Assembly (NCBI GenBank): GCA_017380575.1
Contig: JAFODS010000010.1
Coordinates: 1 to 63,052, forward strand
DNA: 63,052 nt
From: Clostridia bacterium
Lineage (GTDB): Bacteria > Bacillota > Clostridia > Oscillospirales > Acutalibacteraceae
Direction: 5' to 3'
The notes beneath the pieces are model-generated. The model was not told where the DNA came from. It did not search any database and saw nothing but the letters and a program-made list of their open reading frames with translations. Positions 1 to 63,052 of this stretch are shown here, piece after piece. Position 1 is the first letter of the stretch; each line of letters begins with the position of its first letter. The position numbers and the translations under genes were made by a program.

Positions 1-126
1 ACTGCTAAAGCTAATGCAATCGGTTTCATTGACCGTGCTGAATGCAGAGAAGTTTTATCAGATATCCGTTCACTTGAATCGGATATCGCAAAATATTTTA
101 AACCGGGAAAAGGAAGATTTGTTTAA
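1..126 (+). CDS. C-terminal fragment of a probable MobC-like mobilization protein (partial)
   Basis: An open frame runs from the first base to a TAA at 124-126; the start lies upstream of the window. The 41 visible residues end in a basic tail (KPGKGRFV). The stretch REVLSDIRSLESDIAKYF looks like the helical C-terminus of relaxosome accessory proteins of the MobC type, which help the relaxase bind and nick oriT. The stop codon overlaps the ATG of the relaxase gene by one base (TAATG), so the two are translationally coupled, as mobC and mobA usually are. The assignment rests mainly on this position, because the fragment is too short for a firm family call. Confidence 0.55.
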   Translation, partial: TAKANAIGFIDRAECREVLSDIRSLESDIAKYFKPGKGRFV

Positions 127-1589
127 TGGCAGTTACAAGAATATGGCCTATAAAAAATAACATTCATCAGGTTGTGTCTTACGCTGCTAATAAAAGTAAA
201 ACTGATTTATCAAAACACTCCGATCTGATTGATGCACTTCACTATGCAGGTGATAAAGAAAAAACAAATCTTGAAAGTGAACAGAGACTTCTTGTTGACG
301 GCATTAACTGTGACCCGGATATTGCTGCACAGCAGATGATTGATACAAAAGAGATGTATGGAAAGACGGGAGGTATTGTTGCCTATCACGCATATATTTC
401 TTTCAAACCGGGAGAGGTTACACCCGAAGAAGCACAGCAGGTTGCAATGGAAGTTGCTAACAAGATGTGGGGAGCTGATTACGAAATGGTTGTTGCTACT
501 CACCTAAATGCAAATTGTGTTCACTGTCATATCGTCATTAATTCTGTTTCAATGACTGACGGAAGGAAGATGAATGAAGACAGAGCGATGTACCGACTGT
601 TCAGAAAGACGAGTGATGAAATCTGTCTTGAGCACGGATTATCTATTATTCAAAATCCTAAAGGCAAACGCATACCCTACAATGTTTACAAAGCGAAGCA
701 GAAAGGTATCAAAACAAAATATGATTATATGCGTGAAGATATTGATTACGCTATTCCGAGAAGCAGAAGTATAAAACAGTTTTTCAGAATTATGAGTCAG
801 AAGGGTTATTGGTTTGATGACGGAAAGATTGGTTACCGCACCGACAAGCACGGCGTTAAGCTTTCAAACCTTGGTGACGAATACTCTTATGAAAGTCTTT
901 GGGATAGGATTAATCATCAGAGGCTTTATGAGGTGGATGAAAATTTTTATAACTATACCCGTGCAAATAATTATCTTAAAAATCAAATCTTTGTTTTCAA
1001 TTACAGAGGTTATGAGTTCAAGGAGTCAGCCGAGTATTACCGACACCCTGAAACTTTCAGCAGAACAGTTTCAGATTTCACAAAACTGATTGTGGGTGGC
1101 GCCGTGCTCGGTGCACCTGTTGTTTCACTTTTATTTCTTGCTCTTCTCTTTGTGGGAGCGATAGCAGAAAAGAACAACTGCAATCCTCATCCGTTCTCAC
1201 CGAAGATGAAATATTCTGCACCGAGAATTGAGTTTATGCACAAGCAGATTGAGCTTGCGATAAGCGAAAAGCTTTATGATTTTGCAGAGGTTGACAACTT
1301 TATTTTAAGAACAGAAACACGTATGGAGGAGCTGAAAACACAGCGTAATAAAATTTACAATCAGATAAGAAGATGCAAAGACCCGACGGCGAAGGTTGAC
1401 CTTGTTTACCGTCGGGATTTTCTTACGTCTGAAATTGGCTCACTGCGTGAAAAGATAAACATTGCAAAACGAATCATCAAGGACAGGCCGGGGGTTGAGG
1501 AAAGCCTTGAAGCAGAGAAAGCACTTATCCGTGAATGGTACTTCCCCGAGAGGGCTCAGGTCAAAGAAAAATATTATGAAGGGAGGTAG
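126..1589 (+). CDS. Relaxase / mobilization nuclease (MobA/VirD2-like)
   Basis: This is a 487-residue DNA-nicking relaxase that starts conjugative transfer by cutting oriT and staying bound to the 5' end. The catalytic tyrosine is probably Tyr19 (VVSYAANKSKT). The region HAYISFKPGEVTPEEA matches the conserved middle block of the family. The metal-binding motif is THLN...HCHIVIN at about residues 125-139. Unusually, residues about 327-350 form a strongly hydrophobic segment that reads as a transmembrane helix, followed by a charged, coiled-coil-like C-terminus. It follows the MobC-like gene with a one-base overlap and is followed by small element genes. No type IV secretion or coupling-protein genes are visible here, so the element is probably mobilizable by another element, unless those genes lie upstream of the window. 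Confidence 0.9.
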   Translation: MAVTRIWPIKNNIHQVVSYAANKSKTDLSKHSDLIDALHYAGDKEKTNLESEQRLLVDGINCDPDIAAQQMIDTKEMYGKTGGIVAYHAYISFKPGEVTPEEAQQVAMEVANKMWGADYEMVVATHLNANCVHCHIVINSVSMTDGRKMNEDRAMYRLFRKTSDEICLEHGLSIIQNPKGKRIPYNVYKAKQKGIKTKYDYMREDIDYAIPRSRSIKQFFRIMSQKGYWFDDGKIGYRTDKHGVKLSNLGDEYSYESLWDRINHQRLYEVDENFYNYTRANNYLKNQIFVFNYRGYEFKESAEYYRHPETFSRTVSDFTKLIVGGAVLGAPVVSLLFLALLFVGAIAEKNNCNPHPFSPKMKYSAPRIEFMHKQIELAISEKLYDFAEVDNFILRTETRMEELKTQRNKIYNQIRRCKDPTAKVDLVYRRDFLTSEIGSLREKINIAKRIIKDRPGVEESLEAEKALIREWYFPERAQVKEKYYEGR

Positions 1590-1594
1590 ATGCT

Positions 1595-1780
1595 ATGAAT
1601 GCTGAAGAGCTTTGCAAGAAAATGCAGGAAGAGAAAAAGGCTGACAGTGAAGAGTATTACGAAGAAGAGATGTCATCAAGCGAATATTTTTCCAAGTATT
1701 CGGGTACACCTTGGTACTCTGTCAGAAAACACTTACAGATTATCAGAGCTGAACAGAAAAAGTATAAAAGAAATTATTGA
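1595..1780 (+). CDS. Small acidic mobile-element protein, unknown function
   Basis: This 61-residue protein starts at ATG 1595, with a strong ribosome-binding site (GGGAGG, 1581-1586) overlapping the end of the relaxase gene. The N-terminal half is very acidic (EEYYEEEMSSSEYF) and the C-terminal half basic (RKHLQIIRAEQKKYKRNY). I do not recognise a family. Tight spacing between the relaxase and the ParB-like gene suggests that it belongs to the same transfer/maintenance operon. Confidence 0.6.
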   Translation: MNAEELCKKMQEEKKADSEEYYEEEMSSSEYFSKYSGTPWYSVRKHLQIIRAEQKKYKRNY

Positions 1781-1798
1781 TTTTTATGGAGGTAAACT

Positions 1799-2665
1799 AT
1801 GTTTAATCAAAACATCAAATCACCGGTAAACATTCCGGTATCAAAAATTCATCCCTTTGAGGGAAATCCCTATAAGGTGCTTGACAATGAGGAAATGAAC
1901 TTTCTCATTGAAAGCATACAACAGCAAGGCATCATTTCTCCTGTTGTTGTAAGACCGATTGAAAACACAAAAGACGAATATGAGGTAATCTCAGGTCATC
2001 GAAGGATGAGAGCATCACAGAAAGCAGGGCTGGAAACAGTACCTGCTTTTATTTATGCCGTCACCCGTGACGAAGCGGCTATTATGCTTGTGGACAGTAA
2101 TCTTCACCGTGGGCATATTCTCCCGTCGGAAAAGGCGTTTGCTTACAAATTGAAGCTTGAAGCAATTAAGAGGCAAGGCGAAAGAACAGACTTAACTTCC
2201 CGTCAAGTTGTCGGGAAGTTAGAAAGTGCAGATCTCGTTTCTGATACTGAAAGTGGCAGGCAGGTACAGAGATATATCCGTCTGACTTATCTCATTCCCG
2301 AATTGCTTGACCTTGTTGATGAAAAGCGAATTGCATTTACACCTGCGGTAGAGCTTTCATATCTCAATGAGGTGGAACAGGCTGATTTGGTTGAAGAAAT
2401 CTCAGTTTGTGATGCTACTCCGAATTTATCTCAGGCACAAAGGCTTCGTGCAATCAGCAGAGAAGAAGGTCTTACTCCTGAGGATATAGGTGAAATCTTG
2501 GCGGAAGAAAAGGCAAATCAAAGACCTACAGTAAAATTCTCCGTTGAACGCTTACAAAAGGTTGCTCCGAAGGTAAAAGAAAGTGATCTTGAAAACTTTG
2601 TTATGAAAGCCTGTGAGCATTATTACAGGTATCTTCAGCGACAGCGTAACAGGGATGCGAGGTGA
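1799..2665 (+). CDS. ParB/RepB/Spo0J-family partition-like protein
   Basis: This 288-residue protein has an N-terminal ParB-like domain: IPVSKIHPFEGNPYKV opens the domain and ISGHRRMRASQKAG is the family's conserved CTP/DNA-binding block. SNLHRGHILPSEKAFAYK follows, as in ParB proteins of integrative elements and plasmids. A helical DNA-binding region lies at about 110-230. The start at 1799 is set by GGAGGT eight bases upstream. ParB proteins bind centromere-like sites and act with a ParA ATPase in segregation; no parA is seen in this end of the element, so it may act as a maintenance or regulatory factor, or its partner may lie upstream. Confidence 0.9.
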   Translation: MFNQNIKSPVNIPVSKIHPFEGNPYKVLDNEEMNFLIESIQQQGIISPVVVRPIENTKDEYEVISGHRRMRASQKAGLETVPAFIYAVTRDEAAIMLVDSNLHRGHILPSEKAFAYKLKLEAIKRQGERTDLTSRQVVGKLESADLVSDTESGRQVQRYIRLTYLIPELLDLVDEKRIAFTPAVELSYLNEVEQADLVEEISVCDATPNLSQAQRLRAISREEGLTPEDIGEILAEEKANQRPTVKFSVERLQKVAPKVKESDLENFVMKACEHYYRYLQRQRNRDAR

Positions 2666-2671
2666 TGAGTA

Positions 2672-2911
2672 TTGATTAACAGAATTATTGATTTATATGA
2701 AGGCTTAAAAGTGGGTTTTATCAGAACAATAAGCGATATTAAAGGTGAATGTACTTTTAATATTCCTGATGTTTCAACCTTTACCAAAGAACAGAAGATT
2801 GCCTTTGACCAGATGATAGATTTCCTTGCAGATATGATTGAGAAATACGGTGATAAGATACCGAAAGGCGAAGCAGAAGCCATAAAACAACCAAATAAGA
2901 AAACAGCTTAA
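2672..2911 (+). CDS. Small hypothetical protein of the mobile element (TTG start)
   Basis: This 79-residue protein uses TTG at 2672, with an AGGTGATG ribosome-binding site at 2660-2667 overlapping the end of the parB-like gene. It is mixed alpha-helical (FTKEQKIAFDQMIDFLADMIEKYG) without cysteines, membrane segments or a recognised motif. The close coupling suggests co-translation with the ParB-like protein. The function is unknown. Confidence 0.55.
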   Translation: MINRIIDLYEGLKVGFIRTISDIKGECTFNIPDVSTFTKEQKIAFDQMIDFLADMIEKYGDKIPKGEAEAIKQPNKKTA

Positions 2912-2916
2912 ATCGT

Positions 2917-2943
2917 TGTGGGGCAGTTTTAGCCTGCCTCACA
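2917..2943 (+). other. Stem-loop between the ParB operon and the recombinase
   Basis: TGTGGGGCAG (2917-2926) pairs with CTGCCTCACA (2934-2943) around a 7-nt loop, with one G-U pair. No T-run follows, so it is a weak terminator candidate or an RNA-stability element separating the mobilization genes from the recombinase gene. Confidence 0.4.
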
Positions 2944-3007
2944 CATTTGTCGAATATGCGAAAGAAAAATATAATCACAATGTAAAATTATAAGGAGTTG
3001 AAAATAT

Positions 3008-4768
3008 ATGAAACGATTAAATTGCTATATCTACACCCGTGTTTCAACATCAATGCAGGTAGAAGGCTTCAGCCTTGATGCACAGAGAGAAAAGCTCCGC
3101 AAATATGCCGAGTATCAGGAGATGCATATTGCAGGTGAGTACAGTGATGAAGGTAAATCCGGTAAAAATATTGGCGGAAGACTTGAGTTTCAGCAAATGT
3201 TATTAGATATTGCAAGCGGTAAAGATAATATAGATTATGTACTTGTGTTCAAACTGTCCCGTTTTGGTAGAAATGCCGCTGATGTTCTTTCATCCTTGCA
3301 AATTATGCAGGACTACGGTGCTAATCTTATTTGTGTTGAAGACGGTATAGACAGTTCAAAAGACAGCGGTAAGCTGATGATTTCTGTTTTATCTGCCGTT
3401 GCTGAAATTGAGCGTGAGAATATTCTTGTGCAGACAATGGAAGGAAGAAAGCAAAAGGCAAGAGAAGGTAAATGGAACGGCGGTTTTGCACCTTACGGAT
3501 ATTATCTTGAAAAAGGTGAACTGAAAATTGCCGAAGATGAAGCTGAAACTATACGCATTATATTTGATAAATATATAAATACAAATATGGGTGCAAATGG
3601 TATTGCTAAATATCTCAACCAACACGGCATTGCTAAAAAGCCAAGGCAGAACGGAACATTAGATACCTTTTCTGCACATTTCATAAAGTTGGTTATACAG
3701 AACCCTGTCTATTGCGGAAAGATAGCTTTCGGCAGACGTAAAACTGAAAAGATTAACGGTACCCGAAATGAATATCATATAGTTAAGCAAGAACAATATC
3801 CCATCTATGACGGTATTCATGAAGCTATTGTATCTGTTGAGGATTGGGAGCTGGCTCAACAGAAACGAAAGAAATTAGGTGTTAAACGAGAGAAAATATA
3901 TAATCTTGACCACGAACATTTATTGTCAGGTTTGCTTCGCTGTCCTGTTTGCGGTGCGGCAATGTACGGAAATATTAACCGCAAGAAAAAGCCTGACGGT
4001 ACAATCTACAAAGACCACTTTTATTATGCTTGTAAACATCGTATGAAAGTTGACGGACACAAGTGTGATTATCACAGACAATGGAATCAGACTGTTGTTA
4101 ACGGTGCAGTTGAAGAAGTGATTGAAAGGCTTGTATCTAATCCTGAGTTTGAAAAAGCCTTATGCGAAAAGATTAATACAAGGATAAGCACAGAAGGTCT
4201 TGAAGAAGAACTTGCAGTATTCAAAAAGCAGTTAACTCAGCTTGTAATGTCAAAAAGAAAGCTTGCATCTCAAATGGATACCCTTGATGTCACAGACAGA
4301 CATTACGATAAAAAGTATCAGGATATGCAAAACAGACTTTATGATTTCTATGATGAGATAGAGGTTGTAGAGGAACAAATAACCGAACTGCAGTCCCGTA
4401 TAGCAAATATCAAAGAAGAAAAAATATCAGGTGAAAACGTCTATCTTTTTCTGCATTATTATGGTACAATGTACAAGGAATTTACCGATGCTGAGAAAAA
4501 GAGGTTTCTTAATACCTTTATTGAAAGCATTGAGATATTCAAAGAAGAACAGCCCGACGGCAGACTGTTAAAGTGTATCAATTTCAAATTCCCCGTCTTT
4601 TATGACGGGGATGAGAATGTGACACATATCTGTTGGGACAGTGAAACAACAGTCGAAACGATTGTTCAGCTTTCGAGAAAACAAGTTATGAATCTGCGGA
4701 ATATTGACAAAATTGCAGAATCTGTTAAAATGTATCTATTGCATTTGAAACTTAACGTAAAGGAGTAA
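3008..4768 (+). CDS. Large serine recombinase (site-specific integrase)
   Basis: This 586-residue integrase inserts and excises the element by serine-mediated strand exchange. The resolvase domain spans about 1-150, with the catalytic serine in YTRVSTSMQ (Ser13) and SRFGRNAADVL in the active-site region. The recombinase domain spans about 165-275, a zinc ribbon (CPVCGAAMYG ... CKHRMKVDGHKC) about 310-360, and a long coiled coil about 390-480. The start ATG follows AAGGAG. The usual family C-terminus, close to VETIVQLSR, is followed here by about 25 further residues that run into the leader of ilvE, which fits read-through across the integration junction. It is the last gene of the element. 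Confidence 0.93.
   Translation: MKRLNCYIYTRVSTSMQVEGFSLDAQREKLRKYAEYQEMHIAGEYSDEGKSGKNIGGRLEFQQMLLDIASGKDNIDYVLVFKLSRFGRNAADVLSSLQIMQDYGANLICVEDGIDSSKDSGKLMISVLSAVAEIERENILVQTMEGRKQKAREGKWNGGFAPYGYYLEKGELKIAEDEAETIRIIFDKYINTNMGANGIAKYLNQHGIAKKPRQNGTLDTFSAHFIKLVIQNPVYCGKIAFGRRKTEKINGTRNEYHIVKQEQYPIYDGIHEAIVSVEDWELAQQKRKKLGVKREKIYNLDHEHLLSGLLRCPVCGAAMYGNINRKKKPDGTIYKDHFYYACKHRMKVDGHKCDYHRQWNQTVVNGAVEEVIERLVSNPEFEKALCEKINTRISTEGLEEELAVFKKQLTQLVMSKRKLASQMDTLDVTDRHYDKKYQDMQNRLYDFYDEIEVVEEQITELQSRIANIKEEKISGENVYLFLHYYGTMYKEFTDAEKKRFLNTFIESIEIFKEEQPDGRLLKCINFKFPVFYDGDENVTHICWDSETTVETIVQLSRKQVMNLRNIDKIAESVKMYLLHLKLNVKE
4675..4703. other. Candidate integration junction (att site) at the 3' end of the recombinase gene
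   Basis: Element-type coding sequence ends around the codons for LSRK (4669-4680). Downstream come a promoter and the ilvE ribosome-binding site, both of which make sense as native host sequence. Large serine integrases usually sit directly beside one att site. The precise crossover dinucleotide cannot be fixed without the other end of the element or an empty-site strain. Confidence 0.35.
4704..4731 (+). promoter_or_regulatory. Sigma-A promoter for ilvE, inside the recombinase reading frame
   Basis: TTGACA (4704-4709), a 16-bp spacer and TAAAAT (4726-4731) give a strong match. The predicted start near 4738 lies 37 nt before the ilvE ATG, and AAAGGAG (4759-4765) is its ribosome-binding site. 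Confidence 0.7.
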
Positions 4769-4774
4769 TATATT

Positions 4775-5806
4775 ATGAGTAACAAACAGATTGATTGGGC
4801 AAATCTCGGTTTTGGTTATATCCAGACAGACAAGAGATTTGTTGCAAACTTCAAAGACGGTGCTTGGGAAGAAGGCGGTCTTACAGAGGACGCTAACGTT
4901 GTTATCAGCGAGTGCGCAGGTGTTCTTCAGTACGCTCAGACAGTATTTGAGGGTCTTAAGGCTTACCGTACACAGGACGGCCGTATCGTAACATTCCGCC
5001 CTGACCTTAACGCAAAGCGTATGGCTGACAGCGCAGACAGACTTAAGATGCCTGTTTTCCCTGAAGACAAGTTCATCGAGGCTGTTGAGCAGGTTGTTGC
5101 TGCTAATGCAGACTTCGTTCCGCCGTACGGCTCAGGTGCAACAATGTACCTTCGTCCGTTTATGTTCGGAAGCAACCCTGTTATCGGTGTTAAGCCTGCA
5201 ACAGAATATCAGTTCCGTATTTTCGCAACACCCGTTGGCCCGTACTTCAAGGGCGGTGCAAAGCCGATCACACTCCGTATCTGTGATTTTGACCGTGCTG
5301 CACCTCACGGAACAGGCCACATCAAGGCTGGTCTTAACTATGCAATGAGTATGTACGCAATTGTTGACGCTCACGACAAGGGCTTTGACGAAAACATGTA
5401 CCTCGACTCAGCAACAAGAACAAAGGTTGAGGAAACAGGCGGTGCAAACTTCATCTTCATCACAAAGGACGGCAAGCTTGTAACTCCGAAGTCAGAAACA
5501 ATCCTTCCTTCAATCACAAGACGTTCACTTTGCTACGTTGCAAAGGAATACCTCGGTATGGAAGTTGAAGAAAGAGAAGTATTCAAAGAAGAGCTCAAGG
5601 ACTTCGCAGAATGCGGTCTTTGCGGTACAGCAGCTGTTATCTCTCCCGTTGGCAAGATTGTTGACCACGGTGAGGAAATCTGCCTTCCCAGCGGTATGGA
5701 CGAAATGGGACCGATCACAAAGAAGCTCTACGACACATTGACAGGTATCCAGATGGGCAGAATTGAAGCTCCTGAAGGATGGATTCACGAAATCAAGGTA
5801 AAATAA
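4775..5806 (+). CDS. ilvE: Branched-chain amino acid aminotransferase
   Basis: This 343-residue PLP enzyme of fold type IV transfers the amino group between glutamate and the 2-oxo acids of leucine, isoleucine and valine. Recognisable blocks are FEGLKAYR near residue 60, the PLP-lysine region GTGHIKAGLNYAMS at about 178-191, and the C-terminal LCGTAAVISPVG, which matches the BCAT type II family. The length is normal. The start is set by AAAGGAG nine bases upstream. It is preceded by its own promoter inside the recombinase C-terminus and followed by a strong terminator, so it is monocistronic. Its GC-richer codon use contrasts with the AT-richer mobile element immediately upstream. Confidence 0.95.
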   Translation: MSNKQIDWANLGFGYIQTDKRFVANFKDGAWEEGGLTEDANVVISECAGVLQYAQTVFEGLKAYRTQDGRIVTFRPDLNAKRMADSADRLKMPVFPEDKFIEAVEQVVAANADFVPPYGSGATMYLRPFMFGSNPVIGVKPATEYQFRIFATPVGPYFKGGAKPITLRICDFDRAAPHGTGHIKAGLNYAMSMYAIVDAHDKGFDENMYLDSATRTKVEETGGANFIFITKDGKLVTPKSETILPSITRRSLCYVAKEYLGMEVEEREVFKEELKDFAECGLCGTAAVISPVGKIVDHGEEICLPSGMDEMGPITKKLYDTLTGIQMGRIEAPEGWIHEIKVK

Positions 5807-5840
5807 TTACCTGCCGTCGTCAAAAAATCATATAAATTTT

Positions 5841-5877
5841 CCCGACATCAGTTTAATTTCCGATGTCGGGATTTTTT
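5841..5877 (+). terminator. Rho-independent terminator of ilvE
   Basis: CCCGACATC (5841-5849) pairs perfectly with GATGTCGGG (5862-5870) and is followed by a run of six T. Confidence 0.9.
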
Positions 5878-5885
5878 CTGCACTA

Positions 5886-5914
5886 TTGATAATGCATTCT
5901 CTTTGTGATAGAAT
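5886..5914 (+). promoter_or_regulatory. Sigma-A promoter of the sugar operon
   Basis: TTGATA (5886-5891), a 17-bp spacer and TAGAAT (5909-5914) place the start near 5921, upstream of the glycoside hydrolase gene. Confidence 0.75.
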
Positions 5915-5959
5915 ATATTTGTCAAAATTTTGAATAAACTCGCGCAAAAAGGTGATGTA

Positions 5960-8053
5960 ATGAACACTTATTTTAACGAAATAACATCAAAACCAATAAA
6001 CACAGACGATAACAAAATACTATATAAAATCCCTGCAGGTGCAATGTGCGGTAACGGTGACCTCGGTGTTGTTTTTGACAACGCAGACAACGGTCTTCTT
6101 ATCCACGTTTCAAAGTGTGACTTCTGGAAATTCAGTGCCGGTGCACACGGTGACGGCGGTATAAAAACCGTCGGTAATCTGCTTATCGACAACATTGATT
6201 TGTCTGATTACAATATAAAACAGTACTTCGACAAGGGACTTCTTGAATGCAAATTCGGCAAGACGGAAATTGAATTTTTCGTTGCTCCCGAAAACCTTAT
6301 TTATTTTGAAATCAAGGCTCCCCTTTCGGAAGCCTTTCCGTGTGTCGGCATTGAAATGCCCGACACCTGCGATTCTGTCAATTCATCGTTTGATGAAAAC
6401 GGCATAAAATCCTGCAGCCGTAAGTTTGAGGGCGAATCACTTTCGTTTGAATCTGCAGTAACGATGTGTTGCCGTGAAATTGAAGCAAAGGAAGAGGGTA
6501 ACTTCAGAGTTGCACGTTATTGCATTTCCGTCGTTACTAATTTTGACAACGAAGAATATATCGAAAAAGGTATCGCAATGGTTAACCTTTGCGACTATGA
6601 GTCTGACAAAGAAAGAACTCAGAAAAAGTGGACGGATTTCTTCTCCGCTTCAAAGGTAACCCTTGAAGACAAGGAAATTGAAAAGTTTTACAATTCAAGC
6701 CTTTACCACCTTGCAGGTTGTATGGGTAACAAGGAATTCCCTCCGGGACTTTTCGGCAACTTCATAACCGACGACTTCTTCCCCTGGGCAGGAGATTATC
6801 ATATGAACTACAACTATGAAGCTCCGTATTACTGCATATTCTCTTCAAACCATCCTGAACTTTTCGACGGATATATGGCACCTATTCACGATATGAACGA
6901 GGAAGCAGAAAAATTTGCAGGCTTTTTCGGTTGCAAAGGATATGCCTTCCCCGTAAGCTTCGGTCCGAAAGCACTCGATGTGTACAGTATGCCTGCCTGC
7001 AAAGAGCACGGTGTTCTTTTCCTCGGTCAGAAAAGCCACGCAGCTTACGCCTGCGTAATTCCTCTTATGCATTGGTTTTCAACTTACGATAAGGAATATG
7101 CACGTGAAAATTACTATGAGTTTGTGCTGAACGTTGCTGCCTTCTGGGAAGATTATCTTGTTAAGAAAAACGGCAGATACATCATTAAAAAAGACGCTGC
7201 ACACGAGATTCCTTACTATCGCGGAGAAAAATTCAGATATATCACTCATTTCGGTCAGGTCGGTACAATAAACGCTATCAACTCCCTCGGTCTTGTCAAA
7301 ATGCTTTTCGACGGAATTTACGATATGGCAAAAGAGCTTGGTCTTAACGAAGAAAAATACGCTTTGTGGGAAGATATTATAGAAAATCTCAGCGACTTCC
7401 CGACATTTATCAAAAAGGGTAAAAAATGCTTCCGTTATTCAAAGTTTGGTATCCGTTGGAGAGATGAAAACACCGTTGGACTTCAGCACATCTACCCTGC
7501 CTCACAGATAGGCTTTGAATCAGGCGAAAAGCTTCTTAAAATCGCAAAGAATACATACTTCATCAACGACAGACGCCTTGACGATAACGGTTCAAACTCC
7601 TACCTTCCCGCAGGTGCAAGAATCGGTGTTAACCCTGCTTTCATCATTGAAGGAATTCATCAGAACATCAAGGAATTCGGTCTTCCGAACAGGATGTTCC
7701 GTCATCACGGCGGCGGAATCGAGCATCTTACTATGGTTCCCGCAACAATCAACGAAATGCTTCTTCAGGGACACGAAGGTATTATCCGTCTTTTCCCCTG
7801 TTGGGATAAGAAGTCGCCTGCTTCTTTTGAAAACTTACGTGCGGACGGTGCTTTCCTTGTTTCGGCAGAGCTTAAAAACAAAAAGATTTCTTCCATTAAA
7901 ATCAAGAGTCTTCAGGGCAGAACTTGTAATGTAGATTTTGCTTATGTCAAATCCGTAAAAAGAGAATCTGACGGAGAAGAAATTCCGTTCACAAGAAACG
8001 GCAACGTTATTTCCTTCGAAACTCAGGCGGACGAGGTTTATCTTCTCGCTTAA
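5960..8053 (+). CDS. Glycoside hydrolase, six-hairpin fold, GH95-like
   Basis: This is a cytoplasmic (no signal peptide) enzyme of about 697 residues. GNGDLGVVF and HVSKCDFW at the N-terminus, GDYHMNYNYEAPYY in the middle and the C-terminal run VPATINEMLLQ...GIIRLFPCW...ASFENLRADGAFLVSAE are typical of (alpha/alpha)6-barrel glycosidases of the GH95 group, whose known members release L-fucose or L-galactose. The substrate here is not established. ATG 5960 is preferred over an upstream TTG at 5930 because AAAGGTGAT precedes it and the predicted transcript starts only at about 5921. It is followed after a few bases by a GPH-type symporter, suggesting that it splits an imported oligosaccharide. 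Confidence 0.8.
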   Translation: MNTYFNEITSKPINTDDNKILYKIPAGAMCGNGDLGVVFDNADNGLLIHVSKCDFWKFSAGAHGDGGIKTVGNLLIDNIDLSDYNIKQYFDKGLLECKFGKTEIEFFVAPENLIYFEIKAPLSEAFPCVGIEMPDTCDSVNSSFDENGIKSCSRKFEGESLSFESAVTMCCREIEAKEEGNFRVARYCISVVTNFDNEEYIEKGIAMVNLCDYESDKERTQKKWTDFFSASKVTLEDKEIEKFYNSSLYHLAGCMGNKEFPPGLFGNFITDDFFPWAGDYHMNYNYEAPYYCIFSSNHPELFDGYMAPIHDMNEEAEKFAGFFGCKGYAFPVSFGPKALDVYSMPACKEHGVLFLGQKSHAAYACVIPLMHWFSTYDKEYARENYYEFVLNVAAFWEDYLVKKNGRYIIKKDAAHEIPYYRGEKFRYITHFGQVGTINAINSLGLVKMLFDGIYDMAKELGLNEEKYALWEDIIENLSDFPTFIKKGKKCFRYSKFGIRWRDENTVGLQHIYPASQIGFESGEKLLKIAKNTYFINDRRLDDNGSNSYLPAGARIGVNPAFIIEGIHQNIKEFGLPNRMFRHHGGGIEHLTMVPATINEMLLQGHEGIIRLFPCWDKKSPASFENLRADGAFLVSAELKNKKISSIKIKSLQGRTCNVDFAYVKSVKRESDGEEIPFTRNGNVISFETQADEVYLLA

Positions 8054-8077
8054 AAAATGACTTCACGGGGTGATACT

Positions 8078-9730
8078 GTGGGTGAAAAACTAAAAAAACT
8101 CGTAGGCGTTCAGGGTGATTTCAAAACCACCATTCTGCCTATGATAAATTACAGCTACGCAAATATGTATATGGGCGGTGCGGGATACATCATCAGTATG
8201 TATTTCACCGTATTCCTGACGGACGTTGTTAACCTCTCGCTCAAGCAGGCAGGTATCGTTGTTATGCTTGCTACCGTGTGGGACGCGGTAACCGACCCTG
8301 TTATGGGTATTATAACCGACCGCACACGTTCAAAAACAGGCAAACACCGACGCTACCTTCTCTGGGGTATTCCGCTGATGGTTATTTCCTATACCCTGAT
8401 GTGGAATTCATTCGGACTAAACGGAAAAACGAATCCTGCTCTTGCAATGGCATACTTTGTTATTGTGTATATGCTTTACAAAACTGCTTATACCGTTATC
8501 GGTGTTCCGCATACTGCTATGCTTCCCGAGCTTGCACCCGAATATAACCTCAGAACTCAGTATAATTCTGTCGGCTATCTGTTCAACTCGGCAGGTATGG
8601 TACCTGCTTTCGGAATTGTTGTTGCAATTCTTGCAATTTTCGGTTCTAACGATAACCTTACCTCAGAATCAAAAGCTCCGTTCCTTGTTATCGGCATCGT
8701 GCTTTCCGTATTTTTCGGTCTTGCTGTTTTCCTTACATACTACAAAACAAGAGAACCGAGTTCACTTAACAACAAAAACGAAAAGCTTGATATCAGATAC
8801 ATCATTCACGAATACGTTCTTGTTTTCAAAAACAAATCCTTCAGGCAGTATTTCTTTATGAGCCTTGCCTATCAGTTTGCAACAGGATTTTACGCAAACT
8901 CAAAGGTTTATTACATTAAGTACCTTGCAAATCAGTACAGCGGATACGCCCTTTTCAACGCCGTTGCAGGTGTCGCGGAGGCTGCAGCATTCCCGCTTAA
9001 CTATGCACTGACGATGAAGCACGGAAAGAAAAAGTGCGGAAACATTGTCACACCGCTTATGGTTGCAGGTCTTGCAATCGGCCTTATAATGCAGTCGGGC
9101 GGTTCATTCATCTGGAGTGCACTTATGATGCTGAGTATGCTTCTTTACCCCTTCGGTATGTCCGGCCTCGGATTTGTTTCAACAAACATCTTTCCTGACC
9201 TTACTGACGTTGACGAGCTTATCACGGGCAGAAGAAGAGAAGGCGTTATCGCAACATTCAGCACACTTATCAAGAAAAGCATCAGCGGTGTTATGGCGGC
9301 TATGGTAGGCTTCACTCTTCAGAGTTTCGGACTTATTACGGGCGATACTGTTTCACAGTACGAGAAAACAACCGGCACTCTCTTCGAGCAGAGTGACAGT
9401 GCAATTCTTGGTGTAAGAATCTGCGTTGCTGTTATCCCGATTGTTGCAGCTATTATTTCTCTTGTTCTTCTCAAGAGATTCCGTATGACGAAGGACGACC
9501 ACACAATGATCCGTGCGGCAATCGCAACAAAACATAAATTCGGCAGTGTAACTCTCACCGACGAGCAGAAAAAGCTTTGCGAAATGATTTCGGGTCAGAA
9601 GTTTGAAAACACCTGGCTCGGTCAGAGTGAAGGCAACAGCGAAGAGCATTTCCTTGACACAGACGAAAACGGAAATTACCTTATCTTACTCGAGCAGAAA
9701 GCATTGAAGGAGGCAGAAGCAAATGGTTGA
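8078..9730 (+). CDS. GPH-family sugar:cation symporter (MFS)
   Basis: This is a membrane transporter of about 550 residues with 12 predicted helices, of the glycoside-pentoside-hexuronide:cation symporter family (MelB/YicJ type). The stretch DAVTDPVMGIITDRTRSKTG between helices 2 and 3, with its downstream arginines, is the family hallmark. The chosen start is GTG 8078, preceded by GGGGTGAT; an in-frame ATG at 8057 has no ribosome-binding site. It lies between the GH95-like enzyme and the HEYGH protein, so it probably imports the oligosaccharide that the enzyme splits. The end overlaps the next gene by eight bases. Confidence 0.9.
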   Translation: MGEKLKKLVGVQGDFKTTILPMINYSYANMYMGGAGYIISMYFTVFLTDVVNLSLKQAGIVVMLATVWDAVTDPVMGIITDRTRSKTGKHRRYLLWGIPLMVISYTLMWNSFGLNGKTNPALAMAYFVIVYMLYKTAYTVIGVPHTAMLPELAPEYNLRTQYNSVGYLFNSAGMVPAFGIVVAILAIFGSNDNLTSESKAPFLVIGIVLSVFFGLAVFLTYYKTREPSSLNNKNEKLDIRYIIHEYVLVFKNKSFRQYFFMSLAYQFATGFYANSKVYYIKYLANQYSGYALFNAVAGVAEAAAFPLNYALTMKHGKKKCGNIVTPLMVAGLAIGLIMQSGGSFIWSALMMLSMLLYPFGMSGLGFVSTNIFPDLTDVDELITGRRREGVIATFSTLIKKSISGVMAAMVGFTLQSFGLITGDTVSQYEKTTGTLFEQSDSAILGVRICVAVIPIVAAIISLVLLKRFRMTKDDHTMIRAAIATKHKFGSVTLTDEQKKLCEMISGQKFENTWLGQSEGNSEEHFLDTDENGNYLILLEQKALKEAEANG

Positions 9731-10211
9731 TATCACAAAAAAAGCTCCCGATAAAAAGGAGAAAAATTTTAAAAATTCATTGATAGATTTTCTTTTCTAT
9801 CTTGTTCAGTGGACCTGGGGTCTGCCCGTAAACCTTGTTGGAGGTATCGCATTCCTCATCTGTACAAAAATCAAAAAACGCCGTTGGCAGAGATTCGGAT
9901 ATTCTTACATAGTATATCTTCCGTGGAAAGCTGGCGGACTTTCTTTGGGGCTTTTCATATTTATGAAAGACGGTCACAAGAATAAGAAGTGGACATACAA
10001 CACCCGTATCCACGAATACGGTCACACATGGCAGTGTCTTCTTCTTGGCCCTCTTTACTATCTCGTAATCGCAGTTCCTTCAATGATATGGTGTAACTGC
10101 TTTGAGGGATACAGAAAGAAGAACAACGTTTCTTACTACAAGCTTTACTGTGAAGCCTGGGCAAACAAGCTCGGACAGAAATTCACAAAGATGGAAATGG
10201 TGGATGTCTGA
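9723..10211 (+). CDS. Membrane protein with a HEYGH motif, possible zinc metallopeptidase-like
   Basis: This 162-residue protein has hydrophobic segments at about 22-48, 63-80 and 106-125. The sequence RIHEYGHTWQ puts a HExxH-type zinc motif (HEYGH, residues 97-101) just before the last membrane segment. Similar small proteins with HE.GH.xQ followed by LGPLY occur in many bacteria without an assigned reaction. It overlaps the symporter gene by eight bases and ends the sugar operon, so it is co-translated with it. Whether it is a peptidase is not shown; no third zinc ligand is obvious. Confidence 0.65.
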   Translation: MVDITKKAPDKKEKNFKNSLIDFLFYLVQWTWGLPVNLVGGIAFLICTKIKKRRWQRFGYSYIVYLPWKAGGLSLGLFIFMKDGHKNKKWTYNTRIHEYGHTWQCLLLGPLYYLVIAVPSMIWCNCFEGYRKKNNVSYYKLYCEAWANKLGQKFTKMEMVDV

Positions 10212-10241
10212 TGTCCGAATAATTACACCCGAATAAAAGCT

Positions 10242-10274
10242 GAAGCTGTTTCACTCAATGAGAGAAACAGCTTC
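10242..10274. terminator. Bidirectional terminator between the sugar operon and the DAHP synthase gene
   Basis: GAAGCTGTTTC (10242-10252) and GAAACAGCTTC (10264-10274) form a perfect 11-bp stem that touches the stop codon of the convergent gene. T-rich sequence follows on both sides. Confidence 0.8.
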
Positions 10275-11303
10275 TTATATTTTATCTGCAATTGTGAATA
10301 CGAGTTTTTCGGTTTTTTCCCAACCGAGACAAGGGTCAGTAATAGACTTTCCGAAAACGTGTCCGCTGATATCCTGTGCACCGTCTTCAAGATAGCTTTC
10401 AACCATAAGACCTTTGACAAGCTTTCTGATGTCTTCGTTACGCTTTCTGCTTTCCATAACGTCAAGAGCGATATCCGTTTGTGCAAGATAATTTTTACCT
10501 GAATTATTATGATTTGTATCAACGATTACGGACGGATTAACAAGTCCCGAAACAGAGTAAGTTTCGTTAAGCTTCGCAAGGTCATCGTAATGATAATTGG
10601 AAACGCTTTCACCGTTTCTGCCGATATAACCGCGGAGAATGGAATGAGCATAAGGGTTTCCTTCACTTTCAACCTCCCAGCCTCTGTAAAGGAATGTGTG
10701 GCTGAGCTGTGCGGATTTTATCGCATTCATCATAACCGATAAATCACCGCTTGTCGGGTTTTTCATTCCGACAGGAATACCGACACCGCTTGCCGTCAGC
10801 CTGTGCTGCTGATTTTCAACAGACCTTGCGCCAACAGACACATAAGAAAGAAGGTCGGAAAGATAACGGTGGTTTTCGGGATAAAGCATCTCATCCGCGC
10901 AGGAAAATCCGTAATCACGGAGTGCCGTCATATGCAAATCGCGAAGTGCAACAATACCCTTGAAAATATCAGGCTTTTCGTCAGGGTCGGGCTGATGAAG
11001 CATACCCATATAACCCTGTCCCGATGTGCGCGGTTTGTTTGTGTAAATTCTCGGGATAATTATGAGCTTGTCCTTCACATCGTCCGCAATTTTACGAAGG
11101 CGTGAAATATATTCAAGCACAGGTTCTCTCAGGTCAGCCGAACAAGGGCCGATTACGAGAATGAATTTTTCAGATTTACCTTCAAAAACAGAGTTGATTT
11201 CTTCATCTCTTTCGGCTTTTACTGCCGCCATCTGCTCCGATACAGGAAAGCTCGTTTTAACATCCAGAGGAACAGGAAGCTTACGTTTAAAATTCATTTT
11301 CAT
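10275..11303 (-). CDS. 3-deoxy-7-phosphoheptulonate synthase (class I DAHP synthase)
   Basis: This 342-residue enzyme condenses phosphoenolpyruvate and erythrose 4-phosphate in the first step of the shikimate pathway. VIGPCSADLREPVLEYI, RIYTNKPRTSGQGYMGML, SVGARSVENQQHR, GMKNPTSGDL and DTNHNNSGKNY are the class I (AroF/G/H-type) blocks, including metal and PEP ligands. The start ATG at 11303 follows AAAGGGGTGAT; the longer frame to 11342 has no ribosome-binding site. It is a single gene with its own terminator, not beside other aromatic genes. Allosteric specificity (Phe, Tyr or Trp) cannot be read from the sequence. Confidence 0.93.
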   Translation of the reverse strand: MKMNFKRKLPVPLDVKTSFPVSEQMAAVKAERDEEINSVFEGKSEKFILVIGPCSADLREPVLEYISRLRKIADDVKDKLIIIPRIYTNKPRTSGQGYMGMLHQPDPDEKPDIFKGIVALRDLHMTALRDYGFSCADEMLYPENHRYLSDLLSYVSVGARSVENQQHRLTASGVGIPVGMKNPTSGDLSVMMNAIKSAQLSHTFLYRGWEVESEGNPYAHSILRGYIGRNGESVSNYHYDDLAKLNETYSVSGLVNPSVIVDTNHNNSGKNYLAQTDIALDVMESRKRNEDIRKLVKGLMVESYLEDGAQDISGHVFGKSITDPCLGWEKTEKLVFTIADKI

Positions 11304-11442
11304 AATATCACCCCTTTGCTGAAAACTTTCAACATCATACATCTTTTGACGGAAAAAGTCAAGAATCGCACCGTCTCCCGAAAAATATTTGCTTTTATTA
11401 TTCTTTTTGATATAATTATTAAAAATATCTCCGGGTGGTTTT

Positions 11443-11928
11443 ATGAAAATAAATTACAGAAAGCTCCTGCCCCGCGACAACACAGCAATGGCAGAACTGA
11501 TAAGATACAACTTAAAAGCAAACGGACTCGACGTTCCCGGTACAGTTTATTTTGACGAAATAATCTGGCATCTGACGGATTTTTACGACGAAAAGCCTGA
11601 GCAACGTGCATACTTTGTTCTTGTTGATGACAATGACAAGGTTATCGGCGGAATAGGACTTGCAGAATTTCCTGACATTGAAGGCTGTGCAGAATTGCAG
11701 AAGCTTTATCTTGCTGACGAAGCCAAGGGACACGGACTCGGCTATTTTTTAATTGACCTGCTTGAAAAGGAAGCCGAGAAAATGGGATACAGAAAAATGT
11801 ATCTTGAAACTCACACAAATCTTCAGACAGCGATTCACGTTTATGAAAAAGCAGGTTATCTTGAAATTCCCCGACCCGAATTTGTTATGCACAATACGAT
11901 GAATAAATTTTACATTAAAGAATTATAA
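11443..11928 (+). CDS. GNAT-family N-acetyltransferase
   Basis: This 161-residue protein has the GNAT acetyl-CoA-binding signature LYLADEAKGHGLGYFLIDLLEKEA at about residues 87-110 and the C-terminal TNLQTAIHVYEKAGYLEI. GNAT proteins move an acetyl group from acetyl-CoA to an amine; the acceptor is unknown here. A GGGTGG ribosome-binding site precedes the ATG, and TATAAT-like sequence lies about 35 nt upstream. It is followed by a consensus promoter and a terminator. Confidence 0.9.
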   Translation: MKINYRKLLPRDNTAMAELIRYNLKANGLDVPGTVYFDEIIWHLTDFYDEKPEQRAYFVLVDDNDKVIGGIGLAEFPDIEGCAELQKLYLADEAKGHGLGYFLIDLLEKEAEKMGYRKMYLETHTNLQTAIHVYEKAGYLEIPRPEFVMHNTMNKFYIKEL

Positions 11929-11931
11929 TTC

Positions 11932-11960
11932 TTGACACAAAACTGTTCTGTTGCTATAAT
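11932..11960 (+). promoter_or_regulatory. Consensus sigma-A promoter directly upstream of a terminator
   Basis: TTGACA (11932-11937), exactly 17 bp and TATAAT (11955-11960) match the consensus at every position. It points into a terminator only about 20 nt downstream, so any product is a very short RNA of about 45 nt (about 11967-12012). Confidence 0.65.
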
Positions 11961-11981
11961 TTCCGTAAAAGAAAGCATACA

Positions 11982-12013
11982 AAAAAGGATGGCTGAGCCA
12001 TCCTTTTTATTTT
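11982..12013. terminator. Terminator between the GNAT gene and the C1 peptidase gene
   Basis: AAAAAGGATGGC (11982-11993) and GCCATCCTTTTT (11997-12008) form a perfect stem with a TGA loop. The symmetrical A and T runs let it work in both directions. Confidence 0.9.
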
Positions 12014-12025
12014 TAGCTTTAATTT

Positions 12026-14359
12026 TTATTTGTAAGGAACAGGAATGAATGTCAGTAAAAATTCAAACAACTTCTCAATCCAGTTTTTGATGAAATCAAA
12101 AATATCTGTCTTTATTTCATTTGATGTATCGTCTGCATTTACCTGTATTTCAACATCAACAATCTCCTGTTCAATCTCCTCTGTTACAGGTGTCTGATCA
12201 ATGAGGGTAACATATTCAATATAAGCCGAAGATGTTTCAAGAAGAACCTCAGGCGATTTTGACTGATCAACTGATGAAAGCAAAATTCCTGCCTCGTTAA
12301 GAAGTGCAACGTCCGTTTCGTCAACCATACCGTCGTGGTTACAGTCAGCCGCCATATATGCAACTGTGCCGATATTTTCTTCAGTCAGTATTGAATTCGC
12401 CAAACATGAAACAAGCACAGCATCCTGACCGTCATACCAGGAGTCACCGTTTGTGTCACCGTAAATCAGAATTGTGAATTCTCCAACCACGGTATCGCCG
12501 TTTTTAAGCGTTGCCCTTGTTCCCGTACCGAGCTTACCTTCAGAAGAATCGTAACTCCAGGTGTAATCGGAATTGAGGACTGTTATGTAATTTTCAAGTG
12601 AGCTTTCACCTGCGTTGATGCCTGAAATAATTCCGCTATCGGTGTCAAAAACAACGCCTTCTGCCAACTCATATTCTGTTGCAGGTATCGCTTCTGTTTC
12701 TACTGCTCCGCAATTGTTGCATATACGTGATTTTGAACCCGGCTTTGAAATTGTAGGTTCATCAGTCACCTGCCACTCACCGAAGCTGTGGCCTGTTGCA
12801 GGAACGGTATTTTCGCTGAGCACTTTGTTACACTGTGTGCAGACCGTTTTTTCGAAACCGTCCTGTGTGCAGGAATGCTCACCCGACTGCGTCTGCGGCT
12901 GATGGTCACAGACAGTCCATGGTTGTATAAACGCATTTTTCAAATCCCAACTGCCGCTGTTGTATTCCTCGGAAGGTACCCATTTAGAAGAGCTATAAAC
13001 ATAGGTTTCGCCGTTACTTGAATATCCGTCACCGTTTTCAAACGGAATCCATGAACCATTCAGGCACATTGAAACAGCAAATTTACTACCTTCTTTAACA
13101 GCAACTTCCTGAGGCAAATCAATCACGTGATAACCCGCTTTTTCAACTGTTGTTTCAAATGTTAAACCCAATGTACCCGATCCCGGATTATTTACAGAAG
13201 TAAGATCAGTGTAAACTTTAAAAGTAATTGTTACGTTTTCCTCATAGGTATATGTGGCAATAGATTTTATTTTTTCATTTTCTTTTGCACTGAAAACATT
13301 AGCAACCGCTCTGTTTCCGATTCCTATCAAATAATTATAACGGTCACCGTTATAGTTATAGTTTTCGTAATAATCTTCGATAGGTTGTGCAATATACCCT
13401 ATAAAACTACACAGAGTTGCATCGTAGTAAGAAATCCAGAAATATCCTGAATCACCCCACCAGGTATCCCAGCTGTTTTTGCAAAGCCAGGCACCGTTTT
13501 CAGTCGGACGACATTCAGCTTTAAAATTATCTTTGGAGAAGTTATCGTCCCAACCAACAACAGTGATCGCATGGTTAGTTGTTGTTGCGGTGTTGCAGTA
13601 AAAAGCCGCTATTCCCGAATCTGTATAATAACTATCGTCATGATAATAACTGGCTGTTACTGAGCCGTATTCCATAATATGCTGTTTAGTTTCATTTGCT
13701 GTTGAGAGTGTTTCCACAGACTTGATAACAAAACCGCTGTTTGTATTACGACGCTGATCATCGGTATACTTCGGAAGCTTTGGTATATTGTTGTAGTCCG
13801 CCGGATCTACATCCTGCTTGGCAACACCTGCCCAGCGTGACAACGCCTGTGTAACCTTTTGCCAGTTACCGCCCGTCAGGTACGGATTTGCCGTGGTTGT
13901 TCCGTCACCGTAAGCAAGATCTGTCGTGTCAGTAGTGGCACTGTTAATACCAAACCACGCAAGGTGAGATTCAGAAAAATCAACGGTTTCAATCTCTGCA
14001 AGACCTTTACTGACAACCGAGCTTTCAAGTGCACTTATAGCAGAAAATGCCCAGCAGTTTCCCGCATTACCTTGCCATTTAACAGATGTTACAACATCCT
14101 TTGAACGGGAATCGTATGACGACGGGATTGTTGTGCCCGCATCCATTGTGTTGAATGACGGCTCAAATGACAGACTTGTATCTCTTTCAATAATTTTGCC
14201 GTCTTCGTCCACATAAATATTTTCAACATAACCGCCGTTAGAAGAATCTTGCGGAATAACTCTTATAGCATCATTATCCTCAGACAACGCCGATGCCGTC
14301 GGAGCTGCGTAAAAAACAAGAATTGCCATAATTGTAATAATCGCTGTAAACTTTTTCAC
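12026..14359 (-). CDS. Secreted papain-like (C1) cysteine peptidase with a dockerin
   Basis: This is a secreted protein of about 777 residues. It has a signal peptide (1-24), a C1A peptidase domain with Cys102 (GNCWAFSA), His263 (NHAITVVGW) and Asn295 (KNSWDTWWGDSGYFW), and a lectin-like beta domain at about 335-465. A short CxxC-rich repeat region follows (CTQCNKVL, CNNCGAVE), then a dockerin with two calcium-loop repeats (DTNGDSWYDGQDA, DCNHDGMVDETDV), and an unusual hydrophobic C-terminus. The GTG start at 14359 follows GGGGGA. The dockerin would attach the peptidase to a cohesin-bearing surface scaffold. The hydrophobic C-terminal end could be a membrane tether. It is a single gene between terminators. 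Confidence 0.9.
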   Translation of the reverse strand: MKKFTAIITIMAILVFYAAPTASALSEDNDAIRVIPQDSSNGGYVENIYVDEDGKIIERDTSLSFEPSFNTMDAGTTIPSSYDSRSKDVVTSVKWQGNAGNCWAFSAISALESSVVSKGLAEIETVDFSESHLAWFGINSATTDTTDLAYGDGTTTANPYLTGGNWQKVTQALSRWAGVAKQDVDPADYNNIPKLPKYTDDQRRNTNSGFVIKSVETLSTANETKQHIMEYGSVTASYYHDDSYYTDSGIAAFYCNTATTTNHAITVVGWDDNFSKDNFKAECRPTENGAWLCKNSWDTWWGDSGYFWISYYDATLCSFIGYIAQPIEDYYENYNYNGDRYNYLIGIGNRAVANVFSAKENEKIKSIATYTYEENVTITFKVYTDLTSVNNPGSGTLGLTFETTVEKAGYHVIDLPQEVAVKEGSKFAVSMCLNGSWIPFENGDGYSSNGETYVYSSSKWVPSEEYNSGSWDLKNAFIQPWTVCDHQPQTQSGEHSCTQDGFEKTVCTQCNKVLSENTVPATGHSFGEWQVTDEPTISKPGSKSRICNNCGAVETEAIPATEYELAEGVVFDTDSGIISGINAGESSLENYITVLNSDYTWSYDSSEGKLGTGTRATLKNGDTVVGEFTILIYGDTNGDSWYDGQDAVLVSCLANSILTEENIGTVAYMAADCNHDGMVDETDVALLNEAGILLSSVDQSKSPEVLLETSSAYIEYVTLIDQTPVTEEIEQEIVDVEIQVNADDTSNEIKTDIFDFIKNWIEKLFEFLLTFIPVPYK

Positions 14360-14547
14360 AATAAGTCCCCCTTGTCTATACATTGTTACAACTTCAGTCT
14401 ATCATATTCACCACACTTTGTAAAGAAATCAGCTTTGTCCTATCCGTCAAAATATAATGCAGATTTTTGGTGAAAAAAACATACCATTTCCTCACTTAAT
14501 TTGATATAATAAATTTATTAATATTTTTTGTACTGTGAGGAATTGAA

Positions 14548-15642
14548 ATGAGCAAAGAATTACCGCGAACCTATGTACCTTTCAAGGATTGGAAAGAACC
14601 TTCAAAGCAGATTGAATATACAGAAGAAACACCTCTCCTTTCCCCTGACGGAAAGCTCCTCGCAAAAGGTTGGGCAAGACGCAACTACTTTACATACAAC
14701 CGTGACTACGTTAAAACTGGAATTATGAGCCGTAAGGAATGGGACTTTTATACCATTACTGACGGAAAAATGCAGATTCTTGTCAGCTTTGCGAACATCA
14801 ACGTCGGAGGTTACGTAAGCGCAAAAATCACCGACCTTGCAACAGGTGAAGTAATTGTTGATGCAATTCAGTATTTCATCGGTGCAAACAAGCACGTTCC
14901 TCCCGCAAAGGGCGACGTACCTAACCGCTATAAGGATAAAATCGGCAAGGCTGAATTTGACTTTGACACAAGAGAAACCGAGCGTATTCTTAAATACAAA
15001 AAGATGCACAAGGGTAAGCTTTGCGACGTAAACATTAAAATGGATATTCTCCCTGGTTCTGAAAATATTACAACAGTTCTCCCCTTTGATGAGGATGATA
15101 CAAAATATTTTATGACCACAAAGCAGATGTGTATGCCTTGCGAAGGTACTTTCAAATACGGAGATTATGTTTATAAAATCTCAAAGGATACTGCCTTCTG
15201 TTCTATGGACTGGGGTCGAGTGAATACAGTTCATAAAATGGTCTGGTATTGGGGCAGCGGCTCTTTGTACCACTACGACGAAAAGGGTGAAAAGCATCTT
15301 CTCGGCTTTGAAATCACCTGGGCAATCGGAAACGAAAGTCACGCGACTGAAACAGCGATTTTCTACGACGGTAAAGCACATAAATTCGGTGCAATCGACG
15401 TTGAAAAATTCCCCAAAGGCAGATTTATGGAAGAATGGAAGTTTGTTTCGGAAGACGGCAGATTCAATATGACAATGACACCCACGCTTGATAACCACAG
15501 CGACGTAGACTTCAAAGTAGGCAGAATGAACTGTCACCAGGTTTACGGAATCTGGAACGGTGATGTCACACTTGATGACGGAACAAAAATCGAAATCAAA
15601 GACCTTTTCGCTTTCTGTGAATATGTAGAAAACAGATGGTAA
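14548..15642 (+). CDS. DUF2804 family protein
   Basis: This 364-residue protein has no signal peptide. The opening GKLLAKGWARRNYFTYNRD, the central ILPGSENITTVLPFDEDDTKYFMTTKQ (in parts) and the repeated Trp/Gly blocks (MDWGRV, WYWGSG) match DUF2804 proteins, which have a lipocalin/AttH-like all-beta character and no proven reaction. TATAAT-like sequence at about 14505 and GAGGAATTG before the ATG give promoter and ribosome-binding site. It is followed after 16 nt by a truncated sugar-phosphate isomerase remnant with its own ribosome-binding site. Confidence 0.8.
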   Translation: MSKELPRTYVPFKDWKEPSKQIEYTEETPLLSPDGKLLAKGWARRNYFTYNRDYVKTGIMSRKEWDFYTITDGKMQILVSFANINVGGYVSAKITDLATGEVIVDAIQYFIGANKHVPPAKGDVPNRYKDKIGKAEFDFDTRETERILKYKKMHKGKLCDVNIKMDILPGSENITTVLPFDEDDTKYFMTTKQMCMPCEGTFKYGDYVYKISKDTAFCSMDWGRVNTVHKMVWYWGSGSLYHYDEKGEKHLLGFEITWAIGNESHATETAIFYDGKAHKFGAIDVEKFPKGRFMEEWKFVSEDGRFNMTMTPTLDNHSDVDFKVGRMNCHQVYGIWNGDVTLDDGTKIEIKDLFAFCEYVENRW

Positions 15643-15658
15643 GCAAGGAGTTCTGACT

Positions 15659-15787
15659 ATGAAAACATCTACCGAAATTTGTTCGTCGGGACGTATCATC
15701 GGTGAAGAAAAGGCTGTTGAGCTCATCGCGAAAGCGGGCTTTGATGCATGGGATTTTTCGATGTTTGATATGTGCAGATATGTTTGA
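15659..15787 (+). pseudogene. N-terminal fragment of a sugar phosphate isomerase/epimerase (xylose isomerase-like TIM barrel)
   Basis: This is a 42-codon frame with a proper AAGGAG site (15645-15650) and ATG. Its product (GRIIGEEKAVELIAKAGFD followed by AWDFSMFDM) is the typical first strand and helix of AP-endonuclease-family-2 TIM barrels, which are about 280 residues long. It stops at TGA 15785-15787 and no continuation is seen in any frame, because the next gene starts 32 nt later. I read it as the surviving start of a deleted gene once co-transcribed with the DUF2804 gene. Confidence 0.7.
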
Positions 15788-15819
15788 TTCTCTATAATTA
15801 AGAAAAAGGAAGAATTAAT

Positions 15820-16692
15820 ATGAAAAATTCATTTAAAAGAATCTTCGCGGTTATTCTCGCAGTTGCAATTTGTTTTGCAGTTATGCCTGCAACTTTTGCT
15901 GCAGGCGTTCGCGGAGATGCAAACAACGACGGAAAAACAAACTCCTCGGATGCACTTCTGATTTTGCGTCACGCTGTCGGTTATGCTGACAAAGAGTTTG
16001 ACAAGAAAAGAGCAGACCTTAACAACGATGGAATTGTCAACTCTTCGGATGCTCTTCGTGTTTTACAGATTTCGGTCGGTCTTGACAATCCGACATCATA
16101 TTCAAAAAATGAAGCCATTCAGTTCTATGCAGATGCTTTTGATTCATTAGCTAAAGGTAAAGTGAAGGTTTTATACAGAACACGCTACACATCAAAAGCA
16201 GTCAACGACAAGAACGCTAAGGATTCTGTAGGAATTGATGAACAGGGTGACGAGCTGACCGTTACATTTGAAAACGGTTACAATAAAGCAACGGGTTCAA
16301 TTTCTGAATTCTGCCCTGATGCCCACATAGATCCGAATCTTGTTAAAACTGCAACCGTTACAAAGAAAGACGCGTCAACATATACAGTAAAAATTGTATT
16401 GGTTGCCGACACAGCAAATTCTAAGGACTATATACCGCGTAAGATTTACCCGTACCTTCTTAACTATGCAGACTGTTCAGCAAGTGCATTCGACAATTAT
16501 TATGTAACAGAAGCAACGGCATCGTTCCCTGCTTCAGAAATAACTGCAGTGGTTAAGGACGGTTGCCTCAAGGAGCTTACCGTTAATGTACCGTTTGAAA
16601 TGAAAATGAATCTTTCAAGCGAGGATAAAAAGACCACCAAGGATGTTACCGAAAAAGGAAACATTACTGACGTATACAGCTTCACTTTCTGA
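15820..16692 (+). CDS. Secreted protein with an N-terminal dockerin and unknown C-terminal domain
   Basis: This 290-residue protein has a signal peptide (about 1-28, ending ATFAAG). A dockerin follows directly, with two calcium-loop repeats (DANNDGKTNSSDALLILRH at about 33-51 and DLNNDGIVNSSDALRVLQ at about 66-83). The remaining 190 residues form a beta-rich domain I do not recognise. An N-terminal dockerin is less common than a C-terminal one. An AAGGAAGA site precedes the ATG. It probably docks to a cohesin scaffold at the cell surface. Confidence 0.85.
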   Translation: MKNSFKRIFAVILAVAICFAVMPATFAAGVRGDANNDGKTNSSDALLILRHAVGYADKEFDKKRADLNNDGIVNSSDALRVLQISVGLDNPTSYSKNEAIQFYADAFDSLAKGKVKVLYRTRYTSKAVNDKNAKDSVGIDEQGDELTVTFENGYNKATGSISEFCPDAHIDPNLVKTATVTKKDASTYTVKIVLVADTANSKDYIPRKIYPYLLNYADCSASAFDNYYVTEATASFPASEITAVVKDGCLKELTVNVPFEMKMNLSSEDKKTTKDVTEKGNITDVYSFTF

Positions 16693-16718
16693 ATATAAAG
16701 ATAAAACGTTGTGTGAAA

Positions 16719-16766
16719 CGCCGAGTTCCCGTAAGGAAGTTTTTGTTTTCTTACGGGAACTCGGCG
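16719..16766. repeat. Perfect 17-bp inverted repeat
   Basis: The left arm (16719-16735, starting CGCCGAG) and right arm (16750-16766, ending CTCGGCG) are exact inverse complements around a T-rich 14-nt loop. It lies between two convergent genes, so it is most simply a bidirectional terminator, though the nearest T-run on the plus side (CTTTCTTTTTT) begins about 12 nt after the stem. Confidence 0.75.
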
Positions 16767-16785
16767 AAGTACAGCGCTTTCTTTT

Positions 16786-17790
16786 TTAAGATTTAAAAAT
16801 CAGTTCAATAAAATCTTGTATCTTCTCGTTTGAAAGCGAATCCGCACTCAATATATCAATTTTTTCATCACACAGCCTTACAGTTTCAAGTGACGAAAAA
16901 ACCTCCTGCATAAGTCTTTTGTATGCCTTCAGGCTGAAATCCATCCGCTTTTTTGTTTCAGCTTCCGAAGGGACAAGAAATCTTCTTGAAGAAACTCTTC
17001 GGCTGTTTTCGAAATCGCCCTTATGAAAATACTTGGACACAAAAACTCCTGCTTTCAGCTCAGGAATTATCAGGTGCTCGGCTCCGCTTTCCGTGTTAAG
17101 CGGGCAAAGACAGCTAATAACATCGTACCCTGCACTCAGTGCATATCGCCTTACCCTGTCCGTAATATGCCTTGCACAAGCTCCCGTGCGGTCGCAGATT
17201 ACAGTTATATTTTCGCAGTAAATGTCAAAAGCTTCCATATTAAGCTCGACTCCGTCAGGAGTGAAGCAGGTCACAAAACGTTTATGCTCTGTGCCGACCG
17301 TTCCTCTGAGTGTACCTCCCATCGAAGACCACAGACGTGACGAAAATCGGTTTACTTTTACAATATCCATATTCGATGAATCAAGACGCATCATATCGTT
17401 ACTTATACAACGGCAGGCCGTCAGGAATCGCTCTGCACGTTTCACTGCCTCCTCACGGCAAAGAATCAGGCTTTTTATTTTTTTCGTTTCGTCATCCAGA
17501 CAAAAAGTTTCGGTTGAATATGCAAACGTATCATATGTACCGTCAAGGATTCTGAATCCTGCATCTGCACTGTAAAGTCCGAGGCTTCTTTCATCCGCAC
17601 AAAAATCGATATAGCTCATCCCCCGATTGTCAAGCTCATTTTTTATTGAATCAAAAAGCTTCTGCTTCGCTGAAACGGAATATCCCTTTATAATATAATT
17701 TTTCTCCGCTGAAAACTCCGGCTTTGCGGCAAGAGAATAAAATCCTTTCGGAGAATACACCCCATAGTAGAAGCAGTTGCTTATCATCAT
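16786..17790 (-). CDS. Degenerate double P-loop NTPase-like protein (PRK06851-like, Walker A motifs lost)
   Basis: This 334-residue protein has two related halves. The first has SPKGFYSL (13-20), IIKG then YSVSAKQKLF at the position of a Walker A loop (35-46), and FRILDGTYDTF (79-89). The second has CFTPDGV (175-181), ICDRTGACARHIT at the Walker A position (198-210), and EHLIIPELKAGVF (238-250). The layout matches the clostridial tandem P-loop ATPases known as PRK06851, which carry KGGPGTGKST-type loops in both halves. Here neither loop has GxxGxGK[ST], so nucleotide hydrolysis seems lost. The ATG at 17790 follows GGAGG. Family assignment is from memory of the pattern. It is a single gene, divergent from birA. 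Confidence 0.6.
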   Translation of the reverse strand: MMISNCFYYGVYSPKGFYSLAAKPEFSAEKNYIIKGYSVSAKQKLFDSIKNELDNRGMSYIDFCADERSLGLYSADAGFRILDGTYDTFAYSTETFCLDDETKKIKSLILCREEAVKRAERFLTACRCISNDMMRLDSSNMDIVKVNRFSSRLWSSMGGTLRGTVGTEHKRFVTCFTPDGVELNMEAFDIYCENITVICDRTGACARHITDRVRRYALSAGYDVISCLCPLNTESGAEHLIIPELKAGVFVSKYFHKGDFENSRRVSSRRFLVPSEAETKKRMDFSLKAYKRLMQEVFSSLETVRLCDEKIDILSADSLSNEKIQDFIELIFKS

Positions 17791-17922
17791 CCTGACCTCC
17801 GTAAACAATATAGTATATTCTATTCAAAAAATTAATTCTCGTGCTTGTATAGTCAAAAAGTTTATGATATTATTATTTAGTAAAGATATTTATTGTGAAT
17901 TTAGCATTAAAGAGGTTTTAAA

Positions 17923-18672
17923 ATGCTTAATGAGGGAAAAATAAGTTCGTTGATTCATAACCCTGTTAAGGTTTTTGTTTTTGACACGGTCACATCCACC
18001 AACGATGTTGCAAAAAATCTTTGTAAGGATACTGAAGAGTGTATTCTTGTTGTCGCTGATGGGCAGACTAACGGAAGAGGACGTCAGGGTAAAAGCTTTT
18101 TTTCGCCAAACGGCAGCGGACTTTATTTTTCTATGGTTTTCAACACCGACTCCCCTGCTTTTGATTTTACGGGAGTCACCTGTGCTGTTGCAGTAGCTTG
18201 TGCAAGAGCCATTGAAAAGCTTTGCAACTTTAATGTTAAAATCAAATGGGTAAACGATATTTACATTGAAAACAAAAAGGTCTGCGGTATACTTGTTCAA
18301 TCCGTCAGCGAAAACGGTATCATCAAAAAGCTTATTGTCGGAGTCGGAGTCAACATTTCAACAGTCGATTTCCCCGACGAAATCAAGGATATTGCCGTTT
18401 CACTCGGAAAAGATATCGACAGAAATGTTTTAGCCGCTGAAATTGCCAATAATATTTCCGAGCTGATTTTCAGTAATCCTGAAAAATATATCGGTGAATA
18501 CAGGGAAAAGTCCAATGTTATCGGCAGGGAGATAACTTATTTCAAAGATAATATTCCTCATCAGGCTCAGGCAGTTGACATTGACGAAAAAGGCGGTCTT
18601 GTCGTGCTTGAAAACGGAGAAAAAATTACACTTACAAGCGGAGAAATTACAGTAAGATTTCCGCTGAAATAA
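17923..18672 (+). CDS. birA: Biotin--[acetyl-CoA carboxylase] ligase
   Basis: This 249-residue biotin protein ligase makes biotinyl-AMP and transfers biotin to the carrier lysine of biotin-dependent carboxylases. TNGRGRQGKSFFSPNGSGLYFS is the biotin/ATP-binding loop and KIKWVNDIYI...KVCGILVQS the second conserved block; a short C-terminal SH3-like domain follows. The N-terminal winged helix that lets some BirA proteins repress the bio operon is absent, so this is a monofunctional (group I) ligase. It lies 25 nt before the rubrerythrin gene. Confidence 0.93.
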   Translation: MLNEGKISSLIHNPVKVFVFDTVTSTNDVAKNLCKDTEECILVVADGQTNGRGRQGKSFFSPNGSGLYFSMVFNTDSPAFDFTGVTCAVAVACARAIEKLCNFNVKIKWVNDIYIENKKVCGILVQSVSENGIIKKLIVGVGVNISTVDFPDEIKDIAVSLGKDIDRNVLAAEIANNISELIFSNPEKYIGEYREKSNVIGREITYFKDNIPHQAQAVDIDEKGGLVVLENGEKITLTSGEITVRFPLK

Positions 18673-18697
18673 AAAAACTTAAAGGAGCGATTTTACC

Positions 18698-19228
18698 ATG
18701 TATAAGGGAACAAAAACTGAGAAAAACCTTATGGAAGCTTTTGCCGGCGAATCTCAGGCAAGAAACAAGTACACATACTTTGCAAGTGTAGCAAAGAAGG
18801 AAGGCTATCAGCAGATTGCTGCAATCTTTGAGCAGACAGCTAACAACGAAAAGGAACACGCTAAGCTTTGGTTCAAGGCTCTCGGTGAGCTTGGAAACAC
18901 AGCAGAAAACCTTGCTTCTGCAGCTGCAGGCGAAAATTACGAATGGACAGATATGTACGACCGTTTTGCAAAGGACGCTGAGGAAGAAGGCTTTACAGCA
19001 CTTGCTGCTCAGTTCAGAGCTGTTGCTGCAATTGAAAAATCTCACGAAGAGCGTTACCGTGCACTTCTCAACAACGTTGAGATGAAGGCTGTTTTCGAAA
19101 AAAGCGAAGAAATTATGTGGGAATGCCGCAACTGCGGTCACCTCGTAATCGGCAAGAAGGCTCCCGAAGTTTGCCCCGTTTGCAACCATCCGCAGAGCTA
19201 CTTCGAGATGAGAAAAGAGAATTATTAA
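18698..19228 (+). CDS. Rubrerythrin
   Basis: This 176-residue non-haem iron protein reduces hydrogen peroxide in anaerobes. The di-iron domain has the helices [27 protein letters not shown] and [12 protein letters not shown], with glutamate and histidine ligands. The C-terminal rubredoxin-like domain has CRNCGHLV (about 145-152) and [11 protein letters not shown] (about 161-171). The length is near that of typical rubrerythrins. AAAGGAG precedes the ATG. GC-rich, highly biased codons suggest high expression. It may be co-transcribed with birA and ends at a bidirectional terminator. Confidence 0.95.
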
Positions 19229-19250
19229 TCTTAAAAATTCATAATGAAAA

Positions 19251-19283
19251 AAATCCGTCGAGATTCGATATCTCGGCGGATTT
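19251..19283. terminator. Bidirectional terminator after rubrerythrin and the ECF S component
   Basis: AAATCCGTCGAGA (19251-19263) pairs with TCTCGGCGGATTT (19271-19283) with one G-U pair. A-rich and T-rich flanks occur on either side. Confidence 0.85.
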
Positions 19284-19290
19284 CGCTGTT

Positions 19291-19818
19291 TTATCTTATT
19301 TTTTCTGCAATTTTCAGTATCTTCACTATCGGTATTACCAAGAGTGCACAGAAGAAGTTGCTTATGCCGTGAATAAGGTCAAAATACAGTCCTGAGCCTA
19401 TCCACAAAAGCATAGCCTTAAAATCAAGACCCATAATGAGTGCCTGACACGGAGCATAAAGTATTCCGTACAAAAAGCCGTGAAGAGCACATATAACCAT
19501 ATAGACGATTGGCTTTACCTTTTCGGGTATATTCTTCGGCAGAAGCATAACCGCTGCCCAGAGCACTGTCCATATATAAAGATATGGCAACCACCATGTT
19601 GCAAATCCTGAAATAAGTCCCGTAACAAACACAAAAATATATATGGGATAAAGTGCTTTCCTTCTGTAAACTACCGTAAACGCTACTATAAATGTGCCTA
19701 TAAGATGTATATTCGGAAGCAAATCCATAAGCACCTTGGAAGCATACATCAACGCGCCAAGCATAGCGAAAATTGCAACTTCTTTTACCGTAAGCTTACT
19801 TCTGCGGTCTGAATGCAT
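19291..19818 (-). CDS. ECF transporter S component, probably for a corrinoid or precursor
   Basis: This 175-residue integral membrane protein has about six helices. LTVKEVAIFAMLGALMYASKVLMD at the N-terminus has the small-residue AxxxA surface by which S components contact EcfT. LIMGLDFKAMLLWIGSGLYFDLIHGISNFF is the conserved last third. It captures a vitamin and works with an EcfA-A'-T module encoded elsewhere. It is translated from within the end of the DUF4430 lipoprotein gene (23-nt overlap) and shares its cobalamin riboswitch, which is the reason for proposing a B12-type substrate. The substrate is inferred from regulation, not from binding-site residues. Confidence 0.8.
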   Translation of the reverse strand: MHSDRRSKLTVKEVAIFAMLGALMYASKVLMDLLPNIHLIGTFIVAFTVVYRRKALYPIYIFVFVTGLISGFATWWLPYLYIWTVLWAAVMLLPKNIPEKVKPIVYMVICALHGFLYGILYAPCQALIMGLDFKAMLLWIGSGLYFDLIHGISNFFCALLVIPIVKILKIAEKIR

Positions 19819-20254
19819 AGGTCTGTCCCTCGGTAATTTCCGTCTGATCTACACCCGTAAGAGCGTATCCTCCGTTTTCGTAGAAAGCCCAGTACAAGCC
19901 GTCCTTATCGTAGTCAAGAGTTGTTCCGTTTACGGTCTTTACATAAAGTCCGTAAGGGCCGTCTTCACCTTCGATTATTCCCTCAGCCATAAGAGCCTTG
20001 CCGACGGTGTCCTCGTCCGAATGAACCTCCCACTTTGTTTCCTTGCCCTCTTTATCCTCAGCAATAAAGAAGAACTTCTTTTCACCCTGACCGATTACCT
20101 CGGGGGTTTCGGAAACATCTGAACCTGTTGTTTCAGGTGAAGTGGTTCCTGTTGTGTCTTTGTCCGTACATCCAATTGTAAAAAGTGATATGGCCGCAAC
20201 AATCACGATACAAAGGATTATGGACAAAATTCTTTTAAATTTTGTCTTTTGCAT
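19796..20254 (-). CDS. DUF4430 (transcobalamin-like beta domain) lipoprotein
   Basis: This 152-residue protein starts with a lipoprotein signal peptide ending in FTIGC (Cys at about 29), then a Thr/Ser-rich linker, then a DUF4430 domain (about 57-150). Residues typical of the family are TVGKALMAEGII, GPYGLYVKTVNG and WAFYENGGYALTGVDQTEI. DUF4430 is the bacterial counterpart of the small beta domain of transcobalamin and intrinsic factor. It is transcribed behind a cobalamin riboswitch and overlaps an ECF S component gene, so I infer a surface receptor that hands a corrinoid to that S component. Confidence 0.85.
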   Translation of the reverse strand: MQKTKFKRILSIILCIVIVAAISLFTIGCTDKDTTGTTSPETTGSDVSETPEVIGQGEKKFFFIAEDKEGKETKWEVHSDEDTVGKALMAEGIIEGEDGPYGLYVKTVNGTTLDYDKDGLYWAFYENGGYALTGVDQTEITEGQTYAFRPQK

Positions 20255-20335
20255 AATTTTTGCATCTCCTATAAAATTTTATTCCTCTCTCTGAGTAAAA
20301 CTCAAACCGGCACTCGCAGTTAAAAAAGAGAGCTT

Positions 20336-20494
20336 TTGTCAGGCGGATATTTCGACTCGGTGCATTTCCTTCACCTTCTCGGTTTTATCCAATGGCTTGT
20401 CCCTGATTTGCGGCATCAGGCAAGAAAGAAACCTTTTTTTGCACCTCACGGCGACGGGCTCGTACAGGATTTTCACCTGTTTCCCCGCAAGACA
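20336..20494 (-). promoter_or_regulatory. Cobalamin riboswitch upstream of the DUF4430/ECF S unit
   Basis: On the minus strand the core reads GCGGGGAAACAGGTG then AAAATCCTGTACGAGCCCGT and CGCCGTGA, the conserved GGGAA...GGTG...AATCC...GCCCG.CGC.GTGA pattern. A later AGCCATTGG ... ACCGAGAAGG block fits the variant B12-box/P6 region. TGTCTTGCGG at the 5' end can pair with CCGCCTGACA at the 3' end as P1. CTCTCT downstream can pair with AGAGAG just before the gene, a plausible expression platform acting near the ribosome-binding site. High corrinoid should switch the two genes off. Confidence 0.88.
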
Positions 20495-20500
20495 TACGGA

Positions 20501-20529
20501 ATTGTAGCATATAAAACAAGCGTTGTCAA
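20501..20529 (-). promoter_or_regulatory. Sigma-A promoter of the riboswitch transcript
   Basis: On the minus strand TTGACA (20529-20524), 17 bp and TACAAT (20506-20501) start transcription near 20494, immediately at the riboswitch 5' end. Confidence 0.8.
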
Positions 20530-20565
20530 ATTACAAAAAGCTGAAACCACTCTTTAAGAACGTAA

Positions 20566-20592
20566 AAAAGTCCGGCAAAAAACCGGACTTTT
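20566..20592 (-). terminator. Terminator after the four-helix membrane protein gene
   Basis: AAAAGTCCGG (20566-20575) pairs perfectly with CCGGACTTTT (20583-20592). On the minus strand the stem is followed by TTTTTT within the arm, ending the glnS-side operon. Confidence 0.85.
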
Positions 20593-20596
20593 GAGT

Positions 20597-21310
20597 TTAT
20601 TTACTTGCTTTGGCTTCTTTTTCTTTCTTTGCTTTTACCTTCTTCTCTTTTACGGGCGGATTTTTAATTGCCGCCTTTGCTTCGGGAGAAAGAGTTATAT
20701 AATAAGCAAATGTCCAGAATAAAATTCCGATGAAAAGCAAAGCCATTGTTATAACAGCATTACCAAGCTGGAAAACCTTGAAGTCGACTACACCTGAAAT
20801 TGCCGAAGATAAAATTGAACCGACAATACCTTCCGTACCCTCAAGATTTTTACCGAGGATTGCACCGATGTCAACCTTACCTGCTGTGAAAGGTGCTGTG
20901 AACTTGGTGAAGAAAGACATTGCAAGGAAACAGGACAATGCACCGCCAAAGCTGAATCCCATAACTGTTTTATGAGCCTGAGTGAAGAGTGCACAACCCA
21001 TAATTATAAGTGCAATAAGAAGTGCCAACACAAGCATCGCAGCTGATGCAAAGAGCCATCCCTTAACTGCATTTACTTCAATAGGCAAATTATCGAAATT
21101 GAAAAGATCTTTCAGGAAATCTAAAGTGCCTTCCTGAATATAGTTGATAATATCGATAACGCTTAATTCTTCCTTGATTGCTGTATCACCCATAACCGAA
21201 TTCAGCAATCCGCCGGGTGCTATGATTATTCTTATCATAATTCTTGTGACTGCTGCAGGAAAAACAGCAACAGCAAGAATGAACGTTACAATTCTGTTAA
21301 GGATTTTCAT
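20597..21310 (-). CDS. Membrane protein with four or five helices and a Lys-rich tail, unknown function
   Basis: This 237-residue protein has hydrophobic segments at about 5-30, 85-108, 117-135 and 180-205, and an extremely lysine-rich C-terminus (KEKKVKAKKEKEAKASK) that is probably cytoplasmic. A helical segment (LNSVMGDTAIKEELSVIDIIN) follows the first helix. I do not recognise a family. It starts 12 nt after glnS, so it is probably co-transcribed with the two tRNA synthetase genes. Confidence 0.65.
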   Translation of the reverse strand: MKILNRIVTFILAVAVFPAAVTRIMIRIIIAPGGLLNSVMGDTAIKEELSVIDIINYIQEGTLDFLKDLFNFDNLPIEVNAVKGWLFASAAMLVLALLIALIIMGCALFTQAHKTVMGFSFGGALSCFLAMSFFTKFTAPFTAGKVDIGAILGKNLEGTEGIVGSILSSAISGVVDFKVFQLGNAVITMALLFIGILFWTFAYYITLSPEAKAAIKNPPVKEKKVKAKKEKEAKASK

Positions 21311-21322
21311 ATGATTTCTCCT

Positions 21323-22975
21323 TTACTTGCCCCATGATGAGTTAAGAGCAACTGTACGGTTAAAGACAAGCTTGTCTTCTGTGCTGTCCTTATCAACGCA
21401 GAAATAGCCGTTACGCATAAACTGGAAGGTATCGCCCGGCTTCACATTGCCGAATCCGCCCTCAAGAAGGCAGTCTTCAATAACTGTGAGTGAATTCGGG
21501 TTAAGGTCTTCCTCGTAATCGTGCTCCTTACCCGGCTCTTCAACGCTGAAAAGTCTGTCGTAAAGACGAGCTTCGCACTTGATGCAGTCGTTTGCATTTA
21601 CCCAATGGATTGTGCCCTTAACCTTTCTGCCGTCGGGTGAATTACCGCCACGGCTTTCAGGGTCATAAGTACAATGAAGGCAGGTAACGTTTCCGTTTTC
21701 ATCCGTTTCGTAAGATTCACACTTAACAAAGTATGCACTCTTGAAACGAACCTCGTTGCCGGGGAAAAGACGGAAATATTTTTTAACAGGTTCAACCATA
21801 AAGTCGTCCTGCTCAACATAGAGTTCACGTGAGAAGATAACCTTACGTGTTCCCATTTCAGGATGGTCGGGATGAAGCTCAACTTCGAACTCTTCTGACT
21901 TTCCTTCGGGATAGTTATCAATAATAACCTTAAGCGGCTTAAGAACAGCCATAGCTCTCGGTGCATTGAGGTTAAGATTATCTCTTACACAAGCTTCGAT
22001 AAGACCGTAGTCAACAGTACTGTCTGCCTTTGAAACACCGATTCTGTTTATGAAATCTCTTACGGCTGCTGCAGGATATCCGCGACGGCGCATACCGCAA
22101 AGAGTAATCATTCTCGGGTCGTCCCAACCTGCAACGATTCCTTTGTTAACCATTTCAAGAAGCTTTCTCTTACTTGTTACACAGTAGTTGATGTTAAGAC
22201 GTGCAAACTCAATCTGACGCGGAGGCTCATCAAAACCGATCTGATCAAGGAACCAGTTGTAAAGCGGACGGTGGTTTTCAAACTCAAGAGAGCAGAGTGA
22301 ATATGTTACGTTTTCTCTTGCGTCTGAAAGAGGATGAGCAAAGTCGTACATCGGATAAACGCACCATTTGTCGCCTGTCTGATGATGAGAAACGTGAGAA
22401 ATTCTGTAAATAACAGGGTCACGCATATTGAGGTTCGGTGAAGCCATATCAATCTTTGCACGAAGAACCTTTTCACCGTTGCCGAATTCACCTGCAGTCA
22501 TTCTCTTGAAGAGGTCCATATTCTCCTCAACTGAACGGTTTCTGTACGGGCTTTCCTTACCGGGCTCTGTGAGTGTACCTCTGTACTCTCTGATTTCGTC
22601 TGCTGTAAGATCATCAACATAAGCCTTACCGTCCTCGATAAGCTTAAGAGCACACTCGTAAACAAAATCAAAATAGCCTGAAGCATAGTAGATATTTTCC
22701 CAGTTAAAGCCAAGCCACTTGATATCTTCCTTGATAGCCTCGATGTATTCAACATTTTCTCTTGACGGGTTAGTATCGTCAAAACGAAGGTTGCAGATAC
22801 CGTTATACTTTTCAGCTGTGCTGAAGTCGATGCACAAAGCCTTTGCGTGACCGATGTGGAGATATCCGTTCGGTTCAGGCGGGAAACGGGTCTGTACACG
22901 GGTGTTAACACCGTTCTTAAGGTCTTCATCTATAAAATCGTGAATAAAATTGGAAACTTTCATTTCTTCTTCCAT
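21323..22975 (-). CDS. glnS: Glutaminyl-tRNA synthetase
   Basis: This class I synthetase of about 550 residues charges tRNA-Gln directly. The HIGH-type motif is [16 protein letters not shown] at about 30-45 and the KMSKS-type motif VTSKRKLL at about 265. The C-terminal half has the two beta-barrel anticodon-binding domains typical of bacterial GlnRS. ATG 22975 has better spacing from GAGGAGG than the ATG at 22981. GlnRS is patchy in Firmicutes, many of which make Gln-tRNA by transamidation. It is directly downstream of gltX, its evolutionary relative, and a tRNA-Gln(CUG) gene is in the same window. Confidence 0.95.
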
Positions 22976-22991
22976 TTTCATTTACCTCCTC

Positions 22992-24653
22992 TTATTTATA
23001 TTCATTAAGTGCTTTTGTAAGTCTTGCTTTGATTTCATCATTGCCGAGAAGGGCGATGATTGAATGAAGGTCAGGTGTGTTGCGGCGTGATGTTATTGCA
23101 ATACGGATAACCGTTGAAACGTCGCCGACGTGACCCTTGAAAGCTTCGGGATTCTTCTTATATTCCTTTACGTTAGGAGTAAAGCCGAGAGGTTCGCAAA
23201 GCTCCTTGATTTTATTGAACCAGGTATCCTTGTCATCCTCTGCATCAAAAACGTTGAGGTAAGCTTCAAGAACTGCCGCAGCGTCTTCTTTTGAAACGTT
23301 TTCGGGAAGTGTGTAATCAGGAGTATAGATTTCATTGTAGAAATATGAAATGTAATCCTTTATTTCGTCCCATTTTGCAATATCCTTACGAGGCTTTGCT
23401 GTTCCTCTGTCGATTGAAAGGATTCCCTTTGCAAATGCTTCGTCGGCAGAAAGAAGATTGTAAAGCTCTTCGTCAAATGCCTTTGCCCAAGCGAGTGATT
23501 TTTCGTAAACCTCTTCAGCAGTCATAAGTGAAATCACGTTTTTGCTGACGTCGTTGAGCTTGTTGAGGTCAAACAAAGCACCGCTTGCACTCATCTTCTT
23601 GAGGTTGAACGGGAAAGCTGACTGAGGTGCATCCTTGTTTGTCTTTCTCCAATCCTCAAAGTTTGAGTTTGCGATTGTGAGAAGGTACTCAATAACGCTT
23701 TCCTTCGGGTAACCGCTTTCTGTGTAGAATGAAACAGAAGCTTCGGGGTCCTTACGCTTTGAAAGCTTACGCTTACCGCCGTTATCCTCCTTCATAATCG
23801 GAGAAATGTGTGCAAACTTCGGCACTTTATATTCACAAGCTTTGAAAAGCTGAATGTGTGTAGGTACGGAGGAAATCCATTCGTCACCGCGGACAACGTG
23901 AGTTGTTCTCATAAAGTGGTCATCAACAGCGTGTGCGAAATGATATGTCGGGATACCGTCAGTTTTAAGAAGAACGATATCCTGAATGTTTTCGGGCATT
24001 TCTATCTTGCCCTTGATAAGGTCTTCAAACTTGATTCTGTTTTCAGGCTTACCGGGTGAGCGAAGACGAACTGTGAAGGGTTTGCCCGCTTCAATGTTTG
24101 CCTGCTGTTCCTCAAAGCTGAGCTCGCGGCACTTTGCCCATTCGCCGAAGTAACCCTGAATTGCAGTGCCTGCAGTTTCCTGCTCAGCACGGATTGCAGT
24201 AAGCTCGTCTTCCGAGCAGAAGCAAGGGTAAGCAAGTCCTTTTATAACAAGAGATTTTGCAATCGTCTGGTAAACTTCTTTTCTGTGGCTCTGCTGATAC
24301 GGACCGTAGTCGCCTCTTTCGGAATTGAAGCCGATTACACCTTCGTCAGGCTCCATACCGAAATCTGTAAGTCCCTGAATAATTGCAGAAACACCGTCTT
24401 CAATCTCTCTCTTCTTGTCAGTATCTTCAATTCGAAGGATGAAAACACCGTCATCGGTTGCTCTTGTTGTAAGACGTGCAACCATTGAAGCGAATAGACC
24501 GCCGAGGTGGAGGAAACCTGTCGGGCTCGGTGCGAAACGTGAAACTCTCGCACCCTCTGACAATCCTCTTTCGGGATATATTTTTTCATAATCCTCAGGA
24601 GTTTTTGTTATGTTCGGAAACATCAACTCCGCAAGTTTTTCATAATTGCTCAT
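22992..24653 (-). CDS. gltX: Glutamyl-tRNA synthetase
   Basis: This 553-residue class I synthetase attaches glutamate to tRNA-Glu. The signature motif appears as APSPTGFLHLGGLFAS (about 42-57) and the KMSKS motif as KLSKRKDPEAS (about 295). The C-terminal alpha-helical anticodon-binding region is complete. It is longer than many bacterial GltX proteins (about 480-490), with extra sequence in the C-terminal half. AAGGAGC lies before the ATG. It precedes glnS by 16 nt and heads the operon gltX-glnS-membrane protein. Confidence 0.95.
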   Translation of the reverse strand: MSNYEKLAELMFPNITKTPEDYEKIYPERGLSEGARVSRFAPSPTGFLHLGGLFASMVARLTTRATDDGVFILRIEDTDKKREIEDGVSAIIQGLTDFGMEPDEGVIGFNSERGDYGPYQQSHRKEVYQTIAKSLVIKGLAYPCFCSEDELTAIRAEQETAGTAIQGYFGEWAKCRELSFEEQQANIEAGKPFTVRLRSPGKPENRIKFEDLIKGKIEMPENIQDIVLLKTDGIPTYHFAHAVDDHFMRTTHVVRGDEWISSVPTHIQLFKACEYKVPKFAHISPIMKEDNGGKRKLSKRKDPEASVSFYTESGYPKESVIEYLLTIANSNFEDWRKTNKDAPQSAFPFNLKKMSASGALFDLNKLNDVSKNVISLMTAEEVYEKSLAWAKAFDEELYNLLSADEAFAKGILSIDRGTAKPRKDIAKWDEIKDYISYFYNEIYTPDYTLPENVSKEDAAAVLEAYLNVFDAEDDKDTWFNKIKELCEPLGFTPNVKEYKKNPEAFKGHVGDVSTVIRIAITSRRNTPDLHSIIALLGNDEIKARLTKALNEYK

Positions 24654-24846
24654 ACTAAATGCTCCTTAAGGCGGTATAGTTTTTCAACTTATACCCCAAT
24701 ATAAATATACATTGTATATTATCGCAGAAAATGTTGCAAGTATCAAGAGTTTATTACGAAATTTTAGATAAAATCTTCAACAAAAATACTATTCAATTTA
24801 CTTTTAAGGTTTGTTGTGGTATTATTGAAGAAAAGGTGGCGATTTC

Positions 24847-25224
24847 GTGAGTAATTTAAAGACTACAAAAGAAATATACAACGAACTTCTTAAGATTTCT
24901 GATTTACACTCTGTTCCTGAATTGAACGGTGATATCCTGATTTGGAAATTATATAAAAATTCTTATATAAAAGCGTATTGCGATGGTTATGATTCTTGCA
25001 TTGAAATAATCAGTGATTCTCCTTGGAAAGGTCAACTGACTCATTGGCACCCAGAAGATGATGAGATTTTCAACCATCTTTATACTCTTGGTAAAAAAGG
25101 AAACATTCTTGTTTTTAAAAAAGTTCTGTCGTATTATGATATATTTTATATGGGAGAACCTGCTAAATGTCCGTCAAATAAAAAACGGACTTGGGGTAAA
25201 TTAATATATTTGGAACAAAAATAA
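24847..25224 (+). CDS. Hypothetical protein, unknown function (GTG start)
   Basis: This 125-residue protein starts at GTG 24847 after AAGGTGG. The sequence is rich in Tyr and Trp (LIWKLYKNSYIKAYCDGYDS, HWHPEDDEIFNHLYTLGKKG) and looks like a small globular alpha/beta protein. There is no signal peptide or membrane segment. It is AT-richer than its neighbours and lies alone on the plus strand inside a long minus-strand region, with its own promoter-like region and terminator. That suggests an accessory gene of recent origin, possibly immunity-like, but no family is recognised. Confidence 0.6.
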   Translation: MSNLKTTKEIYNELLKISDLHSVPELNGDILIWKLYKNSYIKAYCDGYDSCIEIISDSPWKGQLTHWHPEDDEIFNHLYTLGKKGNILVFKKVLSYYDIFYMGEPAKCPSNKKRTWGKLIYLEQK

Positions 25225-25228
25225 AATT

Positions 25229-25255
25229 ACAGCAGAGTGAATTTCACTCTGCTGT
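25229..25255. terminator. Bidirectional terminator
   Basis: ACAGCAGAGTGA (25229-25240) and TCACTCTGCTGT (25244-25255) form a perfect 12-bp stem with a 3-nt loop, followed by TTTCTTTTTC. It serves the small plus-strand gene and probably the GH127-like gene. Confidence 0.88.
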
Positions 25256-25287
25256 TTCTTTTTCTACAACATTTTGTAGCCAATTTT

Positions 25288-27111
25288 TTATTTCACCAAC
25301 GGCATTTCCGTCATTCGGATATTTGTGCAACCGTAAGGTATCATTTCAAGCTCGACGGCTTCGCCTGTCGGTACTCTTGATGACGGTACTTCCGAACAGA
25401 TTCCGTCAACGATATTCCACTCTATCGGCACAAATTTTGTCTTAATTTTAAGCGGAGCTTCTTCGGGTGAAAACGGCACTTTTCCAACCTTGCCGAAGCT
25501 TACTTCAAAGTTGTCAGATGCAAAAGCATAGTTCCACGGTGTTGTGGGATAAATCTCGTAATCGCAATACGGGAATTTACGCTCCACTCCGTCACGGACA
25601 TACTCTTTCTTTTCCCATCTTTCACCAACGGGAAGTGAAAATGTAAGGTTGCCTCGTCTTACGCAATACATATCATTGTCGCGTTCGCAAAGCTTTGCTT
25701 CGAAGTTGAAGCTTACATTGACTGTCACTTCATTTTCAAGCTTTACGGTGATTTTATTATAGCCTGTTTTTGCCTCGGCTAAGTCAATCTTCGCGTTTAC
25801 CGCACCCTCAGGAATTCGGAGATAGAGTGCAATTTCACACGGATTTTCAGCTTTGAGAGTAACTGAATAACCGTCCTCAAACGGATAGTTTGTAACAATC
25901 TCTGCCGTTATATTTCCGTCAATCAGCTTTGACGGAGCAATTGCCGTTACGGCTACACCGTCCTCGGCTTTCATAAACGTACTCATCGCAAACTTCGGCC
26001 AACCCTGATTGAAGTTTGCAGTACAGCAACCGTAATTAGGTTCAAGACCGAAAAGGTGCGATTCCTCACTGTTTGTATCGAACGGCTGTTTACCGTCAGG
26101 AAAACGTACACACTGCATCTGATTTGACATCTGGTCATACTGATGCGACCACATATCGGGACTTATTGTTGCAGGCAATGCATTGAAGGTTGCTTTTTCG
26201 AGCATATCTGCCCAGTAAGCATCGCCTGTTATTGATGTCAGCCATTCGTAGGAATACATTGCTTCAGTTACGGAGCAACACTCTGAGCCGTGAATCGGAC
26301 TTCTTCCGCTGAGGCATTCGTCACCTGAAAAATGCTCACAGGCCATTCCGTGGTCACGGAGAAGGATTGCCATACTGTTTTTCGCAAATGCATTTGAATC
26401 TTTACCCGTAAAACGTGAAAGAAGAGCATATGCTTTTATCATCATACCCATATTTACAACATGGTTAAGGAAACTCCAACGTTCACGTCTTTCGGCATAT
26501 CGCCAATCTGAGAAAAGCTTTTCGTAATCAATGCCGTGAATTTCAAGCTTCTGCACAAGGTCGAGCATCCAGTCTTCAGGCTGTCTTTCATAAAGCCACA
26601 TAAGAGGAACAAGACATTCAAACCACCTTGCAGCCGCCCAATCGAAGAGAATGTTGCTTTCAATGTGACGGTCAAGATTCTTAAGTGCCTTATAAATTAC
26701 GGGAAGAATTTTTTCTTCTTCCTTTGCACAATCGGCATAAAGTGCAAGCACCTTGCAGATAAGAAAGACCGCCCACATATCATATTCGTTTCTTCTTTCT
26801 TTCGGACACGGTGCAATCCATCCGTCTTCCTGCTGACGCTCGATAATTGCATCGATATATTTTTTCGCTCTTGCAATCAGGTCCTCATCCTCAAGCTGAT
26901 AAGCAAGAGGAATGAAGCCGTCGAGCCAGTACGGCACTCTTTCCCATCCTTCGCAGTCCCCGCCTATCCAGGCACTGTCACGGATATCCGGCCAGACTTT
27001 ATCAAGGTTGCCCGAAAGACCTTCCGCCTGAATTCTGAGCTGATTTTTAAGCCAACCTGTCGGTTTTAATTCGTTTGTTGTGTATTGTTTGAATGCAAGG
27101 GGTTTTAACAT
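25288..27111 (-). CDS. Glycoside hydrolase GH127-like (beta-L-arabinofuranosidase family, DUF1680)
   Basis: This enzyme of about 607 residues has no signal peptide. KPTGWLKNQLRIQAEGLSG opens the family, and an (alpha/alpha)6 barrel follows. The active-site cysteine clusters are seen in SECCSVTEAMYSYEWL and NYGCCTANFNQGW, which match the zinc-bound cysteine nucleophile site of GH127, and C-terminal beta-sandwich domains follow. Known members remove beta-linked L-arabinofuranose; related groups act on other sugars, so substrate is unproven. ATG 27111 follows GAGGTGG. It starts 12 nt after smc ends, so it may ride on the smc transcript. Confidence 0.88.
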   Translation of the reverse strand: MLKPLAFKQYTTNELKPTGWLKNQLRIQAEGLSGNLDKVWPDIRDSAWIGGDCEGWERVPYWLDGFIPLAYQLEDEDLIARAKKYIDAIIERQQEDGWIAPCPKERRNEYDMWAVFLICKVLALYADCAKEEEKILPVIYKALKNLDRHIESNILFDWAAARWFECLVPLMWLYERQPEDWMLDLVQKLEIHGIDYEKLFSDWRYAERRERWSFLNHVVNMGMMIKAYALLSRFTGKDSNAFAKNSMAILLRDHGMACEHFSGDECLSGRSPIHGSECCSVTEAMYSYEWLTSITGDAYWADMLEKATFNALPATISPDMWSHQYDQMSNQMQCVRFPDGKQPFDTNSEESHLFGLEPNYGCCTANFNQGWPKFAMSTFMKAEDGVAVTAIAPSKLIDGNITAEIVTNYPFEDGYSVTLKAENPCEIALYLRIPEGAVNAKIDLAEAKTGYNKITVKLENEVTVNVSFNFEAKLCERDNDMYCVRRGNLTFSLPVGERWEKKEYVRDGVERKFPYCDYEIYPTTPWNYAFASDNFEVSFGKVGKVPFSPEEAPLKIKTKFVPIEWNIVDGICSEVPSSRVPTGEAVELEMIPYGCTNIRMTEMPLVK

Positions 27112-27123
27112 AAATACCACCTC

Positions 27124-30100
27124 TTAGGTAATACCGAGTTTCTTTGCCATTTCTGCTGTCTGGAGTTCGAGCATTTTTGAAACGCCCTCCTCCTGCATCG
27201 TGATACCGTAAAGAACGTCTGCTTCTTCCATTGTACCGCGTCTGTGCGTGATAAGAATGAACTGTGTGTTCTGGGTCATACGGCGTACATACTGAGCGTA
27301 ACGTGTAACGTTGACATCGTCAAGTGCAGCTTCAACCTCGTCGAAGATACAGAACGGTGAGGGCGAAACCTTGAGGATTGCGAAGAGAAGTGCGATAGCC
27401 GCAAGTCCCTTTTCACCACCTGAAAGAAGGTCGATGTTCTGAACGTTCTTTCCGGGAGGCTGAACCTTGATTTCGATGTTACATTCAAGCACATCGTGCT
27501 GATTTTCAAGAATAAGCTCAGCTTTACCGCCACCGAAGAGTTCAACGAATGTTTCGCCGAAGTAGCTGTTGATTCGCACAAACTGCTCCTTGAACTGCTC
27601 GCCCATTCTGCCTGTAAGGTCATTGATAAGGCGTGTAAGTTCTTCACGTGAACGCTCGATATCGTCAAGCTGTTCCTTCATAAAGGCATAACGCTCCGAA
27701 ACCTCGGCATATTCCTCGATAGCTCCGACGTTTACGCTGCCGAGAGCACGGATTTTGCCCTTGATTTCCTGCAAGGTACGGTGTGCTTTCTGGTAATCGT
27801 CGATAACGATGTTCATTGCTTCAGCCTCACTCTTTGTGAGCTGATATTCGTCGTAGAGCTTGTTGATTGCATCGTCAAGCTGCTTGAGCATTGTTTCCTT
27901 TCGCTCTTCAAGACGTGCAAGCTCACCGCTGATTTTTTCGCGTTCAGAGTTCTTTTCGCGTTCCTCTGCACGAAGTCTTGCACTTGCGGCATCACATTCT
28001 GTACGCTCTTTGATAAGTGCTTCAACGTCGCCCTTGGACTGTGCACCCATTGAGCGAAGGTCTGCCGCTTTCTTTTCAAGCTCAACTATTTTATTTTCAA
28101 TTTCTTTGTTTGCGTTTTCGATAACTGCAATTTCCTCGTTAAGGTCGTCAAGCTTGCCCTCGTGGCTTGCCATACGTCTTATGAGCAAATCAACAGCTTC
28201 ACGTCTTGCCTGAATATCCTTTTCGTAAGCAAGGATATCAAGATTAATTTTCGCTTCAAGCTGAGCGAGGTTTTCTCTCTTTTCCTCAAGCTGTTCTCTG
28301 CCGTGTGTAACAACGTCGAGGTCAGCCTGCAAGGAACCGAGTTCTTTGTTGAATCCGTCAATTTCAGCCTGAGCCTTTTCCTTGAGCTCTTCAAGGTCGC
28401 TGATGCGAAGGTTTGCATTCTGCTTTTCACGGCGAAGCTCTTCAAGAGCCGCATTTGCAGTATCAAGCTTACCGTCAATGAGTGAAAGCTCACTTTCCTT
28501 ACGGATAACATCTTCCTGAATACGCTTAAGGTCAGCCTGTGAAGCATCAAGATCAGCTTTAACAAGAGCAAGCTCTTCGCTGAGTTTTTTATATTCTTCC
28601 TGACTTACCTGCTGCTGTGCAACAAGCTCTTTCATCTGCGCATTGAGCTTATCGATTTCGTTACCTCGGCTGAGGATACCTGCGTTGTGTCCTCTTGAAC
28701 CACCGGTCATTGAACCGCCCGCATTTACAACCTGACCGTCAAGGGTAACAATCTTGAAACGGTAGTCATATTTCTTCGCAATTGCGATTGCACTGTCAAG
28801 ATCTTCTGCAACAGCTGTACGCCCGAGAAGTGACTTGATTACCTCGCTGTACTTCTCTTCGTAATCAAGAAGCTGATCTGCCATATCGATGAATCCGTAG
28901 CAATCGTCAAGTCCTTTTTCTGTGAAAGGCTTAGCCTTAACAGATGTAAGCGGAAGGAATGTTGCACGACCGCCCTTCTTCTCCTTAAGGAAGTTGATTG
29001 CACGTTTTGCATCATTTTCGCTGTCTGTAACAATGTTCTGAATTGCCGCACCGAGAGCTGTTTCAACAGCAACAGCATATCTGTCGCTTACGTTGATAAG
29101 CTGTGAAAGCGGACCGTGAATACCGCGGAGCATTCCGCCCTTTGCCTCACGTACGATCGACTTAACCGCACCCGAATAGCCTTCCATGTTCTTTTCCATT
29201 TCGTCAAGAATACGGATTTTATCCTTCTTCTGAAGAATGTCAAGACCGCGGCCATCAATTTCGCCCTTAAGCTTTTCCGCCTTTTCTTCACGGTTCTGAA
29301 CACGGAGATTGTATCCCGAAACAGCGTTTAAAATCTGTGTTTCTTCTTCTTTCATTTTGTCAAGCTCTGCCTGACACTCGTTTTTCTTGCCCTCAAGCTC
29401 GGTTATGTAGCCGTTACGTGTTGAAAGAACACCGTCAATGTTGCTTACTCGGCCCATAATTTCTTCGATTGAAGAATTGGCTGTTGTTTCTTCAATTCGC
29501 TTGTCGGCAATTTTATTTGTAATTTCAGTAATCTTCTGTGAAAGGTCTGCAATCTTATCCGAAAACTCGCTGTTTTCAAGTCTTGCATTTGCGATGTCAG
29601 CTGCAGCGAGGTCAAGTTCATTCTTCTTTGCTGCAATTTCAGCGAGCAATTCGTCGATTTCTTTCTTTGACTCTTCGATTTCTGAGCTGAGTCCCTTTTC
29701 ACTGTCTGCGGCATCTGTCATATCACGTCGGATACGTTCAATCGTCTGATTATTATGAAGGATTGTATTTTTCTCAACAGAAATTTCACCGTCGATATGT
29801 ACAGCCTGCTCCTCGTATGAGGTTGCATTAAGGCGGAGATTATCGATACGGACTGTGATTTCTTGGCTTTTTGTGAAAATATTTTCTGTTTCCTGCTCAA
29901 TTACGTTGAGTGCGGCTTCAATTCCGTCATACTGTGCCTGAGCGATTGAAAGCTTGTCCTCCTGCTCACGAAGCTTCGTTTTTGAAGTTTCGATTGTGTT
30001 GAGCCAGAGACCGATTTCAAGCTCCTTCTTTTCAGCTGCAAGAACAAGGAATTTCTGTGCCTTTTCGCTCTGCACCTTCAAGGGTCCGACACGGCTTTCA

Positions 30101-30696
30101 AGCTCTGCAAGGATATCGCGAAGACGGACAAGATTTTCCTCTGCCTGTGCAAGCTTCCTGTTTGCATCGTTACGACGGTAACGGAAGTGCGAAATTCCTG
30201 CCGCTTCTTCAAGCATTTCACGGCGCTGACCTGACTTTGAAGAAATAAGGTCAGCAATTCTGCCCTGACTGACGAGAGAATAACCGTCACGGCCAAGACC
30301 TGTATCCATAAACAGCTCGTGAATATCACGAAGACGGACAACAGCACCATTGAGCATATAATCACTTTCGCCCGAACGGTAATAGCGTCGGGTTACGGCA
30401 ACCTCGTCCTTATCGCAGTTATTGAGCGTTCTGTCTGAGTTATCAAGCTTCAGGGTAACTTCCGCAAAGCCGAGAGCCTTACGGATTTTCGTTCCGCCAA
30501 AGATAACGTCTTCCATTTTTGAACCGCGGAGATTCTTTGTTGACTGTTCACCGAGAACCCAACGGACAGCATCGGCAATATTACTCTTACCCGAGCCGTT
30601 AGGACCGACAACAGCTGTCATTCCGTGATTAAAATTAAAGACTGTCTTATCAGGGAACGATTTGAAGCCCTGCATTTCAAGTGCTTTTAATCTCAT
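27124..30696 (-). CDS. smc: Chromosome segregation protein SMC
   Basis: This 1190-residue condensin ATPase has the full layout. The N-terminal head carries Walker A GPNGSGKSNI (about 32-41), followed by a long coiled coil. The hinge lies at about 510-670 (YSGAVKSIVREAKGGMLRGIHGPL through GGSMTGGSRG), then a second coiled coil. The C-terminal head has the signature LLSGGEKGLAAIALLFA and Walker B FCIFDEVEAALDD. It dimerises through the hinge and organises chromosomes with ScpA and ScpB. It overlaps the radical SAM gene upstream by four bases, and rnc precedes that gene, a common Firmicutes order. Confidence 0.97.
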   Translation of the reverse strand: MRLKALEMQGFKSFPDKTVFNFNHGMTAVVGPNGSGKSNIADAVRWVLGEQSTKNLRGSKMEDVIFGGTKIRKALGFAEVTLKLDNSDRTLNNCDKDEVAVTRRYYRSGESDYMLNGAVVRLRDIHELFMDTGLGRDGYSLVSQGRIADLISSKSGQRREMLEEAAGISHFRYRRNDANRKLAQAEENLVRLRDILAELESRVGPLKVQSEKAQKFLVLAAEKKELEIGLWLNTIETSKTKLREQEDKLSIAQAQYDGIEAALNVIEQETENIFTKSQEITVRIDNLRLNATSYEEQAVHIDGEISVEKNTILHNNQTIERIRRDMTDAADSEKGLSSEIEESKKEIDELLAEIAAKKNELDLAAADIANARLENSEFSDKIADLSQKITEITNKIADKRIEETTANSSIEEIMGRVSNIDGVLSTRNGYITELEGKKNECQAELDKMKEEETQILNAVSGYNLRVQNREEKAEKLKGEIDGRGLDILQKKDKIRILDEMEKNMEGYSGAVKSIVREAKGGMLRGIHGPLSQLINVSDRYAVAVETALGAAIQNIVTDSENDAKRAINFLKEKKGGRATFLPLTSVKAKPFTEKGLDDCYGFIDMADQLLDYEEKYSEVIKSLLGRTAVAEDLDSAIAIAKKYDYRFKIVTLDGQVVNAGGSMTGGSRGHNAGILSRGNEIDKLNAQMKELVAQQQVSQEEYKKLSEELALVKADLDASQADLKRIQEDVIRKESELSLIDGKLDTANAALEELRREKQNANLRISDLEELKEKAQAEIDGFNKELGSLQADLDVVTHGREQLEEKRENLAQLEAKINLDILAYEKDIQARREAVDLLIRRMASHEGKLDDLNEEIAVIENANKEIENKIVELEKKAADLRSMGAQSKGDVEALIKERTECDAASARLRAEEREKNSEREKISGELARLEERKETMLKQLDDAINKLYDEYQLTKSEAEAMNIVIDDYQKAHRTLQEIKGKIRALGSVNVGAIEEYAEVSERYAFMKEQLDDIERSREELTRLINDLTGRMGEQFKEQFVRINSYFGETFVELFGGGKAELILENQHDVLECNIEIKVQPPGKNVQNIDLLSGGEKGLAAIALLFAILKVSPSPFCIFDEVEAALDDVNVTRYAQYVRRMTQNTQFILITHRRGTMEEADVLYGITMQEEGVSKMLELQTAEMAKKLGIT

Positions 30697-31700
30697 AATG
30701 ATTCATTCCTTAATATGTAAACTTTGTATTTTTCAATACTTTCATCCGCTGTGATTTTCGCTTCATATCCAAGCTTTTTAAGTGCTTCGATGTTCGCTTT
30801 TTTCTGTCCCGTCATCTGCGAAACAGCTTTCGGTGACACGCGGATTTCTATTTTTCCCTCAGGGATTTTATTTGCACGGATAAGCTCCGTTACTTTTCTT
30901 AAATAAATTTTACTTTCGCAGATTTCTTTGAACGCAGGATGATAAGCACCTGCAACGAATTCACCCTCGACGTCACCGCCTGAATGAAGACCGGTTCTTA
31001 TAACCTTTATTTTCGCTTCTTCAAACATCTGAAGCAATTCGGCACAAAGCTCTGCCGCCTCTTCTACGCCCTGCGGATGATATTCACCTTTTCGGTAAAG
31101 CTCGCAAAGCTCTGTATTTTCAAGCACGACCGTCGGATAAATCCTGACTGTATCGGGATTAAGTCCGATAATTTTACGTGCGGTTTCAATACTGTCTTCA
31201 TCCGTTGAGCCGTAAAGTCCCGTCATCATCTGCAATCCTGTTTCAAAACCGTTCTTCTGAAGAAGCTTTGTTGCTTTTACGATGTCGTCTGCCGTGTGTC
31301 CTCTTTTGTTGAGCATCAGCACCCTGTCATCAAGGCTTTGTGCTCCGAGCTCAACGGCTGTTACACCGTAGGTTTTAAGAATTCTGCAGATTTCCTCGTC
31401 AACAGCATCGGGGCGTGTTGAAATTCGGATTCCTTTGAAGCTTCCGTTTTCAACATATCTGTAAGCTGCCGAAAGAAGCGAAACCATCGTTTCCCTTTCA
31501 ATTGCAGTAAAACTGCCTCCAAAAAAAGCGATTTCTCCACCCTTGCTTTCGGGATTTTCCAAAGCAATCTGCACCGCTTTATCTACATCGGACGGTTCAA
31601 CCTGATTTCTGTGCCCTGAAATTGCACGCTGATTGCAGAACGAGCATTGATTCGGACAACCGTTATGCGGTACAAACAGAGCAACGTTTATATGCCTCAC
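30693..31700 (-). CDS. Elp3-like radical SAM protein
   Basis: This 335-residue protein has the radical SAM cluster CPNQCSFCNQ near residue 15, with the cysteines in the CxxxxCxxC-like spacing of Elp3-type proteins. GGSFTAIE, ISTRPDAVDEEIC and VELGAQSLDDRVL are SAM-binding and barrel strands of that group. It lacks the acetyltransferase half of true Elp3. It lies between rnc and smc with four-base overlaps on both sides, a conserved clostridial arrangement. The substrate is unknown; an RNA target is plausible from the neighbours but unproven. Confidence 0.88.
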   Translation of the reverse strand: MRHINVALFVPHNGCPNQCSFCNQRAISGHRNQVEPSDVDKAVQIALENPESKGGEIAFFGGSFTAIERETMVSLLSAAYRYVENGSFKGIRISTRPDAVDEEICRILKTYGVTAVELGAQSLDDRVLMLNKRGHTADDIVKATKLLQKNGFETGLQMMTGLYGSTDEDSIETARKIIGLNPDTVRIYPTVVLENTELCELYRKGEYHPQGVEEAAELCAELLQMFEEAKIKVIRTGLHSGGDVEGEFVAGAYHPAFKEICESKIYLRKVTELIRANKIPEGKIEIRVSPKAVSQMTGQKKANIEALKKLGYEAKITADESIEKYKVYILRNESL

Positions 31701-32377
31701 AGCCCCATAAGCTCCAAGGCTTCCCTTGCAGCCTCCTGCTCGGCTTTCTTTTTGCTTTTGCCGATTCCCCTGCCGATTACGTTTGAGTTCAGATGCACCT
31801 CAACCTCAAAACGCTTGTCGTGGTCAGGTCCTGTTTCTCCCGTGAGAACATATTCAATAATTTCACCGGGATTTCTCTGCACAACCTCCTGAAGCATCGT
31901 CTTATAATCTCGGATTGACTGCTGCTGACGGATTGCTTCTTCGATGTATTTAAGAACGAAATTCCTTGCAGCTTCCATTCCGCCGTCAAGATAAATTGCA
32001 GCGATAATCGCTTCGAATGCATCCGCCTGAATTGACGGACGCTCTCTGCCACCCGTAAGTATTTCACCCTTGCCGAGAAGGAGATATTTACCAAGTTCAA
32101 GCTGTCTTGCAAAGCCTGCAAGTGATTTTTCACAAACTGTTGCAGCCCTGAGCTTTGTCAGCTCGCCTTCGGGAAGCTTTGTATAGTTTTTAAAGAAATT
32201 TTCTGCAGTAATAAGACCGAGAACAGAGTCGCCGAGAAATTCAAGTCTTTCGTTTGAATCGCCTGCAGAATGGTTTTCATTCACATACGATGAATGTGAA
32301 AGTGCACGGATAAGAATGGCTTCGTCGTTGAAGGTATAGCCAAGCTTTTCCTGCAACTCCTTTATGTTATTCTTCAT
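31697..32377 (-). CDS. rnc: Ribonuclease III
   Basis: This 226-residue double-strand RNA endonuclease processes rRNA and regulatory RNAs. The signature NERLEFLGDSVLGLI (about 41-55) contains the metal-binding acidic residues, and DAFEAIIAAIYLDGG the second acidic cluster. A C-terminal double-stranded RNA-binding domain follows (about 155-225, ending KKKAEQEAAREALELMGL). It overlaps the radical SAM gene by four bases and trmFO by eleven. Confidence 0.96.
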   Translation of the reverse strand: MKNNIKELQEKLGYTFNDEAILIRALSHSSYVNENHSAGDSNERLEFLGDSVLGLITAENFFKNYTKLPEGELTKLRAATVCEKSLAGFARQLELGKYLLLGKGEILTGGRERPSIQADAFEAIIAAIYLDGGMEAARNFVLKYIEEAIRQQQSIRDYKTMLQEVVQRNPGEIIEYVLTGETGPDHDKRFEVEVHLNSNVIGRGIGKSKKKAEQEAAREALELMGL

Positions 32378-33692
32378 CTTCGCCTCTCCTTTCTTCAGAG
32401 AGTAATTTTTTATAAAAGTCGAGGCTTCTCTGTGCGAGAGCTTCGTAACGTAATTTTTTATCCCTTATCAGTTCGTCAAGCGGAGGAATTATACCGAAAT
32501 TCGCACCCATCGGCTGGAAGTTTTCAACCGTTTCGTTGCTGATGTAGTTTGAAAGTGCACCGAGCATTGTTATCTCGGGGAGCTTTATCGGCTCTTCACC
32601 TTTTAAGTATCTTGCCATATTAAGACCTGCAAGAATACCTGCCGCAGCTGATTCCATATAGCCTTCAACACCCGTAATCTGTCCTGCAAAGTAAAGACCT
32701 TTTCTTCCTCTGAATGAAAAGTCGCTGTTCAGAAGACGGGGTGAATCGATAAATGTATTTCTGTGCATAACACCGTAACGGATAAACTCGGCATTTTTGA
32801 GAGCAGGAATCAAAGAGAATACTCTTTTCTGTTCACCGAATTTGAGATTTGTCTGAAATCCTACGAGGTTATACATCGTACCGCTTGCATCCTCACGGCG
32901 AAGCTGAAGCACAGCCCACGGTCTGTGTCCCGTTCTCGGGTCGCGTAAGCCGACGGGTTTAAGAGGGCCGAAACGCATTGTATCCGCACCGCGCGAAGCC
33001 ATAACCTCAATCGGCATACAGCCTTCGTAGACACCCTTTTTCTTGTCAAAAGAATGAAGCTCTGCAGACTCTGCATTTACAAGCTCATTGTAAAAAGTTT
33101 CGTACTCTTCCTTATTCATCGGACAGTTGAGGTAATCGTCCTCACCGCCGCGGTCATAACGTGACTGAGAGAAAGCACAGGATTTATCAATACTTTCATC
33201 CGTAACAATCGGTGCAGCCGCATCAAAAAAGCTGAGTGAGCCACCGCAGAGAGCTTTGATATTCTCGGCAAGTGCATCCGAAGCAAGAGGACCTGCAGCA
33301 ACAATTACGTTGCCTTCGGGAATTTCCGTAACTTCTCTGCATTCAACGCTGATAAGCGGATGAGATTTTATTTTTTCCGTTACCAACGCTGAAAACTTAT
33401 CTCTGTCAACAGCCAAAGCACCGCCTGCAGGAACACTGCACTCCTTTGCACACTCAACGCAAACCGAGCCGAGAAGCTCCATTTCTGCCTTAAGAAGTCC
33501 TGCGGCTGAAGCAAGCCTCTGTGCCTTAAGCGAGTTTGAGCAGACAAGCTCTGCAAGCATATCGCTCTTATGCGCGGGAGAACGCTTTTCGGGCTTCATT
33601 TCCGCTATTGTAACCGATATTCCGTTGTTTGCCAGCGCCCATGCAGCTTCAACACCTGCAAGACCGCCACCTATTACAAGAACGTCGTTCAT
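32367..33692 (-). CDS. trmFO: Methylenetetrahydrofolate--tRNA-(uracil-5-)-methyltransferase TrmFO
   Basis: This 441-residue flavoenzyme makes m5U54 in the T loop of tRNA, using methylenetetrahydrofolate. The FAD-binding VIGGGLAGVEAAWALA lies at the start. SPAHKSDMLAELVCSNSLKAQ and GLYFAGQITGVEGYMESAAAGILAG are family blocks. ATG 33692, with AGAGGAAT before it, is chosen over a longer frame to 33755 that would run back into topA. It follows topA directly, as in many Firmicutes. Confidence 0.95.
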   Translation of the reverse strand: MNDVLVIGGGLAGVEAAWALANNGISVTIAEMKPEKRSPAHKSDMLAELVCSNSLKAQRLASAAGLLKAEMELLGSVCVECAKECSVPAGGALAVDRDKFSALVTEKIKSHPLISVECREVTEIPEGNVIVAAGPLASDALAENIKALCGGSLSFFDAAAPIVTDESIDKSCAFSQSRYDRGGEDDYLNCPMNKEEYETFYNELVNAESAELHSFDKKKGVYEGCMPIEVMASRGADTMRFGPLKPVGLRDPRTGHRPWAVLQLRREDASGTMYNLVGFQTNLKFGEQKRVFSLIPALKNAEFIRYGVMHRNTFIDSPRLLNSDFSFRGRKGLYFAGQITGVEGYMESAAAGILAGLNMARYLKGEEPIKLPEITMLGALSNYISNETVENFQPMGANFGIIPPLDELIRDKKLRYEALAQRSLDFYKKLLSEERRGEDEE

Positions 33693-33693
33693 A

Positions 33694-35808
33694 TTATTCC
33701 TCTGCTTTTTTTCTTGATTTTCTTTCTGTTTTCTTTTCGTAACCGCAAGCTTCATCGAGGCAGACGGTAAGACCGCCCTTACGCTTGAAAAGTGACTTTC
33801 CGCACTGCGGACACTTGTCGTCTGTCGGCTTATCCCATGTCATAAAGTCACAGTTAGGCCAGTTTCCGCAACCGTAGAAGGTATAACCCTTCTTTGATTT
33901 TTTCTCGATAACCTCGCCGCCGCACTTCGGACATTTTGCATTTGTCTGCATAACAAGCGGTTTTGCATTCTTACATTCGGGGTAACCGGGACAAGCAAGG
34001 AATTTGCCGAATCTGCCCTTTTTGATTACCATCATTCTTCCGCACTTTTCGCACGGAATATCTGTCATATCCTCTTCAAGCTGAATCTTGACATCCTTCA
34101 TATCTGCCTTTGCTTTCTGAAGAGTGTTATCAAAATCGTCGTAAAATTCGTGAAGCATTGCGATATAGTCAAGGTTGCCCTCGCCAACTTCGTCGAGGTT
34201 TGTTTCCATACCTGCAGTGAATTTTGTGTTAACGATTTTGGGGAATTTATCCTTAAGAAGGCTTGTGATTGCTTCACCGAGCTCTGTCGGAGTAAGCTGT
34301 TTCTGCTGACGCTTGATGTATTCACGCTTCACGATTGTTGAAATGATTGTTGCGTAAGTACTCGGTCTGCCGATACCGTTTTCTTCAAGAGCCTTTATAA
34401 GTGAAGCTTCTGTATATCTTGACGGAGGCTGAGTGAAATGCTGATTGCCCAGAAGCTCCTTGAGCTTAAGCTTGTCGCCTTCGCTGAGCTCGGGAAGCTT
34501 TGATGCATCCTCCTCTTCCTCGTCTGTGCTTTCTTCGTAAAGTGCTGTGTAGCCGTCAAACTTCACGCTGAAGCCTGATGCATTGAAAAGGCAGTAGCCA
34601 TCCTTGCCGTCTGTCACAGCCTGAATTTCAGCCTTGACTGTATTAAGTACACAGCTTGCCATAAGGCTTGCGATGAAACGTTTCCAGATAAGAGTATAAA
34701 GCTTATACTGGTCAGATGTAAGGCTACCCTTGACTCTTTCAGGTGTGAGCATCGGATTTGTCGGACGGATTGCTTCGTGGCCGTCCTGAGCATTGCTTCT
34801 TGATTTATAATATCTCGGCTTTTCGGGAAGATACTTGCTTCCGTATGTGTCCGTGATGAATGTGTTTGTAAGAGCTCTTGCTTCTTCCGAAATTCGAAGA
34901 GAGTCAGTTCTCATATATGTGATAAGACCGGTTGTACCGATTCCTGCAACTTCAACACCTTCGTAAAGCTCCTGAGCTGTTCGCATTGTACGCTGAGCCT
35001 GGAATCCCATACGACGTGATGCTTCCTGCTGAAGAGTTGATGTGATAAACGGCGGTGCAGGATTCTTTTTCTTTGTGCCCTTTTTGATTGAAGATACTGT
35101 GTACTTTGCACCGTCAAGACGTGCAAGGTATGCATCAGCCTGTTCCTTGTTTGTAATCTTCACCTTACCGCTTTCATCACCGTAGAATGAAGCTGAAAAG
35201 CTTTTTCTGCAGGGTGCAATGAACTTTGCATCAAGTGTCCAGTACTCTTCGGGAACGAATGCACGGATTTCATTTTCTCTGTCCACAACAAGCTTTACAG
35301 CAACAGACTGAACACGTCCTGCTGAAAGACCTCTGCGGATTTTCTGCGAAATAAACGGACTTAATTTATAACCAACAAGGCGGTCAAGGATACGTCTTGC
35401 CTGCTGTGCATTAACAAGATCCATATCAATTGAACGCGGTGCCATCATTCCGTTTTCGACACCTGTCTTTGTGATTTCGTTGAATGTGATTCTGTTCGCC
35501 TTGCTCATATCAAGCTCGAGCAAGGTTGCAAGATGCCACGAAATTGCTTCACCCTCACGGTCAGGGTCGGTTGCGAGGAACACTTCGTCGCTTTCGGCAA
35601 CCTTTGCCTTAAGCTCCTTGACGAGCTTTTCCTTTCCCTTTATTACCGAATATTTGGGAGCAAAATCGTTTTTGATATCAACGCTGAGTTTTGCTGCGGG
35701 AAGGTCACGGATGTGTCCCATTGATGCGGTTACATCGTAATCCTTTCCGAGATATTTTTTGATTGTCTTAACCTTTGTGGGTGACTCCACGATAATAAGC
35801 TTTGACAT
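33694..35808 (-). CDS. topA: DNA topoisomerase I
   Basis: This 704-residue type IA topoisomerase relaxes negative supercoils. It has the N-terminal Toprim domain (LIIVESPTKVKTIKKYLG, DPDREGEAISWHL) and the active-site tyrosine in GLITYMRTDSLRIS at about 300. The C-terminus carries three zinc ribbons (CEKCGRMMV...CPGYPEC, CPKCGGEV...CGNWPNC, CPQCGKSL...CLDEACG) and a basic tail. The order dprA-topA-trmFO is the usual Firmicutes layout. Confidence 0.97.
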   Translation of the reverse strand: MSKLIIVESPTKVKTIKKYLGKDYDVTASMGHIRDLPAAKLSVDIKNDFAPKYSVIKGKEKLVKELKAKVAESDEVFLATDPDREGEAISWHLATLLELDMSKANRITFNEITKTGVENGMMAPRSIDMDLVNAQQARRILDRLVGYKLSPFISQKIRRGLSAGRVQSVAVKLVVDRENEIRAFVPEEYWTLDAKFIAPCRKSFSASFYGDESGKVKITNKEQADAYLARLDGAKYTVSSIKKGTKKKNPAPPFITSTLQQEASRRMGFQAQRTMRTAQELYEGVEVAGIGTTGLITYMRTDSLRISEEARALTNTFITDTYGSKYLPEKPRYYKSRSNAQDGHEAIRPTNPMLTPERVKGSLTSDQYKLYTLIWKRFIASLMASCVLNTVKAEIQAVTDGKDGYCLFNASGFSVKFDGYTALYEESTDEEEEDASKLPELSEGDKLKLKELLGNQHFTQPPSRYTEASLIKALEENGIGRPSTYATIISTIVKREYIKRQQKQLTPTELGEAITSLLKDKFPKIVNTKFTAGMETNLDEVGEGNLDYIAMLHEFYDDFDNTLQKAKADMKDVKIQLEEDMTDIPCEKCGRMMVIKKGRFGKFLACPGYPECKNAKPLVMQTNAKCPKCGGEVIEKKSKKGYTFYGCGNWPNCDFMTWDKPTDDKCPQCGKSLFKRKGGLTVCLDEACGYEKKTERKSRKKAEE

Positions 35809-35822
35809 ATTGATCTATCATC

Positions 35823-37004
35823 CTATTTCAGTTTATAGTTTTTGCCTGCCTGAAGCTCAACAAGGTCGAAAAGCTCAAGCTCGGTCATAGCACAGGCAAA
35901 AGCACTAACGCCAAGACCTGTTTTCATAATCAGTTCTTCCATCTGCATTCCGCCATTCTCAAAGGCACGGTAAACCTTACGTGCATTTTCGCTGAGCCCT
36001 TCAGGCTCCGCTTTTTTCTGCACAACAGGCTCCGCCTCTTTAACGTCAGGCTGTTCAGACATCGGTCGAACCTCTTCTTCATCAATGTTAAGTGTTGTTT
36101 CAATTTTTTCGTAATCTATCAGCTCAGGGTAAATCATAGCATATCCGCCAAGGACATCGATTGCGCTGAATACAGGCTTTGCTCCGTCACGGATAAGCTT
36201 ATTTGCACCCGTAAATCCGCTGAAAAGAATATCGCCCGGTACTGCAAAAACATCCCTGCCCTGTTCAAGAGCATAATTCGCAGTTATAAGCGAACCGCTT
36301 CTTTCTCCCGCTTCAATAACAAGCGTACCGTAAGAAAGACCCGAAATTATTCTGTTACGGATCGGGAAATTCCTTGCAACGCCCTGAACTCCCGGAGGAT
36401 ATTCCGTCACAAGTGCTCCGTTTTCCGAAATCTGTTTGCGAAGGGCGATATTTGCAACGGGATAAGTACAGTCAAGTCCGCAGCCAAGTACTGCTACTGT
36501 TTTACCGCCCGTTTCCAATGCACCCTGATGTGCTGAAGAGTCAATTCCCAACGCACCGCCGCTGACAACAACCGCACCCGAACGTGTGATTGATGCCGAA
36601 AGCTTGCGTGCAACACGTGAGCTGTTGAGAGTCGGCTCTCTTGTACCGACAACGGCAACGGTTATTTTGTTTTTCAAACAGTCCAAATCTCCGCTTACAT
36701 AAAGAACTAACGGAAAGTTAGGCAGTTTGAAAAGCATAGACGGATAATTCCCGTCATCAGGAGTAACCGTTTGCCAATTATTTTTAACGCAGGTTTCAAG
36801 GATATTCTTCGCTTTTGTCAAATCCTGATTATTGAGCTTTGCAATCTGTTTCGGAGTGAAAATACCCGACAGTCTCCATTCTGTTTCACCTGCAAAATAC
36901 AGTGCACGTGCAGAACCGAAATAAGAAACAATTTCGTCCGTTCTGACTGAAACGCTTATTCCTAAGGTCTGCTGAAGCCATATCCAATAAAGCTTGTCGT
37001 TCAT
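35823..37004 (-). CDS. dprA: DNA processing protein DprA
   Basis: This 393-residue protein loads RecA on incoming single-stranded DNA during transformation. A helical N-terminal domain comes first, then the Rossmann-like core with VAVVGTREPT, VVSGGALGIDSSAHQGAL and RNRIISGLSYGTLVIEAGERSGS at about 205-227. A C-terminal winged helix (about 330-393) follows an acidic linker. dprA alone does not show competence, since it is conserved in many non-competent bacteria. The start overlaps the methyltransferase stop by four bases. Confidence 0.95.
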   Translation of the reverse strand: MNDKLYWIWLQQTLGISVSVRTDEIVSYFGSARALYFAGETEWRLSGIFTPKQIAKLNNQDLTKAKNILETCVKNNWQTVTPDDGNYPSMLFKLPNFPLVLYVSGDLDCLKNKITVAVVGTREPTLNSSRVARKLSASITRSGAVVVSGGALGIDSSAHQGALETGGKTVAVLGCGLDCTYPVANIALRKQISENGALVTEYPPGVQGVARNFPIRNRIISGLSYGTLVIEAGERSGSLITANYALEQGRDVFAVPGDILFSGFTGANKLIRDGAKPVFSAIDVLGGYAMIYPELIDYEKIETTLNIDEEEVRPMSEQPDVKEAEPVVQKKAEPEGLSENARKVYRAFENGGMQMEELIMKTGLGVSAFACAMTELELFDLVELQAGKNYKLK

Positions 37005-37789
37005 TTTCTCACCATCTCCCAGATAAGAATTGCCGCTGCAGTTGAAGCGTTGAGCGATTCAGCTCTGCCGCCCATCGGGATTGTGACTTTCTTTTTACAA
37101 GCAGACATCGTTTCGGACGTGATACCGTTTCCTTCGTTGCCAATGACAGAAACAACTCCGCCTGACATATCAACATCCGTAATAAGCTCCGCAGAGCTGT
37201 CGGGAGTTGAGGCAAGAGTGAGCATACCCTTCTTGTTGAGATTTTCAATGAGTTCAACTGCATTTTCGCACGAATAAACAGGAATTCTCAAAGCTGAGCC
37301 CATTGATGCTCTGAGTGCCTTCGGATTATAAATATCACAGCCTCCGCAGACGAAAATGCCGTCAATGCCGAGTGCTTCCGCTGTACGGCTTACCGCACCG
37401 AGGTTAGAAGGGTCCTGCACATTTTCAAGAAAAATATACTTTCCGTCCGCTTTGATTTCTGCAGTCTGTGCATTTTTACCCTCTGCTTTACAAAGACAGA
37501 ATATGCCCTGAGGGTTCTGTGTGTCCGAAAGCTTTCCCGAAATTTCTTCACTGATTTCGTAAGCTTCCTGCGCTGATGCAATAATTTTTTCAGCATATGA
37601 GGAATACTTTTCAAGAGCTTTCGCTGTTAAAAAAGCTCTGCAGACAGTAACGCCGTTTTCCGCCGCATCGGCACAAAGACGCGCACCCTCGAGGAAGAAA
37701 AGTCCCGATTCACGACGCACTTTAACGCTGTCGCGTACCGCAACGGCAGACTTGATTTTTTCGTTATTTTTCGCCGTAAGACGTTCCAT
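37001..37789 (-). CDS. TrmH/SpoU-family RNA 2'-O-methyltransferase
   Basis: This 262-residue protein has an N-terminal substrate-binding domain (RRESGLFFLEGARLCADA) and a knotted SPOUT methyltransferase domain. The latter shows LENVQDPSNLGAVSRTAEALGID, VIGNEGNGIT and ITIPM-like GRAESLNASTAAAILIWEM. It methylates the ribose of an rRNA or tRNA nucleotide; the target cannot be told from the sequence. ATG 37789 follows AAAGGAG at good spacing. It precedes dprA with a four-base overlap and lies downstream of the infC-rpmI-rplT operon's terminator. Confidence 0.93.
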   Translation of the reverse strand: MERLTAKNNEKIKSAVAVRDSVKVRRESGLFFLEGARLCADAAENGVTVCRAFLTAKALEKYSSYAEKIIASAQEAYEISEEISGKLSDTQNPQGIFCLCKAEGKNAQTAEIKADGKYIFLENVQDPSNLGAVSRTAEALGIDGIFVCGGCDIYNPKALRASMGSALRIPVYSCENAVELIENLNKKGMLTLASTPDSSAELITDVDMSGGVVSVIGNEGNGITSETMSACKKKVTIPMGGRAESLNASTAAAILIWEMVRK

Positions 37790-37857
37790 TGCAAGCACTC
37801 CTTTTCTGAAAAATCATTAAAAAACGCCCTGTAAGTGTTACTTATAAAAAGACAAAT

Positions 37858-37885
37858 TCACGCCCCCATATATCAAGGGGCGTGA
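37858..37885 (-). terminator. Terminator of the infC-rpmI-rplT operon
   Basis: TCACGCCCC (37858-37866) pairs with GGGGCGTGA (37877-37885). On the minus strand the stem is followed by ATTTGTCTTTTT. Confidence 0.85.
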
Positions 37886-37896
37886 TATAAGCTTTA

Positions 37897-38253
37897 TTAT
37901 TTAAGAGCTGCCTTAGCCTTCTCTGTGAGAGCTGTGAATGCAGCGGGATCAGCGATTGCGATCTCTGAAAGCATCTTACGGTTGAGTTCGATGCCAGCCT
38001 TGTTAAGGCCGTTCATGAATGATGAATAGTTCATACCGTTCATCTTGCAAGCTGCTGAAATTCTTGTGATCCAAAGACGACGGAAGTCGCGCTTCTTCTG
38101 CTTACGTCCGACATATGCATACTGTCCGGACTTCATAACTGCCTGCTTAGCAGTCTTGAAAAGACTTGACTTTGAGCCATAGTAGCCCTTAGCCATCTTC
38201 ATTACTTTATTTCTTCTCTTACGAGTCATGGTAGCGCCTTTAATACGAGCCAT
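37897..38253 (-). CDS. rplT: 50S ribosomal protein L20
   Basis: This 118-residue basic protein binds 23S rRNA early in 50S assembly. The N-terminal tail [19 protein letters not shown] and [21 protein letters not shown] are fully typical, and the length is standard. It is the last gene of the infC-rpmI-rplT operon. In Firmicutes L20 represses this operon through the leader RNA, and a matching leader with an attenuator is seen upstream of infC here. Confidence 0.98.
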
Positions 38254-38311
38254 GGTAAGTTACCTCCAATTTAAATTTTAATTAGCTTTTGCTGCCGTAA
38301 GCAGCACGTTC

Positions 38312-38509
38312 TTATTTGTAAGGAATCAAACGCTTGATCTGCTTAACGTTTGTTGTGTCAGCAACAACTGTCTGACGAAGACCTCTTTTACGCTTTGTTG
38401 TCTTCTTGTTAAGGATGTGTGACTTGTTAGCGTGGCCACGGATCGGCTTACCGTTCTTAGAGAGCTTAAAGCGCTTCTTAGCACCGCTGTGTGTTTTAAT
38501 TTTAGGCAT
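38312..38509 (-). CDS. rpmI: 50S ribosomal protein L35
   Basis: This 65-residue basic protein begins [17 protein letters not shown] and ends [10 protein letters not shown], both standard for L35. It lies between infC and rplT, as in nearly all bacteria. GGAGG precedes the ATG. Confidence 0.98.
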
Positions 38510-38525
38510 GGTTTTTTCCTCCTTA

Positions 38526-39047
38526 TTAATTCTTGGATGATTTGGCTGCTAAAAACATCAGCATTGAACGTCCTTCGAGTTTTGCGGGTTTTTCAACTGT
38601 ACCGAACTCGCTGCAGGCATCTGCAAACTTGCTCATTGTTACCAGACCGTTTTCCGGGTGAGCCATTTCACGGCCGCGGAATCTGATTGAAACCTTAACT
38701 CTGTTACCACCCTTCAGGAACTTGATAGCGTGGCCAACCTTTGTTTCAAAGTCGTGTGTGTCGATGTTGAGTGACAAACGAACCTCTTTGATTTCAATAA
38801 CTCTTTGGTTTTTCTTGGCTTCTTTTTCGCGCTTTGCCTGTTCAAAGCGGTACTTGCCGTAATCCATAATTTTGCAGACAGGCGGTTTTGCCTGAGGCGC
38901 AATTTTAACAAGGTCAGTGTTCTTTTCTTCTGCAAGGCGTAAAGCTTCTTCGATCGGCATAACGCCAAGCTGATTACCTTCGGAGTCGATTACTCTGACT
39001 TCCTTGTCGCGGATTTCTTCATTGATCTGAGTTTCTTTCGTAGCGAT
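38526..39047 (-). CDS. infC: Translation initiation factor IF-3, probable ATC start codon
   Basis: This factor of about 173 residues keeps the subunits apart and checks start-codon pairing. It has an IF3-N domain ([21 protein letters not shown]), a charged linker and an IF3-C domain ending in [12 protein letters not shown]. The strong ribosome-binding site GGAGG (minus strand, 39061-39057) lies nine bases before ATC at 39047-39045, directly ahead of [10 protein letters not shown], where IF-3 proteins normally begin. A TTG at 39053-39051 is only three bases from GGAGG. Use of AUU/AUC/AUA starts by infC is known in other bacteria and lets IF-3 repress its own translation. ATC is therefore the preferred reading, with TTG as the alternative. 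Confidence 0.93.
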
Positions 39048-39075
39048 GTTCAAGCACCTCCAAATGCTTAATAAT

Positions 39076-39112
39076 AAAATCAAAGCACGGATGGAACATA
39101 CCCCACCCGTGC
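39076..39112 (-). terminator. Attenuator in the infC leader (L20-leader-like)
   Basis: On the minus strand GCACGGGTGG (39112-39103) pairs with CCATCCGTGC (39094-39085), with one G-U pair, and is followed by TTTGATTTTATT. It lies between the promoter and infC. L20 binding to such leaders promotes termination in Firmicutes. The rest of the leader (39113-39205) has further pairing potential around CGGTCTCGTCCG. Confidence 0.75.
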
Positions 39113-39211
39113 AAAATCACATAATACAAGACGGAAAACCGCCATTGAATATTGACCGCACGGACGAGACCGTTAAGGTGGGAACGAACCATTCCACTTT
39201 GTTGTGCAAGT

Positions 39212-39240
39212 ATTTTAACACTATATCCGCGGTTTGTCAA
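39212..39240 (-). promoter_or_regulatory. Sigma-A promoter of the infC-rpmI-rplT operon
   Basis: On the minus strand TTGACA (39240-39235), 17 bp and TAAAAT (39217-39212) give a start near 39205 and a leader of about 158 nt before the infC start. Confidence 0.82.
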
Positions 39241-39257
39241 TACCTTTTTTTGAAAAT

Positions 39258-42020
39258 TTATCGTGAAGAAAGAATCTTTGTTACGCCTGTAAAAATCAGC
39301 GTAAAGAACACCTGCATAAGTATTATAAATATCGCAGGCAAGTCCGCTACAACATTAATAATTGACAGGATAAGGACAATCGCAAAACTCATAAGTATTC
39401 CGATAAGCATAAGCGTGTTTGAGATTTTGAACACGTGACGAAGCATATCGGCAATGCAGAACGTCCGCATAAAAGTATACGTTGTACCGTCATTGATTGC
39501 AACAGCCCTTGAGTTGAGCTTCGGACGTGACTTGTACTTTTTAAAAATACGGCTTGATGAAGAATTGAGAATTTTTATGTTATCAAGACGCATATCGTAG
39601 CAATGAGAAAGCATTACGTCCGTCACATTCGGGTCGCAGTTTCGCACAAGGATTGTGACTCCTGCATCGCGAAGCTTTTTAAGGTAAGGCACAAGCTTTT
39701 TGTTCGGTGCATAGTCAACAACCATCATTGCCGCAAGCTTGTTAGCAATCGCAAGATATATTACCTCGTGACCTGAAATAAGATATCTGTCTTCGTCAAT
39801 CGTTCCCGGCACATCAACGTTATGATTAAGCATCATCTGCCTTGTGCCGAGGATTACCTTCTGATTGTAAATCCAGCCTGAAACGCCAAGTTTTTCTTCG
39901 TAGCTGAAGGATTTAACCGTTGGGAGAATATCACGTCTGTTGACAACCATCTGGTCAAAAACACCTGTCAACGGTCCGCCCGAGCGGATAACCATTGCCG
40001 CCGCATAAAGCATTGCATCGTCCACACGGACATTCTTGAAATCCTTGAAGCCGTGCATAGCACAAAGATTCTGATCAAATAAATCCTTGCTGTCAAGAAC
40101 GATTGTGTTTGTTCGGCAAAGCTCATTTACCGCATCCTGGCAGGAAATCATACCACCGAGCTTATTGAAAAACTTGTTAACCCAACGAAGCGGAAGCTGA
40201 ACAAGAAGTGTTGCATAAATCGGCACACAGGTCGCAAGCGTTACAACAAAAGCCGCAAAGCCTACAGGGAAGTTTCCGCTGACTGCCCAGGAAATAATAA
40301 AGTTTATAAGTCCCATAACAGATATGATAAAGAACATAAATTTCATATTTTTATCCGTATGGGTTTCGCTTGTACAAAGCTCAACAAGGTGCGACGGAAA
40401 ACGGGTTTTGCCCGAATAACGGATTCGTGGGCTCGGCAATTTCACGTGTTTACCGAATTCCACTACATCCTTGTCGTCCATTATGGCATCGATGCTGTAA
40501 AGACTATCCTTGTTTATACCTGTACACATTTCGAGTGCATCAGAAGTTCTGCTGAAAGTAACATAAGAGCTGAGTTCTGCAAGAAGAAGCGACGCAACTC
40601 CTGCCCCTGCAAAAACACTGACTGTGTTTTCATCAAGGAAATAAAGTACAAACATAAGAAGAGTCTGCACAAAGCAAAGTATTGACACAACCACTGCTGC
40701 AGAATTAACAGTAAACTTCTTCTTTTTCAGATTTTCAAAAGCAGAAGCAATTATCTGATTGCTTGTAACAAGAGATGCAACAATCGTCACAAATCCCGAA
40801 AAGATTGTAATAATGCTGTCACCTGCAACGGTTGTGTGAGCTGCAGCCGCAATACTTGTAAGCATTGCAAAAACAAGAAGTGCAGTCTGGATTATTACGC
40901 GATGCATACTTTTTTTCTTCTGTGTGTTCAGATACCTGCGAACGCGTCTTGCATCCTTGATCTGTGAATATTCAACGCCTACAAATTCAGGCTCTTCCTT
41001 ACGGCGCGGTCTGTCGTCGTTAGTTCCGAACAAATCGCCAAGTCGTTCTTTTTCACTGTCTGTACCGTATGGGTCATTTTCGTTTTCGTCACCAAAGAGA
41101 ACGAAGTTATCAATCTTTGCTTTCCTCTTTTTGAAAAGCTCTTTTTCAGCTTCGCTTTCTTCAATTTTTTCCGGCTTTTCGTGCTGATCAACATCAACAA
41201 AGCCTTCCATCTTAATCTGTCCGCTTTCTTCCTCTTCGCGGATCTGCTTTTTGAAATCCTCGTTATACGGGGAATTTTCGTCAAACTCTTCTTCGACAGA
41301 TACAATTGTCGGTGCACCTTCAAGGTCGGAATCATCCTTGCTGATACCCTTTCGTATCACACGTCCGGGTTTTTCGAAGGAAATCGCCTTGGTTTTTCCG
41401 TCAGCTCCGTCAACGTCTGTTTCAAATTCGCTCAGATCACCGATGCGGATTGTTTCTCCGTTGTAATCCTCATCGTTCATATAATCTTCGTTTACGTCAA
41501 ATTCATCTTCTTCGAATTCGTCAAGCTCATCATCAAGGAACAAGGACTGATTTTCCTGCCTTTGCGTGTTTTTTAATGAATCAAGGAAATCCTTTCCTTT
41601 TTCCAAAAAGCTTTTCTTCGGACCCGTCTTTTTAGCAACCTTTTTCTTTAAAGATTTTATCTTCTTTATCGGTGCAGCCTCATCATTAAAAATAGATCTG
41701 AGTCTGTCCTTGTTTTCTGCAGGTTCATTGGATTCGGAAATATCAACCACCTTGATATCTTCTTCAAAGAAAGGCTCTTCATCTTCTTCCTCTTCAATTA
41801 CAGGAATTTCAACAGTCTTTGTGTATGCATTTTCCGTTTCCTGTGCATCAGCTTCAGACTGCATTTCTTCAGCAATACCGAGCAGACGGTCAATATCTTC
41901 GTTTGACCAGATTCTTGCAGGCTCACCGTTTTCGTCAACGCCCTTCATCAGACGTTCTTCTCTTATTCCTTCAAGCAGACTTCGAAGTTCATCTCTGTTA
42001 AGTTCAGACAAGGTTTTCAC
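39258..42020 (-). CDS. Degenerate P1B-type ATPase-like membrane protein with a long acidic N-terminus
   Basis: This is a 920-residue protein. Residues 1-370 are mostly disordered, very acidic and studded with Glu/Asp runs. Eight membrane helices follow in the P1B order: about 376-394, 400-425, 440-462 and 465-485, a short A-like domain (490-558), 560-580 and 585-608, a P/N-like domain (about 620-865), then 868-890 and 893-912. At the phosphorylation site, DSKDLF (643-648) replaces DKTGT. VRNCD (791-795) replaces the TGD motif, VAINDG (839-844) stands near the usual GDGxND, and no TGE is seen in the A domain. It should therefore not transport by ATP hydrolysis. The GTG start overlaps the rlmB stop. 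The role is unknown. Confidence 0.7.
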   Translation of the reverse strand: MKTLSELNRDELRSLLEGIREERLMKGVDENGEPARIWSNEDIDRLLGIAEEMQSEADAQETENAYTKTVEIPVIEEEEDEEPFFEEDIKVVDISESNEPAENKDRLRSIFNDEAAPIKKIKSLKKKVAKKTGPKKSFLEKGKDFLDSLKNTQRQENQSLFLDDELDEFEEDEFDVNEDYMNDEDYNGETIRIGDLSEFETDVDGADGKTKAISFEKPGRVIRKGISKDDSDLEGAPTIVSVEEEFDENSPYNEDFKKQIREEEESGQIKMEGFVDVDQHEKPEKIEESEAEKELFKKRKAKIDNFVLFGDENENDPYGTDSEKERLGDLFGTNDDRPRRKEEPEFVGVEYSQIKDARRVRRYLNTQKKKSMHRVIIQTALLVFAMLTSIAAAAHTTVAGDSIITIFSGFVTIVASLVTSNQIIASAFENLKKKKFTVNSAAVVVSILCFVQTLLMFVLYFLDENTVSVFAGAGVASLLLAELSSYVTFSRTSDALEMCTGINKDSLYSIDAIMDDKDVVEFGKHVKLPSPRIRYSGKTRFPSHLVELCTSETHTDKNMKFMFFIISVMGLINFIISWAVSGNFPVGFAAFVVTLATCVPIYATLLVQLPLRWVNKFFNKLGGMISCQDAVNELCRTNTIVLDSKDLFDQNLCAMHGFKDFKNVRVDDAMLYAAAMVIRSGGPLTGVFDQMVVNRRDILPTVKSFSYEEKLGVSGWIYNQKVILGTRQMMLNHNVDVPGTIDEDRYLISGHEVIYLAIANKLAAMMVVDYAPNKKLVPYLKKLRDAGVTILVRNCDPNVTDVMLSHCYDMRLDNIKILNSSSSRIFKKYKSRPKLNSRAVAINDGTTYTFMRTFCIADMLRHVFKISNTLMLIGILMSFAIVLILSIINVVADLPAIFIILMQVFFTLIFTGVTKILSSR

Positions 42021-42787
42021 CCCTTTGCTTTTATTCCTGCTCTCTGTCGTGCGACTTCGTACATAAGAACACCTGCCGCAACCGACGCATTAAGTGAATT
42101 TATTTTGCCCTTCATCGGCATCGATACCGTAAAATCACATTTTTCTTTAACAAGACGGCTGATTCCTCTGCCCTCTGAACCGATTACAAGACCGACACCG
42201 CCGTCGTAATTAACGCTGCACCAATCCTCACCGTCCATATCTGCGGCGTAGAACCAGATACCTCTTTCCTTAAGCTCGTCAATCGTCTGTGCGATGTTTG
42301 AAACTCTTGCAACAGGCACATATTCAACAGCACCTGCCGAAGCCTTACCTACAACATAGCTGAGGGAAGCATTTCGACGCTTCGGGATAATAACACCGTG
42401 AACGCCCGTAGCCTCTGCCGTTCTGATAACAGCACCGAGGTTGTGCGGATCTTCAAGCTCATCACATATAATAATGAAAGGCTTTTCGCCTCTTTCCTCT
42501 GCAAGTGCAAAGATATCGTCAACCGTCGAATACTCGTGCGATGCAGCATAAGCGGCAATTCCCTGATGCACGGCTCCGCCACACATAAGGTCAAGCTTCT
42601 TGCGGTCAACCTCTTTGATAACAACACCGAGGTCACGGCATTCCGCAATAATTCTGCCGATTGAGCCGTTTCGCTCACCTTTTGAAACAAGGAGAGTATC
42701 AATTGCTCTTCCGCCTCTTAAAGCTTCGCTGACTGCGTTTCTTCCGATTATTAAATCCTCACGGGGAGAAGTCATTTCTTTTTCCAT
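42017..42787 (-). CDS. rlmB: 23S rRNA (guanosine-2'-O-)-methyltransferase RlmB
   Basis: This 256-residue SPOUT methyltransferase methylates G2251 in the P loop of 23S rRNA. The N-terminal L30e-like domain begins DLIIGRNAVSEALRGG. The knotted domain has LEDPHNLGAVIRTAEATGVHGVI (in parts), LVIGSEGRGISRLVKEKC and MKGKINSLNASVAAGVLMYE, the standard motifs 1-3. ATG 42787 follows GGTGAG. It overlaps the degenerate P-type ATPase gene by four bases, so the two are translationally coupled. Confidence 0.93.
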   Translation of the reverse strand: MEKEMTSPREDLIIGRNAVSEALRGGRAIDTLLVSKGERNGSIGRIIAECRDLGVVIKEVDRKKLDLMCGGAVHQGIAAYAASHEYSTVDDIFALAEERGEKPFIIICDELEDPHNLGAVIRTAEATGVHGVIIPKRRNASLSYVVGKASAGAVEYVPVARVSNIAQTIDELKERGIWFYAADMDGEDWCSVNYDGGVGLVIGSEGRGISRLVKEKCDFTVSMPMKGKINSLNASVAAGVLMYEVARQRAGIKAKG

Positions 42788-42910
42788 ATTACTCACCAAA
42801 TTTTAAAAATATTAAATCAATATATTATAGCACGTCAGCACAGTAAATTACAATATGTTTTTTAAATCACGTATTTATGATATTTTATCCGTTTTATCTG
42901 CAAGTTGATA

Positions 42911-42942
42911 CGACACAATTTTTCGACCTGAAGTTATAGAAT
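42911..42942 (+). promoter_or_regulatory. Possible sporulation promoter of spoIIE with a Spo0A-box-like site
   Basis: TTCGACC (42922-42928; reverse GGTCGAA) matches six of seven bases of the 0A box TGTCGAA. It lies between a weak -35 region and TAGAAT (42937-42942), the position at which Spo0A activates spoIIE in Bacillus subtilis. The evidence is only one near-match. Confidence 0.35.
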
Positions 42943-42972
42943 AGATAAAAACTTCAGGAAAGGAATAAAAAT

Positions 42973-45294
42973 ATGGAAATAACAAAGGTCAGGGATTTTG
43001 TTATCCGTAAAAGTGCCGATACGGTAAATTCATTCGAATTCAATCCCGTTGTAAAAAGTCTGCTGACTTTCATACTGTCTTTTTTGCTGACCAACCCTTT
43101 TGTTTCAGGTGAATTTTCACCGTTTGCCGTTTCTCTTGCCGCCGCATCTAACGTGGCAAATTCATTCTGGGCAGGGGCAGGAGGAATCATCGGTGCCTTT
43201 TTCTTTTTTGACGGTACAGACTGTGTAAAATACTGTGCCGCTACACTTTTGTGCATACTTATCCGCAATCTTTATGAAAGATATCTGCCTGATGCCTCTC
43301 ACGGAATTGCACTTCTGCTGAATTCTTTTTTCAGCCTTTTTCTTACAGGCTCGGCAATCATACTTGCGACAGGCTTTGACATCGAAGCCATTCTTTCCGT
43401 TACATATGAATCCCTGCTCTGCTGTGCAGGTGCATATATTTTCTTTCACTCTGCAAAAATCGTCTGGGGCAGAAAAGAAATTTCTTTTTTCACAACCTCG
43501 GAAATTCTGACTGTTTTTCTTGCCGTCGGAATTATTCTTATGCCGTTTTACAAATACAAGCTTTTTCATCTTTCGCCCGTAACGGTTGTTTTTGCATTTC
43601 TTGTTCTGCTTTGTGCAAGACTCCGCAATTCGAACGGCGGTGCACTTTGCGGAATCTGCCTCGGCTCGGTTGCAGGACTGAGCGTTGAAATAGGGCTTGT
43701 CAGTATCGGTTATGCACTCGGCGGACTTATTGGCGGAGAGTTTTCCCGAAAAAGCAAGCTTTTCTGTGCCGCCGGCTATCTTCTGCCTCTTACGGTATGT
43801 GCCTTTGCTGACGGCAACCTGACCTCATATATGGCAATCTTTGAAGGAATAATTGCCTGCTCCGTTTTTATTGCAATTCCCGAAAGCGTTTACGACGCTC
43901 TTTCAGCTAAGGTCAATGCACCCATACCGACCTGCATAAGAAACGAAAGTACACGGGAGCTGACAGGCAGGCTTATTGAAACATCAGACGCAATAAATGA
44001 AGTTTCTTCCTGCATCTCGACTGTTCAGAGCACGCTCAATCCGTTGATGCAGACACGGCTCAACCACGTTTTAAAAAGTGCATGGTGCAAGGTTTGTTCC
44101 GAATGTGAGCTGAAAGAAAGCTGCAGACCCGAAGTGAAAAACCCCACGGATGAGGACATAGAAAAAATTGCCCAAACGCTCTCCAACCATGCTGAGCTTG
44201 ACGAAACACGCTTTCCGAAAGGCTTTTATACCTCTTGCTACAGCTTCAGCGAAATGCGAAGCGAGCTTTACGACCGCTATCTTTCCTTCGTCGCTTCACT
44301 CGGGGCACAAGGCAGAGTTGAACAGATTCAGGCTCTTATGTGCGAACAGTTCAGCAACATTGCGGACATTCTCAATAATCTCGCTACCGACTTTGATGAG
44401 GACATCAGAGCAAACGCTGACATTGCAGAGCTTTGTGCAAACGAGGCACGCGAATTCGGGCTTAATGTAAACACTGCGGATTGTTACCTTGATAAATTCG
44501 GCAGAGCAACCGTTTCGCTGAATGTTACTCAGCCTCGGTCAGATTTTAATATAACAAATTTCACCCACAGTCTTTCAACCGTAACAGGCACAAAGCTCAA
44601 TCTGCCCGACCTTGAAGAAGACGGTGAAAACAGCATCCTCACTTTCAGGCAGAGTGTAGATTTCAACGTTGCAATCGGTGCAATCAGCCGTGCAACGGAT
44701 GATGAACCCGTATGCGGTGACTATTACAGAAGCTTCAGGGATGCCGATGACAGATACATAGTAATTCTCAGCGACGGTATGGGAACAGGAAACCGTGCCG
44801 CTATCGACTCGGCAATGGCAACGGAGCTTTTTTCAAAGCTTGTAAAGTCAGGTGTCAGCTTTGACTGTGCACTTTCCATAACCAATTCCGCCTTGCTTGT
44901 CAAAAGCACGGACGAATCCCTTTCCACTCTCGACGTTGTATGTATCGACCTTTACACAGGCAAGGCAGATTTCATGAAAGCCGGTGCGGCAGCAACGTTT
45001 ATACGTCACAAAGACAGCGTCGCACAGCTCGAGCAAACTTCCCTGCCGATAGGTATTCTTAAAGATATCAGTTTTTCAAATGCAACAGCAAGCCTCGCTA
45101 AAGGAGATATAATATTAATGGTATCCGACGGTGTGCTTGGCGACTGTAACAACTGGATTCAGCACGAACTGCGGACGTGGGACACAAGTAACTCTCCCGA
45201 CGAACTCGCACGTTTCATCATCAACTCCGCGTGCGAAAGAAAAATCGGCAAGCACCTTGACGATATGACAGCAATTGCGGTTTATATTGAATAA
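42973..45294 (+). CDS. spoIIE: Stage II sporulation protein E (SpoIIE)
   Basis: This 773-residue membrane phosphatase triggers sigma-F in the forespore by dephosphorylating the anti-anti-sigma factor SpoIIAA. About ten N-terminal helices (about 25-300) are followed by a central oligomerisation region with a cysteine cluster (CKVCSECELKESC at about 376). The C-terminal PP2C domain (about 565-773) has VCGDYYRSF, VILSDGMGTGNRAAIDS and the acidic LDDMTAIAVYIE end that bind manganese. AGGAAT precedes the ATG. Its presence marks the organism as a probable spore former. Confidence 0.95.
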   Translation: MEITKVRDFVIRKSADTVNSFEFNPVVKSLLTFILSFLLTNPFVSGEFSPFAVSLAAASNVANSFWAGAGGIIGAFFFFDGTDCVKYCAATLLCILIRNLYERYLPDASHGIALLLNSFFSLFLTGSAIILATGFDIEAILSVTYESLLCCAGAYIFFHSAKIVWGRKEISFFTTSEILTVFLAVGIILMPFYKYKLFHLSPVTVVFAFLVLLCARLRNSNGGALCGICLGSVAGLSVEIGLVSIGYALGGLIGGEFSRKSKLFCAAGYLLPLTVCAFADGNLTSYMAIFEGIIACSVFIAIPESVYDALSAKVNAPIPTCIRNESTRELTGRLIETSDAINEVSSCISTVQSTLNPLMQTRLNHVLKSAWCKVCSECELKESCRPEVKNPTDEDIEKIAQTLSNHAELDETRFPKGFYTSCYSFSEMRSELYDRYLSFVASLGAQGRVEQIQALMCEQFSNIADILNNLATDFDEDIRANADIAELCANEAREFGLNVNTADCYLDKFGRATVSLNVTQPRSDFNITNFTHSLSTVTGTKLNLPDLEEDGENSILTFRQSVDFNVAIGAISRATDDEPVCGDYYRSFRDADDRYIVILSDGMGTGNRAAIDSAMATELFSKLVKSGVSFDCALSITNSALLVKSTDESLSTLDVVCIDLYTGKADFMKAGAAATFIRHKDSVAQLEQTSLPIGILKDISFSNATASLAKGDIILMVSDGVLGDCNNWIQHELRTWDTSNSPDELARFIINSACERKIGKHLDDMTAIAVYIE

Positions 45295-45301
45295 AATTAT
45301 C

Positions 45302-45330
45302 TTGCTTTAAGCCGTCCGTCCTTGTATAAT
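45302..45330 (+). promoter_or_regulatory. Sigma-A promoter of eutH
   Basis: TTGCTT (45302-45307), 17 bp and TATAAT (45325-45330) give a start near 45337. This rules out a translation start at 45322. Confidence 0.75.
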
Positions 45331-45360
45331 GTAGGGAGTATAAAAAACGGATGTGATATT

Positions 45361-46440
45361 TTGGCACAGATACTTGCAACAATAATGGCGGTTTTCGCCG
45401 TAATAGGTGCACTCGACAAGGTCCTCGGCAACAAGCTGAAGCTCGGTGATGAATTTGAAAAAGGACTGACAACTCTCGGACCGCTTTCTCTTTCAATGCT
45501 TGGTATGATGACGATTGCCCCTGCCCTTGCCGACCTGCTTCTGCCTGTCATCACGCCTGTTGCAAACCTTTTTCACTTTGACCCGTCCGCACTTGCAGGT
45601 ATACTTATCGCAAACGATATGGGCGGTGCAGCACTTGCAGATTCGGTTGCGACAGATGAACTTCTCGGAGCTTTCCACGGGCTTTGTGTTGCTTCAATGC
45701 TCGGTGCTACAATATCATTCACTATTCCCGTTGCACTTCAGTCCTCAAAAAAAGAAAATCACGACGACGTGCTTTTAGGACTTCTCTGCGGTATCTGCAC
45801 AATTCCGCTCGGTTGTTTTGTGTCAGGTGTTACAATGGGTATTTCACCGTTGACGGTTATTCTTAATCTTATCCCTGCCCTTCTTATTTCTGTTATTATT
45901 ATTATCGGTCTTCTTAAGTTTCCAAAAATCACAATCAAAATCTTTTCCTTTTTCGGCAAGTTTATTTCAATCCTTATCACCTGCGGTCTTGCTCTTGGTA
46001 TTTTCCAGACACTTACGGGTAAAATCATTCTTCAAAACACAGCTCCGCTTATGGAAAGTGCTATGACCGTTTTCACAATCTGCATTACTCTCGCAGGAAC
46101 ATTCCCGCTTATTGCAATTATTTCAAAGCTTCTTAAGAAGCCTCTTTCTGCACTCGGCAAAAAGCTCAGCCTTGATGAAAATTCCGTTGTCGGTCTTATC
46201 GCAACGCTCGCAAATTCAATTGCTACAATGGAAAGTGCAGACAGAATGAACCGCAAAGGCAGAGTAATGAACCTTGCATTCGCAGTTTCCGCCGCCTTCG
46301 TTTTCGGTGATCACCTTGCATTCACTCTTTCTTATAATGAAAAGCATATTGTCCCCGTAATCGTGGGTAAGCTCGTTGCAGGTTTCTCCGCTTTAGCCGT
46401 CGCAATTATTCTTGAAAAGAAAACCGCAAAAGCAAAATGA
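45361..46440 (+). CDS. eutH: Ethanolamine permease EutH, orphan
   Basis: This 359-residue protein has about ten membrane helices. GALDKVLGNKLKLGDEFEKGL, LIANDMGGAALAD and the late FGDHLAFTLSYNEKHIVPVIVGKLVAG are typical EutH blocks; EutH carries ethanolamine (or its protonated form) across the membrane. The start is TTG 45361, with GGATGTGAT upstream, because a farther frame to 45322 would overlap the promoter's -10. No other eut or microcompartment gene is in the window. Ethanolamine ammonia-lyase needs B12, and the B12 uptake locus begins 350 nt downstream, but a functional link is only a guess. Confidence 0.9.
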   Translation: MAQILATIMAVFAVIGALDKVLGNKLKLGDEFEKGLTTLGPLSLSMLGMMTIAPALADLLLPVITPVANLFHFDPSALAGILIANDMGGAALADSVATDELLGAFHGLCVASMLGATISFTIPVALQSSKKENHDDVLLGLLCGICTIPLGCFVSGVTMGISPLTVILNLIPALLISVIIIIGLLKFPKITIKIFSFFGKFISILITCGLALGIFQTLTGKIILQNTAPLMESAMTVFTICITLAGTFPLIAIISKLLKKPLSALGKKLSLDENSVVGLIATLANSIATMESADRMNRKGRVMNLAFAVSAAFVFGDHLAFTLSYNEKHIVPVIVGKLVAGFSALAVAIILEKKTAKAK

Positions 46441-46469
46441 AAAAACTTTAAAAATTTTTAAAAAAAGTG

Positions 46470-46498
46470 TTGACAAATCCGTTTTCCGTGTGTATAAT
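46470..46498 (+). promoter_or_regulatory. Consensus promoter of tRNA-Gln
   Basis: TTGACA (46470-46475), 17 bp and TATAAT (46493-46498) match the consensus fully; the tRNA begins 15 nt later. Confidence 0.9.
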
Positions 46499-46512
46499 AA
46501 CTCTTGTTCTTT

Positions 46513-46586
46513 AGCGGAATTGTGTAACGGTAGCACGACAGACTCTGACTCTGTTTGTTGGGGTTCGAATCCCTATTCCGCTGCCA
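46513..46586 (+). tRNA. tRNA-Gln (anticodon CUG), CCA encoded
   Basis: Acceptor arms AGCGGAA (46513-46519) and TTCCGCT (46576-46582) pair fully. The anticodon arm is ACAGA / CTCTGAC / TCTGT with anticodon CTG, and the T arm has GGGTTCGAATCCC. The discriminator G is followed by an encoded CCA. The weak A1-U72 pair suits glutaminyl-tRNA synthetase, whose gene is also in this window. Confidence 0.93.
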
Positions 46587-46594
46587 AATACGAT

Positions 46595-46643
46595 AAATCC
46601 GAACTCTTTAGCCATAGTCGGCGAGGCGTTCGGATTTATTTTT
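46595..46643 (+). terminator. Terminator of tRNA-Gln
   Basis: AAATCCGAAC (46595-46604) pairs with GTTCGGATTT (46628-46637), followed by ATTTTTTC. Confidence 0.75.
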
Positions 46644-46663
46644 TCTTTGCCTGAATAACAGTG

Positions 46664-46697
46664 AACTCCCGTAGATTTTTCTGCGGGAGTTTTTTTG
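46664..46697 (+). terminator. Second terminator after tRNA-Gln
   Basis: AACTCCCGTAGA (46664-46675) pairs with TCTGCGGGAGTT (46680-46691), followed by TTTTT. It insulates the B12 locus from the tRNA transcript. Confidence 0.85.
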
Positions 46698-46755
46698 GTT
46701 GTGATGCTTTTGAGGCATTACAGAAGGTTATTAAAAATTAATTTAGATTTATATG

Positions 46756-46784
46756 TTGAAAATATATAATAATTGTGCTATAAT
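46756..46784 (+). promoter_or_regulatory. Sigma-A promoter of the B12-riboswitch operon
   Basis: TTGAAA (46756-46761), 17 bp and TATAAT (46779-46784) place the start near 46791, just before the riboswitch P1 strand. Confidence 0.82.
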
Positions 46785-46804
46785 GTACAAAATTTAATAC
46801 TGAA

Positions 46805-46987
46805 ATAAAGAGATACGGTTTTGAAAAGTTGTAAGCTGAGTAGATTTAATAGGGAAATCAGGTTCGAATCCTGAACAACCGCCATTACTGTGTAGGAATT
46901 GAAAATCAGATTAATGTCTGCATTTCTGCGGTTATAATCTGCTTTGATATCTGTTCCTTAAGTCAGAACACCTGCCGTGTCTTTTTA
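46805..46987 (+). promoter_or_regulatory. Cobalamin riboswitch of the capture/ECF operon
   Basis: The core AGGGAAATCAGG (46851-46862), TTCGAATCCTGAAC and CCGCCATTACTGTG follow the conserved GGGAA...CAGGT..AATCCTG...GCC.CCGC.ACTGT pattern. AGTCAGAACACCTGCC (46961-46976) is a near-perfect B12 box. AAAGAGATACGG (46807-46818) can pair with CCGTGTCTTT (46975-46984) as P1. Two terminator hairpins follow before the first gene, so corrinoid binding should stop transcription of the whole operon. Confidence 0.92.
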
Positions 46988-47013
46988 GGTTCAACACAAC
47001 TTTGGTGAGAAGA

Positions 47014-47063
47014 GTGCAACCGATTTATCGTAGTATGGTAGATTTTGGATTGCGTTCTTTTTT
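47014..47063 (+). terminator. First hairpin of the riboswitch expression platform
   Basis: GCAACC (47016-47021) can pair with GGATTGC (47047-47053) with a bulged A, inside a longer imperfect stem, followed by GTTCTTTTTTATTTT. Confidence 0.55.
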
Positions 47064-47111
47064 ATTTTGTGCAGTCCGAAGTTATTGTTGTCGTACCGCG
47101 TTAATCTGTTG

Positions 47112-47153
47112 TACTCTTTTGACCTTTTTGGTTGAAAGGGTATTTTTTATTTT
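47112..47153 (+). terminator. Second terminator hairpin directly before the first gene
   Basis: TACTCTTTTGACC (47112-47124) pairs with GGTTGAAAGGGTA (47130-47142), including G-U pairs, followed by TTTTTTATTTT. The ribosome-binding site of the next gene starts within a few bases. Confidence 0.7.
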
Positions 47154-47171
47154 GTAAAGGAGGTTTGACAA

Positions 47172-47453
47172 GTGACATCAGAAGAGAAAAAGTGCTGGGC
47201 GGCAGAACTTTTGAAAAGAAAAGCTGAGGAACTCGGAAGATTGCCCAAAAAGGATGATTTTGATGAACCCACACGGTCACGAATCAAAGCCTACCTCGGA
47301 CCGTGGCCAAGAGCATTGGAAGCTGCCGGATTAAAAGAAGCGAAACCTGTTCCTGTAAAATCAAAAAAGAGAAAAAGGGCAACTATCAGGTCCAAAAACC
47401 AAACCGTTTCTGCACGACAGAAGTTGGAGAAACACAGAACCGAACCAAAATAA
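47172..47453 (+). CDS. Small protein with a homing-endonuclease-associated repeat, possible DNA-binding
   Basis: This 93-residue basic protein has a GTG start at 47172 after a perfect AAAGGAGG. Residues about 16-54 (KAEELGRLPKKDDFDE ... IKAYLGPWPRALEAAGL) match the homing-endonuclease-associated repeat, a short helical DNA-binding-type unit. The rest is a Lys/Arg-rich tail. It is the first gene behind the riboswitch terminators and lies 54 nt before the large secreted protein gene. It might be a regulator or a relic of a mobile gene; no nuclease domain is present. Confidence 0.65.
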   Translation: MTSEEKKCWAAELLKRKAEELGRLPKKDDFDEPTRSRIKAYLGPWPRALEAAGLKEAKPVPVKSKKRKRATIRSKNQTVSARQKLEKHRTEPK

Positions 47454-47506
47454 CAGGATACTTTCGGTTAAAACAAAATGAAAAATATAAAAAAGGAGAT
47501 TCAATA

Positions 47507-50287
47507 ATGAAAAAGCGAATTTTAAGCGTTATTCTTGCCATCGCAATGCTGCTAACAGCAACACCCCTTATGTCTGTTGCATCAGAAAGCGAATATGTTT
47601 ATATGTCTGTAAGCTATGATGATAAATATATAAATGATAAAAACGGTACACCTATTGCTTATATTCCCGTATCCTTTGAAACACTTAAATCTATTGATTT
47701 GAATGAATACGGTCTTTCTGAATATCTCTATGATGAAGACGGTGACGGTAAATATGATATTACCGCCTTACAGCTTATCATCTATGCTCACGAAGAGCTT
47801 TACGGTGGCGATTGGAGCGAGATAACTTTTACAGGAAGTCCCGGAAGCTCATATTTTGCAGGCGGTCTTTTCGGCAGAGATGAAAATCTTAACTATTATC
47901 TGAATGGTCAGTATCCTCTTGCAAGCGCGGGTTGGGGTGCAACTTCTGACCAGATTGTTCTTGAAGCAGGCGACTTTATTGACCTTGCAGGCTTCACAAG
48001 CTGGGATTTTTATCAGGACTCGGCATACGGCTTCCATTATTTTGCTGATGCAAACGGTGATGTAACACATTCTTACACCGCAGAAGCAGCCAAGGCTTGT
48101 GATATCAAGCTTATTAAAGGCACAAAGGACTACGAATACAATTCTGTTTTCCTTGAAATTCCTGATTACGAAGTACATTACGGTAAAGCACTCTATAACG
48201 AGACAGGAAGTGTTACAACTGATGACAGCGGTTGTGCATCAATCACATTCCCCTCTGCAGGAAAATGGTATCTTTGGGTTGATGGCGGTTACGGTAACGA
48301 ATATGCCGGCTCAATCGTTTCTGCTCCCGGCTATGCAGAGGTAACAGTTACATCAGCGGAAGCTGACCATCAGCCTCAGGATGTAAGCGCTGTGCTTAAT
48401 GCTACAATGGCACAGCTTGCTGATACAATCAAAGAACCCGCTTTTGGAACAAATGCAGGTGAATGGACAGTATTGAGCCTTGCACGTGGCGAATATTTTG
48501 AAAAGAACAGCACATATTTTAATGATTACTACAACCGTATTGTTTCAACAGTAAATGAAACAGCTTCATCGGTTAATATGAACGGTGCACTCCACAAAAA
48601 CAAATCAACTGAAAATTCCCGTCTTATTGTTGCTCTTTCATCTATCGGTAAGGATGCAACTTCTGTGGGTAATTGGAATCTTGTTGAAGCATACAGCCTG
48701 AACGGTTTTGATTGGATTAAAAAGCAGGGTCTTAACGGTACGATATGGGCACTTATCGCTCTTGACTCAAACAATTATGAAATCAGTGATACTACACTCC
48801 GTCAGAAGTGTGTAGATGAAATTCTTGCAAGACAGCATAACGACGGCGGTTGGGCTTTGTCTGCAAATCTTGACTATGCATCAGACCCTGATATGACGGG
48901 TATGGCACTTCAGGCTTTGTATCCTTACCGTAATCAGACAGCTGTAGCTGAAGCATGTGAAAAAGCATTTGATTGTCTTTCAGAAATGCAGCACGAAAAC
49001 GGCACATTTGCATCGGGCGGAAGCGAATGCTCTGAAAGCTGTGCGTGGGTAATCGTTGCCTGCACAACATGGGGTATCAATCCCGACACAGACAGCCGTT
49101 TTGTAAAGAACGGAAAATCTGTTGTTGACGGACTCTTAAGTCATTATCTTGAAAGCGAAGCGCAGTTCCAGCATATCGTTGGTGCAGGTGCAAACGGCAT
49201 GGCTACTGACCAGTCCTGCTACGCTCTTGTTGCTTACAAGCGTTTTATACATAACAAAACAAATCTTTTTGATATGTCTGATGTTGCATTTGATGAAGAT
49301 ATTGAAATCATTCCCGGCAAGATGACAGCAACTCTCGGTCTTCCTGCTGAAATATCCGATGAGGTCGGCAAAACTTTCAACGCAACAATCAGCATTGACC
49401 AGTGGGATAATAACGCAGGCTACAAGCTTATTGATTTTATTATGAATGTTCCCGAAGGTCTTACCGTTACGGCAGTTACAGCCGAAAGCCGTCTTTCGGG
49501 CGGAACGGTAAATTACAACGTTGAAGAAAGCACAGGCAAGCTCCGTGCAGTTTACTTTGACGCTAACAACCACAGCGATATCACAGTAAGCGGAACCACC
49601 TTCCCGGCACTTCTTTTCACAATTACTTTCCGTGTCGATTCCGTAACTTCAGGCGACAAGCTTGGCTTTAACATCAGCGGAATGTCAGTTAAACTCAATT
49701 CAGATTCTGCAGATGAAAACTCTATGATTATTGTTGACATTACGGATGCAAGCGGTACGGTAAATGTTGTAACAGGTGTTTCTTATAGTGCAATGTGTCT
49801 CTATGTTGGTGATAATGTTGACCTTATCCCCTCGGAGAAAATGGCCGTTGCAGTAGCAGTTGTCGGTGCAAAGGCCGGTGCAAAGCTCAGCTACAACGAC
49901 GGCATCAATGGTTATGAATTCAAGTACAGCACAGAAATCTCTGATAAAACAGGCATTTCAACTTACGTTGCACTTGTTGATTCTTCAATTGATATGGCGA
50001 AGTTTGTTGATAAGCAGAATTTTGTTCTCTCGGATGACAATGCTGATGAAATCACATTCGGTGATGCAAACGGCGACGGAGTAATCAATGCACAGGATGC
50101 ACTCGGTGCAGTTGATTCCTGGCTTCGTAAAACAGATGCACCGTCAGATGACAAGATTCTCGCCCTCAATGTTAACAGCGACAGCAGAATCAATACATTT
50201 GATGCTCTCGGCATCGTTGAAGCGTTTGTAGACGGCAGTGAATACATCGTTGTTACAAAGGCAGCAACTATTACAGCGAACTACTAA
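47507..50287 (+). CDS. Secreted transcobalamin-like capture protein with cohesin-like and dockerin modules
   Basis: This 926-residue secreted protein has a signal peptide (1-27). A DUF4430-like region lies at about 30-150 (TALQLIIYAHEELYGGDW, YYLNGQYPLASAGWG), then a beta-rich linker. An (alpha/alpha)-barrel of the prenyltransferase/transcobalamin kind spans about 295-595, with repeats such as RQHNDGGWALS and MQHENGTFASGG. A cohesin-like beta domain follows (about 603-755) and a C-terminal dockerin (about 848-915) with DANGDGVINAQDALGAV and NVNSDSRINTFDALGIV. The barrel plus a DUF4430 fold is the combination of mammalian B12 binders. ATG 47507 follows AAAAGGAG; the longer open frame upstream overlaps the preceding gene. 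Corrinoid binding is inferred from domains and the riboswitch. Confidence 0.85.
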   Translation: MKKRILSVILAIAMLLTATPLMSVASESEYVYMSVSYDDKYINDKNGTPIAYIPVSFETLKSIDLNEYGLSEYLYDEDGDGKYDITALQLIIYAHEELYGGDWSEITFTGSPGSSYFAGGLFGRDENLNYYLNGQYPLASAGWGATSDQIVLEAGDFIDLAGFTSWDFYQDSAYGFHYFADANGDVTHSYTAEAAKACDIKLIKGTKDYEYNSVFLEIPDYEVHYGKALYNETGSVTTDDSGCASITFPSAGKWYLWVDGGYGNEYAGSIVSAPGYAEVTVTSAEADHQPQDVSAVLNATMAQLADTIKEPAFGTNAGEWTVLSLARGEYFEKNSTYFNDYYNRIVSTVNETASSVNMNGALHKNKSTENSRLIVALSSIGKDATSVGNWNLVEAYSLNGFDWIKKQGLNGTIWALIALDSNNYEISDTTLRQKCVDEILARQHNDGGWALSANLDYASDPDMTGMALQALYPYRNQTAVAEACEKAFDCLSEMQHENGTFASGGSECSESCAWVIVACTTWGINPDTDSRFVKNGKSVVDGLLSHYLESEAQFQHIVGAGANGMATDQSCYALVAYKRFIHNKTNLFDMSDVAFDEDIEIIPGKMTATLGLPAEISDEVGKTFNATISIDQWDNNAGYKLIDFIMNVPEGLTVTAVTAESRLSGGTVNYNVEESTGKLRAVYFDANNHSDITVSGTTFPALLFTITFRVDSVTSGDKLGFNISGMSVKLNSDSADENSMIIVDITDASGTVNVVTGVSYSAMCLYVGDNVDLIPSEKMAVAVAVVGAKAGAKLSYNDGINGYEFKYSTEISDKTGISTYVALVDSSIDMAKFVDKQNFVLSDDNADEITFGDANGDGVINAQDALGAVDSWLRKTDAPSDDKILALNVNSDSRINTFDALGIVEAFVDGSEYIVVTKAATITANY

Positions 50288-50297
50288 CTGATTATTA

Positions 50298-50324
50298 AGG
50301 GGTGGGACTGACACTCCCACCCCT
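50298..50324 (+). other. Strong intercistronic hairpin
   Basis: AGGGGTGGGA (50298-50307) pairs perfectly with TCCCACCCCT (50315-50324). There is no T-run, and the next ribosome-binding site (AGGAGA) begins four bases later. It may protect the 3' end of the upstream message or cause partial termination, giving more capture protein than transporter. Confidence 0.6.
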
Positions 50325-50339
50325 CTTAGGAGAATGAAT

Positions 50340-50966
50340 ATGAGCAAAAGTAAATTGGAACCGAAAACAAAAAAGAGAATAAAAATTGGTATCTCAATCG
50401 GCGTTTTACTGCTTTTGTTGATACTGATTCTCCTTTTTTCATTCTGCGGTGAAAACCCGTTCGGCAAACCTACACTTACAATAGAAACTCCGCAGAAAAT
50501 CAGCCTTTCCGAAACAGATGAAATCACCCTCGACGTGACAATATCATCTTTCGGTGAAGCTATATATCCTGCTGCAAGTATGAGCATTGTTTTTGACCCA
50601 TCAAAGCTTGAGTTTATAGGTATAGAAGAAGGTAACGTTTTTATCCGTAATGACGGCGAAGAGATTGAGCAAAGACTGCCGGACTGGAGCTGTAACCCGA
50701 CTCAATGCAACAAAACGGGTAAAATAAACATTATGTACCTTGACACAACAGGCGGAAAGAATGCTTTTGACAAAGACTTGCTTGCAAAGGACGACAATGT
50801 TGTGCTTCGCCTGAAATTCCGTCTCAGAGGAAGTCTTCGCAAAGGTGATGTATGTGACCTTGTTTTCGAAGATGCTGTTTTTGCAGCATCAGACGAAACA
50901 CAAAGTCTGGCAATGACAACCGGTACACTTAATGTCAGAAACAGCAAAATTGTTATAGGAGATTAA
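50340..50966 (+). CDS. Membrane-anchored cohesin-like protein
   Basis: This 208-residue protein has a short basic cytoplasmic start and one strong helix (about 18-38). A cohesin-like beta-sandwich (about 45-205) follows, with MSIVFDPSKLEFIGIEEGNVF, INIMYLDTTGG and VVLRLKFRLRG, the strand pattern of type I/II cohesins. The orientation puts the domain outside the cell. ATG 50340 is chosen because AGGAGA sits seven bases before it; ATG 50334 is too close. It is the natural anchoring partner for the dockerin of the preceding gene's product, but the pairing is unproven. Confidence 0.75.
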   Translation: MSKSKLEPKTKKRIKIGISIGVLLLLLILILLFSFCGENPFGKPTLTIETPQKISLSETDEITLDVTISSFGEAIYPAASMSIVFDPSKLEFIGIEEGNVFIRNDGEEIEQRLPDWSCNPTQCNKTGKINIMYLDTTGGKNAFDKDLLAKDDNVVLRLKFRLRGSLRKGDVCDLVFEDAVFAASDETQSLAMTTGTLNVRNSKIVIGD

Positions 50967-50967
50967 A

Positions 50968-52098
50968 ATGAAAAGAATAATATGTTTAATATTAGCCTTA
51001 GTGCTTCTTATGACAACTACAGCCTGCAGTGGTAATTATGCACAGGTTAACCTTAATGAACCCATAGCTATTTCAGAAAACGGGATTGTTGAGAAAAGTG
51101 TTTTAGATAAAATCAGAAACGAGAACGCTATCGCCACATTCACAGGTTCATCAAATGACATTAAATACGAATGGACTGTTTTCGGCAGTGACATCAATGA
51201 AACAAAGGATGTAAATTTATCCGTTGTCCTGAACAAATCAGACAAAGGCATAAAGGTCACTTTTACCGAAACGAAGGATTTTGGTTTTCCTGCACTGCTT
51301 TCTATTCATATCAACGAAAAATGGTCAGCAGACAGTGCAACCGCTTTTAACGGTGGCAAGGGTGTTTATTCTGTTTCTGTAACAGGCAGTAAAACAAGTA
51401 TTCTGAATATATCTGTAAACAAGATTGTTTCTGAAATTGAAATTCTGCCTGATGAAACAAATTATACAGAAGACACTACTGCAGAAAATACAAATCCGAC
51501 AGAAAACGATTCTTCAGATACTACAACCACCAACGAAAAAGACAATTATCTTTCAGGTGCACAGAGCTCTGGTGACAGAGTTTATTCTGACGGTACGGCA
51601 ACAGAAAAAGATAAATATGAAACAGACCCCGTACCCGAAGGAAAGCCTATGCCCGTTGAGCCTGAAAATCAGGAAATCAACAACAAAAAGACATATACCT
51701 GCACCTTTTCCATTGAATGCTCAACAATACTGAATAACCTTTCTGACCTTGACCCTGATAAACGTCATCTGGTACCTTCAGACGGTGTTATTTTACCGCC
51801 TACAAAGGTGACATTCTATGAAGGTGAATCAGTCTATGATGTGCTTCAGCGTGTTTGTAAGGAAAACAACATACATATGGAATCCTCATGGACTCCTGTT
51901 TATAACAGTGCCTATATTGAAGGCATAAACAATCTTTATGAATTTGACTGCGGTGAGCTTTCAGGATGGATGTACCGTGTTAACGGATGGTATCCCAATT
52001 ACGGTTGCTCCCGTTATCAGCTTGCAGACGGTGAAAAAGTGGAATGGCGTTATACATGTGACCTCGGCAACGATGTCGGTCGTGAAGGAACTTGGTAA
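50968..52098 (+). CDS. DUF4430 lipoprotein, putative corrinoid-binding
   Basis: This 376-residue protein has a lipoprotein signal (lipobox TTAC, Cys at about 20). A beta-type domain covers about 30-150, then a Thr/Glu/Asn-rich linker (about 160-240). The C-terminal DUF4430 domain (about 243-376) has VTFYEGESVYDVLQRVCKE, NNLYEFDCGELSGWMYRVNG and YQLADGEKVEWRYT. The domain corresponds to the transcobalamin beta domain. It starts one base after the cohesin-like gene and is followed by EcfT, so it probably delivers substrate to the ECF transporter from the outer face. Confidence 0.85.
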   Translation: MKRIICLILALVLLMTTTACSGNYAQVNLNEPIAISENGIVEKSVLDKIRNENAIATFTGSSNDIKYEWTVFGSDINETKDVNLSVVLNKSDKGIKVTFTETKDFGFPALLSIHINEKWSADSATAFNGGKGVYSVSVTGSKTSILNISVNKIVSEIEILPDETNYTEDTTAENTNPTENDSSDTTTTNEKDNYLSGAQSSGDRVYSDGTATEKDKYETDPVPEGKPMPVEPENQEINNKKTYTCTFSIECSTILNNLSDLDPDKRHLVPSDGVILPPTKVTFYEGESVYDVLQRVCKENNIHMESSWTPVYNSAYIEGINNLYEFDCGELSGWMYRVNGWYPNYGCSRYQLADGEKVEWRYTCDLGNDVGREGTW

Positions 52099-52103
52099 AA
52101 TTT

Positions 52104-52994
52104 ATGAGAGATTCATTTTCAGAATATCATCCTTTTATAAACTTAATATATTTTGCATTTACGATAAGCTTTTCTCTTGTGCTGACGCACCCGTTGGCAC
52201 AAGGGATTTCACTCATGTGTGCTGTTATTTATGCAGTAAGTATAAACGGGAAGAAAAGTGTGATATTTCTCTTGAAATACTGTCTGCCGATGGTGCTTCT
52301 GACTGCATTTATCAACCCTGCATTCAATCACGAGGGTGCAACAACTCTGCTGTATTTCCCGAATGGCAATCCTCTTACGCTTGAGAGTATTTTGTACGGT
52401 TTTTCTGCAGGTGTGATGATAATTACAACGCTGATGTGGTTTTCGTCGTTTAACAGAGTGATGACAACGGACAAGTTTATCTATCTTTTCGGCAAGGTTA
52501 TTCCTGCCTTATCTCTTGTTCTTAGTATGTCTTTAAGATTTGTTCCTAAATTCAAATCGCAGATGCAGACTGTCACCGAAGCACAGAGAAGCATCGGCAG
52601 AGATGTTTCAAACGGAAGTCTGTTCCAGAGAACAAAGACGGCAATTCACATCTTTTCAATTATGATAACCTGGTCACTCGAAAATGCCATTGAAACAGCT
52701 GACAGTATGAAAAGCCGCGGATACGGATTAAAAGGCAGAACTGCATTTTCAATTTATCGCTTTGATGAAAGAGATAAATATACACTTGCATGGCTTTCTT
52801 TCTGTGGATTGTTTCTTGTTGCAGGAACTATACTTAATGCTTTCGGGTTCAGATATTTTCCGGATATCCGCTATGCCGCATTTGATATGACAACAATACC
52901 TTTCTATTGTGTATATTCCGCACTTTGCATTACACCCGTGATATTAAACTTAAAGGAGGAGAGAAAATGGAAAACTTCAGTTTCAGAAATGTAA
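52104..52994 (+). CDS. ECF transporter T component (EcfT)
   Basis: This 296-residue membrane coupling protein has five or six helices. LTHPLAQGISLMCAV lies in the N-terminal third. The coupling helices carry the short Ala-Arg-Gly-type motifs as EAQRSIGRDVSN and DSMKSRGYGLKGRTAF, the latter being the classic SRGYG block that grips the ATPases. ATG 52104 is preferred over TTG 52092. The 3' end overlaps the next gene by 28 nt. It joins the two ATPases and the S domain encoded downstream. Confidence 0.9.
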   Translation: MRDSFSEYHPFINLIYFAFTISFSLVLTHPLAQGISLMCAVIYAVSINGKKSVIFLLKYCLPMVLLTAFINPAFNHEGATTLLYFPNGNPLTLESILYGFSAGVMIITTLMWFSSFNRVMTTDKFIYLFGKVIPALSLVLSMSLRFVPKFKSQMQTVTEAQRSIGRDVSNGSLFQRTKTAIHIFSIMITWSLENAIETADSMKSRGYGLKGRTAFSIYRFDERDKYTLAWLSFCGLFLVAGTILNAFGFRYFPDIRYAAFDMTTIPFYCVYSALCITPVILNLKEERKWKTSVSEM

Positions 52995-55609
52995 GCTTTG
53001 CATATCCCGAGCAGGAAAACAAAGCTCTCCGTAATATCTCCTTTGAGGTGAATCAGGGTGAATTTCTGATTCTTTGCGGTCCGTCAGGCTGCGGCAAATC
53101 AACACTTCTGCGTCACCTTAAGTCCTGCCTTACACCTCACGGTGTAGTTAACGGTGAAATCCTCTTCGACGGCAAACCGCTGAAAGATGTTGACGAAAGA
53201 ATACAGGCACAGGAAATCGGATTTGTGCTTCAGTCTCCCGAAAATCAGGTGGTAACCGATAAGGTATGGCACGAGCTTGCCTTCGGACTTGAAAGCCTCG
53301 GGCTTGATACGCCGACTATCCGCCGCCGTGTGGCAGAGGTTGCAGCATTCTTCGGTATTGAAAATTGGTTCTATAAGAATGTAACCGAGCTTTCAGGCGG
53401 TCAGAAACAGCTTCTCAGCCTTGCTTCGGTTATGTGTATGAATCCGAAAATACTTGTTCTCGATGAACCTACGGCACAGCTTGACCCTATTGCCGCTTCT
53501 GATTTCCTCGCTCTTCTTGGCAAAATCAACCGTGAGCTCGGTATAACGGTTATTCTTACCGAACACAGACTTGAAGAAGCTTTTCCGTTTGCAACAAGAG
53601 TTATTGTTATGGAGAAAGGTGAAATTATCAGTGATAATTCTCCCGAAAAAGTTGGACTTCATCTTCGTCAAAAGGATAACGGAATGTTCCTTGCTATGCC
53701 GACAGCAATGAGAGTGTGGTCAGGTGTTGAAACAAATCTTCCTTGTCCTCTGACAGTCCGTGACGGTAGTGAGTTCCTGTCTGAAAGAAGCAAAGAAAAA
53801 GCACTTCTTCCCCTTGAAAGGGAAAAAGTGCATACATATACTGACGAAATAACTCTTGAGTGTGATGAAATATGGTTCAGATACGAAAAAGACCTGCCTG
53901 ATGTTATAAAAGGCTTTTCTCTCACTCTGCACAAGGGTGAATTTTATGCAATTCTCGGCGGTAACGGTGCAGGTAAAACAACAACGCTGAAAGTAATTTC
54001 GGGACTTCGCAAGGCTTACCGAGGTAATGTAAAAGCAAACGGAAAAGTCGGAATGTTACCACAGAATCCGCAGGCGCTTTTTGTAAAAAGAACTGTGCGG
54101 GAGGATTTATATGAGGCTCTCAGTAATGTAAAAATCTCAAAGAAAGAAAAGGATGAGCAGGTTTCCCGTGTAGTTGGTCTTTGCTCGCTGACTGACTTTC
54201 TTGACCGACATCCATATGATATTTCAGGCGGTGAACAGCAAAGAACCGCACTTGCAAAGGTTCTTCTTACCGCACCCGATATAATTCTTCTCGATGAACC
54301 GACAAAAGGCTTTGATGCAGAATTCAAAGTAACATTTGCAGATATTATCGGTAAGCTGACAAATCAGGGCGTAACCGTGCTTATGGTCAGCCATGATGTG
54401 ACCTTCTGTGCAGAATATGCACACAGATGCGGTATGTTTTTTGACGGTAATCTTGTCGCAGAAGGCACTCCCCGTGAGTTTTTCTCAGGAAACAGCTTCT
54501 ATACTACTTCTGCAAACAGAATGGCAAGGCATATTATTCCCGAGGCGGTAACGGTTGATGAAATCATTGCGTGCTGTGGCGGAGAAATCAAGAAAAAAGA
54601 AAGTACGGATGAAATAACACCTTTGCCCGAACCTGCCCCGAGAAGTGTAAATTTCAAGCCTGAACCGCTTAAGCTATGGCGAAAAATTCTTGCTGCAGCA
54701 TCAGGGCTTGTTTCATTAGCTGTGTTTTTCTATGCAACAGGAATTACCGATTTATCAGCACTTATAAATTCTTCGGGCATAAGTGAAGCGGGTAAAAACC
54801 AATTATGGCTTTACGGGATTTTGTTTGTTGCTCTTACCGTGTTTATGATTGCAATCGGAAGACGGAGCGAACCGCCGCTTATAGTGCAGACACCGAAAGA
54901 AAAACGGAACTTAAGCAAGCGGACAATTGTGGCATCTGTTGCTATATTGCTCTTTATTCCTCTGACAATATTTGCAGGAATTTTCTATCTCGACAACCGA
55001 CAGTATAACATTGTCGCACTGCTTGTGCTTTTAGAGTGTATGTTGCCGTTTATTCTCGTGTTTGAGGGCAGAAAACCTAAGGCAAGAGAGCTTGTAACGA
55101 TTGCCGTGCTTTGTGCAATCGGAATAGCAGGCAGAAGTCTTTTCTTTATGCTTCCGCAGTTCAAGCCGGTTCTTGCGCTCACAATAATCGCAGGTGTTGC
55201 TTTCGGCGGAGAAGCGGGATTCCTTGTAGGAGCCGTTACAATGCTTCTTTCAAATATGCTGTTCTCTCAAGGGCCGTGGACACCGTGGCAGATGTTTGCG
55301 ATGGGTATTATAGGTTTTCTTGCGGGTGTTCTTTTCAAAAAAGGATGGCTTCGCAGAACACGGGTTTCACTTGCCGTTTTCGGTGCGTTTGCCGCTGTTG
55401 TTATTTACGGCGGAATAATGAACCCGGCATCAATGCTTATGTATTCGTCACAGACAATAACAGTTAAAGCCTTGATGGCATATTACATTTCGGGTCTTCC
55501 TATGGACCTGGTACACGGCTTCGGAACTGTAATATTTATTATGCTCGCTGCCGAGCCGATGCTTGAAAAAATGGACCGTATCAAAGTAAAATACGGGTTG
55601 GTTGAGTAG
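52967..55609 (+). CDS. Fused ECF ATPase-ATPase-S component
   Basis: This 880-residue protein fuses the ECF subunits that are normally separate. ABC domain 1 (about 1-245) has GPSGCGKST (about 37-45), LSGGQKQ and ILVLDEPTAQLD. ABC domain 2 (about 295-520) has GGNGAGKTT (about 330), SGGEQQRT and IILLDEPTKGFD. A linker leads to an S-component-like membrane part (about 575-880) with seven or eight helices and the typical ALTIIAGVAFGGEAGFLVGAVTMLLSN (in parts). ATG 52967 follows AAAGGAGGAG. With the upstream EcfT it makes a complete importer from two polypeptides. Substrate by context and riboswitch is a corrinoid. Confidence 0.92.
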   Translation: MENFSFRNVSFAYPEQENKALRNISFEVNQGEFLILCGPSGCGKSTLLRHLKSCLTPHGVVNGEILFDGKPLKDVDERIQAQEIGFVLQSPENQVVTDKVWHELAFGLESLGLDTPTIRRRVAEVAAFFGIENWFYKNVTELSGGQKQLLSLASVMCMNPKILVLDEPTAQLDPIAASDFLALLGKINRELGITVILTEHRLEEAFPFATRVIVMEKGEIISDNSPEKVGLHLRQKDNGMFLAMPTAMRVWSGVETNLPCPLTVRDGSEFLSERSKEKALLPLEREKVHTYTDEITLECDEIWFRYEKDLPDVIKGFSLTLHKGEFYAILGGNGAGKTTTLKVISGLRKAYRGNVKANGKVGMLPQNPQALFVKRTVREDLYEALSNVKISKKEKDEQVSRVVGLCSLTDFLDRHPYDISGGEQQRTALAKVLLTAPDIILLDEPTKGFDAEFKVTFADIIGKLTNQGVTVLMVSHDVTFCAEYAHRCGMFFDGNLVAEGTPREFFSGNSFYTTSANRMARHIIPEAVTVDEIIACCGGEIKKKESTDEITPLPEPAPRSVNFKPEPLKLWRKILAAASGLVSLAVFFYATGITDLSALINSSGISEAGKNQLWLYGILFVALTVFMIAIGRRSEPPLIVQTPKEKRNLSKRTIVASVAILLFIPLTIFAGIFYLDNRQYNIVALLVLLECMLPFILVFEGRKPKARELVTIAVLCAIGIAGRSLFFMLPQFKPVLALTIIAGVAFGGEAGFLVGAVTMLLSNMLFSQGPWTPWQMFAMGIIGFLAGVLFKKGWLRRTRVSLAVFGAFAAVVIYGGIMNPASMLMYSSQTITVKALMAYYISGLPMDLVHGFGTVIFIMLAAEPMLEKMDRIKVKYGLVE

Positions 55610-55669
55610 GAGTTATAAATAAAATAAGTTGTTTATTCCTCAGAAAAACTTTTAGAGACGGTTGTTCTG

Positions 55670-55957
55670 TTGTCCCAACGCAAAGCGGACACACATATCG
55701 ACATAAAACTTGACCTTTCAGAGCTTGATATAACTGCCGCTGAAACCAAGGCAACATATCAGGAAATCAAGGATTATGTGCTAGAGAAGTACGGTCTTAA
55801 AGTTTCAACTCTTTATATTTCACAGGTAAAAACCAAGTGTGGGATTATTGAAAGAGAATGCTATAACAAAGGCGAAGGTAAAAACCGTGTACCACAGTGT
55901 CCTAAAGAAAAAGAGGATGCTATTATGGATGCTTTAAAGTATTTCAAAATGATATAA
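55670..55957 (+). CDS. Small conserved protein, often labelled as an rRNA methyltransferase-associated domain
   Basis: This 95-residue frame uses a weak TTG start with no clear ribosome-binding site. The sequence KLDLSELDITAAETKATYQEIKDYVLEKYGLKVSTLYISQVKTKCGI matches, from memory, a short protein common in clostridial mobile regions that is often annotated as a 23S rRNA uracil methyltransferase piece. It contains no methyltransferase motif itself. It may be intact as a small protein or be the tail of a lost gene. It ends before a terminator and stands at the edge of a region with two gene remnants. Confidence 0.55.
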   Translation: MSQRKADTHIDIKLDLSELDITAAETKATYQEIKDYVLEKYGLKVSTLYISQVKTKCGIIERECYNKGEGKNRVPQCPKEKEDAIMDALKYFKMI

Positions 55958-55967
55958 ATAAAAGTTC

Positions 55968-55995
55968 AACTCCCGTGGAGCAATCCACGGGAGTT
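55968..55995 (+). terminator. Terminator after the B12 operon region
   Basis: AACTCCCGTGGA (55968-55979) pairs perfectly with TCCACGGGAGTT (55984-55995) around GCAA. The T-run is weak. Confidence 0.7.
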
Positions 55996-56013
55996 TGGCA
56001 TTTATCTAATTAT

Positions 56014-56274
56014 TTAGGTGAAAAAGGAAACGATTCTCAATAAGTCAAATGGGAATTTTACTCCGCAGGCAATTTTTGTTCCGAAACTGACTGATGGTTG
56101 CGAATTGAAGTCGTCCGGCATATCGTAAATAACAACTGTTCTCCCGATGATTTCTTGTACTTTGAAGCGGTCTGAGGCTACACATTGATAAGTGCCACCG
56201 TTGCACCGTATCAACGGTGGAAGAGCACCTGCGTGCAACGGGCACTGCGAAAGCAGAAAGTTCGTCAGAAGCAT
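56014..56274 (-). pseudogene. C-terminal remnant of a Cu/Zn superoxide dismutase-family gene
   Basis: The 86-residue minus-strand frame reads CPLHAGALPPLIRCNGGTYQ, then RFKVQEIIGRTVVIYDMPDD and SFGTKIACGVK. This is the end of the Cu/Zn SOD (YojM-like) family: HAGDLPPL, ..IIG+TVVIH...DDF.TQPSGN.G.KIACG. The first two thirds, with the copper-binding histidines, are missing, and in the surviving part the usual His after TVVI is Tyr. No promoter or start is visible. It is a decayed fragment. Confidence 0.7.
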
Positions 56275-56335
56275 GTATGCAGGTCATAATGTAAAAATAC
56301 TATACATCACTAGAGCATAAAGTACACCTAAAACA

Positions 56336-56373
56336 AACCATCTCTTAGGGCATTCTTGCCTCAAGAGATGGTT
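56336..56373. terminator. Hairpin in the decayed region
   Basis: AACCATCTCTT..GGC (56336-56351) pairs with GCC..AAGAGATGGTT (56358-56373). It is an orphan terminator-like stem, probably left from a lost gene. A further stem, GAACTCTT/AAGAGTTC, lies at 56395-56422. Confidence 0.6.
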
Positions 56374-56422
56374 ATTCAATTATAATCACAATCCGAACTC
56401 TTCACCAATCGGTAAAGAGTTC

Positions 56423-56653
56423 GAATTATTTATTTCTGGCTGTTACGGACCATTAGGATGCCACTTTGTTTTCTTAAAAAAGATTTAAAATTAGCAATTC
56501 TTATTATTTTCAAAAAATATTTTCAGTTCGACAAACTCTTATTTGACATTATCACAACTGCTTGATTTCATTGGCAATCATAACCACGCTTTTTTCGTTG
56601 CTATCAATTTTTATGGTGCTGAGCGTTTGATATAGCGGTGTTGTTGCTACACG
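56423..56653. other. AT-rich spacer without a recognisable gene
   Basis: I see no credible coding region here. Scattered stop codons occur in all frames. It lies between the SOD and MATE remnants and is probably decayed coding sequence. Confidence 0.5.
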
Positions 56654-56758
56654 TTCGGTACAACTGGCATCTGGCTTGCTTGGCCTATCGGTTGGTCAGT
56701 TGCAACGGTTCTATCGGTGATGTTTTACCGGAGGGGTATATGGAGAAAATCGGAATAA
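56654..56758 (+). pseudogene. C-terminal remnant of a MATE-family efflux transporter
   Basis: A 34-codon frame ending at TAA 56756-56758 reads FGTTGIWLAWPIGWSVATVL then SVMFYRRGIW. This is the last membrane helix and basic end of MATE transporters (G.WLAWPIGW....L....Y..G.W). The same frame has a stop upstream (about 56633) and no start, so only the 3' end of the gene survives. Confidence 0.65.
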
Positions 56759-56818
56759 AGATTACACAATAAGATAACTAAGATAGTTTGTAATGATTTA
56801 ATATTCCAATAAATAATT

Positions 56819-56842
56819 GTCGCCCGAAAGTATCGGGCGACA
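56819..56842. terminator. Hairpin upstream of the hydrogenase operon end
   Basis: TGTCGCCCGA (56819-56828) and TCGGGCGACA (56833-56842) form a perfect 10-bp stem with a 4-nt loop. On the minus strand ATTATTTATT follows. Confidence 0.7.
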
Positions 56843-56867
56843 TAACTGCATTATCATAAATACAAAA

Positions 56868-56912
56868 CCTGCACGTTACATAACGAAGACAAAAAGATAT
56901 GTAATGTGCAGG
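56868..56912 (-). terminator. Terminator of the hydrogenase operon
   Basis: CCTGCACGTTACATA (56868-56882) pairs with TATGTAATGTGCAGG (56898-56912) with one G-U pair. It lies just after the stop of the group B hydrogenase gene; on the minus strand TTTTGTATTT follows. Confidence 0.75.
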
Positions 56913-56925
56913 AATTTATTTTTAA

Positions 56926-58347
56926 CTATTTCAAGATGGAAACCGCATCACTGATTGTTTTTTCAAGTGCTTCTTTTCCGTAGACATCAACTTGTGCTTT
57001 GTTCTTTTCTCCGTGAGTAAGACATCCTGCACCGCCGATACAACCGCCTGTGCAAGCCATACCTTCGATAAAGTTTGCATCAAGAACATTTTTACTCTTC
57101 TTAAGAAGGGCTGTTTTACAGGCTTCGATACCGTCACAGACAGCAGATTTTACTGTAAAATCAATCTTCTGTTCAGTCAGAGCCTGAACGACTGCATCAG
57201 AAAGACCGCCTGAACGTGCGAAAATTCTTCCGTAATAAGAAGCATTATCAAGTACATCTTCACCGAGAGTTGTGATATCAATATCCTTACTGTCATAAAG
57301 TGCCTGAAGCTCTTCAAAAGTAAGAACGGCATCAACGTATGGCTTGACTGTATCAAGCTGTGCTTCTGCTTTCTTTGCAGTACAAGGTCCTATGAACACG
57401 ACCTTTGCACCCTCGTCGGTCTCTTTGATGTATTTCGCAAGCATTGCCATAGGTGACAGATTGTGAGATATATGCGGAACAAGTGCCGGAAATGCTGACT
57501 TTATATACTGTACAAAAGCAGGACAGCAGGAGCTTGTCAAAAACTCTTTTTCGCTGAGCTCTTTTGCTTCGCTCATAGCTACCATATCTGCACCAAGAGC
57601 TGCTTCAACAACAGTGAAAAATCCGAGTTCCTTAAGGCCTGTAATTACCTGACCGAGTTTTGCATAAGTAAACTGGCTTGAAATTGAAGGAGCAACAACT
57701 GCATAGACCTTATATTTTTCATTATTCTGACTCTTTTTCAGAATGTCAATAACGTTGATTATATAAGATTTATCGTTGATAGCGCCGAACGGACACTGAT
57801 ATACACAAGCACCGCACTGGATACATTTGTTGTTGTCAATTTTTGCGGCATTATCGTCATTAATTGAAATTGCTTTGACTTTACAAGCAATCTGACAAGG
57901 ACGCTTACGGTTAACAATGGCAGCAAACGGACATACCTTTGCACACTGACCGCATTCAACACACTTTGACTTATCAATATGTGCAACGTGGTTATGGTCA
58001 AACGAAATCGCACCGCGTTTGCAAACGTCCTCACATCTGTGTGCAAGACATCCGCGGCATGAATCTGTTACCTCATAGCCGGCTGCAGGACATTCGTCAC
58101 AAGCGATATCGATAACCTCAATAACGTTCGGATTTTCCTTGTCACCGCCCATTGCAAGCTTTACACGCTCACCAAGGATTGCGCGTTCTTTATAAACACA
58201 GCAACGCATTGTTGATGTTTTACCGGGCACAATCTTCTGCGGAATGTCAAGAAGATTCTGAAGAAGTGTGTCGTTCCATGCTTCACGTGCTACCTGACGC
58301 AAAACCTTATATTTCAGATACTGTACTTTTGTATCAAACTTTTTCAT
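56926..58347 (-). CDS. [FeFe] hydrogenase, group B type
   Basis: This 473-residue iron-sulphur enzyme has an N-terminal region with CDECPAAGYEV and CRGCLAHRCEDVC, then two [4Fe-4S] ferredoxin motifs (CVECGQCAKVCPF, CIQCGACVYQCPF). The H-cluster domain has the L1 motif LTSSCCPAFV, L2 FIGPCTAKKAEA and L3 EGMACTGGCIGGAGC. These variants (IGPC in L2, extra cysteines at the N-terminus) fit group B, whose members are thought to work with ferredoxin; the direction of H2 turnover is not established. ATG 58347 follows AAGGAG. It is the last gene of the operon, 15 nt after the phosphatase gene. Confidence 0.92.
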   Translation of the reverse strand: MKKFDTKVQYLKYKVLRQVAREAWNDTLLQNLLDIPQKIVPGKTSTMRCCVYKERAILGERVKLAMGGDKENPNVIEVIDIACDECPAAGYEVTDSCRGCLAHRCEDVCKRGAISFDHNHVAHIDKSKCVECGQCAKVCPFAAIVNRKRPCQIACKVKAISINDDNAAKIDNNKCIQCGACVYQCPFGAINDKSYIINVIDILKKSQNNEKYKVYAVVAPSISSQFTYAKLGQVITGLKELGFFTVVEAALGADMVAMSEAKELSEKEFLTSSCCPAFVQYIKSAFPALVPHISHNLSPMAMLAKYIKETDEGAKVVFIGPCTAKKAEAQLDTVKPYVDAVLTFEELQALYDSKDIDITTLGEDVLDNASYYGRIFARSGGLSDAVVQALTEQKIDFTVKSAVCDGIEACKTALLKKSKNVLDANFIEGMACTGGCIGGAGCLTHGEKNKAQVDVYGKEALEKTISDAVSILK

Positions 58348-58361
58348 TATTTGCACACTCC

Positions 58362-59534
58362 TTAGAAATAACTTACTTTGATTCTTTTACCCATTTTTTT
58401 AAGAGCCTTTGAGAGCTCCTCAACAAGATTCATCTTGATGTTGAAATTAATGGGCAGATCGGGATTCTGATGAGCAGGGTTAATCGCACGACCTACGTAG
58501 AAGTTGATATCCGTAGCTTCTTCAAACAGAAGGCGGCAGATAAGCGATGCACCGTCTCGCTTGAAGCTCCAATGCTCATAAAAATTGTTTTCACCGAGGT
58601 AATCATTTGCGTACTCAACAACTTTGTTAACTGTAATTACGCCTTCCGTTACAAGGTCAACTCCCTCGAGTTCCGCTGTTGGAGGAACATCGCTCTGCTC
58701 AAATATAAGCGATGGTTTGAGAGGTTTTCTCAAGAATTTTGCGGCAATCGAGGAAGTTGTTCCTCCGCAAATAATGTGCTTTCCTTCCTTTGAGAAGAAG
58801 AGCGACATCATTCTGTCGGCATCGTCACGGTTTGACGGAGGTCCGAAGAGCATATTCATCGGAACTCTTTTTCTGATTCGCACAACACAAGCTGTTGCAT
58901 CGTCACCCGGCTTATGACCGTAGAGTTTATCACACTCGTCAACAAGCATTGTTGAAAGTGTTTTTGCCGTATATCCTGCAGGAACAAGAGTTTCTATGAA
59001 ATCGATGATATCCTCGCGTTTCCAACCAAAGTTGTATGACATACCGATTCCTGCGTGAGGGCAACCGTCACTCATCGCAACAAAAACATCGTTTTCCTGC
59101 AAATTAATAACAGATTTGAATATCTTTTTACCACCGATATTCATTTCTGTTTTTGGGTAATCCCAATTCTTTTCATCACGGATTATAATCGCGTGAGGAT
59201 TATCGTACTGAATAAGCTCGGCAGTACGGTTATTCTTGAGATGAATGATGGTAAATGTTGAATACGCAACACCGCGCACCGAACAAACGGGCAATGTTGC
59301 TGCGATTGTTTCAACACATTCCTCAAGAGATAAGCCCTCTGCGAGCATTGTTGATATAATTTTTGAGGTAAGCGTAGAAAGAATGCTGGCTTTTACACCG
59401 CTTCCCAAACCGTCTGAAAGAACTATGACCATAGAGTCATCGCTGGGCTCAACTATATCAACGTGGTCTCCGCAAAGCTCTTCACCGTGATGATTTATAC
59501 TTTTATATCCGATATCAGCACATAAATCATTCAT
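58362..59534 (-). CDS. PP2C/SpoIIE-type serine phosphatase linked to the sensory hydrogenase
   Basis: This 390-residue protein has an N-terminal PP2C domain (about 1-225) with GDHVDIVEPSDDSMVIVLSDGLGSGVKAS, VAMSDGCPHAG and KPGDDATACVVRI, which hold the metal-binding aspartates. The C-terminal 165 residues form an uncharacterised alpha/beta domain (IICGGTTSSIAAKFLRKPL). It overlaps the sensory hydrogenase gene by eight bases. PP2C phosphatases beside HydS-type hydrogenases are thought to carry the redox or H2 signal onward by protein dephosphorylation; the target is unknown. Confidence 0.88.
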   Translation of the reverse strand: MNDLCADIGYKSINHHGEELCGDHVDIVEPSDDSMVIVLSDGLGSGVKASILSTLTSKIISTMLAEGLSLEECVETIAATLPVCSVRGVAYSTFTIIHLKNNRTAELIQYDNPHAIIIRDEKNWDYPKTEMNIGGKKIFKSVINLQENDVFVAMSDGCPHAGIGMSYNFGWKREDIIDFIETLVPAGYTAKTLSTMLVDECDKLYGHKPGDDATACVVRIRKRVPMNMLFGPPSNRDDADRMMSLFFSKEGKHIICGGTTSSIAAKFLRKPLKPSLIFEQSDVPPTAELEGVDLVTEGVITVNKVVEYANDYLGENNFYEHWSFKRDGASLICRLLFEEATDINFYVGRAINPAHQNPDLPINFNIKMNLVEELSKALKKMGKRIKVSYF

Positions 59535-61206
59535 TGGTTATTGACTCCTTCAGCTTTGCAAGAGCAATTTTTGTTTCTGCGGCTGTTTCACCGAGAAGTG
59601 AAGCAATTTCCTGAACGATACGCATCTGCTTTTCAACAACCTTGTCCGCAACCTCAACGGTCTGCTTACTGATATTGTCCTTTCTTTCCTTCGCGTACTG
59701 TTCATCCGTTACATCACGCATAATTCCGACAAGCAGTCTTGAATCACGGTCGTAAACGATTGTCTGCTCGACATAACGCTTATATTCTGCAAGGTATACA
59801 CGCTCGTTGCGGATTTCCCTGCCTGTATCGCGAACCTTCATAAACGGAACAGGATCAAGAATTCTGATAACCTGAGTTCCGAGAACATCGGATGCATAAC
59901 GGATATTCATAATCTCTCTTGCAGCCTTATTGATCTGCTGAACCTCGAGCTGATCGTTAAGAACAATAAGTCCGTTGGGAGAGCTGTTAACGATTGTATC
60001 AGAGAAGCTTTCTGCTTTATCCTTAAGGAACGGAAGGCACATTGAGCTTTCCGCTTTACCCTGAATGATAGCAATTGCTTTTTCACGGCAGGTGTTGTAA
60101 CCGCATGAACCGCAGTTAAGCTCCTGTGAGGGCTTGAATTTACCCATCTGACGAAGAGCACTGTTGATTTCCTGCTCTGAAGGTACAGGTAAACGCTGTT
60201 CGATAAACTCAAAATGCTTTTTCAATTCAATTGCCTTCGGCTGTGAAACCTCAAAATCCTTTGCACCTGCGTATTTTGCGATAGCGATATAATCCTTGAC
60301 TGTTTCAGTATGGTGATACTTTTCCATAACCGGACCGCCCATACAGCTGCCGACACAGGCTGACATTTCGATAAAGCAGTTATGAATCTTTCCGCTTTCA
60401 ATGTCTTTGAGTGCGGCAATACAGTTTTCAACACCGTCAAGAGCGAGATATGTATATCCCGGATTTTCGTGAGTCATTGTCTTAAGCACACCACCCGTTG
60501 TCGGGAAGAAGCGTGCACGTGAGCAGATGTCATTATCTGTTTCCTGCTCAATCTCAATATTTTCTGCTTTTAACCATTCGGTTAATTCTTCAAAAGTAAG
60601 AACTGCATCAACAATACCCTCATAATGCTCTGCTTCGTCCTTTTTCGCAACACAGGGACCGATAAATACAGTCTTTGCATTCTGATATCTCTGCTTGATA
60701 TCGTTACAATGTGCCTGCATCGGAGATACAACATCAGCAAGATAAGGAAGAGCTGACGGATAGTGCTTCTGGATGAGAAGATTGATTGAGTGACAGCAGG
60801 AGGAAATGATGATATCCCTCTCCTCTTCATCAATCATTCTTTCGTATTCAGTTTTAACGATCGTTGCACCGATTGCAGTTTCTTCAACATCATAGAAGCC
60901 AAGCTTTTTAAGTGCTTTACGCATTGAATTGATTCCTACACCGTCATAGTTTGCAATAAAAGACGGAGCAAGCGAAACAATAACAGGATCGCCCGACTGA
61001 AGGAGCACCTTAACCTTCTCTGTTTCGTCAACAATCTCCTTTGCATTCTGCGGACATACAACAAAGCACTGACCGCAGAGAATACACTCGTTACCGATGA
61101 TGTGCGCCTGATTGCCTGAAAAACGGATCGCCTTTACAGGACAGTGGCGGATGCATTTATAACAGTTTTTGCAGTTTGATTTTTTAAGTGTCAGACAATT
61201 AGGCAT
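59527..61206 (-). CDS. Sensory [FeFe] hydrogenase with PAS domain (HydS-like, group C)
   Basis: This 559-residue protein has two N-terminal [4Fe-4S] motifs (CKNCYKCIRHCP, CILCGQCFVVCP). The H-cluster-like domain has ISSCCHSIN as L1, FIGPCVAKKDEAE as L2 and IEMSACVGSCMGGP as L3. A further four-cysteine cluster motif (CGSCGYNTC, plus a later Cys) follows at about 365, then a PAS domain (about 400-510) and a helical end. The altered L1 and the PAS domain fit group C hydrogenases, proposed H2 or redox sensors. It is encoded between two small ferredoxins and a PP2C phosphatase, so I infer that H2 binding modulates the phosphatase. Confidence 0.92.
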   Translation of the reverse strand: MPNCLTLKKSNCKNCYKCIRHCPVKAIRFSGNQAHIIGNECILCGQCFVVCPQNAKEIVDETEKVKVLLQSGDPVIVSLAPSFIANYDGVGINSMRKALKKLGFYDVEETAIGATIVKTEYERMIDEEERDIIISSCCHSINLLIQKHYPSALPYLADVVSPMQAHCNDIKQRYQNAKTVFIGPCVAKKDEAEHYEGIVDAVLTFEELTEWLKAENIEIEQETDNDICSRARFFPTTGGVLKTMTHENPGYTYLALDGVENCIAALKDIESGKIHNCFIEMSACVGSCMGGPVMEKYHHTETVKDYIAIAKYAGAKDFEVSQPKAIELKKHFEFIEQRLPVPSEQEINSALRQMGKFKPSQELNCGSCGYNTCREKAIAIIQGKAESSMCLPFLKDKAESFSDTIVNSSPNGLIVLNDQLEVQQINKAAREIMNIRYASDVLGTQVIRILDPVPFMKVRDTGREIRNERVYLAEYKRYVEQTIVYDRDSRLLVGIMRDVTDEQYAKERKDNISKQTVEVADKVVEKQMRIVQEIASLLGETAAETKIALAKLKESITNE

Positions 61207-61212
61207 TATCCG

Positions 61213-61470
61213 TTACTTCCCTTCGTTTAATTTCTTAAGTACATTTTCCTCAAAAAACTCTTTGAAGCTTTCTTTTGTTACGCCCGTGTAAATATCATCA
61301 TCGACCTGCAGGGTTACACCAATGCGATTGCACTTGCCGATACAGAAACTGCCGGCAAGCGCAACCTCGTCTTCAAGATGATAATCACTGACGGCTTTCT
61401 GCAGAAGCTCCACGATTTCGGGCGAACCCTTTAAGTGGCAAGAGCTGCCTACACAAACCTGAATCAGCAT
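61213..61470 (-). CDS. Thioredoxin-like [2Fe-2S] ferredoxin (NuoE/HydC type)
   Basis: This 85-residue protein has the thioredoxin-like ferredoxin cysteines at CVGSSCHLKGS (Cys6 and Cys11) and FCIGKCNRIGV (about 43-47), the four ligands of one [2Fe-2S] cluster, as in the NuoE/HydC family. It is a stand-alone version. It starts one base after its paralogue and lies six bases before the sensory hydrogenase gene, suggesting that it passes electrons to or from that protein. Confidence 0.88.
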   Translation of the reverse strand: MLIQVCVGSSCHLKGSPEIVELLQKAVSDYHLEDEVALAGSFCIGKCNRIGVTLQVDDDIYTGVTKESFKEFFEENVLKKLNEGK

Positions 61471-61471
61471 A

Positions 61472-61711
61472 TTATACCTTTTCCTTTACGTTCTTATTAA
61501 AGAATTCTTCTACTGTTTCGGGAGTAACTGAGAAGAAATCATTATCTACTGTTACACAGACACCCTGCTGGCATTTACCCATGCAGAATGTACCGCCGAG
61601 TTCAACCTTATCACCGAGATTGTTTTCCTTGATAAGATACTGAAGCTGTTCAACTACTTGACGTGAACCTTTAATATGGCATGAGCTACCGATACATACT
61701 GTAATTTTCAT
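61472..61711 (-). CDS. Thioredoxin-like [2Fe-2S] ferredoxin, tandem paralogue
   Basis: This 79-residue protein is clearly related to its downstream neighbour: CIGSSCHIKGS (Cys6, Cys11) and FCMGKCQQGVCV, with four probable [2Fe-2S] ligands and one extra cysteine. The two genes are separated by one base. Tandem copies may have diverged for different partners in the hydrogenase operon. It belongs to the same NuoE/HydC-type fold. Confidence 0.88.
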   Translation of the reverse strand: MKITVCIGSSCHIKGSRQVVEQLQYLIKENNLGDKVELGGTFCMGKCQQGVCVTVDNDFFSVTPETVEEFFNKNVKEKV

Positions 61712-61732
61712 TATCTTGTTCTCCTTATATGA

Positions 61733-62482
61733 TTATTCGTAGTCAACTACATCTACCCAAGAGAGAAGGAATTCTCTTTCCTTCTCGTTGCCCTTTACTG
61801 ACTGTGAAGCGGCAACGATGGGCATCCACTTCTGAACATACTGCTTAGCAGTGTTGCTCTTCTTGCAGAATGTATCAAGATATGTCTTTGCACCTTCGAT
61901 ATCACCGTTAAGCCAGAAGAGAAGATAAGTTCTTGCAGCGTCTGCTGAAGCATTACCCTGTGTAGCGTGTGCCCAGTCAAGGATGTACGGTGTACCATCC
62001 TCAGTGATGATAATGTTTGAGGGGTTGAGGTCGCCGTGGCAAACCTTCTTGTGCTTCGGCATACCTTCAAGACGTGTGTGAAGGTCATATCTAGTTGTTG
62101 CATCAAGCTCGCTGATGCCAATCTTTCTGTTCATCTTATCCTTGAGCTTGTTGAGGAGTGCACATTCCTTAGAATGAATACCAAGCTGAATATCAACAAG
62201 AAGTTCGATATATTCGTTCTTCTTTTCCTCATCCTCATCCATAAGCTGTTGGAGAGTCTTGCCCTTGATATATTCTGAAACGATTGCCCATTTACCGTCG
62301 AGCATTGTTACTTCGAGAACCTTGGGGATGTTAAGACCTGTTTCCTCAATACGAGCCTGATTAAGAGCCTCGTTGAGAACATCTGCCTTTGAATAATCTT
62401 CGTTAAAAACTTTAACGCACTTGTCGCCGTCACGATAGATAGTTTTATTGTTTCTTACTGCTATTACTCTGTCAAGTTTCAT
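61733..62482 (-). CDS. Aminoglycoside phosphotransferase/choline kinase-like protein
   Basis: This 249-residue kinase-fold protein has the catalytic loop VCHGDLNPSNIII (about 147-159) and the metal-binding ILDWAHATQGN (about 168-178). The N-terminal lobe has KVFNEDYSKADVLNEALNQ and WAIVSEYIKGKTLQQLM. Such proteins phosphorylate small molecules or sugars; the substrate is unknown. It sits between adhE and the ferredoxin-hydrogenase genes, so a role in redox signalling or metabolite repair is possible but not shown. Confidence 0.8.
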   Translation of the reverse strand: MKLDRVIAVRNNKTIYRDGDKCVKVFNEDYSKADVLNEALNQARIEETGLNIPKVLEVTMLDGKWAIVSEYIKGKTLQQLMDEDEEKKNEYIELLVDIQLGIHSKECALLNKLKDKMNRKIGISELDATTRYDLHTRLEGMPKHKKVCHGDLNPSNIIITEDGTPYILDWAHATQGNASADAARTYLLFWLNGDIEGAKTYLDTFCKKSNTAKQYVQKWMPIVAASQSVKGNEKEREFLLSWVDVVDYE

Positions 62483-62500
62483 TTCGGTTACCTCCCTTAA

Positions 62501-63052
62501 TTATGCTTTCTTACCTTTACGGTATGTTACTTTAACTTCGTCAACCTTTGCGCCTTCTTCGATGTCAGCAGCTGTGGGCATATCTGCTTCCACAAAATGC
62601 TTGCCGTAGTAAGCGTTGAGGTACATCTGCTTAAGTTCACTCATAAGAGGATAACGGGGGTTAGCGCCTGTGCACTGGTCATCAAATGCCTGCTCAACCA
62701 TTTCGTCAAGGTTATCGAGGAATACTTTCTCGTCAACGCCGTAATCCTTGATTGTTGCCTTAATACCAACTGTTGCCTTAAGGTCGTTGATAGCCTTGAT
62801 AAGGTTTTCAAGCTTTTCGTTGTCGTTCTTACCGCCAAGTCCGAGGTAATCAGCAATTTCTGCATAACGTGCAAGTGTATGCGGGTGGTCATACTGTGAG
62901 AATGTACCCATCTTTGCAGGAGCTTCTGAAGCGTTGAAACGAAGAACTTCTTCGATCATAAGTGCATTAGCAACACCGTGAGGAAGGTGGTGGAAAGCAC
63001 CGAGCTTATGAGCCATTGAGTGGCAGATTCCGAGGAATGCGTTTGCGAAAGC
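62501..63052 (-). CDS. adhE: Bifunctional acetaldehyde-CoA/alcohol dehydrogenase, C-terminal part (partial)
   Basis: The gene runs off the right edge; about 183 C-terminal residues are visible. The sequence AFANAFLGICHSMAHKLGAFHH followed by LPHGVANALMIEEVLRFN is the iron-binding region of the Fe-dependent alcohol dehydrogenase domain of AdhE, with its histidines. DDQCTGANPRYPLMSELKQMY is the typical AdhE C-terminal block. AdhE reduces acetyl-CoA to ethanol and regenerates NAD. A separate iron alcohol dehydrogenase cannot be excluded. Its place upstream of the sensory hydrogenase operon fits control of electron disposal between ethanol and H2. Confidence 0.88.
   Translation of the reverse strand, partial: AFANAFLGICHSMAHKLGAFHHLPHGVANALMIEEVLRFNASEAPAKMGTFSQYDHPHTLARYAEIADYLGLGGKNDNEKLENLIKAINDLKATVGIKATIKDYGVDEKVFLDNLDEMVEQAFDDQCTGANPRYPLMSELKQMYLNAYYGKHFVEADMPTAADIEEGAKVDEVKVTYRKGKKA

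Follow-up and report, generated by a model that had tools for sequence, protein, structure and literature searches.

The stretch of DNA analysed here (the window; 63,052 nucleotides) carries, at 46756-55609 of its + strand, an operon in which a cobalamin riboswitch precedes the genes for a barrel and dockerin protein, a cohesin, a lipoprotein and a fused ECF importer (in order P0, P1, P2, P3, EcfT and an EcfA-EcfA'-EcfS fusion, all on the + strand). As a preliminary description of this DNA had recognised, the operon starts with a sigma-70-type promoter (TTGAAA-17-TATAAT, 46756..46784, +; a consensus scan matches it at 11 of 12 positions, with TG ahead of the second hexamer) and a riboswitch aptamer (RF00174, 46799..46993, +) that matches the model over its full length (1-189 of 189) with 50.8 bits (E 1e-9; gathering threshold 31.5). 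At E <= 0.1, the genome has one further RF00174 match. The expression platform (46985..47155, +) is predicted to form one long hairpin (fold z -6.3; 0 of 200 shuffles equally stable) and contains a terminator-like stem at 47111-47143 (+), found by a terminator scan. Tandem terminators had been described, but this is the single one between riboswitch and genes, and the second one found by the scan (46663-46692) lies upstream of the promoter. The small conserved ORF P0 (47172..47453, +), a homing-endonuclease-associated repeat (HNH_repeat, PF18780, 49.6 bits), had been overlooked; it is present between riboswitch and P1 in many related loci, with pN < pS in 8 of 8 comparisons, pS being near saturation in three of them.

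P1 (47507..50287, +; 926 aa) is a putatively secreted protein for which the signal peptide (assigned by eye), domain matches and a predicted model give the order signal peptide, N-terminal beta domains, alpha/alpha barrel (residues 285-597 of the model, 48359..49297, +), cohesin-like domain (residues about 602-757, 49310..49777, +), a beta domain of about 92 aa and a dockerin with two calcium-type repeats (residues 852-901, 50060..50209, +). The barrel, cohesin-like domain and dockerin of the earlier description thus stand. The cohesin-like domain aligns with the P2 cohesins in hhalign (92.5%, E 4.8e-7) and finds the cohesin 2xdh in a PDB profile search at E 0.11, and a Foldseek search with the whole of P1 lists the cohesins 4ums, 2xdh and 2vo8, the matched range within P1 not being part of the output; 2vo8 and the likewise listed 2w1n are cohesins of C. 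perfringens glycoside hydrolases. The top matches of that search, complement C3 and alpha-2-macroglobulin, were discarded as a chain of small matches (rmsd over 30, TM about 0.2). The dockerin exceeds its Pfam cut-off (PF00404 Dockerin_1, 23.9 versus 22.9 bits; 29.5 bits in the genome search), and a type I dockerin match at E <= 0.05 is found in 17 of 20 aligned P1 proteins; of the remaining three, L017 and L031 are truncated where their contigs end, and L027 gives none. P1 also has a match to the Pfam Prenyltrans toroid of 21.3 bits, below the cut-off of 26.5. For the domain between cohesin-like domain and dockerin (A11), a PDB profile search returned nothing credible, and we therefore refrain from naming it an X module. 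We also note that the partner of the P1 dockerin could be P1's own cohesin-like domain.

The DUF4430-like N-terminus that had been claimed for P1 is not recognisable: there is no Pfam match in the window's protein, and hhalign against DUF4430 profiles (3.9% and 25%) was too weak for the assignment to be kept. Among the 20 aligned P1 proteins, seven match PF14478 at E <= 0.05, where only L029 exceeds the cut-off (28.3 versus 23.8 bits) among the six whose scores were seen; in the orthologs with such a match, DUF4430 precedes the barrel.

P2 (50334..50966, +) agrees with the membrane-anchored cohesin-like protein described before, with an N-terminal transmembrane segment (by eye) and a single cohesin (PF00963, 38.3 bits versus a cut-off of 24.1), and is proposed as the cell-surface receptor for the P1 dockerin. 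A Cohesin match at E <= 0.05 is found in all 17 aligned P2 proteins, the window's included, with those of L004/L028, L027 and L029 scoring below the cut-off; in a PDB profile search the P2 alignment places the cohesins 5nrk and 5nrm on top at only E 0.021. A sequence search with P2 in 150 genomes of the family found three, namely the window's own, G008 with the whole operon, and G097, where the match (E 4e-4) is a different protein of 356 aa, so that the system appears to be rare in that sample.

P3 (50968..52098, +) is a putative lipoprotein (lipobox by eye) with an N-terminal beta domain and a C-terminal DUF4430 domain (PF14478, 66.5 bits), as had been stated, and PF14478 is matched at E <= 0.05 in all 21 aligned P3 proteins, the window's included. 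The full alignment (A3) found no PDB relative at E <= 1 and a profile restricted to DUF4430 was needed, for which the top of 177,635 PDB sequences is transcobalamin-1 (E 0.0023). For the predicted model of P3, transcobalamin-family proteins occupy VIA ranks 1-14 and account for each of the 17 matches that Foldseek gives at E <= 0.001. Among PDB chains, those of haptocorrin, intrinsic factor and transcobalamin hence come first for the predicted fold of P3, which supports the proposed likeness of DUF4430 (core at residues 286-363, 51823..52056, +) to the small beta domain of these carriers. The comparison of predicted structures with transcobalamin that had been suggested thus favours these carriers for this part. 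The P1 barrel matches terpene cyclases better: squalene-hopene and drimenyl diphosphate cyclases are its best fold matches, and glucuronyl hydrolases, too, score above transcobalamin. The modelled barrel, a fold common to terpene cyclases, does not by itself point to transcobalamin.

The importer consists of EcfT (52092..52994, +; PF02361 CbiQ family, 29.0 bits) and the EcfA-EcfA'-EcfS fusion (52967..55609, +; 880 aa), which, in line with the earlier reading as an ATPase-ATPase-S fusion, has two ABC ATPase stretches (PF00005, 200.3 bits; TIGR04520, 347.6 bits) and matches ECF S families over their cut-offs. By sequence, the S domain (55082..55549, +) has one convincing solved relative, chain 6fnp_A (E 1.3e-6; next E 0.061). 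This chain is listed as 'Membrane protein' and, judged from its length and the accessible part of PMC5997447, is probably CbrT, the S component of ECF-CbrT of Lactobacillus delbrueckii (6FNP), which according to the same source restores cobalamin- and cobinamide-dependent growth. With EcfT, two ECF ATPases and a CbrT-related S component, the parts of a CbrT-type importer are present, and the operon's importer may transport cobalamin or cobinamide as well. The window holds a parallel system on the - strand, where the second riboswitch of the genome (RF00174, 20325..20529, 42.9 bits) is followed by a small DUF4430 lipoprotein (19796..20254; PF14478, 24.3 bits versus a cut-off of 23.8) and a stand-alone CbrT-like S component (19291..19818), which has no Pfam match at E <= 0.05 and 6fnp_A as its only solved relative at E <= 10 (E 6.6e-4). 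In the window's genome (88.8% complete), nine B12-binding-domain matches were found, eight of them over the cut-off, and no CobS match.

The preliminary description had suggested searching related genomes for the same gene order behind cobalamin riboswitches. The 47 related loci were retrieved with two short peptide patterns from the barrel; barrels without these patterns are therefore missed, and since near-identical loci (L005/6/10, L007/8/9, L012/13/14) are counted separately, locus counts are not event counts. RF00174 or RF01482 lies upstream of the P1 gene in 28 of the 38 loci scanned, which are all except L005, L010, L016, L017, L025, L028, L045, L046 and L051. L028 seems to share its contig with L004, a scanned locus that has the riboswitch. 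The 28 include L050, a fragment of the barrel gene only, and L021 and L042, where the riboswitch is more than 1.3 kb away. The ten loci without a call comprise three with less than 460 nt of upstream contig, one with a sub-threshold RF00174 match and six with none; a relaxed Rfam scan of L023, L047, L020 and L038 gave the sub-threshold match in L020 (22.6 bits), an unrelated sRNA family in L038 and no match in L023 and L047. Orthologous operons under non-cobalamin regulators had been named as evidence that would speak against a corrinoid role. Among riboswitches, the sole other class listed is a TPP riboswitch; it belongs to L022 and lies some 9.7 kb 5' of P1, with two RF00174 matches in between.

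The gene order is kept as well. EcfT is found behind P1 in 30 of the 47 loci, with 13 of the remaining 17 ending too early to tell, and of the 24 fetched dockerin-type loci whose contig continues beyond P1, 22 have P2 behind it (this count leaves aside L009, L017, L025 and L026, which stop at P1 or shortly behind it). S-layer (SLH) anchors occur in 15 of the 17 non-dockerin P1-like proteins scanned, the exceptions being that of L034 and that of L048, which is cut; outside this Pfam scan lie L046, L050 and, in L033, the first of the P1-like proteins. Across several bacterial families the barrel protein co-occurs with DUF4430 and CbrT-like importers. Points that count against the reading given below, corrinoid scavenging with P1 docked on P2, are L030, with a dockerin-bearing P1 and no P2; L047, where a dockerin P1 has neighbours of the SLH type and neither P2 nor a riboswitch was found; L027, whose P1 lacks a Pfam dockerin match; L034, L042, L045 and L046, where no importer gene was detected beside the barrel protein in the fetched stretch; the six loci with upstream sequence but no riboswitch found; the likeness of the barrel to terpene cyclases; the possible pairing of the P1 dockerin with P1's own cohesin-like domain; and genomes rich in dockerins.

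Dockerins and cohesins were searched genome-wide in the genomes of 21 of the 47 loci, and the nine for which the matches listed included at most one dockerin went through a second dockerin search at E <= 1. In 14 named control genomes, dockerin matches occurred in two, or nine at E <= 1, with two over the cut-off both times, and cohesin matches in two, one of them over the cut-off. In 8 of the 21 genomes no credible dockerin besides that of P1 was found, the P2 cohesin adjoins it, and in seven of these all cohesin matches at E <= 0.05 fall in the P1-P2 operon. The pair therefore seems to need no cellulosome, and as far as sequences can tell this is the best evidence for docking of P1 on P2. 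As seven of the eight are MAGs of unreported completeness, missed dockerins are possible there; in the eighth, the isolate G168, the P1 dockerin (21.9 bits) and P2 cohesin (22.4 bits) both score just under their cut-offs.

From our point of view, the operon as a whole is best read as a corrinoid-scavenging system, including dockerin-cohesin anchoring, capture, hand-off and import, to which we assign a probability of roughly 75%. The corrinoid function is well supported, by sequence and predicted models, because the S domain resembles 6FNP, the P3 fold resembles the transcobalamin family and riboswitches lie 5' of P1; together with the lone P1 dockerins, this favours the surface complex that had been envisaged, in which corrinoid binding and P1-P2 binding are inferred. 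At low corrinoid levels, the riboswitch would permit expression of the operon. Secreted P1 would then be retained on the surface by its C-terminal dockerin, bound by the cohesin of P2, which would sit outside the membrane, held by its N-terminal anchor. The corrinoid could be caught in a transcobalamin-like manner by the P1 barrel and the beta domains of P1 and/or P3, and passed by the P3 lipoprotein to the CbrT-like S domain, with import powered by the dedicated EcfT-EcfA-EcfA' module. We further consider it fairly probable that a cohesin-dockerin pair fully apart from cellulosomes serves here as dedicated calcium-dependent receptor for a transcobalamin-like catcher, replacing S-layer anchoring in the same importer lineage, where the P1 cohesin-like domain may chain catchers on one receptor.

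Four other explanations can be imagined. The one that survives best, though unlikely, is that P1 molecules link up with one another, dockerin to cohesin-like domain, giving chains on P2 or shed polymers. P1 has both modules, the cohesin-like one being remotely homologous to the P2 cohesin, and in G156 a cohesin in the frame of P1 exceeds the cut-off (24.9 bits); however, the domain is far diverged (Pfam Cohesin at E <= 0.05 in 2 of 20 P1 proteins by hmmscan), so that dockerin contact may be lost, and the conserved P2 would be required solely as an end cap.

Less probable still is that P1 is a cellulosome-like accessory, with its dockerin on a general scaffoldin and P2 anchoring dockerin enzymes generally. 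The window's genome has 26 dockerin matches individually over the cut-off, that of P1 included, and a second over-cut-off cohesin protein, which also bears a dockerin; 12 of the 21 operon-bearing genomes have 3 to 106 dockerins among the matches listed; and in L030 no P2 adjoins P1. Against this stand the eight of the 21 genomes searched in which another credible dockerin was not found, where dockerin enzymes on a scaffoldin are hence not seen, and the separateness of the P1 dockerins: that of the window shares 56-100% identity with 17 other P1 dockerins (the cut rows of L017 and L031 left aside) and 23-41% with the 25 other dockerins of its genome, and P1 dockerins have NAQDAL/NTFDAL at a place where NSSDAL is frequent among the other dockerins of the genome. 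P1 as cellulosome cargo was rejected on these two grounds.

That the P1 barrel is a terpene-cyclase-like or glycan-active enzyme, with B12 control incidental, would fit its best fold matches. We rejected this as very improbable, given that P1 appears to be secreted, that barrel proteins stand beside DUF4430 and CbrT-like importers in several families, and that, if the conserved DPDMT stretch is equivalent to the DxDD motif of cyclases, all 20 aligned rows have M, V or I at its fourth position. Import of another compound, for example cobalt or another cofactor, is the least credible: cobalamin riboswitches also govern cobalt ECF importers such as cbiMNQO of C. difficile (PMC11477304, accessible part), but the S domain's single convincing relative is 6fnp_A and P3 has the predicted fold of corrinoid carriers, on which grounds a cobalt importer was rejected.

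Little is understood of how Gram-positive bacteria capture B12 outside the membrane, and gut communities are shaped by competition for corrinoids. Uptake of corrinoids by ECF transporters is already known, and we judge the operon to be a form of it. It shares with ECF-CbrT a related S component, EcfT and two ATPases and differs in that its S domain is fused to both ATPases within an operon of its own, whereas the CbrT gene lies in an nrdJ-cbrS-cbrT-pduO cluster (PMC5997447, accessible part), a paper whose main text does not contain the word 'lipoprotein'. One annotation name, 'Additional lipoprotein component of putative cobalamin ECF transporter', presumably denotes the DUF4430 family. It ties a lipoprotein to cobalamin ECF transport, as proposed for P3. 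The accessible part of PMC9963975, where it appears, mentions no barrel protein, cohesin or dockerin and lists a DUF4430 protein of unknown function beside an rtpR gene. On DUF4430, neither PMC4350170 nor PMC9963975 is, in the parts accessible, a study of such a system, and a search largely of literature outside subscription papers and bioRxiv preprints found none joining dockerin, cobalamin and riboswitch. Bacteroides surface proteins of the DUF4465/BtuJ1 type, beta-jellyrolls mostly of the FCB group, likewise let gut bacteria scavenge B12 with tight B12-binding proteins, but DUF4430, dockerin, cohesin and ECF are absent from the main text of PMC13398666, in which they are described.

The operon suggests that B12 is captured in two steps, by folds that animals also employ for the vitamin. 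Compared with transcobalamin, haptocorrin and intrinsic factor, the parts are divided here between two bacterial, putatively cell-anchored proteins instead of following each other as barrel and beta domain in one chain: the C-terminal beta domain is found in P3 only, DUF4430, where matched in P1, stands before the barrel, and PF01122, presumably the eukaryotic cobalamin-binding family, does not occur in the list of five Pfam families that P1 matches at E <= 1. Like cellulosomes and non-cellulosomal proteins such as putative adhesins of sulfate reducers (PMC10553843, accessible part), the operon uses cohesin and calcium-type dockerin modules, whereas the cargo here is a putative vitamin catcher with one dockerin, and the cohesin is monovalent, membrane-anchored and encoded in the same operon. 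Gut bacteria of plant-eating animals appear to hold a B12-carrier-like protein by a cellulosome-type connector and to deliver the vitamin to a dedicated importer, lone cohesin-dockerin pairs outside cellulosomes gain a testable job, and related loci present a clear exchange of anchors, SLH versus dockerin and cohesin, with cargo and importer unchanged.

The operon proposed in the preliminary description is present in the window, where a good sigma-70-type promoter (46756-46784) lies directly 5' of a full-length RF00174 cobalamin riboswitch (46799-46993; 50.8 bits, gathering threshold 31.5) and is followed in series, all on the + strand, by P0, a small HNH_repeat ORF between riboswitch and P1 (47172-47453), the secreted protein P1 (47507-50287), the membrane-anchored cohesin P2 (50334-50966), the DUF4430 lipoprotein P3 (50968-52098), EcfT (52092-52994) and an EcfA-EcfA'-EcfS fusion (52967-55609). 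Tandem terminators had also been described; the scan shows only one terminator-like site between the riboswitch and the genes. P0, a DNA-binding-like protein encoded within a B12 operon, carries a homing-endonuclease-associated repeat; its ORF is conserved across many related loci with pN < pS. EcfA, EcfA' and EcfS form a single chain in L038 as well as in the lineage of the window; in L029, the locus of Clostridium sp. MSJ-8, and in the other importer-bearing loci with S-layer anchor (SLH) domains (L032, L036, L044), EcfS is encoded apart from EcfA-EcfA'. At 19291-20529 (-), a second cobalamin riboswitch is paired with a small lipoprotein of the DUF4430 type and with a CbrT-like S component encoded on its own; both cobalamin riboswitches found in this genome lie within the window.

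After a signal peptide (by eye), P1 has N-terminal beta domains and an alpha/alpha barrel. These are followed by a cohesin-like domain, a further beta domain of ~92 residues and, at the C-terminus, a dockerin built of two calcium-type repeats. The DUF4430-like N-terminus previously ascribed to it is not recognisable in the window's P1 by profile comparison; among 20 aligned P1 proteins, seven match PF14478 at E <= 0.05, and of the six P1 scores seen only that of L029 is over the cut-off. Since the cohesin-like domain of P1 is homologous to the P2 cohesin (hhalign 92.5%, E 4.8e-7), it is possible, judging from sequence, that P1 could form chains through its own domain.

Queried with an alignment of two P1 sequences, a set of 84,980 species, one genome each, yielded 47 loci, a sample that is biased towards barrels keeping the two short barrel patterns on which the search relied. 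It had been suggested that the same gene order should be sought behind cobalamin riboswitches in related genomes. The order P1-P2-P3-EcfT-ECF does recur: gut MAGs from deer, goat and sheep have it, as do other MAGs, the isolate Clostridium sp. MSJ-8 and, at 39% P1 identity and with its own riboswitch, L028 (genome G008); Lutispora, Tissierella and Paenibacillus carry a barrel protein, a DUF4430 protein, EcfT, EcfAA and EcfS without P2. RF00174 or RF01482 precedes the P1 gene by 3 to 1,518 nt in 28 of the 38 loci scanned. Less than 460 nt of contig lies upstream in L014, L019 and L035, which gave no match, L020 has a sub-threshold match, and no riboswitch was seen in L023, L034, L038, L041, L047 and L048. 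The operon of Clostridium sp. MSJ-8 is preceded by the AdoCbl riboswitch class RF01482 (L029, 8967-9101; 81.5 bits). EcfT stands behind P1 in 30 of the 47 loci (29 plus L031), and in 13 the contig ends too early to judge. Within the sequence retrieved for L034, L042, L045 and L046, the search turned up no importer gene, which argues against a fixed link between P1 and the importer.

P1 and P2 may form a dedicated dockerin-cohesin pair. If the P1 dockerin served a cellulosome, other dockerins would be expected in the genome. Among the matches listed, 12 of the 21 operon-bearing genomes have 3 to 106 dockerins at E <= 0.02, and G166 (locus L027) has none at this threshold. In the remaining eight (G156, G159, G161, G162, G163, G164, G168, G170) the single dockerin is that of P1, a placement based on its position beside P2 and, in G168 and G170, on inspection of the contig sequence. 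Searching these eight at E <= 1 added only two matches, neither credible (15.5 bits with internal stops; 13.2 bits across 17 positions), and in seven of them all cohesins at E <= 0.05 are P2 or the domain of P1 itself, G161 having one additional weak match (19.4 bits). Seven of the eight are MAGs of unstated completeness; G168 (Clostridium sp. MSJ-8) is an isolate, with its dockerin (21.9 bits) and cohesin (22.4 bits) each slightly under the cut-off. The window's genome does have a dockerin system, with 26 matches individually over the cut-off, including that of P1. The latter is set off from the rest: it is 56-100% identical to 17 P1 dockerins from other genomes, compared with 23-41% to 25 dockerins of its own genome. 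Its two repeats carry NAQDAL and NTFDAL, whereas NSSDAL is common among these others, at positions that, going by cellulosome work, probably decide cohesin choice. Two further dockerin proteins in the window, one resembling a papain-like protease by eye (12026-14383, -) and another at 15820-16692 (+), belong to this separate system.

The related loci are most simply explained by a single catcher-importer system that switched its mode of surface attachment. Dockerin_1 is matched by 17 of the 20 aligned dockerin-type P1 proteins, the others being two rows cut by contig ends and L027, and P2 follows P1 in 22 of the 24 retrieved dockerin-type loci with contig sequence beyond P1 (exceptions: L030, L047). 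Of 17 non-dockerin P1-like proteins scanned, 15 carry Pfam SLH domains (L032, L033, L035-L045, L049, L051) and none was found in L034 or in the truncated L048; blast found no P2 in any of the 15 SLH loci, some contigs of which stop soon past P1. On a tree of EcfT+EcfAA (28 rows), three changes are enough to explain the distribution of the three anchor labels, the minimum being two, as against a mean of 9.2 when labels were shuffled (0 of 200 shuffles as low as three), and two changes suffice without L030. There, L028 (cohesin/dockerin) groups with L038 (SLH) at 99% SH-aLRT, and the long branch of L029 leaves its position unsure. L047 (9266-15476) seems to be an intermediate between the anchor types: its barrel/cohesin/dockerin protein (37.2 and 40.9 bits) is neighboured by one protein combining DUF4430 with SLH and one combining the barrel with SLH (SLH by eye), so that both anchors occur in one cluster.

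With respect to function, we infer a route in which low corrinoid would turn the riboswitch on, secreted P1 would dock onto P2, the barrel and beta domains would catch the corrinoid, and P3 at the membrane would hand it to the S domain for ATP-driven import. The literature searched, which lacked most subscription journals and preprints, yielded no study of cohesin-dockerin docking in the uptake of vitamins and none of bacterial barrel-plus-DUF4430 catchers. Parts of the system are already known, namely the CbrT-type importer and, as a name used for annotation in PMC9963975, an 'Additional lipoprotein component of putative cobalamin ECF transporter'.
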